A stretch of DNA of 64,000 nucleotides, from assembly GCF_003610915.1 (NCBI RefSeq), contig NZ_NSDJ01000001.1, positions 2,914,001-2,978,000 of the forward strand, given 5' to 3'. The position numbers were made by a program, and so were the translations under genes. This document shows positions 1 through 64,000 of this stretch, piece after piece (position 1 is the first letter of the stretch; each line of letters opens with the position of its first letter). This DNA comes from Rahnella variigena (GTDB taxonomy: Bacteria > Pseudomonadota > Gammaproteobacteria > Enterobacterales > Enterobacteriaceae). A model generated the notes under the pieces. That model saw only the letters and a program-made list of their open reading frames with translations. It had not been told where the DNA came from and made no database searches.

Positions 1-496
1 TACCCGCCGCTTTGGCAATTTCGAGAATGGTCTGGTGATCCTTACCGTTTACATCCACGCCAATCGCACCGTTATAGCTTTTGACGCCAGTTGTCCAGGC
101 AGTGGCGGAAGCGGCGGAGTCAGTCACATAACTCGGTTTCTGCGTTTTCTTGTCCAGAGAATAATGTGTGTACTGGCCAGTCAGCGGCAGGGCATCAATG
201 CCTTTGAAATAGCCGCCTGCACCTTCGGCATAGTTACGCGCAGAGGTAATTTCAGAATCACCCATGCCGTCGCCAATCAGCAAAATGACGTTTTTCACCG
301 TTTTGTCGGACAGCGATGCTTTCAGCGCGGCGGTCTGATCACCGCTCAGGCGGCGTGCGCCACCCGGTTCTGTCAGCACGCCTTTCGCGGCGCGGTCAGT
401 CAGCGTGTCAGTTTCAGCGGCGAGGGAGGCGGCAGAGGCGGAAAGCAGCAGGGCGGCAGTCACTGCACGGGCGATCAGAGATACAGATTGTTGCAT
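1..496 (-). CDS. phoA: Alkaline phosphatase PhoA, N-terminal part (gene runs off the left edge)
   Basis: Periplasmic phosphomonoesterase that releases inorganic phosphate from organic phosphates during phosphate starvation. The visible 165 residues begin with a Sec signal peptide ([20 protein letters not shown]...AASLAAE). The family landmarks follow: the metal-binding [11 protein letters not shown] segment and the nucleophile motif [11 protein letters not shown], whose Ser forms the phosphoserine. The ATG is preceded by a good AAAGGAG ribosome site. The gene is monocistronic at its 5' end and has a Pho box about 80 bases upstream. The C-terminal two thirds lie outside the window, so intactness cannot be judged. 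Confidence 0.95.
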
Positions 497-577
497 TGTC
501 AAAACTCCTTTTTATAAACCGTCGGAAATAAAAAAACACATATAGATATTTTTTGTTACCGGAAGGTTAAGGGAGAG

Positions 578-597
578 TTGTGACGGTTTAATGACAG
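578..597 (-). promoter_or_regulatory. PhoB box upstream of phoA
   Basis: Read towards phoA the site is CTGTCATTAAACCGTCACAA, two direct CTGTCA-like half sites 11 bases apart. This is very close to the consensus for the phosphate-starvation activator PhoB, and position and orientation fit activation of phoA. A plausible -10 region lies in the A/T-rich stretch between the box and the start codon. Confidence 0.85.
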
Positions 598-599
598 GC

Positions 600-1105
600 A
601 CCGGGTTGGTGGTGAGACTGGGGGTTAACTTCAACTTCAACTTCAACTTCAAGGTCAATACCTTGGGTTGCCACCCAAACTGGCCTTAAGGGTGGCTTAT
701 CGCCACCACCCTTAAGAATCCCGGGCTCTTTTACTGCGCGCTCTGCTCGCTGGCTATGTTTCAGCTGCCGCAGTGACAGGCTGGAAAGCTAGCCGCTTTG
801 CGGTTCCTTCACTCGGTCCTGGAGCCTCTGGTCTCCAGGCCGCTCCGTTCAGCAAACTTTCTGAATCGCCCGCGGCTTTTTAAAGAATGAAGTGAGTGAG
901 GTTGTGAAGTAAAAGTCTGAGGCCGGTTCCAAAATTCCGCCGGAGGAGAGGTGGAAAACCGCGCGTCTTTGTGCGCGGGTTGTAACCCGAACGAAGGGAA
1001 CCGCGCAGCGGCGGGATTTTGCGGCTTTCAGTGCAATTGAGAAACCGAAACTTTCTCGGCACAGCTTTTCAGTGCAACTGAGCCGCCGCCCTTTGCATCG
1101 GCACT
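600..1105. repeat. Structured non-coding block of about 500 bases, probably a dispersed repeat
   Basis: No convincing gene lies between phoA and the terminator of the transpeptidase gene. The block contains four exact tandem AACTTC hexamers (627-650) and several strong hairpins: TTGGGT/ACCCAA (663-668 with 673-678), an 11-base stem CTTAAGGGTGG/CCACCCTTAAG (685-695 with 706-716) and CCTGGAG/CTCCAGG (818-824 with 833-839). A CAGTGCAAYTGAG motif occurs twice near 1030 and 1070. The only open frame (880-1062, minus strand, 60 codons) is Arg-rich and has no ribosome site. The density of palindromes suggests an intergenic repeat family or a structured RNA; which one cannot be decided from this copy alone. 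Confidence 0.5.
627..650. repeat. Tandem AACTTC x4
   Basis: Four perfect back-to-back copies of the hexamer AACTTC. Such a run can change copy number by slippage. It lies within the non-coding block upstream of phoA and is not in any supported gene. Confidence 0.85.
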
Positions 1106-1111
1106 ATGCAA

Positions 1112-1141
1112 AAAAAAAGCCCCGAAGATCGGAGCTTTTTC
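1112..1141 (-). terminator. Rho-independent terminator of the L,D-transpeptidase gene
   Basis: Read on the minus strand, a GC stem (AGCTCCGA paired with TCGGGGCT) is followed directly by a run of eight T residues, 22 bases after the stop codon of the transpeptidase gene. Confidence 0.85.
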
Positions 1142-1162
1142 ACAAAGACATCAAAGACGCTA

Positions 1163-2083
1163 TCAGTTGACCTGAACCGGCATACCGGAACGCATCTCGA
1201 TCGCGCGCTGAACCACAGTCTGGTTAACCGCAGGATCCATCGCAACGCTGCTTGCGCTGCCGGTCAGAGTGATTGGCAGCGGTTGCTGGGAATCAAACTC
1301 TTCCTGGTTAGAGGACAGCGGGTTGTGGATCTCAATGTAACGTTTGCCGTCTGGCTCAATGGTGGCTTTCACCGGTTCGTTGATGAACTGAACGCGAGTA
1401 CCTTGCGGCACGTTGTCGTACAACCATTTGATGTCAGCATCACGCAGACGCACACAACCGTGGCTCACGCGCAGACCAATACCGAAGTTGGCGTTGGTGC
1501 CGTGAACGGCATACAGACGACCCACGTACAGCGCGTACAGGCCCATCGGGTTGTCCGGACCAGCAGGGAAGACGGCTGGCAGGAATTCGCCACGTGCAGC
1601 ATATTCTTCATGCATTTTCGCGGTTGGCGTCCAGGTCGGGCCGGCTTTTTTACGCTGAACGGTCGTTACCCAGTTCATCGGGGTGTCTTTGCCCAACTCA
1701 CCGATACCGATTGGCAGAACTACTACGGTGTTGGTGCCTTTAGGGTAGTAATACAAACGCATTTCAGCACTGTTGATCACGATGCCATCGTGCGGAGTAT
1801 CCGGCAGGATCAGTTGCTGAGGAATGGTCAGCACGGTGCCAGGAGTTGGCAGGAACGGGTCAACGCCAGGGTTGGCTTCGAGCATGTTGCTCAAACCCAT
1901 CTGGTATTGCGCTGCGAAATGTTCCAGTGGCAGGCTGCTGCCCTGAGGAACAGTGACTGTGATGTTTTCACCGACCAGACGACCGTTATTGGCCGGAAGA
2001 GGGTAGACCACAGCAAAAGACGCCTGGCTATATGCAGCAACTGCCAAAACCAGGGTAAGGATTGCGCGAATGCTCATTTTCAT
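1163..2083 (-). CDS. ldtB: L,D-transpeptidase, LdtB (YbiS) type
   Basis: Periplasmic enzyme that attaches Braun lipoprotein to meso-diaminopimelate of peptidoglycan and may form 3-3 cross-links. The 306-residue protein starts [24 protein letters not shown], a signal peptide, then a LysM-like segment with the family sequence [16 protein letters not shown]. The YkuD catalytic domain carries the [21 protein letters not shown] stretch with the nucleophilic Cys in SHGCVRLR. Similarity to E. coli YbiS is closer than to ErfK or YnhG (for example [14 protein letters not shown] and [14 protein letters not shown]). A longer frame opens at 2182, but the start at 2083 matches the family N-terminus. Monocistronic with its own terminator. 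Paralogue assignment is by recalled sequence and is less certain than the family. Confidence 0.9.
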
Positions 2084-2347
2084 ATTTTCGTTGGTCGTTA
2101 ATGCCACACTGGCAGTTGTTGTCAGGATGTTAATTCCCCCCCGACGCAGTCTAAACCGGCCGGAAAGATAGTGTACTTGCACATAGCACTTGAAAGGGAC
2201 TCAGTATGTGTAACGAATCGCATTTCAGGGCCGCTAATTATAAGGATTTATTTCAAACAGGCCAAAGCTTTCTCACCTTGTTGGAAAAGTTCCCTCAGCT
2301 AAACGCATTTTTTGACGCAGGCTCCACATTTATTTACATTCGTCTGC

Positions 2348-3901
2348 TCATTTACGGCAAAACGGCACCATGATCAGGGCCGCCAGGAACATCCAGGCCA
2401 TCACCTGAAAAATATCGTTAAAGGCCAGGGTAAGAGACTGCGCGGCCACTTTGGCGCCGAACAAACCTTTCGCCATCAGTAAGGCCTGCGCGGTGTCGGG
2501 CATGAGATGACCGATCCTTTGCGCCAGCGAACCAATCACTTCCTGCGCGCTGTCGCTATATTGTCCGAGACTTTCACCGAAACGCGCAGCATGTACCCGT
2601 GTCCAGTCCTGCAACCAGGTATTCACGGTAGCAATACCAATCGCGCCACCCAGATTGCGCATCAGGTTAAACAAACCGGATGCGTAACGCAGTTCCGGCC
2701 CCTGAAACGCGGTCAGCGCCATGTTCACGCTCGGTACGATGCACAACATGATAAATAATCCCCGCACGACCTGCGGCCAGAAAAACTGTTCCGATCCCCA
2801 GAATGTGGTGACAGCCGTGGTCAGCCACAGACTCAGTGCGAAACCGGATAATCCCACGGCGATCAGCAACCGGCGGTCAACGCGGTTGATTAATCTGGCG
2901 GCAATAATCGTGCTGAAAAACTGCCCGACGCCGACCACAAACACCGTCGTCCCGATTTCCAGGCTGTTGAAATCGCGGATGCGGCCAAGGAACACCGGGG
3001 TCAGATAGGTAGAGGCATACAGCCCGAACCCGACTACCAGATTGAACAGACAGGCGAAGGTGAACGTTGGGTCGCGAAAAGGCGTCAGGCGCACGATGGG
3101 GTTTTTGGAATAAAAGGAGCGTTCGAGGAACAGGACAAAAGCCACCAGCGAGAACCAGGCTGATATCTGGATCTGTGGATCGCTGAACCAGTTCTTGCGC
3201 GGACCTTCTTCCAGCACGTATTCCAGACAGCCAAGGGCTATCGCCATCGACAATAAATGCACCCAGTCAATGCGTTTAAGCATCGAATAATCAGCCTTAT
3301 CAACATGAATGAACAGTACCGCACCGGTCGCCACCAGAATGCCGGGCAGGATGTTGATGAAGAAAATCCACCGCCAGTCGAGTAACTGCGTGACCACGCC
3401 GCCGACCGTCGGCCCGAGCGTCGGCGCTAGCACGCTGACCATGCCAAGGATCGCCGGGATCAGTGCCTGCTGTTTACCCTGAAACATGGCAAAACCGGTG
3501 GCGAAAACAGTCGGTACCATCGCGCCGCCGGTAAAGCCCTGCAAAGCGCGGAAGAAGATCATCGATTCAATATTCCACGACAATCCGCAACCGATACTGC
3601 TGAGCGTGAACAAGGCGGCAGAGGCACTGAACAGCCAGCGGGTGGAAAGCGCCTGCGTCAGAAACGCTGAGAAAGGGATCATCACCAGTTCGGCGATCAG
3701 GTAGGACGTTTGTACCCAGCTGATCTCATCGGGTCCGGCAGACAGCCCGGCCTGCACATCGTTTAACGAGGCGGCGACGATCTGAATGTCGATCAGCGCC
3801 AGGAACATGCCGAACGCCATAATACTGAAAATCAGAAACTTGCGTGAGGTCGGGTAATCCGCAGGCGAGAGCGTTGCGGATGGTGTCAGAGTGGCAGACA
3901 T
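2348..3901 (-). CDS. DHA2-family multidrug exporter, EmrB-like (14 membrane segments)
   Basis: Inner-membrane proton antiporter of the major facilitator superfamily, DHA2 branch. The 517 residues are the usual length for EmrB-type proteins with 14 transmembrane helices. Visible motifs are the helix-1 segment FLALIDIQIVAASL, TSYLIAELVMIP, the helix-5 motif GMVSVLAPTLGPTVGG and the RWIFFINILPG segment typical of this branch. It is transcribed divergently from an HlyD-type adaptor gene across an 80-base gap that holds a long palindrome. Together they would form a pump spanning both membranes with a TolC-type outer channel that is not in the window. Substrate is unknown. Confidence 0.88.
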   Translation of the reverse strand: MSATLTPSATLSPADYPTSRKFLIFSIMAFGMFLALIDIQIVAASLNDVQAGLSAGPDEISWVQTSYLIAELVMIPFSAFLTQALSTRWLFSASAALFTLSSIGCGLSWNIESMIFFRALQGFTGGAMVPTVFATGFAMFQGKQQALIPAILGMVSVLAPTLGPTVGGVVTQLLDWRWIFFINILPGILVATGAVLFIHVDKADYSMLKRIDWVHLLSMAIALGCLEYVLEEGPRKNWFSDPQIQISAWFSLVAFVLFLERSFYSKNPIVRLTPFRDPTFTFACLFNLVVGFGLYASTYLTPVFLGRIRDFNSLEIGTTVFVVGVGQFFSTIIAARLINRVDRRLLIAVGLSGFALSLWLTTAVTTFWGSEQFFWPQVVRGLFIMLCIVPSVNMALTAFQGPELRYASGLFNLMRNLGGAIGIATVNTWLQDWTRVHAARFGESLGQYSDSAQEVIGSLAQRIGHLMPDTAQALLMAKGLFGAKVAAQSLTLAFNDIFQVMAWMFLAALIMVPFCRK

Positions 3902-3928
3902 TTTTGTGAGATTCCGGGGCTTGTTTGT

Positions 3929-3962
3929 ATGATGAGTATCATATTAATATGATGACCATCAT
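3929..3962. promoter_or_regulatory. Long palindromic operator between the divergent efflux genes
   Basis: A perfect 16-base palindrome, ATCATATTAATATGAT (3938-3953), is flanked after three unpaired positions on each side by matching ATGATG and CATCAT (3929-3934 with 3957-3962). The 34-base symmetric site lies in the only shared promoter region of the exporter and adaptor genes. The TetR-family protein encoded at 5144 is the obvious candidate ligand. Binding is inferred, the symmetry is seen. Confidence 0.75.
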
Positions 3963-3981
3963 GCAATGAGCGAGAATAAAA

Positions 3982-5106
3982 ATGAATGAAACCACAGCAG
4001 GTGAAGGGATCGCGGTTCCGGCAAAAAAATCCGGTAAACGTTCAAAGCGGATCTTTGTGGTTAGCGGCATTGCGCTGGCTGTTGCCCTTGGCGGTGCTGC
4101 CTGGTTGCTGGCCGCGCCTGCATCGGAATCAACCGACGATGCCTATCTGACGGCTGATGCGACCACCGTCGCGCCAAAAGTGAAGGGGTTTGTGGCAAAG
4201 GTACTGGTGCGGCACAACCAGCAGGTTCATGCAGGGGATAAACTGGTCATGATCGACAGCGAGGAATTTACAGCACGCCTGAATGCGGCACGCGGCGATC
4301 TTCAAGATGCGCGGGCGCAGGTCGCCCAACAGCAGGCGGCATTGCTCAGCCAGCAGGCGCAGGAACAGCTGGCACTGACTCAGATTGACGCGGCACGCAC
4401 GGCAATCCGTTCCTCCCGCGCCGAGCAGCAGCATGCCGAAGCCGAACAGCAGCGTTATCAGTCGCTGGCGGTCAGCGGCGCGACGTCACGTAATGATGCC
4501 GACCGCTATAAAACCACCGCCGTGACCGCTGAACAGACCTCGGCACACGCCGCTGCCATGCTGGATGTGGCGCAAAATCAGGCGGCAGTCACACATGCAA
4601 AACGCGCTGAGATTGAAGCCGCGCTGGCGCTGGCGAATGCGGCAGTCGTGAAAGCGCAGGCGGCGGAAGATCTGGCGCAACAGGATCTCAATCACACCAC
4701 GATTTTTGCAGCCGTGGATGGCGTGGCGGGAAATCGTCAGGTGCAGGTGGGCGATTATGTCACGCCCGGTCAGCGGCTGATGACGCTGGTGCCGGAGCAG
4801 GGAATTTATGTGACAGCCAATTTTAAAGAGACGCAGACCGGCAGAATGCAACCGGGACAACGGGCGGATGTCCATGTCGATGCGCTGCCGGGTGTGACGT
4901 TTCGCGGTGAAGTCGACAGCCTCGCGCCGGGTTCCGGTTCGACATTTGCGCTGCTGCCGTTTGAGCCGGGCACCGGTAACTTCACCAAAATTGTTCAACG
5001 GGTGCCGGTGCGTATTCGTCTCGATGCCGGTCAGCCGGATTTAGCGGCGCTGCGTCCGGGATTATCGGTGGATGCCCGCGTTTCGTTAACCGATGCGGTC
5101 AGGTAA
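3982..5106 (+). CDS. HlyD/EmrA-family membrane fusion protein
   Basis: Periplasmic adaptor linking the inner-membrane exporter to an outer-membrane channel. It has 374 residues: a basic N-terminal cytoplasmic tail, one membrane anchor (about residues 24-45, IFVVSGIALAVALGGAAWLL), then the DDAYLTADATTVAPKVKGFV segment that begins the lipoyl-like domain. A long Ala/Gln-rich alpha-helical hairpin spans about residues 95-225. The second lipoyl half (TTIFAAVDGVAGNRQVQVGDYV) and beta-barrel (VTANFKETQTGRMQPGQ) follow. It is divergent from the DHA2 exporter, and the TetR gene follows 37 bases downstream on the same strand, probably in one transcript. Confidence 0.9.
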   Translation: MNETTAGEGIAVPAKKSGKRSKRIFVVSGIALAVALGGAAWLLAAPASESTDDAYLTADATTVAPKVKGFVAKVLVRHNQQVHAGDKLVMIDSEEFTARLNAARGDLQDARAQVAQQQAALLSQQAQEQLALTQIDAARTAIRSSRAEQQHAEAEQQRYQSLAVSGATSRNDADRYKTTAVTAEQTSAHAAAMLDVAQNQAAVTHAKRAEIEAALALANAAVVKAQAAEDLAQQDLNHTTIFAAVDGVAGNRQVQVGDYVTPGQRLMTLVPEQGIYVTANFKETQTGRMQPGQRADVHVDALPGVTFRGEVDSLAPGSGSTFALLPFEPGTGNFTKIVQRVPVRIRLDAGQPDLAALRPGLSVDARVSLTDAVR

Positions 5107-5143
5107 ACTATGACGGCAATTTTCTGATGATCAGGGCCTGACT

Positions 5144-5734
5144 ATGCGCTATGAAAGTGAACATAAACCTAAAATCCGCGAGCGGATCGTGAAAGAAGCG
5201 GCGAAAGCTATCCGCGCCAAAGGGCCGTTGCAGGTCAGCGTGGCTGGCGTGATGAGTAAAGCCGGGCTGACGCACGGCGGGTTCTATGCGCACTTTGCCT
5301 CGAAAGATGCCCTGATCGAAGCGGCTATCACACAGATGTTTAATCAGGTGATGGCGCGCTGGGATAAAGATAATCAGGGGCTGACCGCACAGCAGCAACT
5401 GGCGGGGTATATCGATTTCTATCTGTCGCCATGGCACCGTGATAACCGTGCGCAGGGCTGCCCGGTTTCAGCGCTGGCCTCGGAAACACCCCGTATGCCG
5501 GCAGCTTGCCAGGCGGAGTTTGCGCGGGGAATCGAACGGATCCGTGGGATGATTTTACGTCAGCTGACAGAGATGGGCGTTGAGGATCCGCACACCACGG
5601 CGATATCAGTCAGTGCAGAGCTGATGGGCAGCTTGTCGCTGGCACGTTGCGAACCGGATCGTGAAGCTTCGGATGCGTTGCTGGGAAATGCGCGGAAGAC
5701 GGTGAAAGCGCGGCTGAATTTGCCGGAAGAATAA
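5144..5734 (+). CDS. TetR-family transcriptional regulator of the efflux locus
   Basis: The 196-residue protein has an N-terminal helix-turn-helix of TetR type (about residues 10-56, with VSVAGVMSKAGLTHGGFYAHFASKDAL) and a helical ligand-binding C-terminal domain. It is the second gene after the adaptor, so it most likely represses the pair through the palindrome at 3929-3962 and is itself in that circuit. The inducer is unknown. The C-terminal domain contains Cys in QGCPVSAL and SLARCEPD; a redox role as in NemR-type regulators is possible but not shown. Confidence 0.88.
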   Translation: MRYESEHKPKIRERIVKEAAKAIRAKGPLQVSVAGVMSKAGLTHGGFYAHFASKDALIEAAITQMFNQVMARWDKDNQGLTAQQQLAGYIDFYLSPWHRDNRAQGCPVSALASETPRMPAACQAEFARGIERIRGMILRQLTEMGVEDPHTTAISVSAELMGSLSLARCEPDREASDALLGNARKTVKARLNLPEE

Positions 5735-5747
5735 ACTCTCAGAATCG

Positions 5748-5876
5748 CTCCCTCCCCTGCGAAGGGGAGGGTTGGGGTGGGGTATTAAGTTCTAAATCAA
5801 AAAGTTAAGGTTTTCTTAAACAAGGTGTTAGCCCTTAAAACCCCCTCCCAGCCTCCCCCTTCGCAGGGGGAGGAGC
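5748..5876. repeat. G/C-rich inverted repeat between convergent genes, REP-like
   Basis: Two related arms of about 35 bases face each other (5748-5782 and 5841-5875). Each arm is itself a hairpin: CCCTCCCC/GGGGAGGG around TGCGAA, and CCTCCCCCT/GGGGGAGG around TCGCA. They are separated by about 58 A/T-rich bases. The unit lies between the convergent ends of the TetR and TonB-receptor genes and would fold in RNA from either strand, so it may act as a two-way transcript end. Similar C/T-rich palindromes are common dispersed repeats in proteobacterial genomes. Confidence 0.75.
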
Positions 5877-5888
5877 TGAAAAAATCTA

Positions 5889-8012
5889 TCAGAAATCATA
5901 ACCTACTGTAGCAACCACAGTACGTTCCTGACCCCAGTAGCAGTAGCTGGTGCCGTAACAGGCTGCGACATATTTCTTGTCGAACAGGTTGTTGGCATTC
6001 AGCTGCACATACGCGCCTTTCAGCTGCGGATTAAACTGCACCAGATTCATACGCAGTGATGCATCAACCAGCGTGGCGGAAGGCATATGACGGGTGTTTT
6101 CGTTATCCGCCCATTGTGTGCCGATGTAGCGCACGCCCGCACCCATATCCACACCAATCGGCGTGTTGTACTGACCCCAGATGGACGCCATTTGTTTTGG
6201 CGTCACATACGGCGTGTTGCCGTTGTTTTCGGCGGCATCACGGATACGCACTTTGTTATAGGTATAACCGGCCATCACGTTGAAGCGTTCGGTAACCTGT
6301 TTCTTGGCTTCCAGCTCCAGACCTTGTGAGCGGATTTTCCCTGCCGGCTCGTAATAGCTGCCGACCACCACGCGGTTACCCACGTCTTTTTGCGTCAGAT
6401 CATACAACGCCGCGCTGTACATATCGGACGTGCCGACCGGCTGGTATTTGATACCGGCTTCGTATTGCTCGCTCTGCATCGGTTTCAGCAGGGTGCCATC
6501 AGCGCCCGGCAGGGCAGATGGGGTCATCGCCTGGCTGTAGCTAACGTACGGAGAAATCCCGCTGTCGAAGGCGTACAGCAGGGAAGCGCGGCTGCTGAAG
6601 TGTTCGTCTTTACGTTCGCTGTTGCTCTGCGTGCCGTAAATGCTTTCGTAGCTGCGGCTGGAGGTTTTCAGCGTGTCGTAACGGCCTGACAGGGTCAGAT
6701 ACCACTTGTTCCAGCTCATTTCATCTTGCAGATAAGTGCCCATCTGCTCATAACGGTTTTTACCGCGTGAATGGCTGTAATAATCCAGGGCATCGCCGCC
6801 CACACCGGTGTACGGGTTAAGTGGCTCAGCGGTGGCACCATCAGATTTCACGTCGTTGATAAAGTGGGAATAATCAAAGCCAAGAACCACTTTATGTGCC
6901 AGTTCGCCAGTGGCGAAATCGGCTTCCAGCTGGTTGTCGATAGCAAACGTATCCAGAGACGATTTCTCACCGGAATAGTAGCGATTCATCAGCGTACGGT
7001 CTGCGTTCCAGCCAGCCTGATACACCTGATCCAGTTCGGTATTGGAATGGGTGTAGTTGGCGTTCTGGCGGAATGACCATACGTCGTTAAACGCGTGCTG
7101 GAATTCGTAGCTGTAGATCTGCTCCCAGCGTTTGAACTGGTTGCGGGTGGTTTCGCCATCGAAGAAACCACGGCTCAGTTTCTGACCGTACAGGCTGCCG
7201 TCGGCAGGCACTGCGGCGTGATAACCGCCGGACGGATCTTTTTGCAGATAAGCCCGCAGTAAAAGGGAGGTGTTTTCATCCGGCGTCCACAGTAATTGCG
7301 GAGAAATCGCGTAACGCTCTTCTCGCTGGTGATCGTACTGCGTGTCGCTGCTGCGGGTCATACCGGTCAGGCGGAATGCCAGCTGATCGTTGATCGCGTT
7401 AGTGTAATCGAACGCGCCGCCTTTGGTGTTTTGTGTACCACCGGAAAGCTGGAAGTGACCTTCTTCAGCAAACTGCGGGCGCTTGGTGGTTTCCATCACC
7501 ACACCGCCGGGAATGCTCTGGCCGTAAAGCGCAGAAGACGGGCCTTTCACCACATCAATACGTTCGAGGAACCACGGATCAACCTGAATGGAGTTGTAAG
7601 TTGCGCCATCGCTGAGAATACGCAGGCCATCAAGGAAGGTGTTGTTGACGTCACCGCCGTGGAAACCGCGCAGGGAAATTGTGTCATAACGCGTTGCGCC
7701 ACCGGCAAAGTTGGTGAAGACGCCGGGCGTATAGTTCAGTGCAGCGTTCACCGTGGTGGCGTTCTGGTCGGTCATTTGCTGACGGGTCACGACAGACACG
7801 GCCTGACCGGTAGTGATCAGCGGCTGATCCGTTTTGGTCGCGCTTTTACTGGTTTTTGCACTGTAACCCTGCGTCGGGGCATCTGCGGTATCAGCAGGTG
7901 CGGCTTTGACAACCACCGTATCTTCGGCAGCCATTGATGCAGCCGGAACGGCCAGCGCCATGGCGCACATAAGCACCGAGCGTTTGAGGGGGAAAGCCAA
8001 CAACATATTCAT
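5889..8012 (-). CDS. TonB-dependent ferric-hydroxamate siderophore receptor, FhuA/FoxA family
   Basis: Outer-membrane transporter of 707 residues. A signal peptide ends near SMAA, followed by a TonB-box-like DTVVV. The plug domain (about 50-170) includes AALNYTPGV and the GPSSALYGQSIPGG signature. A 22-stranded barrel ends in the aromatic residue of VATVGYDF. The C-terminal NLFDKKYVAACYGTSYCYWGQERTV with its Cys pair is typical of FhuA/FoxA-type hydroxamate receptors. A Fur box lies upstream. Because a ferrioxamine biosynthesis operon is present at 28.7-34 kb, ferrioxamine is the likely ligand, but this is inference. The second ATG, six bases downstream, is better spaced from the AGGGA ribosome site than the first. 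Confidence 0.88.
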   Translation of the reverse strand: MNMLLAFPLKRSVLMCAMALAVPAASMAAEDTVVVKAAPADTADAPTQGYSAKTSKSATKTDQPLITTGQAVSVVTRQQMTDQNATTVNAALNYTPGVFTNFAGGATRYDTISLRGFHGGDVNNTFLDGLRILSDGATYNSIQVDPWFLERIDVVKGPSSALYGQSIPGGVVMETTKRPQFAEEGHFQLSGGTQNTKGGAFDYTNAINDQLAFRLTGMTRSSDTQYDHQREERYAISPQLLWTPDENTSLLLRAYLQKDPSGGYHAAVPADGSLYGQKLSRGFFDGETTRNQFKRWEQIYSYEFQHAFNDVWSFRQNANYTHSNTELDQVYQAGWNADRTLMNRYYSGEKSSLDTFAIDNQLEADFATGELAHKVVLGFDYSHFINDVKSDGATAEPLNPYTGVGGDALDYYSHSRGKNRYEQMGTYLQDEMSWNKWYLTLSGRYDTLKTSSRSYESIYGTQSNSERKDEHFSSRASLLYAFDSGISPYVSYSQAMTPSALPGADGTLLKPMQSEQYEAGIKYQPVGTSDMYSAALYDLTQKDVGNRVVVGSYYEPAGKIRSQGLELEAKKQVTERFNVMAGYTYNKVRIRDAAENNGNTPYVTPKQMASIWGQYNTPIGVDMGAGVRYIGTQWADNENTRHMPSATLVDASLRMNLVQFNPQLKGAYVQLNANNLFDKKYVAACYGTSYCYWGQERTVVATVGYDF

Positions 8013-8155
8013 ATTCCCTATAAATAACCTGATAAATCATCAGGTGATTAATTGATGCGTGTGAAATAGACCCAAAAAGCCAACAGGGTTCCGCGCGAAA
8101 GACGTGGTGCAATAACGCGGTATGGCTTAACGAAAACGAGACGAATGTTAAACTT

Positions 8156-8174
8156 AATGATAATTGTTATCATT
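8156..8174. promoter_or_regulatory. Fur box upstream of the siderophore receptor
   Basis: AATGATAATTGTTATCATT is a 19-base palindrome with a single mismatch between arms, matching the Fur consensus built from GATAAT units. It sits about 150 bases upstream of the receptor start, as expected for iron-repressed transcription. Confidence 0.9.
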
Positions 8175-8419
8175 ATTATTTTACAAATTCATGGGGGGTT
8201 TCTTCTAAAAGTGTGAACTGGCGCAGGTTTATCATGATGAAAAGCAGGGGCTTTTTGATTGTTTTACGAACAACCTTACTCAGGCAATGGATATCGGATG
8301 TGCCTGCCGCATCGCTAAATCTGAAGAATTCCCTTGAAAACGCAGACAAAACCGCAGTTACGGATTAGCTTTAAGAGTGAGTTTATTAAAATCGAAAAAG
8401 TTCACGACCGAGATCGGGA
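8175..8419. other. Intergenic stretch without recognised features
   Basis: Between the Fur box and the methyltransferase remnant I see no open frame with a ribosome site, no strong hairpin and no repeat. Part of it may be decayed coding sequence belonging to the remnant that follows. Confidence 0.5.
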
Positions 8420-8596
8420 AATAATGCAGTGAGGGACGGCGCGGTTGTCGATCCGCATAGCGACGACGCCCGTGTACAAGGCGTTCGCCGCTTTATTGAG
8501 ATGATTGAGCAGGAACCCCGCTTATCTGCCACCGCGCTGCAAACCGTCGGCAGCAAAGGCTGGGACGGTTTTGTGCTGGCGAGGGTAGTCAGCTAA
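8420..8596 (+). pseudogene. Remnant: C-terminus of a SAM-dependent O-methyltransferase
   Basis: One frame reads NNAVRDGAVVDPHSDD then ARVQGVRRFIEMIEQEP then RLSATALQTVGSKGWDG, ending FVLARVVS and a TAA stop. This is the conserved end of the caffeoyl-CoA/catechol-type O-methyltransferase family (family 3: DNVVRDGAV...VQG...EPR...TVG.KG.DGF). Only about 58 codons survive. There is no start codon with a ribosome site, and the SAM-binding domain is absent from the 250 bases upstream. It is best read as a 5'-truncated relic left by a deletion or rearrangement next to the receptor gene. Confidence 0.75.
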
Positions 8597-8605
8597 ACGC
8601 GGGCG

Positions 8606-10567
8606 TTAACGCGCCAGACCAAAGCCAATGTCAAACAGCGGGTTTTCGCTGTCATGCGGCATATCCGACTGTTGTTTAAGCACGGCTTCCATCGATGACG
8701 GCAGCTCGAACGGCAGTTTGCCGGTATACGCTTCGCTGCTGGTCAGACGGCTAAACAGCACCGCATCGCTGACCCCGAAATTACCGATCACCGCTTTTGC
8801 TTTGTCATTCACGTTGGTCAGAATGGCAGGGCGGTCGAGGTACACCGTGACCACCGTGGGTACCGCTTTGCTGGCTTTTACGATGGCCTGATAATCGGCA
8901 TTGTCATCGGTAAAGGCCAGTGAACCTTCATGGTGGCGTTTACCGAAGAACCATTGTTTATGCGGTTGTTCATAAGGTGCATGAGCGCGGATCAACGCGA
9001 CATCGGCTTTTTCAGGCGCATCAACCACGGTGAAACCTGCGGCCTGTGCGGCTTTCGGTTCGATACCATACAGCCACACTTTTTTGCCTTTTTTCAGCGG
9101 TAACAGGTCACCGGTATTTTGCAGTAAAACAAGGGAGTGACGTTGCGCCGCATCGGCTTCTTTCTGCCAGTCTGCGCGTCCGACGGTTTTCACCGCTTTC
9201 TGAGGATCCACAAACGGATTTTCAAACAGTCCGGTGCGGAATTTCTGTTCTAAGATGCGCACCACGGATTCATCCAGCCGTTGCTGCGTCAGCTGTTTTT
9301 CTTTGACCGCATTCACCAGGAGTTGGGAGTCAGTCACGCCGCCAAACTGATCCACACCGGCCTTCACCGCTTTTACGAAACGCTGCTGTGGCGTCAGGTT
9401 TTCAACGCCCCAGGACATACCGCCAGGGACCGGTTCTTTGCCTTCCGGCGAACCGTTCAGGCATTCGTCTTCGCAATTGCTGGTGATTAGCCAGTCGCTG
9501 AGGATCACCCCTTTGAAACCATACTGACCACGCAGGATATCCGTCAGTAACTGATGGCTGAATCCGGCACCAACCTGTTCCAGCGGTTTGCCTTCAAAGG
9601 ATGCATTTTTCAAAATGGAATAGGTGGGCATGACGCTGGCGACATTGGCTTCGAAAGCGCCGGTAAACGGATAGATGTGCTCTTTGAGATTATTGCCCGG
9701 GAACACCGCGTTTTTGCCGTAAACGTTGTGGCTGTCGTAGCCGTTTTCCGCCGCGCCGTAGCCGACCCAGTGCTTCACCACCGAAATCACGCTGCCCTGA
9801 TTCAGGCCATCGCTGCCATTTTGCATCCCTTCGATGTAGCCGCGCACCATGTTATGCACCCGCGTCGGGTCTTCACCGAAAGTACCACTGATCCGCGCCC
9901 AGCGCGGTTCTGTTGCAAGATCGGCCTGCGGAGAAAGTGCCTCGCGAATGCCGACGGCCAGATATTCCTGACGGACGATATCGGCGTAGCGGCGGGTGAG
10001 TTTTTCATTGCCAATTGCTGCCAGCCCTAATGTTTCCGGCCACTGTGTGAATTTGCCGGAAGCCGTGCTCGCGCCAGTCAGATATTCAAACGAGTTGCGT
10101 GGATCACTGCTGATGGTGACCGGAATACCGAGTCGTGATTTTTCAGCAATCTGCTGCAGTTTATTGTTCTCTTCTGCCATCACCGCAGGGTCTTCCGCTG
10201 ACAACCGGGTGATCAGACTGTTGACCTTCGCGCCGGAAATCATCTTTTCCGCCGCCGCCATATCATAGTGAGTCCCGGCGCCGATCGGACTGTTGGCCGT
10301 CGGTGCGGAGCCGTGCATCATCACCCCGGCTTTTTCCTCCAGCGTCATACGTTTTACCAGATCCGCCGCGCGTTCTTCCGGCGTCAGTCGCCAGTCCTCA
10401 TAAGGTTCGAGTTTGCCGGAGTGATTGAGATCTTTAAATTGCAGGCCATCAATGGTCAGCAATGTCACTTCCCGCTGACTCAGTTCGGGCTGATCGGTAT
10501 CAGCAAAAGCAGCCGGTGTGGAAAACAGAAGGGCAGAAACAGCCAGGTTCAGAGGTTTGATTTTCAT
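8606..10567 (-). CDS. Periplasmic glycoside hydrolase family 3 beta-glucosidase
   Basis: Predicted to hydrolyse terminal beta-glucosides or related beta-linked sugars in the periplasm. The 653-residue protein has a signal peptide (AVSALLFSTPAAFAD), a GH3 N-terminal TIM-barrel domain (about 60-400) and a GH3 C-terminal domain (about 470-640). The catalytic nucleophile is the Asp in GVILSDW. Family motifs EPRWARISGTFGEDP, VVKHWVGYGA and LLQNTGDLLPLKKG are clear. Three ATG codons stand in a row at the start; the third (used here) gives the better distance to the AAGGA site. It is longer at the linker and divergent from BglX, resembling BgxA-type enzymes of plant-associated enterobacteria. No operon partner is visible; substrate is unassigned. 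Confidence 0.88.
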   Translation of the reverse strand: MKIKPLNLAVSALLFSTPAAFADTDQPELSQREVTLLTIDGLQFKDLNHSGKLEPYEDWRLTPEERAADLVKRMTLEEKAGVMMHGSAPTANSPIGAGTHYDMAAAEKMISGAKVNSLITRLSAEDPAVMAEENNKLQQIAEKSRLGIPVTISSDPRNSFEYLTGASTASGKFTQWPETLGLAAIGNEKLTRRYADIVRQEYLAVGIREALSPQADLATEPRWARISGTFGEDPTRVHNMVRGYIEGMQNGSDGLNQGSVISVVKHWVGYGAAENGYDSHNVYGKNAVFPGNNLKEHIYPFTGAFEANVASVMPTYSILKNASFEGKPLEQVGAGFSHQLLTDILRGQYGFKGVILSDWLITSNCEDECLNGSPEGKEPVPGGMSWGVENLTPQQRFVKAVKAGVDQFGGVTDSQLLVNAVKEKQLTQQRLDESVVRILEQKFRTGLFENPFVDPQKAVKTVGRADWQKEADAAQRHSLVLLQNTGDLLPLKKGKKVWLYGIEPKAAQAAGFTVVDAPEKADVALIRAHAPYEQPHKQWFFGKRHHEGSLAFTDDNADYQAIVKASKAVPTVVTVYLDRPAILTNVNDKAKAVIGNFGVSDAVLFSRLTSSEAYTGKLPFELPSSMEAVLKQQSDMPHDSENPLFDIGFGLAR

Positions 10568-10678
10568 CATCATCCTTAATTATTTTGTGTCTATAAAGAA
10601 TTGATAAATATAGAAACTTAATGCTTAAGGAATAACCTATTTACCTGACTGATATTGCGATCAGGTTCTCAAATGCTA

Positions 10679-11197
10679 TCAGCCAAGCACCATTCCCAGT
10701 AACGCGCCGACTGCCAGTACCCATAACGGGTGGATCCGCTTATTAAGTGCCAGTACGGTACACAGGGCGATCACACCCGCAAGTGACAGCGTGGTGGCTG
10801 AAGCTTTGGCGATCAACAGTCCGCTCGACACCACCAGCCCGACGGTGACCGGCACCAGTCCGCGCTGAATAACCTGACGCCACGGACGGTCTTTATAACG
10901 CTTCCAGCCCCCCATCACGATCAGCGTCACCACGGAAGACGGACCAAATTTTGCCAGCGAAGACACCAGCAGACCGGACCATCCCGCAACCTGCCAGCCA
11001 ATCAGCGGCACGATCATCATATTCGGTCCGGGAGCGGCTTGCGCCAGCGCGAACAATGCACTGAATTCCTGCGCGCTCATCCAGTGATGCACCTGCACCA
11101 CAGCACGTTGCATCTCCGGCAGAATGGTATTACCGCCGCCGAATGCCAGCAGGGAAAGCTCAGTAAACAGCAGGGCGAGTGAGAGTAAAACGGCCAT
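10679..11197 (-). CDS. Chromate transporter, C-terminal half-size subunit (short-chain CHR)
   Basis: Inner-membrane protein of the CHR superfamily, 172 residues with about six hydrophobic segments. It has the CHR repeat motif FGGGNTILPEMQRAVV and QAAPGPNMMIVPLIGW. It corresponds to the second half of full-length ChrA. Its ATG overlaps the stop of the upstream half-gene in TGATG, so the two are translationally coupled. Such paired short-chain CHR proteins are known to work together in chromate efflux. Confidence 0.85.
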   Translation of the reverse strand: MAVLLSLALLFTELSLLAFGGGNTILPEMQRAVVQVHHWMSAQEFSALFALAQAAPGPNMMIVPLIGWQVAGWSGLLVSSLAKFGPSSVVTLIVMGGWKRYKDRPWRQVIQRGLVPVTVGLVVSSGLLIAKASATTLSLAGVIALCTVLALNKRIHPLWVLAVGALLGMVLG

Positions 11198-11781
11198 CAG
11201 AATTTACTCCTGGCGCAGATGAAAATACTGACCGGAGCCAGCACCAGCATCACCTGCAGCATCGGGATGCGAAATCCTGCGATGGCAATGACGCCTGCGG
11301 CGACCAGCGCCAGTTGCAGCCATTTTCCCCGCAAAGGTGCCAGCATCTTGAGGCCGGTCGAGAGCAGCAAACCGGCCGCCGCTGCTGCCATCCCCGCAAA
11401 CAAATGTTCCACCAGCGGTTCATTCTGATAGCGTGCATACACCAGTCCGAGCAGCACCACGCAAATCGTCGGTGCCAGGATCAGGCCGAGAATGGCTGAA
11501 AGCGCACCGCGCAGCCCGCGAAACTCCATTCCCAGCGCGACGGATAAATTAATGATATTGCCGCCCGGTAAAAACTGACACAGACCCAGCAGTTCGGTGA
11601 ACTGATCGCCGGTCAGCCAGCGGCGTTTATCCACCAGCATGTGCCGCGCCATCGGCAGCACGCCGCCGAAACCGGTCAGGCCAAGAATGAAAAAGCCTTT
11701 AAACAGTTGTCCGCAATCAGGTTGCGGCGCTGTCCCATCTTCTGTATCCAGCATTAATTTATCCTGCGTTTGTGCCGACAT
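11197..11781 (-). CDS. Chromate transporter, N-terminal half-size subunit (short-chain CHR)
   Basis: 194-residue membrane protein with the first CHR repeat: FFILGLTGFGGVLPMARHMLVDKRRWLTG followed by LCQFLPGGNIINLSVALG. The start at 11781 has a strong GAGGGAGAG ribosome site; a longer frame to 12000 has none. Together with the next gene it reconstitutes a complete CHR transporter of about 366 residues split into two proteins, rather than a frameshifted single gene, since the downstream start is well formed. It is divergent from a LysR regulator, which may control it. Confidence 0.85.
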   Translation of the reverse strand: MSAQTQDKLMLDTEDGTAPQPDCGQLFKGFFILGLTGFGGVLPMARHMLVDKRRWLTGDQFTELLGLCQFLPGGNIINLSVALGMEFRGLRGALSAILGLILAPTICVVLLGLVYARYQNEPLVEHLFAGMAAAAAGLLLSTGLKMLAPLRGKWLQLALVAAGVIAIAGFRIPMLQVMLVLAPVSIFICARSKF

Positions 11782-11910
11782 TTTCACTCTCTCCCTCAAA
11801 TATAATTCAAAGCCGCCAGAGGCGTAAATTCTGTTAAGGATCATGCGCGTGGATGTGCCATGATGTCTAATGCCTTTAATAATGATAAAAGATACCCTGA
11901 GGGTATGGAT

Positions 11911-12822
11911 ATGATTGAACTGAAACGTCTGAATGCGTTCGTCACTGTGGTGGAAGCGGGCAGCATTACCCGCGCCGCAGAACTGCTGTTTATCCAGCAA
12001 CCGCCGCTGACACGCCTGCTTCAGGGGCTGGAACAGGAGTTTGGCGTGCCTTTGTTACAACGTTTGCCGCGCGGGGTGATCCCGACCGAAGCGGGCGAGG
12101 TGTTATTGCAGGAAGCCCGTGCGGTGCTGGCGAGGGCCGCTCAGCTCAGCGCCGCGATGCATCGTGCCGCACAGGGAGAACAAGGGCGCGTGCGCATCGG
12201 TTTCACCAGCTCGGCCGCGCTGCATACCTTTGTGCCCGCACTGTTGCGCCGCTACCGGGAGATTTATCCGGCGGTCAGCACGCAGCTGGAGGAAAGCGGC
12301 AGCGGTGAGTTACTGGCGTCTGTGGTGGCGGGCGAGCTGGATGTCGCATTTGTGCGTATGCGGGTCAAAGATATGCCCGAATTAGAAATGGAAAAAGTGC
12401 TGGAAGAACCGATGTGGGTGGCGGTTCCGGCCGGACACAAACTGGCATCGCGGACTTCCGCCAGGCCGCTCAAACTCGAAGAACTGAGCAACGAGCCTTT
12501 TGTGTTGTACCGTCGTCGTGCCGGGCAGGGATTGTATGACGCCATACTGGCAGCGTATGTCCGTGCCGGTTTTAGCCCGCACATCGTGCAGGAAGCGCCG
12601 CGGTTAACATCGTGCCTGAGTCTGGTCGGCGCGGGGCTGGGGATCTCGATTGTGCCTGAATCCATGACCCGCCTCGGCGGCGATGGCGTGGTATTTCTGC
12701 CACTGGATGCCGCCACGCAACTCAGTGCGCCGCTGTATCTCGCGCGGCGGGAGGACAGCCATTCATCGGCTATAATCAATACGTTTTGTGCGCTGGTGAA
12801 ATCGCAATTAACGGTGCAGTGA
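11911..12822 (+). CDS. LysR-family transcriptional regulator
   Basis: 303-residue regulator with an N-terminal winged helix (MIELKRLNAFVTVVEAGSITRAAELLFIQQPPLTRLLQGLE) and a periplasmic-binding-like effector domain from about residue 90 (GRVRIGFTSSAALHTFVPALLRRY). The chosen ATG has GAGGG seven bases upstream; upstream in-frame codons at 11860 and 11905 lack a suitable site. It is transcribed divergently from the two chromate-transporter genes, the usual arrangement for a LysR regulator and its target. The effector-domain residues resemble BenM/CatR-like aromatic-acid regulators, so the regulated ligand need not be chromate. Confidence 0.87.
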   Translation: MIELKRLNAFVTVVEAGSITRAAELLFIQQPPLTRLLQGLEQEFGVPLLQRLPRGVIPTEAGEVLLQEARAVLARAAQLSAAMHRAAQGEQGRVRIGFTSSAALHTFVPALLRRYREIYPAVSTQLEESGSGELLASVVAGELDVAFVRMRVKDMPELEMEKVLEEPMWVAVPAGHKLASRTSARPLKLEELSNEPFVLYRRRAGQGLYDAILAAYVRAGFSPHIVQEAPRLTSCLSLVGAGLGISIVPESMTRLGGDGVVFLPLDAATQLSAPLYLARREDSHSSAIINTFCALVKSQLTVQ

Positions 12823-12833
12823 TTATCTGCGCA

Positions 12834-13187
12834 TTAAAGATGTTGCTCAGAAATATGTTTCTGGGTGGATTCCAGCGTAATGCCGTCAGATTCGATGGCG
12901 CTGAGCAGCGAATCGAGCAGGCCGGGGAAGCGGGCGTCCAGATCTTCGCGGCGCAGTGAAAGCAAATTGGCGCGGCCATCCGGGCGCTGCCAGATCACGC
13001 CGCTGTCCCGCAATACGCGCCAGTGGTGAGTCAGTGTCGATTTCGACAGTCCCTGCAATAAGGTTCCGCAAGGATGCTCGCCGCCTTTTGCCAGCGTGCG
13101 CACCACTGCCAGACGTAGCGGATTGCCCAGCGCAGTCAGAACATTTTCGAGGCGGATCTGCCCGCGCTCAGGGTGGTTGGCTATCAT
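12834..13187 (-). CDS. ArsR-family winged-helix regulator
   Basis: 117 residues with the ArsR DNA-binding fold: LENVLTALGNPLRLAVVRTLAKGG, then recognition helix SKSTLTHHWRVLRDSGVIWQRPDGRAN. There is a single Cys (HPCGTLL) and no ELCVCDL metal motif, so a metal sensor is unlikely. It is divergent from the stand-alone EF-G gene, with a strong palindrome in the 236-base gap that could be its operator. It converges with the LysR gene with only 11 bases between stops. Confidence 0.87.
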   Translation of the reverse strand: MIANHPERGQIRLENVLTALGNPLRLAVVRTLAKGGEHPCGTLLQGLSKSTLTHHWRVLRDSGVIWQRPDGRANLLSLRREDLDARFPGLLDSLLSAIESDGITLESTQKHISEQHL

Positions 13188-13296
13188 CGGACTATCCTCT
13201 TAAAGTACAAAAATCAACGGCCGCGCAATATAGCCTATCCCTCTGCTGCTGTACAACGCGATGGCCTCTCACCAATTTCATCGATAGAATAAAATT

Positions 13297-13320
13297 ATTG
13301 TACGAATATACACGTACAAT
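13297..13320. promoter_or_regulatory. Palindromic operator candidate upstream of the second EF-G gene
   Basis: ATTGTACG and CGTACAAT form perfect 8-base arms around an eight-base centre. A TATACT element that could be a -10 box lies just downstream at 13326-13331, so a protein bound here would overlap the promoter of the EF-G gene. The adjacent ArsR-type protein is the natural candidate. A related half site (AAGTACAA) occurs near 13204, just upstream of the ArsR gene. Confidence 0.65.
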
Positions 13321-13423
13321 TGTAGTATACTCTCCGCATTAAGAAGTTTAGTACTCATTACTTTGTGACGGGACGTGATAACCACTCTCCGCCAACTTAG
13401 CCATCAACCAGTAAGGACGTCAT

Positions 13424-15529
13424 ATGGCTCGCAAAACGCCAATCGAGCGCTACCGCAATATCGGTATCTCAGCACACATCGACGCAGGTAAAACCACCAC
13501 CACCGAGCGTATTCTTTTCTATACCGGTATGAATCATAAGCTGGGAGAAGTGCATGACGGCGGTGCGACCACAGACTGGATGGCTCAGGAACAGGAGCGC
13601 GGCATTACCATTACGTCCGCTGCTGTCACCTGTTTCTGGCGCGGGATGGATCACTCATTCGATGAGCATCGCATTAATATTATCGACACTCCGGGGCACG
13701 TGGATTTCACCATTGAAGTGGAACGTTCCATGCGCGTACTCGACGGTGCGGTAATGGTGTACGACGCCGTCGGCGGTGTGCAGCCACAGTCTGAAACCGT
13801 CTGGCGTCAGGCCAATAAATACAAAGTGCCGCGTCTGGCTTTCGTTAACAAAATGGACCGTCAGGGCGCAGATTTCTTCCGTGTTCGCCAGATGATGGTC
13901 GATCGCCTGAAAGCCAATCCGGTGCCGATTGTCATTCCGATCGGTAAAGAAGAGCATTTTACCGGCGTGGTGGATTTGCGCAAAATGCGCGCCATTTTGT
14001 GGGACGACGCGACACAAGGGATGACCTTTACCTATGAAGCGATCCCGGCAGAACTTCAGGCGCTGGCGGAAGAATGGCGAGAAAAAATGGTGTCGGCCGC
14101 TGCTGAAGCCAACGATGCGCTGATGGATAAATATCTCGAAGAAGGCACGCTGACCGAGGATGAAATTACCGAAGGTCTGCGTCTGCGCACCATTGCCGGT
14201 GAAATCCAGCCGATGCTGTGTGGCAGTGCGTTCAAGAATAAAGGCGTACAGCGCATGCTTGATGCCGTGATCGAACTGATGCCGTCTCCGCTGGATATTC
14301 CACCGGTAGCGGGCACTGACGAAGACGGTAACGAAGTGTTCCGTCATTCCGATGACAACGAGAAGTTCTCGGCGCTGGCGTTCAAACTGATGACTGACCC
14401 GTATGTCGGCCAGCTGACGTTTGTCCGAGTTTATTCCGGCGTGCTGAAAAAAGGCGACAGCGTGTATAACCCGGTGCGCGGTAAGAAAGAGCGTATCGGG
14501 CGTATTGTGCAGATGCACGCGAATGACCGTATCGAAATTGATGAAATCCGTGCCGGTGATATCGCTGCCTGTGTCGGGCTGAAAGATGTGACGACCGGTG
14601 AAACGCTGTGCGATCCGACCGACATCATTACGCTGGTACGCATGGAGTTCCCGGATCCGGTGATTTCGCAGGCTATCGAGCCGAAGACTAAAGCCGACCA
14701 GGAAAAAATGGGGATCGCGTTGTCACGGCTGGCATCAGAGGATCCGTCATTCCGCATCCGTACCGACGAGGAATCCGGCCAGACAATTATTTCCGGGATG
14801 GGCGAATTGCATCTGGAAATCATTGTCGACCGCATGAAACGTGAGTTCGGTGTGGAAGCCAACATCGGTAAACCGCAGGTAACGTACCGTGAAACGGTGC
14901 GTAAAACGGTGAAAGATGTGGAAGGGAAATTTGTACGTCAGTCCGGCGGTAAAGGTCAGTATGGCCACGTGGTCTTCACGCTCGAACCCTTGCCGGCAGG
15001 CACTGGCTTTGAGTTTGTCGATGCTACAAAAGGTGGCGTAGTGCCGCGCGACTATATCCCTGCGGTAGAGAAAGGGGTCACGGAGGCGCTGAACAACGGC
15101 ATTCTGGCCGGTTATCCGGTGGTCGATGTGAAAGTGACACTGACCTTCGGGTCATACCACGAGGTCGATTCCTCGGAAATGGCGTTCAAAATGGCGGCGA
15201 TCTTTGGTTTCAAAGAAGCGGCTAAACGTGCAGATCCGGTGATCCTCGAGCCGATGATGAAAGTCGAAGTGGAAACGCCGGAGGAGTACGCCGGTGGCGT
15301 GATGGGCGATTTGTCCTCGCGTCGCGGTACAGTGCAGGGCATGGAAGAAATCGCGGGCGGCGGCGGTAAAATTATTAAAGCCGAAGTGCCGCTTTCCGAA
15401 ATGTTTGGCTACTCCACCGTTTTGCGGTCGATGTCGCAAGGTCGTGCAACCTACAGCATGGAGTTCAATCACTATGCCGAGGCACCGCGCAATGTCGCTG
15501 AAAACATTATTGCGTCGCGTGGCAAATAA
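13424..15529 (+). CDS. fusA: Elongation factor G paralogue outside the str operon
   Basis: Full-length translational GTPase of 701 residues that would drive ribosomal translocation. It has intact G motifs: [11 protein letters not shown] (P loop, residues 17-27), RGITIT (switch I), DTPGH and NKMD, plus domains II-V ending [21 protein letters not shown]. It is not beside rpsL, rpsG or tufA. Instead it stands alone after an ArsR gene and before ccdAB, with its own terminator. The start [12 protein letters not shown] and parts of domain IV resemble beta-proteobacterial EF-G more than the usual enterobacterial protein, which suggests a transferred or ancient second copy. The ribosome site AAGGAC is good. 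Whether it replaces, supplements or protects the normal EF-G is unknown. Confidence 0.92.
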
Positions 15530-15558
15530 GCAATACCGGCGTAATCTCCGCCATTGAC

Positions 15559-15587
15559 AAAACGGTCCGCAAGGGCCGTTTTTTTTG
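15559..15587 (+). terminator. Rho-independent terminator after the second EF-G gene
   Basis: AACGGTCC/GGGCCGTT stem with a GCAA loop followed by eight T residues, 30 bases after the stop codon. Confidence 0.9.
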
Positions 15588-15669
15588 GTCGCAGAAAAGG
15601 ATTTAATAGTTTATGACTTCATTGTGTGACACTCTAATGCGCATCTCAGGTGTGTATGAGGAGGGTGTT

Positions 15670-15906
15670 ATGTCATCAGTAACAGGAAATAAAAAACGAA
15701 CGAATGTCACGCTGAGTGCCGATTTACTAGAACAGGCCAAAGTGTTCGGCATTAATCTTTCAGCAACGTTTGATAAAGCGTTAGGAGAAGCGGTGAAAGA
15801 GAAGCAAAGGAAACTTTTCTTAGAGGAAAATCAGCAAGCAATGGATTCCTGCAACGCCTTTACTGAAAAGGCAGGACTCTTCTCTCAGGGACGTGGAGTG
15901 TTGTAA
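15670..15906 (+). CDS. ccdA: CcdA-type antitoxin
   Basis: 78-residue antitoxin expected to bind and neutralise the CcdB gyrase poison and to repress the operon. The N-terminal ribbon-helix-helix is seen in KKRTNVTLSADLLEQAKVFGINLSATFDKALGEAV. The acidic, flexible C-terminus (EENQQAMDSCNAFTEKAGLFSQ) corresponds to the toxin-binding part. The start follows a strong GAGGAGGG site; the longer frame from 15613 has none. Its stop overlaps the ccdB start in TAATG, giving tight coupling. Confidence 0.9.
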   Translation: MSSVTGNKKRTNVTLSADLLEQAKVFGINLSATFDKALGEAVKEKQRKLFLEENQQAMDSCNAFTEKAGLFSQGRGVL

Positions 15907-16217
15907 TGGCGCAATTTGATGTGTACGAAAATCAGGGAGAAGGTAAAAATCTTTATCCCTATTTTATGGATATTCAGAATCCCTTATTTGAAAGACTTAA
16001 TGAGCGGATCGTTGTGCCGCTAACTGCACTTAGCAACCTGAAACCCATCAGGCATCTTCATCCCCTTATCAGGATCCAAAATCATCAATACGTGCTTATG
16101 ACTAATCTCCTGACCAGCGTAAGTGCGACGCAATTACGTCATGAACCGGTGTTAAATGCAGATATTCATCGGGCGGATGTTGTTGCAGCGCTGGACTTAC
16201 TGGTGATGGGAATTTAA
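15906..16217 (+). CDS. ccdB: CcdB-type gyrase-poison toxin
   Basis: 103 residues, beginning MAQFDVYENQGEGKNLYPYFMDIQNPLF and with IVVPLT and HQYVLMTN typical of CcdB. The family inhibits DNA gyrase by trapping the GyrA-DNA complex. The C-terminal tripeptide that contacts gyrase is W-G-I in the F-plasmid protein and M-G-I here, so potency may differ; Gly-Ile are kept. The pair is chromosomal, placed between the EF-G paralogue and wrbA, and ends in a perfect palindromic terminator. Confidence 0.9.
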   Translation: MAQFDVYENQGEGKNLYPYFMDIQNPLFERLNERIVVPLTALSNLKPIRHLHPLIRIQNHQYVLMTNLLTSVSATQLRHEPVLNADIHRADVVAALDLLVMGI

Positions 16218-16237
16218 GGCGCAGAATTCTGCGCCTT
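16216..16237. terminator. Two-way terminator between ccdB and wrbA
   Basis: AAGGCGCAGAATTCTGCGCCTT is a perfect palindrome between the convergent ends of ccdB and wrbA, with T-rich sequence on the ccdB side. Confidence 0.8.
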
Positions 16238-16252
16238 ATTTTACGCGGTTAT

Positions 16253-16852
16253 CTAGCTGACCAGCTTACTGACGATGGTCGCCACGTGTTTGCCCTGATG
16301 CACGGCAATGCGCAGTTCTTCTGCGCTTGGCTGACGTGAGCCATCGCCACCGGCGATAGTGGTGGCGCCATAAGGTGTGCCGCCGCGAACCTGTGAAATG
16401 TCGAACAATTCAGGTGTGGTGTAACCGATGGGAACGATGATCATGCCGTGATGGGCGAGGGTGGTCCAGGTGGAGGTGATGGTCATTTCCTGACCGCCTC
16501 CGGTACCGGTGGAGCTGAATACGCTGGCGACTTTACCGGCCAGTGCGCCTTTGGCCCACAGGCCGCCGGTCTGGTCGAGGAAAGTACGCATCTGGCCAGT
16601 CATGTTACCAAAGCGGGTTGGTGTACCGAAAATAATGGCATCGTAATCGCCAAGTTCTGCGGGAGACGCAACTTCTGCCGTCTGACCGGTTTTGCCACCG
16701 GCAGCCTTAAAGGCTTCTTCAGGCATCGTTTCTGGGACGCGTTTTATCGTGACTTCAACCCCGGGAACGCTGCGTGCGCCTTCGGCAACGCTCTGCGCCA
16801 TCGTTTCAATATGACCGTACATAGAGTGGTAGAGAACCAGTACTTTTGCCAT
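16253..16852 (-). CDS. wrbA: NAD(P)H:quinone oxidoreductase WrbA
   Basis: Flavodoxin-like FMN enzyme that reduces quinones by two electrons, protecting against semiquinone stress. The 199 residues start [20 protein letters not shown] (FMN phosphate loop) and include [25 protein letters not shown] and [13 protein letters not shown], all diagnostic. The start at 16852 has an AGGAG site. An in-frame GTG at 16942 also has an AGGAG site and would add 30 residues ([13 protein letters not shown]...), so a longer form is possible. Confidence 0.93.
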
Positions 16853-17155
16853 TTTTAACTCCTGTTGAGGTGATGTTTTTTCCGTATCACGCGCTGGTTT
16901 AGAGCCGGTAATACGGGCGAAAAATTCGCTTAAAAATCCCACATTGACTCCTGCGCCTGCACGGCGGTTGTCATGAGCAAGAGTGTTCATCGTCCGCGCA
17001 TAAGACGTGAGTTACAAACGCAAATTTTTGAACAGGCTCATCAATTAATTAGGGCAAAGGTGCAGAGAAGGTGGGTTTCGCACCTCTATATACTAGAACA
17101 GAAGTGCGGGACTGGCGGGAGAGAAGGGGGAGATATAAAACGTAGTCAGAGTGCA

Positions 17156-17380
17156 TTATTCTCTTTCTTTTTCCCAACTGACCAGAATTGAGACTTCATC
17201 GGGTTGCGCGATGAATTTACTGAGAGTGGCGGTATGACCGTCTTTCATCATGACCGATACGGCAACGCCAGTAATGCCGTGATCCAGCGGGGTTTCTTCA
17301 ACGCGCTGAAGCATTTTCAGACAGGTAAATTGCTGCTCCGGTGGCAGATGTTTGAACTGATCGGTGTGGCGTTTCTTCAT
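17156..17380 (-). CDS. Small protein of unknown function downstream of the adhesin lipoprotein
   Basis: 74 residues, soluble, with no signal peptide or membrane segment. I do not recognise a family. Its ATG overlaps the stop of the preceding lipoprotein gene (ATGA) and has a GGAAGGA ribosome site inside the lipoprotein reading frame, so it is translated as part of the same unit. It is the last gene of the adhesin-lipoprotein-small protein series. Confidence 0.7.
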   Translation of the reverse strand: MKKRHTDQFKHLPPEQQFTCLKMLQRVEETPLDHGITGVAVSVMMKDGHTATLSKFIAQPDEVSILVSWEKERE

Positions 17381-17793
17381 ATCGGCATCCTTCCGTAAAT
17401 TTGGCCGTCACGCATCAAAACCAGCTTATGGGTGCGCTTGTAATAAATCGCTGTGAAAACACCTTTGCGATAGACCTGAGCATCCGCGTTATCTTCATCA
17501 AGGTATGCTGCAGTCCCTTCGATATATCCCTGCTTGTCAGCGGGAAAGATTTTGACATCAATCCCTTTAATGCGGGCGTGAACGACTTTTTTGGTTGCCT
17601 GTGCATACTGCTTCGCCGAGTTTTCCATCGCCTGCTTCAGCGCCACGCTCTGAATAGACGTCTGACGATTTTGCTCTGCCATGTAACACGTATCTTTTGA
17701 AACGCCTTGTGACTGACAGTCCGCCATTCTGGAGGCCTGAGTGGAGCAGCCTGCAAGGACGGTCAGCGCAGCAATGACTAAAAGTTTTTTCAT
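17377..17793 (-). CDS. Lipoprotein of unknown function next to the trimeric adhesin
   Basis: 138 residues. The first 16 form a lipoprotein signal with lipobox LAGC (Cys16) followed by Ser, which predicts outer-membrane sorting rather than inner-membrane retention. The mature part has two further Cys (MADCQSQ, KDTCYMAEQ), a short helical stretch and a basic C-terminal domain (VYRKGVFTAIYYKRTHKLVLMRDGQIYGRMPI). It begins 49 bases after the adhesin gene. By analogy with SadB and TpgA, which accompany trimeric autotransporters, it may assist adhesin assembly or anchoring, but no homology to them is claimed. Confidence 0.75.
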   Translation of the reverse strand: MKKLLVIAALTVLAGCSTQASRMADCQSQGVSKDTCYMAEQNRQTSIQSVALKQAMENSAKQYAQATKKVVHARIKGIDVKIFPADKQGYIEGTAAYLDEDNADAQVYRKGVFTAIYYKRTHKLVLMRDGQIYGRMPI

Positions 17794-17818
17794 TTTGATT
17801 TACCCGTATTGGAAAGAT

Positions 17819-17834
17819 GGGGGACGAGTCCCCC
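17819..17834. other. Perfect palindrome between adhesin and lipoprotein genes
   Basis: GGGGGAC and GTCCCCC arms are separated by two bases. The hairpin lies in the 49-base gap and is not followed by a T run on the coding (minus) strand. It is therefore better read as an RNA-processing or stability hairpin inside an operon than as a terminator. Confidence 0.6.
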
Positions 17835-17842
17835 CTGAATTT

Positions 17843-19672
17843 TTACCAGCCAACACTCACGCCAGCGCCGTAACCGAAGTTACTTTGTGAATCGTCTGAA
17901 ACTGACATTTTCACGATGGTAGCGCGGCTTGCATGGAATGATGCACCGACGGAAATTGCATTCTGTGAATCGTAGCCACCGACACCGGCACCGACCGCGA
18001 ATTGCTGAGATTCCTGCACCTGAGGAATGTTGGCCTGTGCCATGGCAGAAGCAGAACCTGCGGCGGCTTCTTTCTTATTGCCATCAACCTCAGATTTCAG
18101 GTCGTTGAATTTCTTGTTGGTATAGTCATTTGCCTGCCCCAGGGTTTGTGCATCTGCCACCGCTCGGCTGTGAGATTCAGCTAAGATTTCGCCTTGCTGT
18201 TCCTGCTGTGTTTGTGCCAGGGTTTGGATCTGCTCCCCGTAATACACGCTCTCGATTTTTTGTTGCTTAGCGGCCATTGCAGACTTCTTCTCTGCTGCTT
18301 GCTGTTGTTGAGCAACTTTCTGTTGTGTGGCATGAGCCGATGCATCGATCTCAGCCTGGGTCTTGGCCTGCACCATGCGCTGGTATTTATCACTCTGAAC
18401 CATCTGTAACTGCTTAGCCGCACCTTCCGCTGTGTCTTGTGCTGTTTTTGCATCATTAGCAGCTTGTTCAGCCGTCCCCTTTACATCACTTAAAGCAGAT
18501 TTATTTTGATCGATTTCGTCCTGTTCGACGTGAGAAGCAGCCAAGGTGGCGGCAGCATTCATGCGTGAATAGTGATCTTGAGTGAGGTCTCTGCCATTTT
18601 GACCCGCAGCGCCGGTATCGCCTTTAGCACCATCTTTACCATCTTTGCCGTCAGCACCTTTCGCTCCATCTGCACCTACTGGACCTGTTTGACCATTAGT
18701 GCCATCTACGGCAGCTACCGGAGAAATATGCTGTTGAGCAGTACGATCTCTGTTTGCCTGCTGCATTGCAGCGCCATCGATCTGAGCTTGCAGGTTATTA
18801 TCGCTCACCAGACGTGCGGAAGTTTCTTTATCAATCTGCTGGCGGGCGTAATTAACGCCCATTGAAGCGGCTTTGATATCGTTATCCTGCTTGCCATCGA
18901 TGCCTTGCTGGTCATCTTTATTCTGGTCAATCTTTGCGTCTAATACCGCTTCATTGTCCATTGCATTTTTATGCGCAGCATCAGCGCGACCTAGAGCAAA
19001 AGCCGCTGCTGAATTCGCCTGTTCTGTTTTCAGATCCTGACCTTCATCACGTGTTGTTTGTGCTGTTTTGATGCTGTTGATCTTCACGTCTTGTAACTGG
19101 TCGTACCCTGAGCGGGAGGCTAATTTTTCGGCAAGTGATGTTGTTTTGGCTGGTGTATTTAGAACAGGTGGTTCATCAGTCAGCTGACTATCAGTATGGG
19201 TGGATTGCGCATCTGATGGAGTGACAACTGGCTCAACCGGGGCAATGGGAGCGAGTGGGGTTTGTGGTTTTTGAGCATCATCCTGAGTCGGTTTGATTGG
19301 CAAGACCTGTACAACTCTGTCTCCATTGTCATAACCGGTGTAATAGCTATTTCCTTTCAGAGCATCATTAGCCTGTTGCAGCGTATCAGACTCATAAACT
19401 CTTGTGATCAATTCTGGTTTGAACTGTGCAATTTCAGGATTGGTTGAAAAATAGTTATCTGCTGCTGCTTTATCAGCCCCTGATAAAGCAGCTTCTGCAT
19501 TATTTGGTGCAACAGCCGTACCTATAACTACACCAGCCAGCGCAGCAGACGTTAATACACGCCGGATTGTCGAGAGCGAAACACCGAAAATATTAGCAAG
19601 TTCGGTTTTGCTGGTTTGCCCTGCTGCGAAAACTGAAATTATTTGAGTGTTACGACTGCTTGAAGAATTCAT
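17843..19672 (-). CDS. Trimeric-autotransporter-like adhesin with N-terminal helix-turn-helix and collagen-like repeats
   Basis: 609 residues in an unusual order. Residues 8-40 (QIISVFAAGQTSKTELANIFGV then SLSTIRRVL) read as a helix-turn-helix. Residues 41-61 are a hydrophobic signal-like stretch ending in AEA. A Pro-rich segment (125-175) and long Ala/Gln-rich coiled-coil regions (200-315, 370-530) follow. Residues 327-361 hold about eleven uninterrupted Gly-X-Y triplets as in collagen. The last 50 residues (FAVGAGVGGYDSQNAISVGASF... to FGYGAGVSVGW) match the YadA-type beta-barrel anchor, ending in an aromatic residue. Expected role: surface fibre in the outer membrane. The HTH before the signal peptide is not the usual extended signal region. 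Upstream is a motif-rich gap and a divergent HTH gene; downstream is a lipoprotein gene. Confidence 0.82.
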   Translation of the reverse strand: MNSSSSRNTQIISVFAAGQTSKTELANIFGVSLSTIRRVLTSAALAGVVIGTAVAPNNAEAALSGADKAAADNYFSTNPEIAQFKPELITRVYESDTLQQANDALKGNSYYTGYDNGDRVVQVLPIKPTQDDAQKPQTPLAPIAPVEPVVTPSDAQSTHTDSQLTDEPPVLNTPAKTTSLAEKLASRSGYDQLQDVKINSIKTAQTTRDEGQDLKTEQANSAAAFALGRADAAHKNAMDNEAVLDAKIDQNKDDQQGIDGKQDNDIKAASMGVNYARQQIDKETSARLVSDNNLQAQIDGAAMQQANRDRTAQQHISPVAAVDGTNGQTGPVGADGAKGADGKDGKDGAKGDTGAAGQNGRDLTQDHYSRMNAAATLAASHVEQDEIDQNKSALSDVKGTAEQAANDAKTAQDTAEGAAKQLQMVQSDKYQRMVQAKTQAEIDASAHATQQKVAQQQQAAEKKSAMAAKQQKIESVYYGEQIQTLAQTQQEQQGEILAESHSRAVADAQTLGQANDYTNKKFNDLKSEVDGNKKEAAAGSASAMAQANIPQVQESQQFAVGAGVGGYDSQNAISVGASFHASRATIVKMSVSDDSQSNFGYGAGVSVGW

Positions 19673-20002
19673 CTGTTTTTTCCGGCCATAAAATAAGTAT
19701 CTGTTAGCGACAAATAAGAAGCGTTATCAGAACGCTATTTTTGTCTCCTTACCAAAATCATACATGCGGTGAATGTGACTTGCTTCACGCATTCACCTAA
19801 CGTTTGACTTATGTCAAGAAACGTAAAGTTATAGCGCTACATGAATTTGTTTCACTTAGCGCGCTTATTTGTCGCTAGTGGACACGAAATGGCGTATCTG
19901 GAATGTAAAAACCTAAGAATTTTCGTAGCGAATAGCGACAGGATGAATTCTCTACGGGATTCTTGTACAATATGCAGGGTTAAAGAAATTGGAGATAAGT
20001 GA
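19673..20002. promoter_or_regulatory. Divergent regulatory region with TAGCGACA motifs
   Basis: The 330-base gap has no gene. TAGCGACA occurs at 19705-19712 and 19933-19940 and inverted at 19870-19877. The first and last belong to a perfect 14-base inverted pair, TAGCGACAAATAAG (19705-19718) with CTTATTTGTCGCTA (19864-19877). Other symmetric elements are AGCGTT/AACGCT (19720-19736), GGTGAATG/CATTCACC (about 19773-19799) and TAGCGCTA (19832-19839). A TACAAT -10-like element at 19966-19971 precedes the HTH gene. This is the pattern of a cooperative operator region controlling both divergent genes. Confidence 0.65.
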
Positions 20003-20329
20003 ATGGCAGATAACGCAAATGAGTTCCTGGACTATGTCCGGAGGCTGGATATTGATCAGCCCGCGTTGTGTATCCTGTTGGGACTGCCGCGCAGCACGTT
20101 AAATAAGTGGATCAACGGCACGGTGACGCAAATCCCACAAGTGGCCGTTACTGCTGTCAGAATGCTTTGGTTCATGCGCAACAGTGATGAAGCATTATTT
20201 GAAAAGTGGGCGATAGTGCAGGATTTTGGTGTGACTGCCGACTATGCCGTCAATGACAGAGTGCAGGAATTTTTGCATACGATTAAACGTGAACCCAGCC
20301 CGGCGATCAAAAAGCTATTGAACAAATAA
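20003..20329 (+). CDS. Small helix-turn-helix protein divergent from the adhesin
   Basis: 108 residues. The centre reads LDIDQPALCILLGLPRSTLNKWINGTVTQIPQVAVTAVRMLWFM, an HTH with STLNKWING as the recognition helix, like Cro/XRE-related regulators. The rest is helical. A good ribosome site (GGAGATAAG) precedes the start. Its position across the motif-rich gap makes it the likely regulator of the adhesin unit. The helix-turn-helix pattern (LxxxxGxxxSTLxx) resembles that in the adhesin N-terminus. A strong terminator follows. Confidence 0.8.
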   Translation: MADNANEFLDYVRRLDIDQPALCILLGLPRSTLNKWINGTVTQIPQVAVTAVRMLWFMRNSDEALFEKWAIVQDFGVTADYAVNDRVQEFLHTIKREPSPAIKKLLNK

Positions 20330-20370
20330 CGCAGCAGGCAGGATGTTTTGCCGCAGCTGAAGGGCGATAA

Positions 20371-20406
20371 AAAAGGCGATTAACCTTTCGGGTAATCGCC
20401 TTTTTT
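20371..20406 (+). terminator. Rho-independent terminator after the HTH gene
   Basis: AAAAGGCGATTAACC pairs with GGGTAATCGCCTTTT around TTTC, followed by a T run. It may serve both strands, as the EthD gene converges here. Confidence 0.88.
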
Positions 20407-20442
20407 ATCAGAAGAGCAGGGTGACTTATTCAGACAACAACT

Positions 20443-20748
20443 TCAGACAACAACGTCGAAAATCATCTTCACCGGTCCGATATTGGTAAAGTTCGCCACA
20501 TCCGCAACGAAATCTGCAGCATTATCTTTCATGCCTTTCTCGAAGTCTTCCATTGAGTGGCAATAGATATGGCAGGCAGCAATGAATGGGGTCTCTGCCG
20601 GTGCGCCCTCGGGCATTTTGTCGATGGCATAAGAATGGCAATACTCGCCCATGCGGCGTTTGATCAGCGGTAAATGCACATCGCGGTAATAATCATGGTC
20701 GAAGGTTCCGCCTTTAATGTTCGGGTAAAGCACGCTGTATTTGATCAC
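20443..20748 (-). CDS. EthD-domain protein
   Basis: 101 residues of the EthD family (dimeric ferredoxin-like alpha/beta barrel): MIKYSVLYPNIKGGTFDHDYYRDVHLPLI and MEDFEKGMKDNAADFVADVANFTN are typical. EthD members occur beside ether-degradation or polyketide genes, but the function of most enterobacterial ones is unknown. A duplicated CAGACAACAAC at the 3' end places the stop in the first copy. No operon partner. Confidence 0.8.
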   Translation of the reverse strand: MIKYSVLYPNIKGGTFDHDYYRDVHLPLIKRRMGEYCHSYAIDKMPEGAPAETPFIAACHIYCHSMEDFEKGMKDNAADFVADVANFTNIGPVKMIFDVVV

Positions 20749-20902
20749 GTCGTTTCTCGTCTTGTTTACGGATAAAAATCAATTTTAGCGTACCGGTCAC
20801 GGTCGCGCCTCGCCATTTGTGCCCGATGATATTTATCTGAAAAATCATTCATCTGCTCATATGTACTATGCTTAATAGATTGATATTTAGTATGGAATAC
20901 GC

Positions 20903-22294
20903 ATGGGATTTTTAGGTTGGACAGCGGCAGTCGGAGGACTGCTATTGATCATGTCACTGGCGTCGGGGTGGATTTCCCGCGGCCCGGTGACGACTTTTGG
21001 TTTATATCTGGCGGCGGGAATTGTCTGTGGCCCCTGGGTTCTGGATTTACTGCATATCGATCTGGTGGCCTATTCCACGCTCACCGCTCATTTCACTGAA
21101 ATCGCCATGGCGGCGTCTCTGTTTATTACCGGGCTCAAACTGAGGTTACCTTTTCGCGCGCAAAGCTGGCGCGTAGGCGTGTTGCTGGCGTTTCCGGCTA
21201 TGCTGCTTACTGTTTTGTGTGTCGCAGGGATTGCGCATTACATCACCGGTATTTCCTGGCCGCTGGCACTGGCGCTGGGTGCTATTATCGCGCCAACGGA
21301 TCCGGTGCTCGCCAGCATGATTGCGGTGAATGATGCTAACGATGACGATGGTTTACGCGTTGCGCTTTCCAGCGAAGCAGGCATGAATGATGGCTCCGCA
21401 CTGCCGATCCTGATGCTGGCGCTGATGCTGTTTACCGCGAATGAAGGACTGTCTTCGCAGGCCATCTGGCACTGGGCGTGGCGTGATGTTGTCTGGGCAT
21501 TACTGGGCGGGCTGGCGATTGGTTATGCAATGGGTAAGCTGGTCGGGCTGAGTGCCACGCGTTTTCACAGCCGTCAGCGAACGGTCGCACCCAGTGATTT
21601 TCTGGCACTGTCGCTGATCGCACTAAGTTACGCCGCTGCGCAGAGTCTGGATGCTTCCGGTTTTCTCGCCGCCTTTGCCGCCGGTGTCGGGCTTCGCAGC
21701 GCAGAAGTGCGCGTTGTTTCCCTGCATCCGCCAGACGATGTGGAAGAAGGCTCGCGGCCGCCACCGGCGGAAGTGATGGTCAATCCGCATCAGCGCCACT
21801 CCATGCAGGCCGAAATGCCGCGCAATTCTATCGGGCTGATGGTCGGTGATGCACTCTCTTTTGGCGATACGATTGAACGTATCTTTGCGGCGGGTATCGT
21901 CATGGTGCTCGGTATCACGCTGGCCGAGCACTGGGAACCGATGGGTCTGCTGATTGCTGCGTTGCTGTTTATCGTGATCCGGCCGCTGGCGGTGTATATC
22001 ACCACGCTTGGCGTGCATGTGCCGAAGGGACGGCGGCTGATGATTGGCTGGTTTGGTATTCGTGGTATCGGCAGTATGAACTACATCGCTTACGCCTGGA
22101 CGCACGGTTTACACGGGGCAGAGGCCAACTATATGACCAATATTGCCTTTACCGTCATTGTGACCAGCGTAGTCATTCACGGGCTGACCGTTTCACCGGT
22201 GCTGAGCTGGCGTAAAGCGAGACAGGAGGCCGCAAGGGAAGAACGTGAAGCGCGGGAAAAAGAGCAGGAAAAAGAGCAGGAAAAAGAGGCTTAA
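20903..22294 (+). CDS. Na+/H+ or K+/H+ antiporter, CPA1 (NhaP-type)
   Basis: 463-residue inner-membrane cation/proton antiporter with about 12 membrane segments. The key ALGAIIAPTDPVLASMI motif (transport-site Asp) and ALSSEAGMNDGSALPILMLAL are present, as is WFGIRGIGSMNYIAYAW near the end. A cytosolic tail of EREAREKEQEKEQEKEA repeats charged residues. A hydrophilic loop of about 55 residues (VSLHPPDDVEEGSRPPPAEV...) sits between two membrane segments. It would export cations to balance pH or salt. Not adjacent to related genes. Confidence 0.87.
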   Translation: MGFLGWTAAVGGLLLIMSLASGWISRGPVTTFGLYLAAGIVCGPWVLDLLHIDLVAYSTLTAHFTEIAMAASLFITGLKLRLPFRAQSWRVGVLLAFPAMLLTVLCVAGIAHYITGISWPLALALGAIIAPTDPVLASMIAVNDANDDDGLRVALSSEAGMNDGSALPILMLALMLFTANEGLSSQAIWHWAWRDVVWALLGGLAIGYAMGKLVGLSATRFHSRQRTVAPSDFLALSLIALSYAAAQSLDASGFLAAFAAGVGLRSAEVRVVSLHPPDDVEEGSRPPPAEVMVNPHQRHSMQAEMPRNSIGLMVGDALSFGDTIERIFAAGIVMVLGITLAEHWEPMGLLIAALLFIVIRPLAVYITTLGVHVPKGRRLMIGWFGIRGIGSMNYIAYAWTHGLHGAEANYMTNIAFTVIVTSVVIHGLTVSPVLSWRKARQEAAREEREAREKEQEKEQEKEA

Positions 22295-22326
22295 AAAAAC
22301 GGACGCTCAGGGCGTCCGTTTTTCTT
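22294..22326. terminator. Two-way terminator between the antiporter gene and znuB
   Basis: AAACGGACGC/GCGTCCGTTT stem with A run on one side and T run on the other, between convergent genes. Confidence 0.88.
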
Positions 22327-22339
22327 TCTGATGTGGCGG

Positions 22340-23125
22340 TCAGGCAATCTGTTTTTTGCTGAGACTGAGCATAAACAGCGCGGCGGCACAGAGCACGACA
22401 GAAGGGCCTGCCGGCGTATCGTAAAATGCTGAAAATGTCAGGCCGCCGGTAACGGCAATAATGCCAATTGCAACTGCCACCATTGCCATCTGTTCGGGCG
22501 TTTTAGCAAAACGGCGTGCCGTTGCCGCAGGGATAATCAGCAGAGAGGTAATGATCAGCGCACCGACGAATTTCATCGCCAGACCAATCGTCAGCGCGGT
22601 CACCAGCATCAGAACAACCCTGGAACGCTGCAGATTCACGCCATCTACATGGGCCAGTTCAGGGCTGATGGTCATCGACAGCAAGGCGCGCCATTGCCAG
22701 CACAGCACGGCAATCACTACCGTAACACCGATGCCAATCATCCAGATGTCGCTGTAAGTCACAGACAGCAAATCACCGAACAGATACGCCATCAGATCAA
22801 CACGAACACCTGACATCAGGCTCACCACAACCAGCCCGAGCGACAGGGCGCTGTGCGCCATAATCCCCAGCAGCGTATCGACGGCGAGATGCGGTTTACG
22901 CTCCAGCGCCACCAGCAATACGGCAAGTAATAAGGTGACGGCGATAACAGTATAAAAAGGATTGATATTGAGCAGCAAACCGAACGCAACGCCCAGCAGT
23001 GAGGCGTGTGCCAGCGTATCGCCGAAATATGACATCCGTCGCCAGACCACAAATGAACCCAGCGGTCCCGCAGCAATAGCCAGCAAAACACCGGCCAGCC
23101 AGCCCGGTAATAACAGCGCAATCAT
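22340..23125 (-). CDS. znuB: Zinc ABC transporter permease ZnuB
   Basis: 261-residue inner-membrane permease that moves zinc from ZnuA into the cytoplasm. It has about eight hydrophobic segments and the family sequences [26 protein letters not shown] and [21 protein letters not shown]. It overlaps znuC by four bases (ATGA), so it is translated with it. Confidence 0.95.
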
Positions 23126-23880
23126 GCGTCACGACCTCCGGTATTACGCAAAATAATCTTTCCCTTTAAATCATGACGATGATTGTGGTTGTGACGGTAA
23201 ATTGCCAGTTGCTCTGCACCACGGTTGCCGAACATCGCAATAAATTCGGGGTGCGTCGACACCACTTCAGGTGAACCGGAACAGCAGATATGTTGATTCA
23301 GGCACAGCACTTCATCGGTTTTCGCCATCACCAGATGCAAATCATGCGACACCATCAGTACCGCACAACCCAGCTCGCAGCGCAGGCTGTCGATCAGATT
23401 GTAAAGCGCCAGTTGTCCGTTGACGTCAACACCCTGCGTGGGTTCATCCAGTACAAGTAACTGCGGGCTGTTCATTAATGCCCGCGCTAAAAGGACACGC
23501 TGGTTTTCGCCACCCGATAACTTTTGCATCGGTTGATCCAGCAGATGCGCGGCCTGAACGCGTTTTAGCGCAGGCAGAATATCGCTTTTCTTCACGCCAG
23601 GTTTGAGACGCATAAAGCGACTGACGGTGAGCGGCATGGTCGGATCAAGGTGAATTTTTTGCGGAACGTAGCCGATACGCAAGCCCGGTTCGCGGGTCAT
23701 GACGCCTTCAGTGGGCGCAATCAGGCCAAGCACTACACGGACTAATGTGGATTTCCCCGCCCCATTCGGGCCGAGAAGGGTCAGGATTTTCCCCGGTTGA
23801 AGGCTCAGCGAGATGTTAGACAGCACGCGTCGGGAACCGAAAGTCACTGATATATTTTGGAGCGTAGCTAATGTGGGCAT
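23122..23880 (-). CDS. znuC: Zinc ABC transporter ATP-binding protein ZnuC
   Basis: 252-residue ATPase energising ZnuB. Walker [13 protein letters not shown], signature [15 protein letters not shown], Walker [13 protein letters not shown] and the switch His in [10 protein letters not shown] are all intact. The C-terminal tail has HNHNHRHD, a His-rich end common in ZnuC. Divergent from znuA with a Zur site in the 78-base gap. Confidence 0.96.
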
Positions 23881-23904
23881 GTCATAGGGTCTTGCAGAAC
23901 AAAT

Positions 23905-23927
23905 CGGATGTTATAATATTGCGTTTC
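23905..23927. promoter_or_regulatory. Zur box between znuC and znuA
   Basis: The stretch contains GATGTTATAATATTGCGTTTC, matching most of the Zur consensus (AATGTTATANTATAACATTT). It sits centrally in the divergent promoter, so zinc-loaded Zur would repress znuA and znuCB together. Confidence 0.8.
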
Positions 23928-23958
23928 GCGAAAAATAACCAGTTTCCCCCACACGAAG

Positions 23959-24903
23959 ATGAGTTCACTCAGCATGATACAGAAAAAAAGCGTTAAACGG
24001 ATGTTTCTGGCAGCCGCAATATTGACTTCAGGTGCGGTTTTCAGCGCGCAGGCCGACGTAGTGGCCTCCGTACGCCCGCTGGGATTCATTGCATCAGCGA
24101 TTGCCGACGGCGTCATGCCAACAGAGGTCTTGCTGCCTGACGGCGCATCACCGCATGATTTTGCCCTGCGTCCTTCCGATATTGCACGCCTGCGCAGCGC
24201 CGATCTTGTGGTATGGGTTGGGCCCGAAATGGAAGCCTTCATGACCAAATCCGCCGCACAGTTACCGCCAAACCGTCAGGTAGAAATTGCGACATTACCG
24301 GCCGTCAAACCGTTGCTGATGAAAGGCGGTGAGGATGAGCATGACCACGATCATGCCCATGAGAACGACGGGGATGAGCACCATCACGGTGAGTACAATA
24401 TGCATGTCTGGTTATCACCTGAAATCGCCCGTGAAGCCGCAATTGTGATCCATGACAAACTTGTGGAGCTAGTTCCGCAGAAAAAGCAACAATTAGATGC
24501 AAATTTGGCACGTTTTGAAGATGGGTTGACAAAAACTGACAAAAATATTGGTACTATGCTGCAGCCTGTGCAGGGTAAGGGATATTTTGTTTTTCACGAC
24601 GCTTATGGCTACTTTGAAAAACACTTCGGCCTCTCGCCACTTGGTCACTTTACGATCAACCCTGAAATTCAACCCGGCGCACAGCGATTACATCTCATTC
24701 GAACACAGTTGGTTGAGCAAAAAGCGACCTGCATTTTTGCTGAGCCACAATTCAGGCCGGCCGTCATAACGGCTGTTGCCCAGGGAACAAAAGTGCGTAT
24801 GGGCACATTGGATCCGCTGGGGAGCGGCATTGAACTGGATGCGGACAGCTATGTGAACTTTTTGTCACAGCTGGCGAACCAGTACCTGAGCTGCCTGAAG
24901 TAA
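23959..24903 (+). CDS. znuA: Zinc-binding periplasmic protein ZnuA
   Basis: 314-residue solute-binding protein that captures zinc in the periplasm for ZnuBC. It has a signal peptide ([15 protein letters not shown]). Zinc ligands include the His in GASPHDF, the His in [12 protein letters not shown] and the His in [14 protein letters not shown], and the family's flexible His/Asp-rich loop is present ([20 protein letters not shown]). An in-frame ATG at 23974 is an alternative start; neither has a strong ribosome site. Confidence 0.95.
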
Positions 24904-24923
24904 GCTAAAAGGACAGAATTTAA

Positions 24924-26258
24924 GTGCAGCTGATAGCCCGATCTATCGCTCTGGCGTATAGCAACCTTCCACGGCCCCACCGCATTATGCTGGGGTCTCT
25001 TACCGTCGTCACACTGGCTGTGGCCGTATGGAAACCGTTAGCTTACCACCCGGACAATGACCTTTCTGATACCAGACCGCTGGTTAAAAATATCACCCTC
25101 GATAATCAGCAATTACGTTCTTTGCTTCCCGAAGCCAGCGAACCTATCGATCAGACCCCACCGGCTGACGATGACATCCCGCAGGATGATCTTGACGACA
25201 AAACGGCCAATGAAGCGGGCGTCCATGAATATGTGGTTTCGACCGGCGATACCCTCAGCAGCATTCTGAATCAGTACGGCATTGATATGTCAGAAATTGC
25301 CGCGCTGTCTGACGCCAACCGTGATTTACGTAATTTGAAAGTCGGTCAGCAGATTTCCTGGACACTGAATGATGCCGGGGATTTACAGCGTCTGACCTGG
25401 GAAAAATCGCGCCGCGAAACCTATACCTTTGACCGTTCCGGCAGCACCTTCAAAGCTTCTCTGGAAACCCTGAAAGGGGAATGGAAAGACACGGTGATTA
25501 AGGGTTCGCTGAACGGGAGTTTTGTCACCAGCGCCAGAGCCGCAGGGCTAAGCAGCGGTGAAGTCAGTGCTGTTATCAAAGCGCTGCAATGGCAACTCGA
25601 TTTCCGTAAGTTACAGAAAGGCGATGATTTTGCGGTTCTGATGTCCCACGAAGTGCTGGATGGCAAAAACGAACAAAGCGAATTACAGGCCGTGCGTATG
25701 CGCACTGGCGGTAAAGATTATTACGCAGTTCGCGCGGAAGACGGTAAGTTTTACGACCGCTCAGGCAGCGGGCTGGCTAAAGGTTTCCTGCGTTTCCCTA
25801 CCGGTAAACAATATCGCGTTTCTTCCAACTTTAATCCGCGTCGTCTGAACCCGGTTACCGGCCGCATTGCGCCGCACCGTGGCGTCGATTTCGCAGTACC
25901 TGTCGGCACGCCGGTTCTGGCTGTCGGTGACGGCGAAGTGGTGGTTGCCAAGAATGGCGGGGCGGCAGGTAACTATGTGGCGATCCGCCACGGTCGTCAG
26001 TACATGACCCGTTATATGCACCTGCGCAAAATTCTGGTCAAACCAGGTCAGAAAATTAAACGCGGTGACCGCATCGCCCTTTCCGGCAACACCGGTCGTT
26101 CCACCGGCCCGCATCTGCATTTTGAAATGTGGATCAACCAGCTGGCCGTGAATCCGCTGACCGCGAAATTGCCACGTACCGAAGGGCTGACCGGTAAAGA
26201 CCGTGCGACTTATCTGGCCACCGTTCGTCAGGTTGTTCCTCAACTGAAGCTGGACTGA
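24924..26258 (+). CDS. mepM: Murein DD-endopeptidase MepM
   Basis: 444-residue zinc peptidase that cuts D-Ala-mDAP cross-links so that new peptidoglycan can be inserted. There is an N-terminal membrane anchor (about 22-38), a LysM-like domain (101-146, VHEYVVSTGDTLSSILNQYG) and a C-terminal M23 domain with zinc ligands H318 and D322 (APHRGVDFA) and H397/H399 (GPHLHFE). Start is GTG with AAAAGGAC upstream. It follows znuA by 20 bases, the conserved enterobacterial order, so it may be partly co-transcribed. Confidence 0.95.
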   Translation: MQLIARSIALAYSNLPRPHRIMLGSLTVVTLAVAVWKPLAYHPDNDLSDTRPLVKNITLDNQQLRSLLPEASEPIDQTPPADDDIPQDDLDDKTANEAGVHEYVVSTGDTLSSILNQYGIDMSEIAALSDANRDLRNLKVGQQISWTLNDAGDLQRLTWEKSRRETYTFDRSGSTFKASLETLKGEWKDTVIKGSLNGSFVTSARAAGLSSGEVSAVIKALQWQLDFRKLQKGDDFAVLMSHEVLDGKNEQSELQAVRMRTGGKDYYAVRAEDGKFYDRSGSGLAKGFLRFPTGKQYRVSSNFNPRRLNPVTGRIAPHRGVDFAVPVGTPVLAVGDGEVVVAKNGGAAGNYVAIRHGRQYMTRYMHLRKILVKPGQKIKRGDRIALSGNTGRSTGPHLHFEMWINQLAVNPLTAKLPRTEGLTGKDRATYLATVRQVVPQLKLD

Positions 26259-26351
26259 CCGCTTAGGTTTTAATGATTAGCTGCCGTGATTTATTGCAAA
26301 ATAACTCACGGCACTTATCATTAAGCCAGAATTTGATATAAGAGCCTGAGC

Positions 26352-27332
26352 ATGCAGCCAGAAAAAGAAAAACGATCTTCCGTAGAATTTATTCCGCAAT
26401 TTCAGAAAGCCTTCTACCATCCGCGTTACTGGGGCGTCTGGCTGGGCGTCGGTGCGATGGCTACTATGGCCTGTTTACCCGCGAAAGTCCGTGATCCGGT
26501 GTTAGGCAGTCTGGGGCGTCTGGCAGGTAAGTTTGCCAAAGGCGCCCGACGTCGTGCTCAAATCAATCTGTTGTATTGCCTGCCTGAAACTCCGGAAGCT
26601 GAACGCGAACACATCATTGATGAAATGTTTGCCACCGCGCCGCAGGCGATGGTGATGATGGCTGAACTGGCAATCCGTAATCCGGAAAACGTCATGCAGC
26701 GCGTACACTGGCATGGCAAAGAAATTATCGATGAGATGAAGGCGAAGGGGCAGAACGTGATTTTTCTGGTGCCGCATGGGTGGGCTGTAGATATTCCTGC
26801 GATGCTGATGGCCGCTGGCGGTCAGCCGATGGCCGCGATGTTCCACAACCAGAAAAACCCGCTGACCGATTATCTGTGGAACACCGTACGTCGTCGTTTT
26901 GGTGGTCGTATGCACGCACGTAATGACGGCATTAAACCGTTCATCAGTTCTGTGCGTCAGGGGTACTGGGGCTATTATCTGCCGGATCAGGATCACGGTG
27001 CGGAACACAGCGAGTTCGTGGACTTCTTCGCGACCTACAAGGCGACATTGCCTGCAGTGGGGCGTCTGATGAAAGTCTGCCGCGCCGCCATTGTCCCGTT
27101 ATTCCCGGTGTATAACGGTCGTGAACAGCGTCTGGATATTTACGTCCGACCGCCGATGGACGATCTGGCCACTGCGGATGATAACTACATTGCGCGACGC
27201 ATGAACGAGGAAGTGGAAATTCTGGTTGGCCCGAATCCGGAACAGTACACCTGGATCCTCAAACTGCTTAAAACCCGCAAGCCGGGTGAGCCTGAGCCGT
27301 ATTCGCGTAAAGAGCTGTATCCGAAGAAATGA
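26352..27332 (+). CDS. lpxM: Lipid A myristoyl acyltransferase LpxM
   Basis: 326-residue inner-membrane late acyltransferase that adds the last secondary acyl chain to Kdo2-lipid A. The catalytic HX4D motif is H142-GWAV-D147 ([11 protein letters not shown]). FHNQKNPL and [26 protein letters not shown] are family hallmarks. In E. coli pykA lies beside lpxM; here 7 kb with mdfA and the dfo operon separate them. A strong terminator follows. Confidence 0.95.
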
Positions 27333-27350
27333 CCGTCTGGATTTGAAAAT

Positions 27351-27380
27351 AAGCTGAGGCTCACACCTCAGCTTTTTTTT
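27351..27380 (+). terminator. Rho-independent terminator of lpxM
   Basis: AAGCTGAGG/CCTCAGCTT stem followed by T8. The T run overlaps the stop codon of convergent mdfA. Confidence 0.9.
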
Positions 27381-28599
27381 ATGCTTTTTTCGATGAGTGC
27401 TTTAAAAATGCCGCAATCAACATTGTGCCAGCCACGCCAGCGATAAGGCCTGCGAGCATGAAAATGCCGTTACCCAATGCAAAATACAGCTGTTTAGCGA
27501 TTTCAATTCCGGCTGTAAACACCACGATAGTCATCAGCCCTAGTGCCGCCGCAACGGTGCCTTTTCCTGTCAGACTGGAAAATAGTGTCAGGCGATACAG
27601 ACCCGCATTCACCAGTCCGGTACCCAGCGCGTAAAGACTCAGCCCGGCAGTCATCCAGAACCAGGCATGCGCCATAAACAATGCCGCGAACGCACTGACC
27701 GACAAACCGAGAATTATCGGTACAATCCCGAGCCAGACCGGTGTGCGGATATTCACTTTGCCGCTGATTCTGCTCAGGGTGATATTGCCAATAATCAGGC
27801 CGGTGAATACCGGAACCTGCAACCAGCCATATTGTAATGGCGTCATACCTGCGTCCTGGATAAGCAAAACAGGCGACTGTGCGACCCATGCCAGCAACGG
27901 CAGGGTGATCAATCCGATGGCGAGTGAGCCCATCACCACGCCTTTATTGGAGAACACTTCACGGTAATCGGCCAGCAGTCTGCGCATTGAAAAGCGGCCA
28001 TCACGACCGGAAGCGGTTTCCGGCATACTGCGCCACAAGCCCCAGAACGCCAGAGCGGAGATGATGGAAAACAGCGCAAACATGGCTTTCCACGGTGCAT
28101 AATGAATGAACGCCGCACCCGCCAGTGGCCCGAGCAGCGGGGCGATCAGCGTGATGTTCGCCATCAGTGCCATCAGTTTGACACTCAGCGTTTCGCTGAA
28201 CGCTTCCTGGATCGCGGCGTAACCAACGGCACCGATAAAGCACAGGCTCATCCCTTGCAAAAACCGCATCAGAATAAACTGCCCGATGCTTTGGGTGAAA
28301 ACGGTCAGCAGGCAGGTAACGGTGAAAAAGGCCACGCCCGCGAGTAATACCGGCCTGCGTCCGAGGCGGTCGGAAAGCGGACCCAGCAGCCATTGCAGCA
28401 GAATTCCGCCACACAGATACGCGGTCAGTGAGGTGGATACCCAGTCGGCGCTGGCGCTGAAATCACTGATTACCTGCAACATGCCTGGCTGGATCATATC
28501 GTGGGCGATATAGGTGGCGAACTCGAAAAGCACCAGCGACAGCGGGAACAGCCACTGGCGGGAATTCAGCCGTGAGGCGGGTTCAGAAACGGACGACAT
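27379..28599 (-). CDS. mdfA: Multidrug/H+ antiporter MdfA
   Basis: 406-residue major facilitator exporter with 12 membrane segments. The helix-1 sequence LVLFEFATYIAHDMIQPGML keeps the Glu and Asp that MdfA uses for cation recognition. WLLGPLSDRLGRRPVLL (motif A), FLQGMSLCFIGAVGYAAIQE and NAGLYRLTLF are also as in MdfA. The start at 28599 has GGAGAG; an upstream extension to 28656 lacks a site. A terminator separates it from the dfo operon on the same strand, so it has its own promoter. Confidence 0.9.
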   Translation of the reverse strand: MSSVSEPASRLNSRQWLFPLSLVLFEFATYIAHDMIQPGMLQVISDFSASADWVSTSLTAYLCGGILLQWLLGPLSDRLGRRPVLLAGVAFFTVTCLLTVFTQSIGQFILMRFLQGMSLCFIGAVGYAAIQEAFSETLSVKLMALMANITLIAPLLGPLAGAAFIHYAPWKAMFALFSIISALAFWGLWRSMPETASGRDGRFSMRRLLADYREVFSNKGVVMGSLAIGLITLPLLAWVAQSPVLLIQDAGMTPLQYGWLQVPVFTGLIIGNITLSRISGKVNIRTPVWLGIVPIILGLSVSAFAALFMAHAWFWMTAGLSLYALGTGLVNAGLYRLTLFSSLTGKGTVAAALGLMTIVVFTAGIEIAKQLYFALGNGIFMLAGLIAGVAGTMLIAAFLKHSSKKA

Positions 28600-28626
28600 A
28601 ACATTCACTCTCCGGTACTCAAAATC

Positions 28627-28656
28627 AAAAAAGCGCGGCCTGTAAAAGCCGCGCAA
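28627..28656 (-). terminator. Rho-independent terminator of the dfo operon
   Basis: On the minus strand GCGCGGC/GCCGCGC with an eight-base loop is followed by a T run, 60 bases after the dfoC stop. Confidence 0.85.
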
Positions 28657-28712
28657 CTATTTGTCGCATTAAAATTTCATCACATTAAAGCTTCATCACT
28701 TTAAAGTGTTGC

Positions 28713-31097
28713 TCAGTAGCGGTTAGCGTACGCCGCAATCGGGTTTTCCAGCGTACCGGCGAATTTCAGATTCTGCGCCGGATCTGACAGGTTGATCATC
28801 TGCTGGTTATTCGCCAGTTGCAGACGGTTCAGGCACGAGTGCGTGAACTCGGCGTCAAACATGTCATAGCGCGCAAATTTCCCGGCCAGTTCCGGATACT
28901 GAATCTGGTAATCACGCACCACTTCCGCCACCACCTGCCAGAACTGACCGGCCGGATAATTGCCGTTCTCTTCCAGAATACGGGCGATGAAGCGGAATAC
29001 GCCGGCAAAGACGTCGGTGAAGATCGACAAAATTTTCAGGTCTTCCGGCACATCGACGGCCAGACGTTTGGCTTTCTCCGGCAGGTTAGCTTCGGGATTC
29101 ATTACCGCAATTTCTTCGGCGATATCCTTCATGAAAGCATTCACCGGAATATTGTTTTCAAAACGCAGGATCAGGTTTTCGCCGTGCGGCATGAACACCA
29201 GATCGTACTGATAGAAACAGTGCAGCAGCGGGCTGAGGTAGGCGTGCATATAGCGTTTCAGCCAGTCACCGGTCGCCAGGCCGGAGGATTTGATCATCTC
29301 GACAATCAGCGCATCGCCATGTTTGTCGGTGTGAAGCAGGGCGGCCATGGTCATCAGTCGCTGATTCGGCTTTAACTGCGCAACCGGATTTTCACGCCAC
29401 AAGGCGGCAAACATTTTCTTGTACGCGCTGTCGCCTTTAATCGCTTCTTCGAAGTAATGATTGTGATAACCAATAGAAGCGACTTCCTGCAAAATGCTGA
29501 AACCGGTGGATTGCAGATAGGAATCGTTTTCCACCAGTTCCGCCAGCCATTCGTTTATGCCCGGCGTGGTCGCCATGTAATACGGCGACAGCCCGCGCAT
29601 AAAGCCCATATTCAGAATCGACAGAGCGGTTTTGACGTATCGCGCTTTGGGACGACTGGCGTTATAGAAGGTGCGGATTGACTGCTGTGCCAGATATTCA
29701 TCATTGCCTTCACCGAGATAAATCAGGAACTGACGGGCAATATCCGGGGCGAAAACGGTCAGCAATTTATTCTGCCACTGCCACGGATGAACAGGCATGA
29801 AATAGTAATTTTTCGGATCCACGCCCATATCGACCAGCTTCTGCGTGAAGGTACAAATCTGCGCGTCGCCCAGTTCCTCGGCGATCAGTTTTTCATACGG
29901 CAAACCTTCAACACTGGCGAAATGTGCTTTGTCATGGTGAACCGCTACCCAGACCAGTTGCAGCGGATTGGCTGCTTCCGGCGCGTAACGCACATAATCA
30001 CCGGCATCAAAACCGATGCGACCGTTGTTGGCGATGAAGCTCGGATGGCCTTCGGTCATGCTGGTTTCAACGGTCTGGAAATCGGCTTCTGACAGCTGTT
30101 TTGCCGTCGTGTGGTTATTCACCAGTTTGTAGGCGCTGCTGTAAAGCGTACTGCTGATTTCTTCCAGATAGGTCGGCAGCATGGCTTGAGAAATGCCGAT
30201 TTGTTCAGCGAATTCAATGATGAATTTCACGGCATCCAGCGGCTGCGGACTGAGATTATCCAGGCGCTGAATGCTGTCGAGATCAATCATCCAGTCATTT
30301 AACGGCAACTGGCGCGCGCGGAAACGGTATTCGATTTCCGAGGCCGGTACTGCCAGCTGATAGTCCGTCCAGGTGCCGGTAGTTTCCAATGCCTGCGGGG
30401 CGAGCAGGCGCTCGTGCGTGAGTTCGGACAAACATTTGCGCAGCAGCAGGGCATTGGCTTTTGCCCAGACTTCAGGTTGCAGATGCTGGCCTGTTTGCAT
30501 AGTGGATGGCGTCATACTGTTTTTTTCCTTCTTGCTGGCCTGAATAAAATCTTCACGCTGGCAAAATGCCAGCCATGCCGTTTTGTGTGTCAGCTGAACT
30601 TGTTTCTGATAACGGAAACCGGCGCGCTTGTTCAGCTTGTGAATTTTCTCGTTGCGCACATCGGGTTCGACCACCACGCGTTTTACGTCCGGCTGGCTGA
30701 ACAGGTATTCCATGACTGCGGAAAATACCTGCCAGCTGAAACCCGCGACAGGTTTGTCAGCGGGAGAAAGCAGGATATGCATGCCCATATCGCCGGGCTG
30801 AACGTCGTAATGTTCACGCAGCGGATCGTCCTGAACCGGATAGCATTCAATCAGGAACTGCGGCTGGCCGTCGATTTCACCCATCAGCGCGGCTCGTGGG
30901 TTTCCCGCTGTCAGGTCGCGGTAAAACGCATCCACTTCGGCGACGGTACTGTTTTGCATCCCCCAAAAATGCGCGTAGGGCTGAATCATCCAGCCATGCA
31001 AAATGGCGGCATCTTTTTCCAGCGCAAGAGGGCGAAAGGACAGTTTTCCTGCGGCACGCTGGCAGGAAAATACGGAACTGGGAATAGCATCAGTCAT
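28713..31097 (-). CDS. dfoC: DfoC: fused acyltransferase and NIS synthetase for ferrioxamine
   Basis: 794-residue bifunctional enzyme. Residues 18-185 are a GNAT acyltransferase of the IucB/RhbD type (FRPLALEKDAAILHGWM, VVVEPDVRNEKIHKLNKRAGF) that would succinylate N-hydroxycadaverine. Residues 205-794 are an IucA/IucC-type siderophore synthetase (PVHPWQWQNKL, SIRTFYNASRPKARYVKTALSI, LHTDKHGDAL, FMPHGENLIL) that would join and cyclise the units. The same fusion is DfoC in Erwinia. The linker carries ATG at 30515 with an AAGGA sequence before it, so the synthetase may also be made separately. Last gene of the operon, 14 bases after dfoA. Confidence 0.9.
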   Translation of the reverse strand: MTDAIPSSVFSCQRAAGKLSFRPLALEKDAAILHGWMIQPYAHFWGMQNSTVAEVDAFYRDLTAGNPRAALMGEIDGQPQFLIECYPVQDDPLREHYDVQPGDMGMHILLSPADKPVAGFSWQVFSAVMEYLFSQPDVKRVVVEPDVRNEKIHKLNKRAGFRYQKQVQLTHKTAWLAFCQREDFIQASKKEKNSMTPSTMQTGQHLQPEVWAKANALLLRKCLSELTHERLLAPQALETTGTWTDYQLAVPASEIEYRFRARQLPLNDWMIDLDSIQRLDNLSPQPLDAVKFIIEFAEQIGISQAMLPTYLEEISSTLYSSAYKLVNNHTTAKQLSEADFQTVETSMTEGHPSFIANNGRIGFDAGDYVRYAPEAANPLQLVWVAVHHDKAHFASVEGLPYEKLIAEELGDAQICTFTQKLVDMGVDPKNYYFMPVHPWQWQNKLLTVFAPDIARQFLIYLGEGNDEYLAQQSIRTFYNASRPKARYVKTALSILNMGFMRGLSPYYMATTPGINEWLAELVENDSYLQSTGFSILQEVASIGYHNHYFEEAIKGDSAYKKMFAALWRENPVAQLKPNQRLMTMAALLHTDKHGDALIVEMIKSSGLATGDWLKRYMHAYLSPLLHCFYQYDLVFMPHGENLILRFENNIPVNAFMKDIAEEIAVMNPEANLPEKAKRLAVDVPEDLKILSIFTDVFAGVFRFIARILEENGNYPAGQFWQVVAEVVRDYQIQYPELAGKFARYDMFDAEFTHSCLNRLQLANNQQMINLSDPAQNLKFAGTLENPIAAYANRY

Positions 31098-31111
31098 CGG
31101 TAAATTCTCCG

Positions 31112-32422
31112 TTAGTTTCCGGCAAGGTTACGGGTGCAAAAGGTCTGGAAGGCGATGGATTTCTCCACCGGATACACTTCGCGCCCCAGCATTTCGCGGA
31201 TAATCGTACTGTTGCGGTAGCATGCCATGCCCAGATCCGGTGTGACGAAACCGTGGGTATGCAGCTCGGCGTTTTGTACGAAAATCTGGTTATGGGCATC
31301 AATACTGTAATTGCGGTTGACGGCGTAACGACCGGCATCATCCCACTGAATGCGGTTGTAAATGCCTTCGACAAACTGCGGCGGCTGATAGCCGTATCCG
31401 GTGGCGAGGATCACTGACTCCGTGCGGTGCCGGTATTCCTGCTGCTGTTCGTGGTGCAGCAGGTTCATCTCCAGTTCACCATGGCGGTTGCGGGTCAGCG
31501 ATGTCAGTTCTGAATGGGTGTACAAATCAACGTTCAGCGGGCCGTCGAGGCGCTTGATGTACATCAGATCGTAGATATCGTTGATCAGACTGATATTTAT
31601 GCCTTTATACAGGCACTTCTGTTCACGGTTGAGCTGATCGCGTTTGGCCATCGGTAAATCGTGGAAATAGTCGATGTATTCCGGCGAGGTCATTTCCAGC
31701 GTCAGTTTGCTGTATTCGAGTGGATAGAAACGCGGTGCACGGGTCACCCATGTCAGATGGTAATCATGCTTATCGATATCAGAGAGCAGGTCATAGTAAA
31801 TTTCCGCTGCGCTCTGACCGCTGCCGACGACGGTGATGGATTTGGAATTCTGTACCTGTTCTTTGTTCGGCAGATAGGCCGAAGAGTGATGCACGTTGTT
31901 GCCCGCATCACGGGCGCAGGCTGGCATCCACGGCGACGGGCCGGTGCCCAGCACCAGTCGTTTAGTGCGGTAAATCTGATTCTCGTTGCTTTTGGTCGAG
32001 CGCGTCTGAACCAGATAGCATTCGCGCGTTGCGTCCCAGGTCACCAGTTCCACACGTGTGGAAAATTGCAGGCTGGTTAGCTGGCTGCACGCCCACTGGC
32101 AATACTGGTTGAACTCTTTGCGCATCATGAAGAAATCTTCACGGATGTAGAATGAGTAGAGTTTTCCCTGCAGTTTCAGGTAATTCAGAAAGCTGTAAGG
32201 ACTGGTCGGATCGGCGAGCGTGACCAGGTCGGCCATAAACGGCGTCTGCAAATGCGCACTTTCCAGCATCATGCCAGTGTGCCAGTCGAAGCTGTCATTC
32301 TGATCTAAAAACAGACCTTTCAGCTCTTTCACGGGTTCAGTCAGACAGGCCAGGCCGAGGTTAAACGGGCCGATGCCCACGGCGATAAAATCATACATTT
32401 GTTCGGTTGAATTCATATTCAT
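31112..32422 (-). CDS. dfoA: DfoA: cadaverine N-hydroxylase (FAD monooxygenase)
   Basis: 436-residue flavin monooxygenase of the IucD/DesB family; expected to hydroxylate one amine of cadaverine using NADPH and O2. FAD-binding AVGIGPFNLGLACL lies near the start, the substrate segment is FDWHTGMMLESAHLQTPFM, the NADPH-binding motif is VVGSGQSAAEIYYDLL, and VILATGYGYQPP is near the end. AAGGAGCC ribosome site. Thirteen bases separate it from dfoJ. Confidence 0.92.
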   Translation of the reverse strand: MNMNSTEQMYDFIAVGIGPFNLGLACLTEPVKELKGLFLDQNDSFDWHTGMMLESAHLQTPFMADLVTLADPTSPYSFLNYLKLQGKLYSFYIREDFFMMRKEFNQYCQWACSQLTSLQFSTRVELVTWDATRECYLVQTRSTKSNENQIYRTKRLVLGTGPSPWMPACARDAGNNVHHSSAYLPNKEQVQNSKSITVVGSGQSAAEIYYDLLSDIDKHDYHLTWVTRAPRFYPLEYSKLTLEMTSPEYIDYFHDLPMAKRDQLNREQKCLYKGINISLINDIYDLMYIKRLDGPLNVDLYTHSELTSLTRNRHGELEMNLLHHEQQQEYRHRTESVILATGYGYQPPQFVEGIYNRIQWDDAGRYAVNRNYSIDAHNQIFVQNAELHTHGFVTPDLGMACYRNSTIIREMLGREVYPVEKSIAFQTFCTRNLAGN

Positions 32423-32435
32423 GGTGCGGCTCCTT

Positions 32436-34004
32436 TTACCGGTTTTTGGCGGCGCTCAGCGCAGTGGCAGTCAGTTCTTTGCCGTAATGCGTGATCAGAC
32501 TGAGCACATCGGCAACGTCTTCCGTGGTGGTGGTCGGGTTCAGCAAGGTGAATTTCAGATACTGACGGTCATGCACTTTGGTACCGGCAATCACGGCGCT
32601 GCCGTCGCGGAAAATCGCTTTACGGATACCGGCATTAATCGCGTCAATCTGCTCATGATTCATGGACATACGCGGCACGAAACGGAACACCAGCGTGCTG
32701 ATCTCCGGTTTATGCAGCACTTCAATGTTCGGGTTCTGTTCCATCATCTGATGGGTTTCAGTGGCGCGTTCCAGCAGCACATCAAAGGATTCACCCAGCG
32801 CCTGCTGGCCCATGATGCGCAGCGTCAGCCACATTTTGAGGGCATCAAAACGTTTGGTGGTCTGAATACTTTTGTTGACCAGGTTCGGTGTGCCTTCGAG
32901 TTTTGCACTCAACGGATTCAGGTATTCGGCGTGGTGAGTAACATGCTCCAGATGGCTGTGATCGTTAACCAGGAACGCGCTGCAGCTGACCGGCTGGAAG
33001 AAGGATTTGTGATAATCCACGGTGACGGAATCCGCCAGATGAATGCCTTCGATGCGCTGACGATGCTGAGGCGATACCAGTAATCCGCAACCGTAAGCGG
33101 CGTCGGCATGCATCCAGATTTTTTCTTTGCAGCAGATTTCAGCAATTTCATTCAGCGGGTCGATACTGCCAAAGTCGGTGGTCCCGGCAGTGGCCACCAC
33201 GGCGATCGGGATCAGCCCTTCTGCGTGGCAGCGCTCGATTTCGGCTTTAAGCGCGTTTATGTCCATACGGAATGCGCTGTCACAAGCCACCGGCACCACG
33301 GCGTCATAACCCAGGCCGAGCAGGGCAGCGGATTTCTGAATGCTGAAATGGCTGACCTGAGAACTGAAAATACGCCAGCGGTTAGCTTCCGGCGGCAGAC
33401 CTTGATATTTAATGCTGTGTTGCGGACGGGTACGTTTGCAGTGACTGTCACGCGCCAGCAGCATCGCCATCAGGTTGGATTGCGTACCGCCGCTGGTGAA
33501 AATACCGTCGGACTGTGCGCCAAAACCTATACGGGCGAGAGTCCAGTCGATGACTTTTTGCTCGATTAACGTGCCACCTGCGCTTTGGTCCCAGGTGTCT
33601 ACGGAGGAGTTAATCGCGCTGATAAAAAGCTCTGCCAGCTGGGACGGAATCACCGTCGGACAGTTCAGATGTGCGAGGTATTTCGGGTGATGAAAATAAA
33701 CCGCGTGCTGAAGATATAAATCATCCAGTTCTTCCAGGGCCAGACGTGTTCCTGCAAGGGGTTTGGTCAGATCAATATGTCGAAATTGTTCTGCTAATTC
33801 AGCGGGAGATACACCGGAAAAAGGTTTTTCCGTGTGGTTAATGTGAGATTTAATTAATTCAATCCCTTGTTCAATCTGGGCCTGCCATTCCGGCGTGCTA
33901 TTTTGATTGAATATATAACCCTTATTTTCACTTATTTTAGCCTGAGTGATGACGAGGTCTTTGGTGCTGTCCTGCATTATTTCCCAATTATTTATCTGGC
34001 TCAT
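32436..34004 (-). CDS. dfoJ: DfoJ: PLP-dependent lysine decarboxylase
   Basis: 522-residue group II decarboxylase that would convert lysine to cadaverine, the ferrioxamine precursor. PLP lysine is K333 in VDYHKSFFQPV; D301 in MHADAAYG and the His of QVSHFSIQ stack on the cofactor; SGGTQSNLMAMLLAR binds phosphate. The related 2,4-diaminobutyrate decarboxylases share these motifs, but the operon context (N-hydroxylase and DfoC fusion) favours lysine. First gene of the operon, with a Fur site about 210 bases upstream. Start at 34004 (AAGGG site) preferred over 34046. Confidence 0.9.
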   Translation of the reverse strand: MSQINNWEIMQDSTKDLVITQAKISENKGYIFNQNSTPEWQAQIEQGIELIKSHINHTEKPFSGVSPAELAEQFRHIDLTKPLAGTRLALEELDDLYLQHAVYFHHPKYLAHLNCPTVIPSQLAELFISAINSSVDTWDQSAGGTLIEQKVIDWTLARIGFGAQSDGIFTSGGTQSNLMAMLLARDSHCKRTRPQHSIKYQGLPPEANRWRIFSSQVSHFSIQKSAALLGLGYDAVVPVACDSAFRMDINALKAEIERCHAEGLIPIAVVATAGTTDFGSIDPLNEIAEICCKEKIWMHADAAYGCGLLVSPQHRQRIEGIHLADSVTVDYHKSFFQPVSCSAFLVNDHSHLEHVTHHAEYLNPLSAKLEGTPNLVNKSIQTTKRFDALKMWLTLRIMGQQALGESFDVLLERATETHQMMEQNPNIEVLHKPEISTLVFRFVPRMSMNHEQIDAINAGIRKAIFRDGSAVIAGTKVHDRQYLKFTLLNPTTTTEDVADVLSLITHYGKELTATALSAAKNR

Positions 34005-34214
34005 CTTGGACCCTTTCTGTTTTTCCGTTCCCTTTACTACGGGCAAGGGGAGGCCACCCGGTAAAGTCAGGAGATTTCAGTGAACGTGTGTATTAGCAGG
34101 CAGGGCTTAAGGCCACGCCTGTCAGGTGTGTAGTTTTATCTGTTTTCTTATCGCAAATAACAGCGTTTACGTCTTGTTTGATTTCCTTAGTGCGGACTTA
34201 TACAAGGTTTTAAC

Positions 34215-34251
34215 GAATGAGAATCATTATAAATGCAAATCATTATCATTC
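34215..34251. promoter_or_regulatory. Fur binding region upstream of dfoJ
   Basis: Overlapping Fur-type elements: AATGAGAATCATTATAA followed by CAAATCATTATCATTC. The GATAAT-like hexamers repeat across 37 bases, as in high-affinity Fur promoters. Confidence 0.88.
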
Positions 34252-34572
34252 AACTACGGCATTGAACATTTGGATGATTGCTTCAGTTAAGCTTGTTTAA
34301 TGTGATGCAAGTCACATTTATCAGTCGATTTGGTCATAAAAAGATTTGTTCACATGGGAGCATTCTGTATTTGTTATTCGTTTATGCGCGCAAATAACCG
34401 TTTCTATCAATATAAAAAGTTATATTAATACACACTAAATGAGGGCCTATTTCGTTTAAAAAATTTTTTGTCAGAGCAGGGCAGCAAATTATTTCGCCCA
34501 GATGGCAAAATAATGATCAAATTAAGACGGGTAAGTAACCAGGCTGTTTCAGGGGAAAATCATACAGAAGAG
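34252..34572. other. A/T-rich intergenic stretch
   Basis: No open frame with a ribosome site and no strong palindrome was seen between the Fur region of dfoJ and the pykA terminator. Confidence 0.5.
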
Positions 34573-34573
34573 A

Positions 34574-34608
34574 AAATAAAAAGGCCGATCATAATGATCG
34601 GCCCTTAA
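34574..34608 (-). terminator. Rho-independent terminator of pykA
   Basis: GGCCGATCA/TGATCGGCC stem with a TTA loop, followed on the minus strand by a T run, 25 bases after pykA. Confidence 0.9.
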
Positions 34609-34632
34609 TACATATTTAATTACATATTGAGT

Positions 34633-36075
34633 TTAATCAACACGCAGCACACGGCTGGTATTGGTGGTACCGATGGTGCTCATGACGTCGCCCTGCGTGA
34701 TAATCACCAGATCACCTGACAACAGATAACCTTTATCACGCAGCAGATTTACCGCGTCCTGAGCCGCCGCTACGCCGTCGTTCACGCTGTCGAAGAAGAC
34801 CGGCGTAACGCCACGGTAAATGGCAGTCAGATTCAGGGTGTGCTCATGACGGGACATGGCAAAGATTGGCAGGCCAGAACTGATACGGGACAACATCAGA
34901 GCAGTACGGCCCGATTCCGTCATGGAAATGATCGCCGTCACCCCTTTCAGGTGGTTGGCCGCATACATCGCTGACATCGCAATGGCTTCTTCGATGTTAT
35001 CGAATTCCACGTCCAGACGGTGTTTGGATACGTTAATGCTTGGGATTTTCTCAGCACCCAGACAAACGCGTGCCATTGCCGCAACCGTTTCTGACGGATA
35101 CTGACCTGCGGCGGTTTCTGCTGAAAGCATGACCGCATCGGTGCCATCGAGTACGGCGTTCGCCACGTCCATCACTTCAGCACGGGTTGGCATCGGGTTG
35201 GTGATCATCGATTCCATCATCTGAGTCGCAGTGATCACTGCACGGTTCAGCTGACGGGCACGGCGGATCAGTTTCTTCTGGATACCGACCAGTTCAGGGT
35301 CACCAATTTCCACACCCAGATCGCCACGGGCGACCATCACTACGTCGGAAGCCAGAATGATGTCGTCCATTGCGGCGTCGGTGGCAACGGCTTCAGCGCG
35401 TTCAACTTTAGACACGATCTGCGCGTTACAGCCTGCATCACGGGCCAGACGGCGCGCATAGTTAAGATCTTCGCCGGTGCGTGGGAATGAAACTGCCAGA
35501 TAATCTACGTCCATTTTGGCCGCAGTAATAATGTCTGCTTTATCTTTTTCAGTCAGGGCTTCAGCAGAAAGACCACCGCCCAGTTTGTTGATGCCTTTGT
35601 TGTTAGACAACGGGCCACCAACGGTGACTTCGGTAAACACTTTCATGCCCTGAACTTCGAGCACTTTGAGCTGCACGCGACCATCATCGAGCAACAGGAT
35701 GTCGCCCGGTACGACGTCAGCAGGCAGACCTTTATAGTCGATACCGACTTTTTCTTTATCGCCTTCACCTTTGCTCATGTTGGCATCGAGCAGGAATTTG
35801 TCGCCAATATTGAGGAAGACTTTGCCTTCTTTAAAGGTAGAAACGCGGATTTTAGGACCTTGCAGGTCACCGAGAATGGCGACATGGCGGCCAAGGCGGG
35901 CGGCGATTTCACGCACTTTGTTAGCGCGAAGGATGTGATCTTCAGCAGTTCCGTGAGAGAAATTCATACGTACAACGTTTGCGCCCGCTGCAATGATCTT
36001 CTCAAGATTATTGTCGCGGTCAGTTGCCGGACCGAGGGTGGTAACGATCTTCGTTCTTCTGAGCCTTCTGGACAT
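34633..36075 (-). CDS. pykA: Pyruvate kinase II
   Basis: 480 residues, same length as E. coli PykA. Converts phosphoenolpyruvate and ADP to pyruvate and ATP at the end of glycolysis. Motifs: [35 protein letters not shown] (substrate and K+ sites), the catalytic Lys in [11 protein letters not shown], the metal site [12 protein letters not shown] and [20 protein letters not shown]. Start MSRRLRRTK chosen over an upstream ATG by the GGAG site and family length. It lies beside hexR, which represses it in related bacteria. Confidence 0.96.
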
Positions 36076-36306
36076 GCCTAACTCCGTTAACTGATGAAAC
36101 ATGGTAATGCAAAAAACAACGAGTCCACTTTGCCGGAGGTGTAATTGTAATACAAAAGAGTTTCACCTGTGTGACCCGCTGGCCTTATGTCTGGCTTTCG
36201 TCTTGCGCACGTTGCGCGAAGATTTCCGGCCAGACTCCCTATTAAATCAATGGTGCTTTATTCATTCGTTTGTTGAATGATTTATGCCTTTGCCTGTTGA
36301 ACACGC

Positions 36307-37176
36307 TCACTCATGCAGGGTCGGGACGACTGTCCCTTTATCAAAGCGCGATTCTTTCAACGCTTCTTTGACCCGCTTCAGGTTATCTCTGAATTTTGCG
36401 CCACGGCGCAGAGTAAAACCGGTTGCCAGCACGTCGATCAACGTGAGCTGGGCAATTCGCGAAACCATCGGCATATAAACGTCGGTGTCTTCGGGAACAT
36501 CCAGTAACAAAGCCAGCGTCGCTTCATGGGCCAGAGGTGTATTAAAAGAAGTGATCGCAATCACCGTGGCATCGTTTTCACGGGCGAGTTGGGCAAGTTC
36601 GACCAGATTTTTGGTGCGTCCGGTGTGCGAAATCAGTACCACCACGTCGCCTTCGCTGGAGTTCATACAACTCATCCGCTGCATGACGATATCGTCGAAG
36701 TAAACCACGGGAATGTTAAAGCGGAAAAACTTGTTCATGGCATCATGGGCGACCGCGGCGGAAGCGCCCAGGCCAAAGAAGGAAATTTTCTTAGCCTGTG
36801 TGAGTAAATCGACGGCACGATTGATGGCGGCGATATCCAGGGTATTCTTCACCTGGTCAAGGCTGGCCATGGCGGACTCGAAAATTTTACTGGTGTAAGC
36901 GCTGACGCTGTCGCTTTCATCCACGTTACGGTTCACATAAGGTGTACCATTTGCCAGACTTTGTGCCAGATGCAGTTTAAAATCCGGAAACCCTTTTGTG
37001 TCGAGACGACGGCAAAAACGGTTTACAGTAGGTTCACTGACGTCGGCCATGCGGGCGAGGGTGGCAATACTGGAGTGAATAGCAACATGCGGCGATGCCA
37101 GGATAACTTCAGCAACTTTGCGTTCTGACTTGCTCAGAATGTCAAGGTGAGTCTGGATTTTTTCCAACGTATTCAT
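36307..37176 (-). CDS. hexR: Hexose metabolism repressor HexR (RpiR family)
   Basis: 289 residues: an N-terminal HTH_6 domain (LSKSERKVAEVILASP, VSEPTVNRFCRRLDTKGFPDFKLHLAQSLA) and a C-terminal SIS domain (ISFFGLGASAAVAHDAMNKFFR, VVVLISHTGRTKNLVELAQLA) that binds 2-keto-3-deoxy-6-phosphogluconate. It controls zwf, eda and pykA, all neighbours here. Divergent from zwf over a 408-base gap with two candidate HexR sites. Confidence 0.95.
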   Translation of the reverse strand: MNTLEKIQTHLDILSKSERKVAEVILASPHVAIHSSIATLARMADVSEPTVNRFCRRLDTKGFPDFKLHLAQSLANGTPYVNRNVDESDSVSAYTSKIFESAMASLDQVKNTLDIAAINRAVDLLTQAKKISFFGLGASAAVAHDAMNKFFRFNIPVVYFDDIVMQRMSCMNSSEGDVVVLISHTGRTKNLVELAQLARENDATVIAITSFNTPLAHEATLALLLDVPEDTDVYMPMVSRIAQLTLIDVLATGFTLRRGAKFRDNLKRVKEALKESRFDKGTVVPTLHE

Positions 37177-37352
37177 AAGCATGCCACTCATAGGTTTCAA
37201 CGATTTCTTTGAAAAGAGGAAATCGGACTGATTTGATGAAAATATACTACGCGCTTAATGCCGTTGGCAGCGTCAGCCAGGCGAATTTACGGCTTTTTTT
37301 GTCAGAGTTTGACCGAGATCTAACTTTCAGTATGGTAAATTCTGTTCAGTTT

Positions 37353-37367
37353 TGTCATAAAATTACA
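37353..37367. promoter_or_regulatory. Candidate HexR site 1
   Basis: TGTCATAAAATTACA matches 13 of 14 fixed or near-fixed positions of the TGTAATTNAATTACA-type HexR palindrome on my reading, in the hexR-zwf gap. Confidence 0.6.
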
Positions 37368-37486
37368 GGATGTTGTGGGTTTTAACAGCACCTGAGAGAC
37401 TTATGATAAAAATAAGGTTTTCCGCAGAGTTATTACCTTGTCAGATCATGGTTTACGGCTCACGGGCAATCAGAGTACATTGTTGC

Positions 37487-37501
37487 TGAAATAAAATTAC
37501 A
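37487..37501. promoter_or_regulatory. Candidate HexR site 2
   Basis: TGAAATAAAATTACA, sharing the ATAAAATTACA core with site 1 and 134 bases from it, about 85 bases before zwf. Confidence 0.55.
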
Positions 37502-37506
37502 ATATG

Positions 37507-37535
37507 TACCCGGGATAATTCGAGTTGCAGCTCCG
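37507..37535 (+). repeat. Half ERIC-like end in the zwf leader
   Basis: GTACCCGGGATAATTCGAGTTGCAG resembles the outer end of the ERIC-type elements in this window (GGGTATA...AATTCGAGTTGCAG). Only one end is present, so it may be a relic. It lies about 50 bases before the zwf start. Confidence 0.5.
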
Positions 37536-37584
37536 GCGAAGCAACCAGAAATATGTCAGGTATTCCTGCATTGAGGAGAAGAAC

Positions 37585-39060
37585 ATGGCGGTAACTCAGA
37601 CAGCCCAGGCTTGTGATCTGGTAATTTTCGGTGCGAAAGGCGATCTTGCGCGCCGTAAGCTGTTGCCTTCCCTGTATCAGTTAGAGAAAGCGGGTCACAT
37701 TCACCCGGATACCCGCATTATCGGTGTCGGACGTGCGGAATGGGACAAAGCGGCCTATACCGAAGTGGTTAAAGAAGCACTGACCACCTTCATGAAAGAA
37801 AAAATTGATCCGGAACTGTGGGACAAACTCAGTGCCCGTCTTGATTTCTGTAACCTTGATGTCAATGATCTGAAGCATTTCAAAGTGTTGGGCAAGATGC
37901 TCGACCAGAAAAATCGTGCCACCATTAACTACTTTGCGATTGCGCCAAGCCACTTCGGGGCTATTTGCCGCGGTCTGGGCGAAGCCGGGCTGAACAAAGA
38001 GCCTGCGCGCGTCGTGATGGAAAAACCTCTCGGCCACTCGCTGGAGTCGTCTCAGGTGATTAACGATCAGGTTGCCGAATATTTCGCAGAATCTCAGGTT
38101 TATCGTATCGACCATTATCTGGGTAAAGAAACGGTACTGAACCTGCTGGCACTGCGTTTCGCCAATAACCTGTTCGCCAGCAACTGGGATAACCGCACTA
38201 TCGATCATGTGCAGATCACCGTTGCTGAAGAAGTGGGTATCGAAGGCCGCTGGGGTTACTTCGATGATGCGGGTCAGATGCGTGACATGATCCAGAACCA
38301 CTTGCTGCAAATTCTGACCATGATCGCCATGTCTCCACCGGCTGATCTGAGTACCGACCGTATCCGTGATGAGAAAGTGAAAGTACTGCGCTCACTGCGC
38401 CGTATCGATCAGTCTAACGTACGTGAAAACACCGTACGCGGTCAGTACACTGCCGGCTTCGTGCAGGGCAAGAAAGTCCCTGGCTATCTTGAAGAAGAAG
38501 GCGCGAAGAAAACCAGCAGCACCGAAACGTTCGTGTCTATCCGCGTGGATATCGATAACTGGCAGTGGGCGGGCGTGCCGTTCTACCTGCGTACCGGTAA
38601 ACGTCTGCCGACCAAATGTTCAGAAGTTGTGGTGTATTTCAAGAGCCCGGCACTGAACCTGTTCCGTGATTCGTACCAGCAGCTGCCGCAGAACAAACTG
38701 ACGATTCGTCTGCAACCGGATGAAGGTATCGAGATCGAAGTACTGAACAAAGTACCGGGTCTGGAGCACAAACACCGTCTGCAAACTACCAAGCTGGATC
38801 TGAGCTTCACTGAAACCTTCAATGAGCAACATATTGCAGATGCTTACGAGCGTCTGCTGCTGGAAACCATGCGTGGCATCCAGGCGCTGTTCGTGCGTCG
38901 TGACGAAGTGGAAGAAGCCTGGAAATGGGTCGACTCCATCATGAACGCATGGGCTGCAGAAAGCGAAGCACCAAAACCGTATCAGTCCGGGACATGGGGG
39001 CCTGTGGCTTCTGTGGCGATGATTACCCGCGACGGCCGTTCCTGGAATGAGTTCGAATAA
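37585..39060 (+). CDS. zwf: Glucose-6-phosphate 1-dehydrogenase
   Basis: 491 residues, identical length to E. coli Zwf. First step of the oxidative pentose phosphate and Entner-Doudoroff routes, making NADPH. Nucleotide-binding [12 protein letters not shown] near residue 15-26, active-site [13 protein letters not shown], and RTGKRLP are present. Start chosen at MAVTQTAQ with GAGGAGAAG; the longer frame from 37525 runs through repeat-like sequence. Confidence 0.97.
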
Positions 39061-39077
39061 CGAATAATTTATTGAGT

Positions 39078-39207
39078 CATTACTCCCCAAAATGTTTGAG
39101 GTTGCAGCAAGGCGGCAAGTGAGTGAGTCCCGATGAGCTGACATGAGTCAGTGATTCGGGTGAACAAATGTAGCCAACGCCGCAGCGGCTTCAGACATGA
39201 CGGGGAG
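39078..39207 (-). repeat. ERIC (IRU) element between zwf and eda
   Basis: GTTGCAGCAAGGCGGCAAG, then GTGAGTCCCGATGAGCTGAC, ATGAGTCAGTGATTCGGGTG and TAGCCAACGC follow the ERIC consensus with its central palindrome (here diverged by several substitutions). It occupies the place where edd lies in E. coli. Confidence 0.8.
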
Positions 39208-39334
39208 GGTAGTATCGTCCAATCGGGTGTGGTCGGTTTCCAGTGATTTTTTCGTTGTGAAAAAATCACTGGTCCCTGTGGCAGGGGCGCGCCATCAATC
39301 ACAACGGTGCCTGCGGGCATGAATGGAGAGCAAG

Positions 39335-39976
39335 ATGAAAAACTGGAAAACAAGCGCGGAACAAATTCTGACCTCAGGGCCGGTCGTTCCTGTGATTGTT
39401 ATCAATAAACTGGAACATGCCGTTCCGCTGGCCAAAGCGCTGGTTGCCGGTGGCGTGCGCGTTCTGGAAGTCACCTTACGTACCCCGTGTGCGATGGATG
39501 CGATCCGTGCGATTGCCAAAGAAGTGCCGGAAGCCATTATTGGCGCAGGGACTGTGCTCAATCCTGAACAACTGGCCGAAGTGACCGAAGCCGGTGCGCA
39601 GTTCGCGATTAGCCCGGGTCTGACCGATGCATTGCTTAAGGCTGCGAATGCCGGTTCAATCCCGCTGATCCCGGGTATCTGCACTGTTTCAGAACTGATG
39701 ATGGGTCTGGATGCTGGTCTGCGTGAATTTAAATTCTTCCCGGCGGAAGCTAACGGCGGCGTGAAAGCGTTGCAGGCTATCGCAGGGCCATTCCCGCAGG
39801 TGCGTTTCTGCCCGACTGGCGGTATTTCACCGGCGAACTACCGTGATTATCTGGCGCTGAAAAGCGTGTTGTGTATCGGTGGATCGTGGCTGGTGCCGGC
39901 TGATGCACTGGAAAGCGGTGATTATGCACGAATCACCGAACTCGCTAAAGAAGCTGTAGCGGGTGCAAAAGCGTAA
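39335..39976 (+). CDS. eda: KHG/KDPG aldolase
   Basis: 213 residues, as in E. coli. Cleaves 2-keto-3-deoxy-6-phosphogluconate to pyruvate and glyceraldehyde-3-phosphate. The catalytic Glu is in [10 protein letters not shown], the Schiff-base Lys in [13 protein letters not shown], and phosphate binding in [15 protein letters not shown]. Start [10 protein letters not shown] with GGAGAG; an ATG 12 bases upstream is less likely. edd is not upstream, so KDPG would have to come from an edd elsewhere. Confidence 0.96.
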
Positions 39977-39997
39977 TAAAGCATTACGCTGATAATA

Positions 39998-40024
39998 AAA
40001 AAACCTCCCGCGGGAGGTTTTTTT
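39998..40024 (+). terminator. Rho-independent terminator of eda
   Basis: AAACCTCCCG/CGGGAGGTTT palindrome followed by T7; A run on the other side may also serve the convergent yoaB gene. Confidence 0.9.
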
Positions 40025-40042
40025 ATGTCCGAAAATCAGTGA

Positions 40043-40387
40043 TTAACGTGCAGCGATAATCTTGATTTCAATTTTGTATTTCGGATTCATCAGGTTGGCC
40101 TGCACGGTGCAACGTACGGGTGCATTGCCCGGCGATACCCACGCGTCCCAGGCTTCGTTCATGGCCGGGAAATCTTCTTTATTCACCAGAAACAGCGTGG
40201 CATCCAGAATTTTGCTTTTGTCTGAGCCCGCTTCAGTCAGCGCTGCGTCGATAATCGCCAGCGTTTCCGCCGTTTGATCTTTCGCATTCGCGTCCAGATT
40301 TTCCGGTACCGCGGTGTAATAAATGGTGTCGTTATGGATAACGATGTCGGACATCCGTGGCTCAGGGCGAATACGTTCGATGGTCAT
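40043..40387 (-). CDS. yoaB: RidA/YjgF family protein YoaB
   Basis: 114 residues, the length of E. coli YoaB. The conserved Arg in APVRCTVQANL and Glu in KYKIEIKII are those of the 2-imino/enamine deaminase family, so it may clear reactive imine intermediates. Divergent from yoaA as in E. coli. Confidence 0.9.
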   Translation of the reverse strand: MTIERIRPEPRMSDIVIHNDTIYYTAVPENLDANAKDQTAETLAIIDAALTEAGSDKSKILDATLFLVNKEDFPAMNEAWDAWVSPGNAPVRCTVQANLMNPKYKIEIKIIAAR

Positions 40388-40529
40388 TTTTTAACTCCGG
40401 TTAGTCACATACTTATGATGGCGCTAAGGGTATCACAAAGGATGAATGCGTTGGATTGGCAGATGACGGTGGTAGTGAAGCCAAGGGATTGGCATAATCA
40501 CTGCTGATCCGTACAGGTAGAGAGACAGA

Positions 40530-42443
40530 GTGACAGACGATTTCGCAACAGACGGCGCACTGGCGCAGAAAATTGAAGGTTTTAAACCGCGTGAACCTCA
40601 GCGTCTGATGGCGCAGGCTGTCAGCAAAGCCATCACCGGTAAGCAGGGGCTGGTGGTCGAAGCCGGTACAGGTACCGGTAAAACTTATGCGTATCTTGCT
40701 CCGGCACTGCGTTCCGGCAAAAAAGTCATTATCTCCACTGGTTCGAAAAACTTACAGGATCAGCTGTATTCCCGCGATTTGCCTAAAGTCGCCAGCGCAC
40801 TGAATTTCAAAGGTCGTCTGGCGCTGCTGAAAGGGCGATCAAACTATTTGTGCCTGGAACGTCTGGAACAGCAATCACTCTCCGGCGGCGATCTCGCCAG
40901 CCAGGCGCTCAGCGAACTGGCACATCTGCGTCACTGGTCGAGCAGCACGGAAGAAGGCGATATCAGCACCTGCAACGTGGTGCCGGAAGACAGTTTTGTC
41001 TGGCCACTGGTGACCAGCACCAACGACAATTGCCTCGGCAGTGACTGTCCGCTGTATAAAGAATGCTTTGTCGTAAAGGCCCGCCGTAAGGCTATGGACG
41101 CCGATGTGGTGGTGGTTAACCATCACCTGTTTATGGCGGATATGGTGGTGAAAGAGAGCGGCTTTGGTGAGCTTATTCCCGAAGCGGATGTCATGATTTT
41201 CGACGAAGCCCATCAGATCCCTGATATCGCCAGCCAGTATTTTGGGCAGCAGGTGACCAGCCGTCAGCTGCTGGATATGGCGAAAGACATCACGATCGCT
41301 TACCGCACGGAAGTCCGTGATTCCGTGCAGTTACAAAAAAGTGCTGATCGTCTGAGCCAGAGCACGATGGATTTTCGTCTGGCGCTCGGCGAGCCGGGTT
41401 TTCGAGGTAATCTGCGCGATGTGCTTAACCAGCCCGCTATCCAGCGTGCGCTGTTATTACTCGATGACGCGCTGGAACTTTGCTATGACGTGGTGAAATT
41501 GTCGCTCGGGCGTTCTGCGCTGCTCGATGCTGCTTTCGAACGCGCCACGCTTTACCGCAATCGCCTGAAACGTCTGAAGGATGTGTCCATTCCCGGCTAC
41601 AGTTACTGGTATGAATGTAACTCACGCCATTTCGTGCTGGCGCTGACACCGTTGTCGGTAACCGATAAATTCAGCGAAATGATGAAAGAGAAACCCGGCG
41701 CGTGGATTTTCACTTCTGCCACGCTTTCGGTGAACGATCAGCTGCATCATTTTACCGAACGTCTCGGGCTGGATGAGGCAGAAACATTACTGCTGCCAAG
41801 TCCGTTTGATTACGCCAAACAGGCGCTGTTATGCGTGCCGCGTTTTCTGCCTGAATCGAATGTCAACGGCAGTTCGAAGCAGCTGGCGCGTATGTTGCGT
41901 CCGCTGATTGAAGCCAACAAAGGCCGCTGCTTCTTCCTGTGTACGTCACACAAAATGATGCGCGAACTGGCTGAGGAATTCAGGGCCAGCCTGACGTTGC
42001 CGGTTTTATTGCAGGGCGAAACCAGTAAAGGCCAGCTTCTCGCGCAGTTTGTCGAAGCAGGTAACGCCTTGCTGGTGGCGACCAGCAGTTTTTGGGAAGG
42101 CGTGGATGTGCGGGGCGATGCGCTGTCTTGCGTCATCATCGATAAACTGCCGTTCACGTCACCTGACGATCCGCTGCTCAAAGCCCGTATTGAAGACTGT
42201 CGCTTGCGCGGCGGAGACCCGTTCAATGACGTACAATTACCTGATGCGGTCATTACGCTGAAACAGGGCGTCGGGCGTTTGATCCGTGATACCTCTGACC
42301 GGGGTGTTATGGTGATTTGCGATAACCGGCTGGTGATGCGTCCTTATGGCGAAGTTTTCCTTAATAGTTTGCCGCCAACCCCGCGCACGCGTGACCTGGC
42401 ACAAGCGATCCGCTTTTTACAGGATGTCGAAGAGCAGAAATAG
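40530..42443 (+). CDS. yoaA: DinG/XPD-family ATP-dependent DNA helicase YoaA
   Basis: 637-residue 5'-3' helicase linked to DNA repair and the polymerase III chi subunit. GTG start at 40530. Walker A is VVEAGTGTGKTYAYL, and the Fe-S cluster Cys are around LCLERL, CLGSDCPLYKECF. The DEAH box is MIFDEAHQIPD, and motif VI is ITLKQGVGRLIRD. TTSFWEGVDV-like motif V is ATSSFWEGVDVRGD. Upstream of tsaB with an ERIC element between. Confidence 0.93.
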   Translation: MTDDFATDGALAQKIEGFKPREPQRLMAQAVSKAITGKQGLVVEAGTGTGKTYAYLAPALRSGKKVIISTGSKNLQDQLYSRDLPKVASALNFKGRLALLKGRSNYLCLERLEQQSLSGGDLASQALSELAHLRHWSSSTEEGDISTCNVVPEDSFVWPLVTSTNDNCLGSDCPLYKECFVVKARRKAMDADVVVVNHHLFMADMVVKESGFGELIPEADVMIFDEAHQIPDIASQYFGQQVTSRQLLDMAKDITIAYRTEVRDSVQLQKSADRLSQSTMDFRLALGEPGFRGNLRDVLNQPAIQRALLLLDDALELCYDVVKLSLGRSALLDAAFERATLYRNRLKRLKDVSIPGYSYWYECNSRHFVLALTPLSVTDKFSEMMKEKPGAWIFTSATLSVNDQLHHFTERLGLDEAETLLLPSPFDYAKQALLCVPRFLPESNVNGSSKQLARMLRPLIEANKGRCFFLCTSHKMMRELAEEFRASLTLPVLLQGETSKGQLLAQFVEAGNALLVATSSFWEGVDVRGDALSCVIIDKLPFTSPDDPLLKARIEDCRLRGGDPFNDVQLPDAVITLKQGVGRLIRDTSDRGVMVICDNRLVMRPYGEVFLNSLPPTPRTRDLAQAIRFLQDVEEQK

Positions 42444-42483
42444 CCCTTTGTTTATGCTAAGATGCCGCCCCGAAAAAGGCTCT

Positions 42484-42609
42484 TATACCCGTCATATTTC
42501 AAATTGCAGATGCGTTGACTGCGCTCAATCACCCCAGTCACTTAGTTATCTAAGTTCCGTGGGATGCTCGAGTTTGTCGCCTTTCTGCAACCCGAAGTAT
42601 ATAGGGTAC
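42484..42609 (+). repeat. ERIC (IRU) element between yoaA and tsaB
   Basis: Starts TATACCCGTCATATTTCAAA and ends AACCCGAAGTATATAGGGTA, with the central CACCCCAGTCACTTAG, TTATCTAAGTTCCGTGGG palindrome. It is in the same direction as both genes, so a yoaA-tsaB transcript would carry the folded element just before the tsaB ribosome site. Confidence 0.88.
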
Positions 42610-42640
42610 AACTTATTAATTTCCCCGCCTGAGGTCTGGC

Positions 42641-43342
42641 ATGTCCACGCGAATTTTAGCAATTGATACGGCGACAGAAGCCTGTTCGGTTGCGCTTTAT
42701 AATCAGGGCGAAACGCTCGCTCATTTTGAACTGTGTGCCCGCGAGCACACGCAGCGCATTTTGCCGATGGTTCAGCAAATTCTCGCCGAAGCAGGACTTT
42801 CCCTGACTCAGCTCGACGCGCTGGCTTTTGGTCGCGGACCGGGCAGTTTTACCGGCGTGCGTATCGGCATTGGTATGGCTCAGGGATTGTCGCTGGGCGC
42901 GGAATTGCCTTTGCTGCCAGTGTCTACGTTACAGACGATGGCGCAGGGCGCGTATCGCCTGACCGGTGCTGATAACGTTCTCGCAGCCATTGATGCCCGC
43001 ATGGGTGAAGTCTACTGGGGTGAATTCAGCCGCAATGCGCAGGGCGTCTGGAGTGGTGAAGAGACCGAGAAGGTCATCAAACCAGAACAACTTCTGGCGC
43101 GCGCCGCTGAATTATCTGGCCGTTTTGCGACGGTGGGAACCGGTTGGGAGACTTATCCTCATCTGTTGGGTGAATCTCCGGTCGCTGAATTATTTGATGG
43201 CAAAATGTTACTGCCTCATGCGGAAGATATGCTGCCGCTGGCACTCCAGCTCTGGGAAAATGGCATCCGTGTTAATCCGGAAGAGGCCGAACCCACTTAT
43301 CTGCGCAATGAAGTGACGTGGAAAAAGCTGCCAGGACGGTAA
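42641..43342 (+). CDS. tsaB: tRNA threonylcarbamoyladenosine factor TsaB
   Basis: 233 residues. Partner of TsaD and TsaE in making t6A37 on tRNAs that read ANN codons; essential in E. coli. [15 protein letters not shown] (ASKHA fold), [21 protein letters not shown] and [12 protein letters not shown] are diagnostic. GAGG ribosome site. Confidence 0.95.
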
Positions 43343-43414
43343 ATGACGGTAAAGTCAGGCAACTTGTGCTCTGAAAAATGGTCAAAATGAAGAGTTTGCA
43401 CAGGAGTCATCGCA

Positions 43415-44047
43415 ATGCGTAAGTGGTCTGTAATTCAGCAGTTATCGGGTGAAACGGGTAAAAAAATGGCGCTGAGTGCGGTTGCACTGAGTGCTTTGGT
43501 GTTATCGGGTTGTGTCACGGTGCCGGATGAAATTCGCGGTACCACGGCCACCCCGCAGATGAATTTACAGGCAGTGCAGGGCGCACCGGGTCTTTATGTC
43601 GGTCAGGAGTCGCGTTTTGGCGGCAAAGTGGTCTCTGTGACCAATTTGCAAAACAAAACCCGCCTGGAAATTGCCACGGTACCGCTCGATGAAGGCGCAA
43701 GGCCGGTCTTAGGCGCAGCGTCGCGCGGGCGGATCATGGCTTACATCAACGGCTTTGTGGATCCTGTCGATTATCGCAATCAGCTGGTGACAGTCGTCGG
43801 GCCGATTGCCGGTGTGGAGAAAGGCAAAATTGGCCAGACTTCCTATGACTTTGTCACCGTTAACGTCAACAGCTATAAACGCTGGCGTATACAGCAACAG
43901 GTTGTAATGCCTCCGCAGCCGATTGGTCCGTGGGGTTATGGCTACGGCGGCCCTTATGATTCATGGGGGCGCGGGTTTGGACCCGGCTGGGGGCCCGGTT
44001 GGTATAACACGGCACCCGCACGGGTCGAAAGCGTCGTCACCGAATAG
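43415..44047 (+). CDS. yeaY: Slp-family outer-membrane lipoprotein YeaY
   Basis: 210 residues. Lipobox LSGC within the N-terminal hydrophobic stretch, then the Slp domain ([60 protein letters not shown]). The C-terminus is Gly/Trp/Tyr-rich ([24 protein letters not shown]). Between tsaB and fadD as in E. coli. Confidence 0.9.
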
Positions 44048-44176
44048 ACCTCCGTCGCCGCATGGATCACCACCGCCACATTCTGGCGGGCACCCACCGG
44101 CGGCAATGAAACCGGCTCCGGCACATCCCGTGCCGCCGCCATCAAAGCAGTAACAGCAGTAGTTGTTGTAGTTGTT

Positions 44177-44206
44177 AAGGCGGCTTAATTGCCGCCTTTT
44201 TCTTTT
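44177..44206 (+). terminator. Rho-independent terminator after yeaY
   Basis: AAGGCGGC/GCCGCCTT stem with TTAATT loop followed by TTTCTTTT, 130 bases after the yeaY stop. Confidence 0.85.
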
Positions 44207-44282
44207 AAGCCATGGATGGTTTGGCAAAGCAAGGGCGCAGAAAAAGTGACCCGCCTCTCAACCTCGACATTGTTTGAAACGC

Positions 44283-44299
44283 AACTGGTAAGCTGAGTT
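44283..44299. promoter_or_regulatory. Candidate FadR site upstream of fadD
   Basis: AACTGGTAAGCTGAGTT keeps the AACTGGTNNG half of the FadR palindrome and the final A-T positions; the second half is degenerate. It lies 74 bases before the fadD start, and fadR itself is at 56996. Confidence 0.45.
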
Positions 44300-44372
44300 A
44301 AAATATTGTTAAAGACGTGATAAAACTCGTCGAATAGAGACGGCAACAGAACATGATTTCAGGAGTGATACC

Positions 44373-46070
44373 TTGGAAAAGGTTTGGCTAAAACGATATC
44401 CGGCAGATGTTCCTGAGAACATCGACCCTGACCGCTACAGTTCGCTGGTCGAAATGTTTGAAAATTCCGCGCTGCGTTACGCTGACAGTGTGGCATTCAT
44501 CAACATGGGCGAGGCGATGACCTACCGCAAGCTTGAAGAACGCAGCCGGGCTTTCGCTGCTTATCTGCAAAACGAACTGGGTCTGCAGAAGGGCGATCGT
44601 GTTGCACTGATGATGCCGAATTTATTGCAATACCCGATTGCGCTGTTCGGCGTCTTGCGCGCTGGCATGGTCGTGGTTAATGTTAACCCGCTGTATACGC
44701 CGCGTGAGCTTGAGCATCAGCTGAATGACAGCGGCGCCAGTGCAATTGTCATTGTCTCCAACTTTGCCCATACGCTGGAAAAAGTGGTGTACAAAACGCA
44801 GGTCAAGCACGTCATTCTGACCCGCATGGGCGATCAGCTTTCTGCCGCGAAAGGCACGCTGGTCAACTTTGTGGTGAAATACATCAAACGGCTGGTGCCA
44901 AAATATCACCTTCCGAACGCGATCTCCTTCCGTACCGCATTACAGCGCGGGCGTCGTCTGCAATACATCAAACCCGACATCATTAATGACGACCTGGCAT
45001 TTCTGCAATATACCGGCGGAACTACCGGTGTGGCGAAGGGCGCGATGCTGACGCACCGAAACATGCAGGCGAATCTTGAACAGGCAAAAGCGGCGTACGC
45101 ACCCCTATTGCAGCCGGGACATGAGCTGGTGGTGACAGCACTTCCGCTATACCACATCTTTGCCCTGACGGTGAACTGCCTGCTGTTCCTCGACCTGGGC
45201 GGTAAGAGCTTGCTTATCACCAATCCGCGCGACGTATCAGGTATGGTCAAAGAGCTGGCCAAATATCCGTTTACCGCCATCAGCGGGGTAAATACCCTGT
45301 TTAATGCGCTGCTCAATAACGAAGACTTTCGCGAACTCGATTTCTCCACGCTGCGTCTTTCTGTAGGTGGCGGGATGTCCGTGCAAAAATCTGTGGCGGA
45401 CAAATGGGAAAAACTAACGGGTAAACATTTGCTGGAAGGTTACGGTCTGACGGAGTGTTCCCCGCTGGTGGCCGGAAACCCGTACGATTTGAAACATTAC
45501 AGTGGCAGCATCGGTTTGCCAGTGCCGTCGACAGAGGTACGTCTGGTGGATGATAACGGTCACGACGTTGCGCCGGGCGAGCCGGGCGAGTTGTGGGTAC
45601 GTGGTCCTCAGGTCATGCTGGGTTACTGGCAGCGGCCGTCGGCAACCGATGAGGTGCTAAAAGATGGCTGGTTATCGACGGGCGATATCGTTACAGTGGA
45701 CGAGCAGGGCTTCCTACGGATTGTTGACCGTAAAAAAGACATGATCCTGGTTTCCGGTTTCAATGTTTACCCTAACGAAATTGAAGAGGTAGTTTCACAA
45801 CACGACAAAGTTCTCGAAGTTGCCGCCATTGGTGTGCCGAATGAGTCGTCGGGTGAAATTGTCAAAATTTGCGTGGTGAAAAAAGACTCTTCACTGACCA
45901 GCGAAGAACTCCTGGCACACTGTCGCCGGTTATTAACCGGTTACAAAGTACCTAAGATTGTTGAGTTCCGTGATGAATTACCGAAGTCAAATGTCGGTAA
46001 AATCCTCAGACGGGAACTTCGCGATGAACAGGCAAAACCAAAAGTCGATCCGAAGCAGGATGCAGCATAG
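44373..46070 (+). CDS. fadD: Long-chain acyl-CoA synthetase FadD
   Basis: 565 residues. Activates long-chain fatty acids to acyl-CoA at the inner membrane for beta-oxidation and uptake. The ATP/AMP motif is [18 protein letters not shown], with further motifs [10 protein letters not shown] and [15 protein letters not shown], and the FACS signature is in [21 protein letters not shown]. Start is TTG with AGGAG, as in E. coli fadD. Confidence 0.96.
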
Positions 46071-46167
46071 CGGTTCACACGTTTGTTCAGTGATTGTCAG
46101 ATTCTTAACGCCGGCGATGTCCGGCGTTATCACGTTATAACGTAGTAATGATTAAGAGAATTAAGAT

Positions 46168-47289
46168 TTGAATTATCAGTTGATCACCACCAATGACGCG
46201 CTGGAGCAGGTTTGCCTTCAGGCCAAAGCGCACAGCAAAATTGCGCTGGATACCGAATTTGTTCGTACCCGTACTTATTATCCTCAACTGGGTTTGATCC
46301 AGCTTTTTGACGGCGAACAGCTCACCCTTATCGATCCTTTACCGATCACCGCATGGCAGCCTTTCATTGATTTGCTGGTTAATCCTGATGTCATCAAATT
46401 CCTCCATGCGGGCAGTGAAGACCTCGAAGTTTTTCTGAATGCTTTTGGTGTTATGCCTTCACCTCTGATTGATACGCAGATCCTGGCCGCGTTTAGCGGG
46501 CGTCCGCTTTCCTGTGGTTTTGCCCGTCTGGTGGCGGAAACGACCGGCGTAGAGCTGGATAAAAGTGAATCGCGCACTGACTGGATTGCCCGTCCGCTGA
46601 GCGAAAAACAGTGTGTGTATGCTGCTGCTGACGTGTGGTATCTGTTGCCGCTGGCCGATCAACTGATGCGTGAAACCGAAGAAGCAGGGTGGATGGATGC
46701 GGCTCTGGACGAGTGTCTGGCGCTCTGCCGTCGTCGCAGTGAAGTGCTGCAACCTGAGCTGGCCTATCTGGAAATCGGCAATGCATTCCAGCTGCGTCCG
46801 CGCCAGTTAGGCTGCCTGAAATTGTTAGCTGCCTGGCGTCTTAATCAGGCGCGTCAGCGTGACCTGGCGGTTAACTTTGTGGTCCGCGAGGAAAATCTGT
46901 GGCAGGTCGCCCGCTATCAGCCGACCTCACTGGGCGAACTGGAAGCGCTGGGCCTGAGTGGTCCGGAAATCCGCTATCACGGACGCACACTGCTGGCGCT
47001 GGTGGAAGAATCCAATGCGCTGGATGAATCTGAACTGCCGGCACCGATTTCGAACCTTATCGACCAGCCCGGTTATCGTAAAGTCTTCAAAGATATCAAG
47101 GCACTGATCCAGGCTGTGAGCGAAGAGAGCAAACTCAGCGTTGAATTACTGGCGTCACGTCGTCAGATTAACCAGCTGCTGACCCATCACTGGAAGTTAA
47201 AAGATAAAGAATCTCAGCCGGAATTAATCAGTGGCTGGCGCGGGAAATTGTTAGCTGAAAGGCTGAATGAAATTCTGAGCAATTATTGA
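46168..47289 (+). CDS. rnd: Ribonuclease D
   Basis: 373 residues; 3'-5' exonuclease maturing tRNA and other small RNAs. DEDD catalytic residues are in ALDTEFVRT, LHAGSEDLEVF and KSESRTDWIARPLSE...YAAADVWYLLP; an HRDC domain follows (about 210-290). Start is TTG, as known for E. coli rnd, with only a weak ribosome site, which suggests low translation. Confidence 0.95.
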   Translation: MNYQLITTNDALEQVCLQAKAHSKIALDTEFVRTRTYYPQLGLIQLFDGEQLTLIDPLPITAWQPFIDLLVNPDVIKFLHAGSEDLEVFLNAFGVMPSPLIDTQILAAFSGRPLSCGFARLVAETTGVELDKSESRTDWIARPLSEKQCVYAAADVWYLLPLADQLMRETEEAGWMDAALDECLALCRRRSEVLQPELAYLEIGNAFQLRPRQLGCLKLLAAWRLNQARQRDLAVNFVVREENLWQVARYQPTSLGELEALGLSGPEIRYHGRTLLALVEESNALDESELPAPISNLIDQPGYRKVFKDIKALIQAVSEESKLSVELLASRRQINQLLTHHWKLKDKESQPELISGWRGKLLAERLNEILSNY

Positions 47290-47330
47290 TCCCTTCGTTA
47301 TGAAGGCATAGTCAATCCAAGAGTGAATAA

Positions 47331-47362
47331 AAAAGAGCGGGCTAATATCCCGCTCTTTTTTT
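47331..47362 (+). terminator. Rho-independent terminator of rnd
   Basis: AAAAGAGCGGG/CCCGCTCTTTT stem followed by T residues. The next 240 bases up to the minCDE hairpin are A/T-rich and show no gene. Confidence 0.9.
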
Positions 47363-47601
47363 ATTCTTTGCTGACAAGACAACTGTGAATAACAAGTTAG
47401 CGGATAACAGATTGTCATAAATTATGCCGATTTAAAGCAGTCTATGGATATTAAATTCCAGCATGAATGAGATGAGTCTTAATCAAAATTTTGAGGAATA
47501 AATGGAAAAAGACGGGAAATGAATTCTCGGGGTGTGTTTATATACAGTGGTTATATAAAGGAAAAATAAAAATAACAGAAAGGAATGTGAAAAAGGCAGT
47601 G

Positions 47602-47623
47602 GCCCTCTGAGGAAACAGAGGGC
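47602..47623 (-). terminator. Probable terminator of the minCDE operon
   Basis: GCCCTCTG/CAGAGGGC stem with a six-base loop, 45 bases beyond minE; on the minus strand TTTTT follows only after seven more bases, so it is a weak match. Confidence 0.5.
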
Positions 47624-47668
47624 GCTATGCTGAAAAAAGCACCTGTAAACAGGCTAAATGGACTGCTG

Positions 47669-47938
47669 TCATTTAGGCGCTTCTTCCGACTCTGGCAGGG
47701 TGACGTTAAGTTCCAGTACGGAAATATCGTCACCTTTTTGCTCGAACTGAACCTGTAACATTTCCGGGTCAATCTTAATGTACTTACAGATGACCGCGAG
47801 AATATCGCGTTTCAGTTCAGGCAGATACGACGGTTCACTATCCCCTCGACGCCGTTCGGCTACGATGATCTGTAGCCGTTCCTTGGCTATATTGGCTGTC
47901 GATTTTTTGCGGGACAGAAAGAAATCTAACAATGCCAT
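47669..47938 (-). CDS. minE: Cell division topological specificity factor MinE
   Basis: 89 residues. Membrane-targeting and MinD-binding N-terminus ([30 protein letters not shown]) and dimerising C-terminus ([19 protein letters not shown]). Drives Min oscillation. Three bases after minD. Confidence 0.96.
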
Positions 47939-47941
47939 GGT

Positions 47942-48754
47942 TTATCCCCCAAAAAGGCGTTTCAGGAAACTCTTCTTCTCTTCCTCAATGAAACGGAATG
48001 CACGTTCTTCCCCAAGCAGACGGCTGACGGTATCGTCATACGCTTTCCCTGCATCGGATTCCTGATCCAGAATGACCGGCTCGCCCTGGTTGGACGCACG
48101 CAGTACAGACTGATCTTCAGGGATAACCCCGATCAGTGGAATGCGCAGGATTTCCAGCACATCTTCCATGCTCAGCATGTCACCACGGCTGACACGGCCC
48201 GGGTTATAACGGGTAAGAAGCAGATGTTCTTTGATAGGCTCCAGTCCTTGTTCCGCACGACGGGATTTTGATGACAAAATACCCAGAATACGGTCGGAGT
48301 CGCGAACGGAAGAGACTTCCGGGTTCGTGGTGATCACGGCTTCGTCGGCGAAATACAATGCCATCAGCGCGCCGGTTTCGATACCCGCCGGGGAGTCACA
48401 CACAACGAAATCGAATTCCATCTCGGCTAAATCGTTCAGGATTTTCTCCACGCCTTCACGAGTCAGCGCATCTTTATCGCGCGTCTGGGAGGCCGGAAGA
48501 ATAAACAGGTTTTCAGTGCGTTTATCTTTAATAAGCGCCTGATTCAGCGTGGCATCACCCTGGATCACGTTAACGAAATCATAAACCACCCGGCGCTCAC
48601 AGCCCATAATCAAATCGAGATTACGCAGACCGATATCGAAATCGATAACAACGGTCTTTTTGCCTTTTTGAGCTAAACCGGTAGCAATGGCCGCGCTTGA
48701 AGTGGTCTTGCCAACGCCCCCTTTACCCGATGTAACAACTATGATGCGTGCCAT
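47942..48754 (-). CDS. minD: Septum site-determining ATPase MinD
   Basis: 270 residues, as in E. coli. Deviant Walker A SGKGGVGKTTSSAAIATGL, switch regions DFDIGLRNLDLIMG and CDSPAGIE, and the C-terminal amphipathic membrane helix FIEEEKKSFLKRLFGG. Recruits MinC to the membrane. Start at 48754 by AAGGAAT site and length. Confidence 0.97.
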   Translation of the reverse strand: MARIIVVTSGKGGVGKTTSSAAIATGLAQKGKKTVVIDFDIGLRNLDLIMGCERRVVYDFVNVIQGDATLNQALIKDKRTENLFILPASQTRDKDALTREGVEKILNDLAEMEFDFVVCDSPAGIETGALMALYFADEAVITTNPEVSSVRDSDRILGILSSKSRRAEQGLEPIKEHLLLTRYNPGRVSRGDMLSMEDVLEILRIPLIGVIPEDQSVLRASNQGEPVILDQESDAGKAYDDTVSRLLGEERAFRFIEEEKKSFLKRLFGG

Positions 48755-48778
48755 GAAAGGATTCCTTGTCAAAAGGGC

Positions 48779-49468
48779 TTAGTTTAAAGGTTGTATGGTT
48801 AACACATTATTTATCAGGCTGAGGCGTGCTGCCTGACCGAGATAATCGGCCGGGATTTGATCACTCAACCAGTATTGCCCTGCGATAGAGACTAGTTCAG
48901 CGCCTAATTGCGTGCAAAAAATCTGACAATTTGCATCGCCTGCGGCGCCTGCCAGTGCTCTGCCTCGCATCATGCCGTAGATGTGGATATTGCCATCGGC
49001 AATCAGTTCCGCACCTGCGCTGACACTGCTGGTCACGATGAGGTCGCTGTTACGGGCATAAATTTGTTGGCCGGATCTGACCGGGGTACTGACAATGCGT
49101 GTCTTGGCCGGGGCATTGTCGGGCACGACAGGAACCGGTGGTTCAGCAGCGATACGCTGGGCACGACCTTCACTGAGCAGCGGTAAACCGGTGCGGGAAA
49201 GTGCGCGTTTTTGCGCTTCGTCTTTACAACCACTGATGCCAACAACGCGAAAGCCTGCAGAAGCGACAGCCTGTTGAATGTCTTTCCAGTTTGCTGCACC
49301 TGTGAGTGAAGCAACGTTGATAACAACAGGGGCATTTTTCAAAAAGGCCGGAGCTTGCTCCACTTTTTCCTGTAATGCCTGATAAATAACCTCTGGTTGT
49401 GAACTATGTAAATGAACAACCGATAAGGTAAAACTGCTGCCTTTTAGTTCTATTGGCGATTGTGACAT
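48779..49468 (-). CDS. minC: Septum site-determining inhibitor MinC
   Basis: 229 residues. N-terminal FtsZ-inhibiting domain and C-terminal beta-helix ([31 protein letters not shown]...[19 protein letters not shown]) that binds MinD. First gene of minCDE, divergent from ycgL. Confidence 0.96.
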
Positions 49469-49604
49469 CTATCCTGACTCAGTCTCAGCAACTCTAAATC
49501 CCCGGAATACCACTCGGGGGGCGATATTCCGATGTACGATAAGCATGTTATAGTTACAGTTATATCTAGGCAAGCCACCGTTTCAATAAAATAGAGTTAA
49601 AAAA

Positions 49605-49877
49605 ATGCTTTGTGTGATCTATAGAAGTACTAAACGTGACCAGACTTATCTGTATGTCGAAAAAAAAGACGATTTTTCCCGTGTGCCTGAAGAATTACTC
49701 AAAGGTTTTGGCGTGCCTCAGTTCTCAATGATGCTAAATCTGGCCAACCGTGAAAAACTCGCCACTGCGGATATTGTCAAAGTACGTCAGTCTCTTGAAG
49801 AGCAGGGTTATTATCTGCAGGTTCCACCTCCGGTAGAAAGTTTATTGAATGTTCATCTGAACGACGCCAGTAAATAA
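49605..49877 (+). CDS. ycgL: YcgL-domain protein
   Basis: 90 residues with the YcgL fold sequence [33 protein letters not shown] and [13 protein letters not shown]. Function unknown in the family; the position beside minC is conserved in enterobacteria. Confidence 0.92.
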
Positions 49878-49999
49878 CGCATTCCAGACATTTGTTTCGG
49901 CAATCCTCGAACTTTCGGACGTCATGACTTGCATTCATCGTTGTAGTGCTCAAAGCTTAGAACGATGAATCACTTGCAGAAGTCAAAAGGAAGAAATTG

Positions 50000-51163
50000 A
50001 TGAAATTGTCGGCACTGGCCGTGTTAACACCGCTGATCATCCTCAGCGGTTGTGCAGCGCAAAAAGTCACCTCAGGGCAAACCACCACGCCATCCACTGC
50101 GGCAACACAGCCTGCTGCTGCCGCACCGGCAGCGCCTTCAGGCAAAACGTCTCTGGCAGAACAGGGACGGGACCCCGCTGAATTCCCGGCTTATGTGGAG
50201 CAACTCAAAGCGCAAGCGCTCTCTCAGGGGATCAGCCAGCAGACTATCGACAGCACCTTTGCGAATATTCATTTCGTCGACCGCGTGATTAATTCTGACC
50301 GCAATCAGTTAGAGAAGAAAATTACTCTCGACGATTATCTGACCCGCGTGCTGCCTGAATGGAAAATCAAACAGGGACAAGAGCAGTTGCAGAACAATTT
50401 GCCTGCGCTGACAAAAGCCAGCGACCGTTATGGCGTACAGCCGCAGTACATTGTGGCGCTGTGGGCGATGGAGAGCAGCTTCGGCAAGATTCAGGGGAAA
50501 GAAGATGTGTTCTCTGCGCTGGCGACGCTGGCCTTCGAAGGTCGTCGTGAAGCGTTCTTTACCAAAGAATTTATGTCGGCGCTGAAAATCGTTGATTCAG
50601 GTAAAGCCACCAGCGACATGATGAAAGGTTCCTGGGCCGGTGCGATGGGGCAGTCGCAGTTTATGCCAAGCTCTTATCTGACCTACGGCGCTGACGGTAA
50701 TGGCGACGGCAAAATCGATATCTGGAAAAATACCGACGATGTCTTTGCCTCAACGGCCAATTATTTATCTAAAGAAGGCTGGAAGGGCGACCAGGGTTGG
50801 GGTCAGGAAGTAAAACTGCCCGCTAACTTTGACGGTAATCTGGCAGGATTAAAGAATAACCAGATGCATCCGGCCCGATACTGGCAGCAACTTGGCGTGA
50901 CGCAAGCAGATGGCAGCCCGCTGACATCCACGGCCACCCGCGCATGGATTATCACTCCGGATGATACGCAAGGTCGGGCTTTCCTAGTTTACGATAATTT
51001 CCGTACGATCATGCACTGGAACCGTTCAACCTATTTCGCGCTGAGTATCGGCATGATGGCAGATGGCGTGGCGGGTGCGCAAACACCGGTAGTTTCCGGC
51101 GAGGCAGCACCGGCGTCTTCAGCACCTTTAGCGCCGGCACCTCGTAATCCGTTCAGCGGCTGA
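50000..51163 (+). CDS. Lytic murein transglycosylase, MltB-like lipoprotein (GH103)
   Basis: 387 residues. Lipoprotein signal with lipobox LSGC (Cys18), an Ala/Pro linker (about 25-50), then a GH103/SLT_2 catalytic domain. The catalytic Glu is E158 in ALWAMESSFGKIQG; GAMGQSQFMPSSYLTYG and YLSKEGWKGDQGWG follow. It cuts the glycan strand forming 1,6-anhydro ends. A Pro/Ala-rich tail ends the protein. Start at the ATG after AAGGAAG. Between ycgL and ycgM. Confidence 0.92.
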   Translation: MKLSALAVLTPLIILSGCAAQKVTSGQTTTPSTAATQPAAAAPAAPSGKTSLAEQGRDPAEFPAYVEQLKAQALSQGISQQTIDSTFANIHFVDRVINSDRNQLEKKITLDDYLTRVLPEWKIKQGQEQLQNNLPALTKASDRYGVQPQYIVALWAMESSFGKIQGKEDVFSALATLAFEGRREAFFTKEFMSALKIVDSGKATSDMMKGSWAGAMGQSQFMPSSYLTYGADGNGDGKIDIWKNTDDVFASTANYLSKEGWKGDQGWGQEVKLPANFDGNLAGLKNNQMHPARYWQQLGVTQADGSPLTSTATRAWIITPDDTQGRAFLVYDNFRTIMHWNRSTYFALSIGMMADGVAGAQTPVVSGEAAPASSAPLAPAPRNPFSG

Positions 51164-51189
51164 TATTCCTCATATCAAGGAGTGGCTGT

Positions 51190-51846
51190 ATGTACCAACA
51201 CAGAGACTGGCATGGCGCATTACTCGATTTTCCGGTGAACAAAGTGGTGTGTGTCGGCAATAACTACGCCGACCATATCAAAGAGATGGGCGGTCAGCGA
51301 TCGGCTGAGCCGGTCGTGTTCATCAAACCGGAAACGGCGCTTTGCGATATCCGTCAGCCTGTCGCTATCCCGAAGGATTTCGGCGCTGTACATCATGAAG
51401 TCGAACTGGCGGTACTGATCGGCACTCCGCTGAAACAGGCAACAGAAGATCGCGTTGCGAATGCCATCGCCGGTTACGGGCTGGCACTGGATCTCACGTT
51501 GCGGGATTTGCAGACCCGGTTTAAAGAGTCCGGACAACCCTGGGAAAAAGCCAAAGGGTTTGACGGATCCTGTCCCATCAGCGGGTTTATTCCGGTCAGC
51601 GAATTTGGCGATGCGCAGCAGGCTGAGTTGCTGCTGGAGATCAATGGGCAAACGCGTCAGTCAGGCAATACCCGTAACATGCTGACACCGCTTTTGCCGC
51701 TGATTGCCTATATGAGCCGTTTCTTCACTTTGCGGGCAGGTGACATAATTTTGACCGGTACACCTCATGGTGTCGGGCCGCTCCACGCTGGCGATGAAAT
51801 CTTAGCTACACTCAATGGTAAGCAAGTGACTACCCGCGTGATTTAG
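51190..51846 (+). CDS. ycgM: Fumarylacetoacetate hydrolase family protein YcgM
   Basis: 218 residues of the FAH fold with metal ligands in VHHEVELAVLIG and LALDLTLRDLQ, and TGTPHGVGPLHAGDEI near the end. Members are acylpyruvases, hydratases or oxaloacetate tautomerases/decarboxylases; the exact substrate is unassigned. Good AAGGAG site. Confidence 0.9.
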   Translation: MYQHRDWHGALLDFPVNKVVCVGNNYADHIKEMGGQRSAEPVVFIKPETALCDIRQPVAIPKDFGAVHHEVELAVLIGTPLKQATEDRVANAIAGYGLALDLTLRDLQTRFKESGQPWEKAKGFDGSCPISGFIPVSEFGDAQQAELLLEINGQTRQSGNTRNMLTPLLPLIAYMSRFFTLRAGDIILTGTPHGVGPLHAGDEILATLNGKQVTTRVI

Positions 51847-51953
51847 CGCAACGCAATGATGTCGCCGGAACAGCTTTCCGGCGGCTTTACTTGCATCTGA
51901 CGGCTAAAGCGTCTATATAAGCACCCTCATTTTATTTATACCGGATGCACATC

Positions 51954-52403
51954 ATGACTGAACCCGCTTTTTGGCAGCAAAAAACGCTGTCTGAAATGAC
52001 TGACGAAGAATGGGAAGCATTGTGCGACGGCTGCGGACAATGTTGCCTGCATAAGCTGATTGATGAAGATACGGACGAGATTTACTTCACCAACGTCGCC
52101 TGTAACCAGCTCAATATTAAATCCTGTCAGTGCCGCAACTACGAACGTCGTTTTACGCTTGAAGAAGACTGCATCAAACTGACGCGTGAAAACCTGACCA
52201 CTTTCGACTGGTTACCGCCTACCTGCGCATATCGTCTGATAGGCGAGGGCAAGCCTTTGCTCCCGTGGCATCCGCTGCTGAATAAAGCATCCAAATCTGC
52301 CATGCATACGGCGCAGATCTCCGTGCGTTACATCGCTGTGCGCGAAGACGACGTCGAAGACTGGCAGGATCACATTATGAATAAGCCAAGCTGGGCGAGA
52401 TAA
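51954..52403 (+). CDS. ycgN: UPF0260 family protein YcgN
   Basis: 149 residues with the Cys-rich metal-binding motif [12 protein letters not shown], plus [18 protein letters not shown]. Probably binds a metal or Fe-S cluster; function unknown. An ATG nine bases upstream is an alternative; neither start has a clear ribosome site, and the chosen one fits related proteins. Confidence 0.9.
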
Positions 52404-52430
52404 GCTCGCTTCTCTTTCAGGATATGAAAT

Positions 52431-52462
52431 GAAAAAGCCCCGGCAAATGCCGGGGTTTTTTT
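52431..52462 (+). terminator. Rho-independent terminator after ycgN
   Basis: AAGCCCCGGC/GCCGGGGTTT stem with AAAT loop and T8. Confidence 0.92.
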
Positions 52463-52479
52463 TATTCCAGGATTTGATA

Positions 52480-52821
52480 TCAGATCTCTGAATCAGGCCG
52501 GACAGCACCCAGCGCATTCAGCGCTTCGGAATCCAGCTCCGGATCGGCCTTGTCGATAAATCGCGTCATTTCAATCAGTGCCTGAAACTGTTCAAACAAA
52601 ATTTTGGCGTCGGATTTAAGGACTTCGTCATCGGAGTCGAGCACAGAGTTAATGGCTTTATTAACGCTTTCGATGATTTCCTGCGGCCCGCCATTTTTCC
52701 CAACAGTGATGAAAATAGCCCCGAGAAGGAGTGACTGCGCCTCAACCTGAGCGGTAAGCTGTTTAGTGTCTGCTTCCATACGGGAGATTTTTGCGATCAT
52801 ACCTAAAATGATATTTTTCAT
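52480..52821 (-). CDS. IraP-like anti-adaptor protein
   Basis: 113 residues. The N-terminal MKNIILGMIAKISRMEADTK and KQLTAQVEAQSLLLGAI line up with IraP, the anti-adaptor that binds RssB and so protects RpoS from ClpXP degradation. IIESVNKAINSVLDSDDEVLKSDA is also of that kind. It is longer than the 86-residue E. coli IraP by an acidic C-terminal tail. It is followed by the ycgN terminator region. Family assignment is from recalled sequence and is moderate. Confidence 0.6.
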   Translation of the reverse strand: MKNIILGMIAKISRMEADTKQLTAQVEAQSLLLGAIFITVGKNGGPQEIIESVNKAINSVLDSDDEVLKSDAKILFEQFQALIEMTRFIDKADPELDSEALNALGAVRPDSEI

Positions 52822-52991
52822 TTATTACCCCTGCAGATCGATAGTGTAAGTTGCCATTTATTTCTACGCCAGGTTCTGAAAACTGCATAATCATATTTGG
52901 TAAAACTGGGCGGTTTGTAGCAACCGCCCGTTAAACTCAGACCGACGATAACGATGCGCGGATTGGGCATTTAGAGAAAATGCCCTGCGTA

Positions 52992-54101
52992 TCATGTCTC
53001 CGGGTGATTTTTACCTTCCTCAATGAAATCTTCGTCAATCTCATCGGTATTGTTACGATGGTCACGCCCGGAAAGGATGTTCCAGCAGGCGATAAACAAT
53101 GCCGCAATCAACGGACCAATCACAAAGCCATTAATGCCATAAACTTCCATGCCACCCAGCGTGGTGATAAGGATCAGGTAATCCGGCATTTTGGTATCTT
53201 TGCCAACCAGCAGCGGGCGTAAAACGTTATCCACGATACCGATAACCACCACGAAGAAGACCACGATAAAGATCCCCTGCCACAACATTCCTGAAGCGAA
53301 GAAATAGATGGCAGCCGGTACCCAAATAATGGCTGATCCAACCGCAGGGATGATTGACAGGAAGGCCATCAGCGCGCCCCAAAGAAGGCTGCCATCCACA
53401 CCCGCGATGTAAAATGCCAGCCCGCCCAGTGCACCCTGAACGATTGCCACCACCACCGTACCTTTAACTGTCGCACGGGATACCGCCGCAAACTTCATAA
53501 ACAAATGATGTTTAACGTGGCGGGAAAGCGGCAGGGCTTCCAGCGTCAGATTGACCAGATAAGCGCCATCTTTCAGCAGGAAGAACAGGATGTACAGCAT
53601 GATGCCGAAACCGACAACAAAGCCGAACGTGCTCTTACCAATGACAAAAACACTACCTGCCAGATACTGGCTGCCTTGCAGCGCGACATCAGAAAGCTTT
53701 TTCTGAATTTCAGTTGTGCTGTCCAGATTATGCTCTGCAAGAAAATGTCTGGCCCATCGTGGTAAATGGTGGATGGTATCGGTCAGCATTGCCGGCAACT
53801 GGGAATCATTCGCCTGAAGCTTGGTGTATACCGCATTGAATTCGATCGCCAGCGAAGAAGTAATAATTGCCAGCGGTGTGAATACAATCAAACAAATAAT
53901 CAAGACGGTTAATAAAGAAACGACACCGTTGCGATCACCGACAAATTGTTTAAGCCGGTTTTTCAGCGGATTGAAAATCACCGCAAGAATAATTGCCCAT
54001 AGTACGGAAGAATAATAAGGCCTCAATACATCAAAAAAAGCCAAAGTAACGATTAAAAGAATCGCGATGAAAAACCCTTTTGAAAACCCTTTTACAACCA
54101 T
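52992..54101 (-). CDS. AI-2E family permease, YdiK-like
   Basis: 369 residues with about eight membrane segments: YYSSVLWAIILAVIFNPLKNRL, the long periplasmic part, WGALMAFLSIIPAVGSAIIWVPAA and DNVLRPLLVGKDTKMPDYLILITTLGG, typical of AI-2E/PerM transporters. Substrates vary and are unknown for YdiK. The start at 54101 has AGGAAC; the frame continuing to 54182 has no site. Acidic C-terminal tail. Confidence 0.85.
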   Translation of the reverse strand: MVVKGFSKGFFIAILLIVTLAFFDVLRPYYSSVLWAIILAVIFNPLKNRLKQFVGDRNGVVSLLTVLIICLIVFTPLAIITSSLAIEFNAVYTKLQANDSQLPAMLTDTIHHLPRWARHFLAEHNLDSTTEIQKKLSDVALQGSQYLAGSVFVIGKSTFGFVVGFGIMLYILFFLLKDGAYLVNLTLEALPLSRHVKHHLFMKFAAVSRATVKGTVVVAIVQGALGGLAFYIAGVDGSLLWGALMAFLSIIPAVGSAIIWVPAAIYFFASGMLWQGIFIVVFFVVVIGIVDNVLRPLLVGKDTKMPDYLILITTLGGMEVYGINGFVIGPLIAALFIACWNILSGRDHRNNTDEIDEDFIEEGKNHPET

Positions 54102-54239
54102 ATCTGTTCCTCTGATGAACCTTTTTGCCCTCGTAGCATAGAACTCATTGAGGTTTTTACAAATCCAGGTCTTTTTTTGCACAGTGTAATGAGCGAACCT
54201 GCCAGCTGATTCTCGCCAGGACAGGCCGTCAGCGTAGCT

Positions 54240-54362
54240 TTATCTGAACAAGCCATAAAAAATAAAACCGACTACGACCCAGAAAAGGAGACAGGCTCCG
54301 ACGGAGATTATCCAGACCAGCCCGACAGGGAGATTTTTCATTGCAGATTCCAAATTAGTCAT
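54240..54362 (-). CDS. Small single-span membrane protein (40 residues), YmiA-like
   Basis: Reads MTNLESAMKNLPVGLVWIIS then VGACLLFWVVVGFIFYGLFR and a TAA stop. One membrane span with a positively charged end; LLFWVVVGFIF resembles the YmiA family of tiny enterobacterial membrane proteins. An internal ATG (54341) would give 33 residues and has GGAA upstream. It lies in the gap between the YdiK-like gene and dsbB. Confidence 0.55.
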   Translation of the reverse strand: MTNLESAMKNLPVGLVWIISVGACLLFWVVVGFIFYGLFR

Positions 54363-54420
54363 GTAAATCATTCTGATTAAAAAGTCTGCATTCCCTGCAT
54401 GATGATACTGAAGGTCATAG

Positions 54421-54443
54421 AAAAGGCGCCGGGAGGCGCCTTT
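54421..54443 (-). terminator. Terminator after dsbB
   Basis: AAAGGCGCC/GGCGCCTTT stem with GGGA loop and flanking T residues on the minus strand, 20 bases after dsbB. Confidence 0.85.
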
Positions 54444-54463
54444 ATGAATTCAGTTTACTGAAA

Positions 54464-54994
54464 TTAACGACCGAACAAGTCACGTCGTTTAGGTTTTACG
54501 AACTGTGCCAGCAGCACCAGAATCGCAATGACCATAAACACGCTGAAAATGACCACCAGCCACTGCGGCATACCGAGTGACAAGAATTCCCACTGTTTTT
54601 CCGCGCAATCACCGCTGGCAATAAACATCCACGGGAACCATTTGTCCAGTGGCAGCCAGGTCGGGAAGCGGGCAGCAAAATCACAGGTCGCGAACGGAGA
54701 AGGATGCAGCTGGATCATGGTGTGTTCCCATGACAAACGGATCCCTTCGTAAGCACTGTAAATCCAGATAAGTATACCGGCATAACGTAACCAGGTGGAA
54801 GGTGCAATCGCCCCGACCAGCCCGGCAGCCAAAATACCCATCAACGCACAGCGTTCATAAATACACATGACGCAAGGTTTAAGAAGCATCACGTGCTGAA
54901 AATACAACGCAACCAGCTCAAGAATCAGAGCTGTCAGAGCCATCAGAAGCCATGCACCGCGGCCTTGTGAACAGCGGTTAAGATATTGCAACAT
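54464..54994 (-). CDS. dsbB: Disulfide bond formation protein DsbB
   Basis: 176 residues, as in E. coli. Inner-membrane quinone reductase that reoxidises DsbA. The Cys pairs are in [11 protein letters not shown] (C41/C44) and FATCDF with SGDCAEKQW (C104/C130). Four membrane spans. Confidence 0.97.
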
Positions 54995-55173
54995 AGAAAA
55001 TTTTCCCTGCAGTTAGCTACTGATACGCAGTGTAAACCAATTGCTCCCTGCTGCCAGCCTGTCAGAATAAATAATAGGTAAATAATTAATATAAACCGGA
55101 CAATTCGACTTTAATTTCGATAATTTTCTGGACTATGGAGCAGCCAGAGAATGACCTACACGAAGTCGGTGTC

Positions 55174-56751
55174 TCAGTGAGGCATGAGAACTTCACTGGC
55201 GGGTGGCAAGCTCAGCCATCCCATATCCGTAAACCACTGCGTCATATCCGGCAGCAGATATTGCACGCACAGCAAACCCACCAGCGTCATGACCACCGTG
55301 TAAGGTAGCGCCATCCACACCATTCTGCCGTATGAAAGACGGATAAGCGGGGCGAGGGCGGAAGTCAGCAGGAACAGGAACGCCGCCTGACCATTGGGCG
55401 TGGCAACCGACGGCAGGTTTGTGCCGGTATTAATCGCGACCGCCAGCAATTCAAATTGCTTCAGGTCAATCACGCCATTAACCAGTGCAGATTTTGCTTC
55501 ATTGATGTAAACAGTGCCGACAAAAACGTTATCAGACACTGAAGAAAGCAATCCGTTGAAAAGATAGAATAATGACAGCTGGTTTGATGGCGCTGACTGA
55601 AGCACAAAGTGAATGATTGGAGTGAACAGATGCTGTTCGACAATCACGGCAACGATAGCAAAAAAGACGGTCAGCAGGGCGGTGAAGGGCAGAGAATCCT
55701 GGAATGCTTTACCAATCGCATGTTCATCAGTGACGCCACAAAATGCGGTGGCAAAGATAATCACTGAAAGACCGATCAGTCCGACTTCTGCCAGATGGAA
55801 AGCCAGGGCAATAATCAGCCATACACCAATGACGACCTGTACCGCCAGCTTAATGCGGTCTTGCTTCGTAATGTTTTCACTGTTTTTCTGATCGTACTTT
55901 TTAAGAACTTCATAAACCGGATGCGGCAGTTTTGCGCCATAACCAAACAAACGGAAACGCTCCACCAGCGCGCAGACAATGAAACCGCAGATGAACACCG
56001 GGACGGTGACCGGAGACATGCGGATCAGAAAGTCGACAAACTGCCAGTCTGCACTTTTAGCGATGATCAGGTTCTGCGGCTCGCCCACCATGGTCATCAC
56101 GCCGCCGAGCGCGGTACCCACGCCGGCATGCATCATCAGGCTGCGTAAGAAGGACCGAAACTGCTCAAGAACGGCCTGATGTTGCTGATTGCCTGTAAAC
56201 GAGCTGTCGTCGGTTACATCCGTGTTTTCACTCTGATTAGAGGCGACGTTGTGGTAAATCGAATAGAAACCGACTGAAACGCTGATCACCACAGCAATAA
56301 CGGTCAGGGCATCGAGGAAGGCAGAAAGGAAAGCGGCAGCAAAACAAAAGGCCAGTGACAGCGCAATTTTATTTCTGAGATTCAGCAGCAGCTTGGTAAA
56401 TACGGTCAGCAGCAGTTGCTTCATAAAATAGATGCCCGCCACCATAAAAATCAGCAGCAGGAGCACTTCCAGATTGGCCGAAATCTCTTCACGGATACGC
56501 TCTGCGCTGGTCATGCCAATCATGACCGCTTCGATAGCCAGCAAACCGCCAGGCTGAAGTGGATAACATTTGAGCGCCATGCCCAGGGTAAAAATGAACT
56601 CGATGATCAGCAACCATCCGGCTAAAAACGGACTGACCAAAAAGAAAATCAACGGGTTAATAATCAGAAAGGCCAGAATGGTAATTTTGTACCAGTTAGG
56701 GGACTGCCCTAAAAAGTTTTTTATAAATGCGCGACTGTAGCTTGTTTCCAT
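55174..56751 (-). CDS. nhaB: Na+/H+ antiporter NhaB
   Basis: 525 residues, multi-spanning inner-membrane protein that expels sodium at neutral p[48 protein letters not shown] and [23 protein letters not shown] match NhaB. Divergent from fadR and next to dsbB, the conserved order. Confidence 0.96.
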
Positions 56752-56995
56752 ATTCCCCAGTTCTCCTTTATCTGTAATTTATAGTGGTATCAAAAGCATA
56801 GGTCAGTGTAATTGTCTGACAGAAATTTTTCACCGGAACGAACAATCCTATAAGCCATTAAGAAATGTGAAATTCTGCAAACCCCTGCACAGTTTCAACA
56901 TTTGTTCTGACTGACGGCTATAACAGGCGTTTTTCATCTGGTATGATGAGCTGAACTATATCCCTGATAAAAGCCCCACACGGAACGACAAACAC

Positions 56996-57718
56996 ATGGT
57001 TATTAAGGCACAAAGTCCTGCCGGTTTTGCCGAAGAGTATATCATCGAAAGTATCTGGAACAGCCGCTTCCCTCCGGGCTCAATTTTGCCTGCAGAGAGA
57101 GAACTTTCCGAACTCATTGGCGTGACCCGAACCACATTGCGTGAGGTGTTACAGCGGCTTGCCCGGGATGGCTGGTTGACAATTCAGCATGGAAAACCGA
57201 CCAAGGTGAACAATTTTTGGGAAACGTCGGGTCTGAATATTCTGGAAACTCTGGCGCGTCTCGATCACGACAGTGTTCCACAGCTCATTGATAATTTGCT
57301 GTCCGTGCGTACCAACATCGCAACAATCTTTATCCGTAAAGCGATGCGAACCAATCCTGAAGAAACCCAGCAGGTACTGGCTAAAGCGGCGGAAGTTGAA
57401 GATCATGCCGAAGCCTTTACGGCGCTCGATTACGGCATTTTCCGTGGTCTGGCATTTGCCTCCGGCAACCCGATTTACGGTCTGATTATCAACGGACTGC
57501 GAGGTCTTTATACCCGCGTCGGACGTTATTACTTCTCCAATCCTGAAGCGCGTAAACTGGCGATCACTTTCTATAAAAAGTTGTCTGATATCTGCCACGA
57601 GAAAAGCTACGAGCAGATTGTCGATTGCGTGCGTAATTATGGCCGTCAGAGTGGTGAAATCTGGCACAGCATGCAGAGCGCGATGCCGGGTGATCTGACC
57701 GAACAAAAACACCGTTAA
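56996..57718 (+). CDS. fadR: Fatty acid metabolism regulator FadR
   Basis: 240 residues of the GntR family. Winged helix [36 protein letters not shown], then an all-helical acyl-CoA-binding domain ([40 protein letters not shown]). Represses fad genes and activates fab genes until long-chain acyl-CoA binds. fadD, its classic target, is 12 kb to the left. Confidence 0.96.
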
Positions 57719-57720
57719 TT

Positions 57721-57840
57721 CCCTTCATCCTTCAAACTGTCTCATCGTTGACTGCCTTCATGAACCCCGGTCACATACTAATGTATGCTCCCGGGGACGC
57801 ACTCAGTTGCCGCCTTGATACAATTCGAATGATTTCGGGA
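57721..57840 (+). repeat. ERIC (IRU) element after fadR, diverged
   Basis: Same architecture as the copy at 42484: CATCCTTCAAACTGTC, then CATGAACCCCGGTCACATAC and ATGTATGCTCCCGGGGACGC, then AGTTGCCGCCTTGATACAAT. It follows the fadR stop directly, so it would form the 3' end of the fadR mRNA. Confidence 0.8.
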
Positions 57841-57855
57841 AGCAACAATAAATAC

Positions 57856-57877
57856 AGGGCGCTTAGCGCCCTTTTTT
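57856..57877 (+). terminator. Terminator after fadR
   Basis: GGGCGC/GCGCCC stem around TTA followed by T6. Confidence 0.85.
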
Positions 57878-57897
57878 AATGTCTGAATATGGGAGGT

Positions 57898-59433
57898 TTA
57901 TAGCGGAGTCGGACGCGGCGGGCAGCGTTCGAGTAATTCAACGCTGCCGTCTTCGTTGAGCTGCTCGATAAAGACATCGAAGCCCCACAGACGATGAACA
58001 TGTTTCATCACTTCACGGCGGCTCTTATCGAGCGGTGCGCGATCTTGCGGGATATAACGAAGCGTGAGCGAGCGGTCACCGCGCAAATCGACATTCCAGA
58101 CCTGAATGTTGGGCTCGTGATTACTCAGGTTATACTGCGCCGATAACTCCTGACGAATGGCACGATAACCTTCCTCATTATGAATCGCCGCGATTTCCAG
58201 ATAGTTATTATGGTCGTCATCCAGCACGGTAAATAACCGGAAATCACGCATCACTTTCGGCGACAGGAACTGGCTGATAAAGCTTTCATCTTTGAAATCA
58301 CGCATCGCAAAATGCAGTGTTTCCAGCCAGTCTGAACCCGCGATATCCGGGAACCAGTAACGATCTTCCTCCGTCGGTTCCTGACAGATACGTTTGATAT
58401 CTTGCATCATCGCAAAGCCCAGCGCATACGGGTTGATACCGCTGTAATACGGGCTGTTATAAGGCGGCTGATACACCACATTGGTGTGGCTGTGCAGAAA
58501 CTCCAGAATGAAACGGTCGGTGACTTTTCCTTCATCATAAAGATGATTAAGTATGGTGTAATGCCAGAACGTCGCCCAGCCTTCATTCATCACCTGAGTC
58601 TGTTTCTGCGGATAAAAGTACTGGCTGATTTTACGCACGATACGCAAAATCTCCCTCTGCCAGGACTCAAGCAGAGGCGCATTTTTTTCCATGAAATACA
58701 GCAGGTTTTCCTGCGGCTCAGAAGGGAAGCGTCGCGCCTGTTCAGGTGCATCAACGCTGTCCTTGCGCGGCAACGTTTTCCACAGCGTGTTTACCTGGCT
58801 TTGCAGATATTCCTCACGGCTTTTCTGCCGCGCCAGTTCCTCCTGCAAGGAGATTTTTTGCGGACGTTTGTAGCGATCGACGCCGTAATTCATCAACGCA
58901 TGACAGGAATCGAGCAACCGTTCAACCTCATCGACCCCGTAGCGTTCTTCACATTCGCTGATATAACGTTTGGCGAATAACAGGTAATCGACGATCGAAC
59001 TGGCGTCAGTCCAGCTTTTAAACAGGTAGTTATTTTTAAAGAAAGAGTTGTGGCCGTAACAGGCATGAGCCATGACCAGCGCCTGCATCGTGATGGTGTT
59101 TTCTTCCATCAGATAGGCGATACACGGATTAGAGTTGATGACGATTTCATACGCCAGACCCTGTTGTCCGTGTTTATAAAGTTGCTCAGTTTCAATGAAT
59201 TTCTTACCGAACGACCAGTGAGTGTAATTAATCGGCATGCCGATGCTGGAGTAGGCATCCATCATTTGTTCGGAGGTGATGATTTCGATCTGATGGGGAT
59301 AGGTTTCAAGCCGGTAAGACTTGGCCACCCGGTCGATCTCCGCAAGATAGGTCTGCAATAACTCAAACGTCCAGTCCGGTCCGTCGCTGAGACGTTTGTC
59401 CTCAGTTTTTTGCTTCTGGGTCACTGTTGTCAT
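57898..59433 (-). CDS. ycgB: SpoVR family protein YcgB
   Basis: 511 residues. GPDWTFELLQTYLAEIDRVAKSYRLETYPHQIEIITSEQMMDAY, CYGHNSFFKNNYLF and MNEGWATFWHYTILN with its His-Glu features are those of the SpoVR/YcgB family, linked to RpoS-dependent stress in E. coli and to the YeaG-YeaH system. Molecular function unknown. Beside fadR and dadA, the conserved order. Start MTTVTQ at 59433 with GAGGG. Confidence 0.93.
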   Translation of the reverse strand: MTTVTQKQKTEDKRLSDGPDWTFELLQTYLAEIDRVAKSYRLETYPHQIEIITSEQMMDAYSSIGMPINYTHWSFGKKFIETEQLYKHGQQGLAYEIVINSNPCIAYLMEENTITMQALVMAHACYGHNSFFKNNYLFKSWTDASSIVDYLLFAKRYISECEERYGVDEVERLLDSCHALMNYGVDRYKRPQKISLQEELARQKSREEYLQSQVNTLWKTLPRKDSVDAPEQARRFPSEPQENLLYFMEKNAPLLESWQREILRIVRKISQYFYPQKQTQVMNEGWATFWHYTILNHLYDEGKVTDRFILEFLHSHTNVVYQPPYNSPYYSGINPYALGFAMMQDIKRICQEPTEEDRYWFPDIAGSDWLETLHFAMRDFKDESFISQFLSPKVMRDFRLFTVLDDDHNNYLEIAAIHNEEGYRAIRQELSAQYNLSNHEPNIQVWNVDLRGDRSLTLRYIPQDRAPLDKSRREVMKHVHRLWGFDVFIEQLNEDGSVELLERCPPRPTPL

Positions 59434-60079
59434 AAGCCGCACCCTCATTCAGTTATGGACGCTACAGAGTGTTTGATTCACAACCTTTTCTTAAGATTTC
59501 GCACGTCCATTGATAATCGTAGCTCAATCTGAGTGTGCTGTTAGATAAACACCATGGATCCCTTCCTGATTAACTCTATATCCTCATGGCTGATGGCTGT
59601 CAATTTCCCTTATCAGCCAGGTTTGTGTCATAAAATGCCGCTGATGAGAGTGGCATCCGTGTTATCAGTCCCATGTCTCGTTTTTCACCCCTTTATAAAA
59701 ACCCACTCGCCCTGAATCGCAAAAATTCTCAATCCGTGAGGTAATATCACTACTGTGAATTTTTGTGGTTTTTTATTCTGGTTTAATGGCTTTATTGAAG
59801 AATAAAAACCTTTCCATAAACCGGCTTTGATGCGCCCCCTGATTCGTGACATCAGTGCAGTCATTGCTATCATAAGACCATAATTTTCTTTCCCGATGGA
59901 TGAAATGTTGCGAGATATCGTTATTTATTTCACCCTATTGAAATAAATGCCGTCATGAACGATAAATAATTGTGAAAGACCTCACGGTTATGAGTGACTG
60001 TGTTGGTGATTTTTCTCAGTCAGGTTAATTTCCTGTCATCAGAATATTATGCTTTGTTTGGGTGTGGAGTGGAGTTGAT
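59434..60079. other. Long intergenic region between ycgB and dadA
   Basis: 646 bases without a supported gene; a 62-codon minus-strand frame at 59685 has no ribosome site. The only strong structure is a perfect 10-base inverted pair, ATTTATTTCA with TGAAATAAAT (59923-59932 and 59939-59948), about 130 bases before dadA. The length and A/T content fit a promoter under complex control; in E. coli dadA is governed by Lrp and CRP, but I cannot place individual sites. Confidence 0.5.
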
Positions 60080-61381
60080 ATGCGTGTGGTCATTTTAGGC
60101 AGTGGTGTGGTCGGTGTCGCCAGTGCATGGTATCTGGCAAAGGCGGGTCATCAGGTTACGGTCATTGATCGTCAGTCCGGTCCGGCTGAGGAAACCAGCG
60201 CGGGAAATGCAGGCCAGATCTCTCCGGGTTATGCCGCACCGTGGGCGGCTCCGGGTGTTCCGGTGAAAGCGGTAAAATGGATGTTCCAGAAACATGCACC
60301 GCTGGCAATCCGTCTGGACGGCACGCAGTTCCAGCTCAAATGGATGTGGCAGATGCTGCGCAACTGCGACATGAACCATTATCAGACCAACAAAAGTCGT
60401 ATGGTGCGTCTGGCGGAATACAGTCGTGACTGCATGAAGGCACTGCGTGACGATACCGGCATTCAGTATGAAGGTCGTCAGGGCGGAACGTTACAACTTT
60501 TCCGTACCGCGCAGCAGTTTGAAAGTGCATCCAAAGATATTGCTGTTCTTGACGATGCAGGTGTGCCGTATCAGCTGCTGGAGTCCAGTCAGCTGGCCAC
60601 CGCAGAACCTGCGCTGGCGCAGGTCGCACACAAGCTGACCGGCGGTCTGCGTTTGCCGAATGATGAAACCGGCGACTGCCAGATGTTTACCCGCAAGCTG
60701 GCGGACATGGCGCGTCAGGCGGGCGTTGTCTTCGAATTTAACCGCACGGTGGATAAGCTGCATGTAGGAAACGGCGAAATCACCGGCGTGCAGTGCGGCG
60801 ATCAGGTGGTGAAAGCTGATGCTTATGTGGTGGCATTTGGATCCTATTCCACAGCGTTGTTGCGCGACCTTGTGTCCATCCCGGTCTATCCGCTGAAGGG
60901 ATATTCCCTGACCATCCCGATTACCGATCCTGCTTCCGCGCCGGTTTCAACTGTACTCGATGAAACCTACAAAATTGGCATCACCCGTTTTGATAACCGT
61001 ATTCGTGTCGGTGGCATGGCGGAAATAGTCGGCTTCAATCTGAAACTGGCACAGGCGCGACGTGAAACGCTGGAAATGGTTGTAAGAGATCTCTATCCGA
61101 ATGGCGGAAATGTCGGACAGGCGACGTTCTGGACCGGTCTTCGCCCGATGACACCGGACGGTACGCCGATTGTCGGACGCACGCGCATCAAAAATCTGTA
61201 TCTGAACACCGGCCACGGCACACTGGGCTGGACGATGGCCTGTGGCTCAGGGCAATTGCTGTCAGATATTATGTCGGGCGTGACGCCGGCCATTCCGTCT
61301 GATGATTTATCGGTTGAGCGTTACAGCCCGGATTTTATCGCGCGTCCTGCGGGGCCGCATAAAATGCATCCGGTAGGCTGA
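60080..61381 (+). CDS. dadA: D-amino acid dehydrogenase, small subunit DadA
   Basis: 433 residues. FAD enzyme at the inner membrane that oxidises D-alanine and other D-amino acids to keto acids. [31 protein letters not shown] is the dinucleotide-binding start; [21 protein letters not shown] and the C-terminal [38 protein letters not shown] are family features. Start at 60080 after GGAGTTG. Followed by an alanine racemase gene, with which it forms the L-alanine degradation pair. Confidence 0.96.
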
Positions 61382-61453
61382 GTCTGCTGACATTATTTCC
61401 CATGCAGTGCCTGACGCTGCATGGGCATTACTTTGCTAATTACCGGAGCCGGT

Positions 61454-62527
61454 ATGCCTCGCCCGATTTCTGCCACATTATCTCTTTCTGCATTAACCCA
61501 AAATCTGAACATCATTCGTGCGTTTGCTCCTGACAGCAAGGTCTGGACTGTTGTCAAAGCCAATGGTTACGGCCACGGAATTTCGCGCATCTGGCGCAGT
61601 TTGTCCTCCACGGATGGCTTTGCATTACTTGATTTCAACGAAGCTATTTTGCTGCGTGAAGCCGGCTGGCAGGGGCCGATTTTGCTGCTTGAAGGGTTTT
61701 TCACTCCTCAGGATTTAATGATCGTTGATAAATATCGCCTGACGACTGCCGTACACAGTGACTGGCAAATTAAAGCACTGGCTGAAGCACAACTGACTCA
61801 GCCGGTTGATATCTACCTGAAAGTGAACAGCGGCATGAACCGTCTGGGATTTTCCCCTGAGCGGGCGGGTGCTGTGTGGCAACAACTGCGTGAACTGAAA
61901 CAGGCAGGCGAACTCACCCTGATGAGCCATTTTGCCACCGCCGACAGTGTTGAAGGTGTTGATGCCCAGATGGCGGCGATTAATCTGGCCGGACAAAATA
62001 TCCGCGGGCCACGGTGTCTGGCGAACTCGGCGGCGACCTTGTGGCATCCGCAAACCCATTATGACTGGGTGCGCCCTGGCATTATTGTTTATGGTGCGTC
62101 GCCAAGCGGTGAGTGGAAAGATATCGCTGATACCGGTCTGCAACCGGTGATGACGTTAAAAAGCGAGTTGATTGCCGTGCAGGAACTTAAAGCGGGTGAC
62201 CGCGTGGGCTATGGCGGCCGTTATCACGTGAGCGGCCCGGAGCGCGTAGGGGTGGTCGCCTGTGGCTATGCTGATGGTTATCCGCGCCATGCGCCGTCCG
62301 GAACGCCTGTGTGGGTGGATGGCGTGCGCACAACGACGGTGGGGACGGTATCCATGGATATGCTGGCTGTTGATCTTACGCCGTGTCCGCAGGCGAAAAT
62401 CGGTTCACCGGTCGAGTTATGGGGCAATCATTTGCCGGTAGATGATGTGGCGACGGCATGCGGTACGCTGGGCTATGAGCTGCTGAGTGCGCTGGCACCC
62501 CGCGTACCGGTGACGACAATCGATTAA
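61454..62527 (+). CDS. dadX: Catabolic alanine racemase (DadX-type)
   Basis: 357 residues. PLP Lys in [12 protein letters not shown], catalytic Tyr in [28 protein letters not shown], and [11 protein letters not shown]. It converts L- to D-alanine for DadA. Start at [11 protein letters not shown] with a GGAG site; an upstream frame to 61421 lacks one. The gap of 72 bases to dadA fits one operon. Confidence 0.93.
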
Positions 62528-62536
62528 AGAGACCGT

Positions 62537-63742
62537 TTATTGTTCCAGACGGGTCAGACGGCCCGTCGATTTCTTACTGGCGCGACGTGCCAGCATCGCC
62601 AGACATCCTCCCGCCAGCATCACCAGCGCCAGACTCAGCTTTGGCTGCAACGGCAACGCCATCGCAATAAACCCCAGCAACGCGCCACCGGCCATCTGCA
62701 CCGAACCGACCAGTGCGGAAGCCATACCTGCTTCGGCAGAGAACGGTTCCAGCGCATAGCTGGTTGCAGGCCCCATCAGGAACGCCAGACCGGCGCAGGC
62801 GCTGGCCACCGGCAACATATACAACCAGGTTGCGGTCTGTTCAGCAGGCGGAACCAGCGTTATCCCGGCAATCAGTCCGAGACAGCCGATAAACATCAGA
62901 ATCCCACCCGTTTTCAGGCATACCGGACGTCCCACTTTGCGGATAATCCGGTTAGCGATAAAACTCATCCCCATGATCCAGAATCCATTTGCACCGAACA
63001 CCAGGGAGAATTCCAGTGGGGTCAGGCCGGCAATATTCATCAGTACCGTCGGTGCCAGCGAAACGTACGTCAGTGCCATACCCATTGCGCCGGCATTAAC
63101 CAGTGCGAAAGTGATAAAGCGGGCATTAAACAAGATACGAGCGTACTGACGGAACGGCAGTCCGGTATTGTTTTGCGTTCCTTCGGGACGGGTTTCTGGC
63201 AATTTGAAAATGACCAGCAGCATAACTGCCAGCGTATACCCCGCCAGCGCCCAGAACGGCGCACGCCAGCCATAATATTGGGCAATCAGTCCGCCAATCA
63301 GCGGCGCCAGAGCCGGGATGATGTTGAGCGTGCCATTGAGAAAACCGTACGCGCGGGCGGCATCGTTGCCGCTCATCCGGTCACGAACCCCGCTGAAAAT
63401 CACCACCGATGTACAACAGACTGCCAGCCCCTGAATGACGCGCGAGAGCAGAAACATCCACGGTGCGATGGCTGTAGCGGCGACGATCGCGCCTGCCAGA
63501 TAAATCACCACGCCGATGATGGCGATGGGACGGCGTCCGAATTTATCAACCAGCGGCCCGGCAACCAGCTGGCCGAGGCCCATCACCAGAATGAAAAGTG
63601 AAATTGAGGACTGAATGACCGCCTCGGTGCTGTTCAGACCCAGAGCAATCGCCGGGATCGCCGGAAGGTAAAGGTCGATACCCAGAGGGCCAAGCAGTAC
63701 CAGGCTCAGCAGCAGGAAAAGGAATTTTTGCATTGAAAACAT
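62537..63742 (-). CDS. Bcr/CflA-family multidrug exporter
   Basis: 401-residue major facilitator protein with 12 membrane segments: LGPLGIDLYLPAIPAIA (helix 1 with the Asp of DHA1 exporters), LVAGPLVDKFGRRPIAIIG (motif A), SRVIQGLAVCCTSVVIFSGVRD and ALAPLIGGLIAQYYGWRAPFW (motif C). Related to Bcr, which exports bicyclomycin and peptides. Start could also be 63733. Converges with the racemase gene; stops nine bases apart. Confidence 0.85.
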   Translation of the reverse strand: MFSMQKFLFLLLSLVLLGPLGIDLYLPAIPAIALGLNSTEAVIQSSISLFILVMGLGQLVAGPLVDKFGRRPIAIIGVVIYLAGAIVAATAIAPWMFLLSRVIQGLAVCCTSVVIFSGVRDRMSGNDAARAYGFLNGTLNIIPALAPLIGGLIAQYYGWRAPFWALAGYTLAVMLLVIFKLPETRPEGTQNNTGLPFRQYARILFNARFITFALVNAGAMGMALTYVSLAPTVLMNIAGLTPLEFSLVFGANGFWIMGMSFIANRIIRKVGRPVCLKTGGILMFIGCLGLIAGITLVPPAEQTATWLYMLPVASACAGLAFLMGPATSYALEPFSAEAGMASALVGSVQMAGGALLGFIAMALPLQPKLSLALVMLAGGCLAMLARRASKKSTGRLTRLEQ

Positions 63743-63831
63743 CACTGTCAGTCATCCGAAGGGAGGCTAAGGGTAATGATTTAGTTAAAGAATGGAAAGT
63801 AGCTTGTGATAATCGTGCGGGAAGGACTTGT

Positions 63832-63862
63832 GAAAAAAAACGGACACCTGTCAGTGTCCGTT
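63832..63862 (-). terminator. Rho-independent terminator of the right-edge gene
   Basis: AACGGACAC/GTGTCCGTT stem followed on the minus strand by eight T residues, 22 bases after the stop of the partial gene. Confidence 0.9.
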
Positions 63863-63883
63863 AACGCAGAGATACCGGAAAGA

Positions 63884-64000
63884 TTATTTTTTCTTCCAGA
63901 AATCATCAAACACCGTGACCGGTGGCTGGCGTTTGTGTTCTGTACGCAGATACCAGCCTTCGATAATCGTGGCATATTTATCGTCGACTTTTTTGCCTTC
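63884..64000 (-). CDS. 3' end of an unidentified gene cut by the window edge
   Basis: The last 38 residues read [20 protein letters not shown] then [18 protein letters not shown] and a TAA stop. The frame is open to the edge and a perfect terminator follows, so it is a real gene end. I do not recognise the family from this tail. Confidence 0.7.

Follow-up and report, generated by a model that had tools for sequence, protein, structure and literature searches.

A conserved adhesin locus of Rahnella and its relatives with a putative local regulator, an adhesin-linked lipoprotein and an HTH-like signal-peptide extension

Do the four neighboring genes of an adhesin, a lipoprotein, a small protein and a divergently oriented HTH protein, as seen in a 5.5-Mb Rahnella genome, belong together as one adhesin module, and what would an HTH unit be doing at the very N-terminus of the adhesin? 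The window referred to below is the whole 64,000-nucleotide stretch of DNA that was analyzed, in which an earlier note had placed these four genes at 17156–20329 with spacings of 49 and −4 bases, all of which agree with the ORF list. The operon runs from the adhesin through the lipoprotein to the 74-residue protein, the 108-aa HTH gene being divergent, and the features are as follows (positions are those of the window).

17156–17380, − strand: 74-aa protein, its start overlapping the lipoprotein stop by 4 bases; no signal by eye
17377–17793, − strand: 138-aa lipoprotein with lipobox LAGC, Ser at +2, a long helix and a C-terminal 8-strand beta domain (residues 71–137)
17794–17842, − strand: GC-rich intercistronic hairpin directly after the adhesin stop; T-run absent in the operon direction
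17843–19672, − strand: 609-aa adhesin, made up of the next three entries
17843–18025, − strand: YadA membrane anchor, residues 550–609 with the stop (PF03895, E 1.6e-11)
18026–19489, − strand: passenger with a collagen-like stretch, highly variable from one species to another, unlike the conserved anchor
19490–19672, − strand: HTH-bearing extended signal peptide, residues 1–61 (HTH core about 7–40, hydrophobic segment about 41–55)
19673–20002, no strand: divergent promoter region, kept across Rahnella and the genus of Ewingella
19705–19716, + strand: operator-like motif TAGCGACAAATA, copy 1 (copy 2 inverted at 19866–19877; a further TAGCGAC at 19933–19939)
19774–19789, + strand: CRP-like site TGTGACTTGCTTCACG, GTGA-N6-TCAC, predicted from the pattern
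19804–19817, + strand: dyad TTGACTTATGTCAA, TTGAC-N4-GTCAA, present in 18 close-regulator gaps and in none of 13 others
20003–20329, + strand: 108-aa HTH protein, putative local regulator, Cro/C1- or YdaS-like, below Pfam cut-offs

That these genes form one locus, in which a putative regulator faces an adhesin with a linked lipoprotein, had been proposed in the earlier note and is borne out by their conservation far beyond the Rahnella strain at hand. The 108-aa regulator is present in all 14 Rahnella genomes, and its model gave 22 matches in 392 family genomes (an earlier search of 295 genomes of the order had given three), one of which (G617, 41 residues, E 3.4e-5) was dropped as spurious. 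In 18 of the 21 loci left, the regulator faces an adhesin gene; one of these genes is broken, and another, in L130, runs off a contig end and was recognized solely from its beginning. The lipoprotein is present in 19 (one copy broken). Six of the 21 are Rahnella loci with the complete set, and among the 15 from outside Rahnella, 12 face an adhesin and 13 have the lipoprotein (one broken). One genome (G465) has the regulator alone, and Serratia silvae, together with a second genome of the same genus, keeps the regulator, the lipoprotein and the small gene with the adhesin absent. Going by this spread, the gene set is older than the genus Rahnella, and the locus is a conserved adhesin module with a probable local regulator; the four parts are not a fixed set, as the earlier note would have had it, since the lipoprotein, the adhesin, the HTH leader and the small gene are each missing or replaced in some relatives. 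As for the note's worry that the lipoprotein might be found mostly without the adhesin, the answer is mixed. Among 62 named loci, 29 carry a full-length lipoprotein (model score of 140 bits or more), and a YadA-anchor gene lies upstream on the same strand in 19 of these (no more than 160 bases away in 18 of them, 1.9 kb away in one), the other ten being without an adhesin recognized by the models used (in L050 and L058 the lipoprotein is preceded by long genes in which Pfam finds no YadA anchor, and both were therefore counted here). The remaining 33 loci, mostly with the N-terminal part alone, have an adhesin upstream in four, which brings the overall figure down to 23/62; within Rahnella, every one of the 13 lipoprotein copies (in 12/14 genomes) follows an adhesin.

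The flanks of 11 Rahnella loci are likewise kept, with the EthD/transporter side found in ten and the wrbA side also in ten (L019 ends before the flank and L026 is without wrbA), and the lipoprotein has no match among phage records, so that a prophage or plasmid origin was rejected. A relation of the adhesin to phage tails was also discarded, as the best 20 of 78 phage records covered only 15–18% of it, at the anchor end.

A diverged version of the set sits in E. coli between ybbJ and cueR, beside siiEA, where the annotation names a YadA-like protein and otherwise hypothetical proteins. Among 5426 complete E. coli genomes, some of the set is matched in 1372, and at least 80% of it in 305. The divergent HTH gene, the YadA-anchor protein, the lipoprotein and the small gene come in the same order as in Rahnella, whereas the signal peptide is plain, the regulator is about 30% identical and the small gene encodes an unrelated membrane protein. 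No paper on this E. coli locus was found in open-licence full text, and the same kind of literature, which leaves most subscription journals outside, yielded no description of the whole gene set either, in agreement with the earlier impression of a composition without described precedent. The analysis gives a repeatedly conserved adhesin module a name.

The 609-aa protein carries the C-terminal YadA anchor that defines type Vc (PF03895 above cut-off) and, going by this anchor, is a trimeric autotransporter adhesin; it is also the sole YadA-anchor match of the whole genome. Its collagen-like stretch spans residues 324–360, and Pfam matched no YadA head or stalk repeats, which are common among trimeric autotransporters and not required. 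Across Rahnella species, the last 110 residues are 58–98% identical to those of the window adhesin while much of the passenger is unalignable, so passengers appear to have been exchanged over a kept anchor. The 14 Rahnella genomes hold 17 YadA-anchor genes in total, two of them located elsewhere, both with head/stalk repeats by Pfam, and the surrounding 12 kb of each shows neither a lipoprotein nor an HTH partner; in R. woolbedingensis, the adhesin–lipoprotein–small gene unit is repeated in tandem.

The lipoprotein has 472 relatives at E ≤ 0.001, and its cysteines Cys26 and Cys36 are invariant. The residue at +2 is what sorts bacterial lipoproteins between the inner and outer membranes, and as it is S in 46, T in nine and N in one of 56 sequences (Asp in none), an outer-membrane location is predicted. 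By the sequence, sorting-residue and domain tests the protein is neither SadB nor TpgA, the two partner types named in the earlier note: neither SadB nor YajI is among its solved-structure profile matches (to E 10), and Pfam gave no match to an OmpA-like domain, the peptidoglycan-binding domain that TpgA carries. The structure matches listed show no clear family; SadB and MATH folds do not appear among them, which does not speak against such a fold. In two of the 14 Rahnella genomes (G002, G012) the lipoprotein is missing and the regulator, an open adhesin frame and the small gene remain, so the lipoprotein is helpful rather than essential. The Serratia loci with the regulator, the lipoprotein and the small gene but no adhesin suggest that it may have another job; a periplasmic protective or lysozyme-inhibitor-like protein, merely co-regulated with the adhesin and no assembly factor, is the alternative here, which we consider unlikely. 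Under the preferred reading, that of an assembly lipoprotein, the helix and the beta domain would act from the outer membrane, within the periplasm, on fiber assembly or stability.

The earlier note had also pointed to a hairpin at 17819 as a possible end of transcription. The hairpin does exist, its T-run being on the + strand only and not in the operon direction, and it was hence rejected as an operon terminator. Fifteen Rahnella/Ewingella stretches 3′ of the adhesin stop (two of which, in G002 and G012, lead into the small gene) fold at −12 to −27 kcal/mol through GC-rich hairpins whose sequences are of several unrelated kinds, and in 14 of these only 0–17 of 200 mononucleotide shuffles reach the fold energy (G003 is weak, with 43/200); the E. 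coli stretch after the adhesin has no such hairpin. The hairpin of the window is read as an mRNA end protector or a partial attenuator, which would let the amounts of the gene products differ.

The 74-aa protein has 28 matches at E ≤ 0.001 among about 5.8 billion proteins and none in Pfam, NCBIfam or PHROG. Its gene is present in 14/14 Rahnella genomes as well as in Serratia silvae and the same-genus genome, it was not seen in the Ewingella loci, and an unrelated 67–68-aa membrane protein takes its place in Escherichia and Pseudocitrobacter. By this co-occurrence it goes with the Rahnella/Serratia regulator type more closely than with either the lipoprotein or the adhesin, and the small, presumably cytosolic product would belong to the regulator side of the locus, not to its envelope side.

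The gap between the divergent genes, called "motif-rich" in the earlier note, is indeed so above chance. In an alignment of 11 Rahnella gaps, eight blocks at least 7 bases long are invariant, and the 12-mer TAGCGACAAATA has two exact copies in the 5.5-Mb genome, both in the gap (its 11-base form has three genome copies and, with one mismatch allowed, is rarer than the reversed control, 64 versus 140). In 24 related gaps, compared with mononucleotide shuffles, TTGAC-N4-GTCAA occurs in 18 against 0.00 expected, TAGC[G/T]AC in 18 against 1.41 and GTGA-N6-TCAC in 17 against 0.10, while seven further gaps from other genera have none, none and one, respectively. The last of these motifs resembles the CRP consensus, so we take it to be a putative CRP site; it is found also in Hafnia and Yersinia. 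Both the dyad and TAGC[G/T]AC are present in 18/18 gaps with a close regulator (13 from Rahnella, three from Ewingella's genus and two from Serratia, the last without an adhesin; regulators of at least 154 bits wherever scored) and in 0/13 gaps with a diverged one, and they thus track the close regulator type, which makes the 108-aa protein their candidate binder, albeit over few independent lineages. As many of the gaps come from close relatives, they are not independent, and motif conservation partly reflects shared descent.

The most interesting feature, and a surprising one, is the HTH preserved in a signal peptide. The earlier note had placed it as the head of the displayed adhesin; it lies instead in a signal-peptide extension, 5′ of the hydrophobic segment, which is followed by an AxA-type cleavage site (by eye), and, as it extends the signal peptide, it is predicted to be cut off at export. 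HTH_7 matches adhesin residues 10–41 below the Pfam cut-off (E 0.0016, 19.0 bits versus 23.8), the leaders of three relatives fall likewise below the HTH cut-offs, and the predicted structure is a three-helix arrangement. The protein database search with the leader returned two near-identical adhesins among 243 candidates (similar lengths only). A leader profile matched at least 155 of the 392 family genomes at E ≤ 0.01, with the adhesin leaders of Rahnella and Ewingella's genus at E ≤ 1.8e-14 and the decayed leader of G003 at 0.001; the other matches, of 3e-6 or weaker, are for the most part ORFs of 240–440 residues (one, L160, is DeoR-like by eye), and these weaker matches were not counted as relatives, so that the leader as a free protein family was set aside. 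PF13018 is not in the leader match lists to E 1 and E 10, with HMMER filters dropping most matches above ~0.1, and no treatment of an HTH signal peptide was found in open-licence full text.

Is this HTH of any use to its bearer? It was found only in Rahnella (8/14 genomes) and the genus of Ewingella. Its decay or replacement in five of the 14 Rahnella genomes, and its absence from the Escherichia, Pseudocitrobacter and Hafnia adhesins read, would suit a functionless basic n-region, the remnant of a fusion with a small regulator. Against such a remnant, which we find doubtful, stand a pN/pS of 0.22 in the leader core (seven sequences, synonymous change saturated), where the 12 codons that come after it have 0.80, and the invariance of 18 positions among seven leaders from Rahnella and Ewingella; judged by these codons, the core is under purifying selection, its recognition helix included. 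The same selection, the DeoR (first) and Trp-repressor DNA-binding domains among Foldseek's first rows and the making of the adhesin beside a dyad-bearing gap could also fit a sensor, in which the waiting precursor or the cleaved leader binds its own promoter and couples adhesin transcription (down or up) to export, yet no gap 9-mer is common to the eight headed species and missing in the three headless ones, whose gaps keep the motifs, the third helix continues into the hydrophobic segment, and the fold scores are all middling, with unrelated ribosomal proteins in the top VIA rows and the Pfam HTH below its cut-off, so we regard it as quite unlikely; if true, the cargo would itself contain a transcription switch coupled to secretion.

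We thus lean, on balance, towards a self-contained adhesin operon under local regulation, its lipoprotein serving in assembly and its adhesin having an HTH-extended signal peptide. The 108-aa protein would bind the TAGC[G/T]AC repeats and/or the dyad in the gap and set how strongly its own gene and the adhesin operon are transcribed, CRP providing a second input, and the first operon product would be the collagen-like trimeric autotransporter. In Rahnella and Ewingella, a DeoR-like HTH would have been added before the adhesin signal peptide, and the result would be a novel type of extended signal peptide, in which a small folded unit may slow or time export before being cleaved off. Related species that have the leader and those that lack it use the same promoter motifs and have similar anchors, so that the HTH signal peptide amounts to a "natural experiment" in which its part in export or regulation can be tested directly.

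How does all this compare with the systems already known? The nearest likeness in regulation is BadA of Bartonella, where HTH proteins (Trp) act on a trimeric autotransporter gene; according to PMC5387305, the Trp genes number nine and each of them follows a Brt RNA, whereas Rahnella has one divergent HTH gene. In the leader, it is the ESPR (PF13018), likewise an N-terminal extension ahead of the hydrophobic segment of an autotransporter signal peptide, which PMC8151025 describes as a conserved 25-residue extension that can slow export, with cases without effect also reported; the Rahnella extension, in contrast, is about 40 residues long and HTH-like, with no PF13018 reported. The AtaA–TpgA pair of Acinetobacter Tol 5 also joins an adhesin gene to that of a periplasmic partner, and TpgA, according to PMC8151025, interacts with peptidoglycan, whereas the Rahnella lipoprotein is without the OmpA-like domain by Pfam. 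SadA–SadB of Salmonella comes close in being an enterobacterial trimeric autotransporter with an adjoining co-directional lipoprotein gene, whose product has a lipid anchor, a helix and a C-terminal beta domain; SadB, as portrayed in PMC3953254, is encoded upstream, resides in the inner membrane, has a MATH-like domain of about 120 residues and increases the surface display of SadA, while the Rahnella lipoprotein is encoded downstream, has Ser/Thr/Asn at +2 and a 67-residue beta domain, and has no sequence match to a SadB or YajI structure. Next to SadB and TpgA, it stands as the third candidate among types of lipoprotein linked to an adhesin.

A hairpin past the adhesin stop recurs, being found in the window (17794-17842, between that stop and the lipoprotein start) and in the loci L017-L027 and L046, and its sequence is wholly different from one species group to another. 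The lipoprotein gene is the sole part of the module missing in two Rahnella genomes (L176 6656-8859 and L177 8262-10484), where the adhesin is followed by a hairpin and then by the small gene.

The module is also seen as a tandem adhesin-lipoprotein-small gene set in R. woolbedingensis (L021 7223-11980), the small gene of one copy being broken, and in one Rahnella genome it is adjoined by an extra, partial wrbA start (L022 8653-8844), which suggests a local duplication there. In the window, a chromosomal toxin-antitoxin pair, ccdA-ccdB (15613-16217), adjoins the adhesin module, flanked by an EF-G gene and wrbA; nothing matching the pair was found at the equivalent place in L023, L024, L025 and L027. 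The lipoprotein's N-terminal part (60-70 residues) is also seen as short stand-alone lipoproteins from Buttiauxella, Aeromonas and plasmids (L034, L035, L063 and L069), one of which adjoins an Ail/Lom gene.

A diverged form of the module, which we did not find described in the open-licence full-text literature, lies between ybbJ and cueR in E. coli (L175 4017-7206), where it adjoins a type I secreted adhesin (siiEA).
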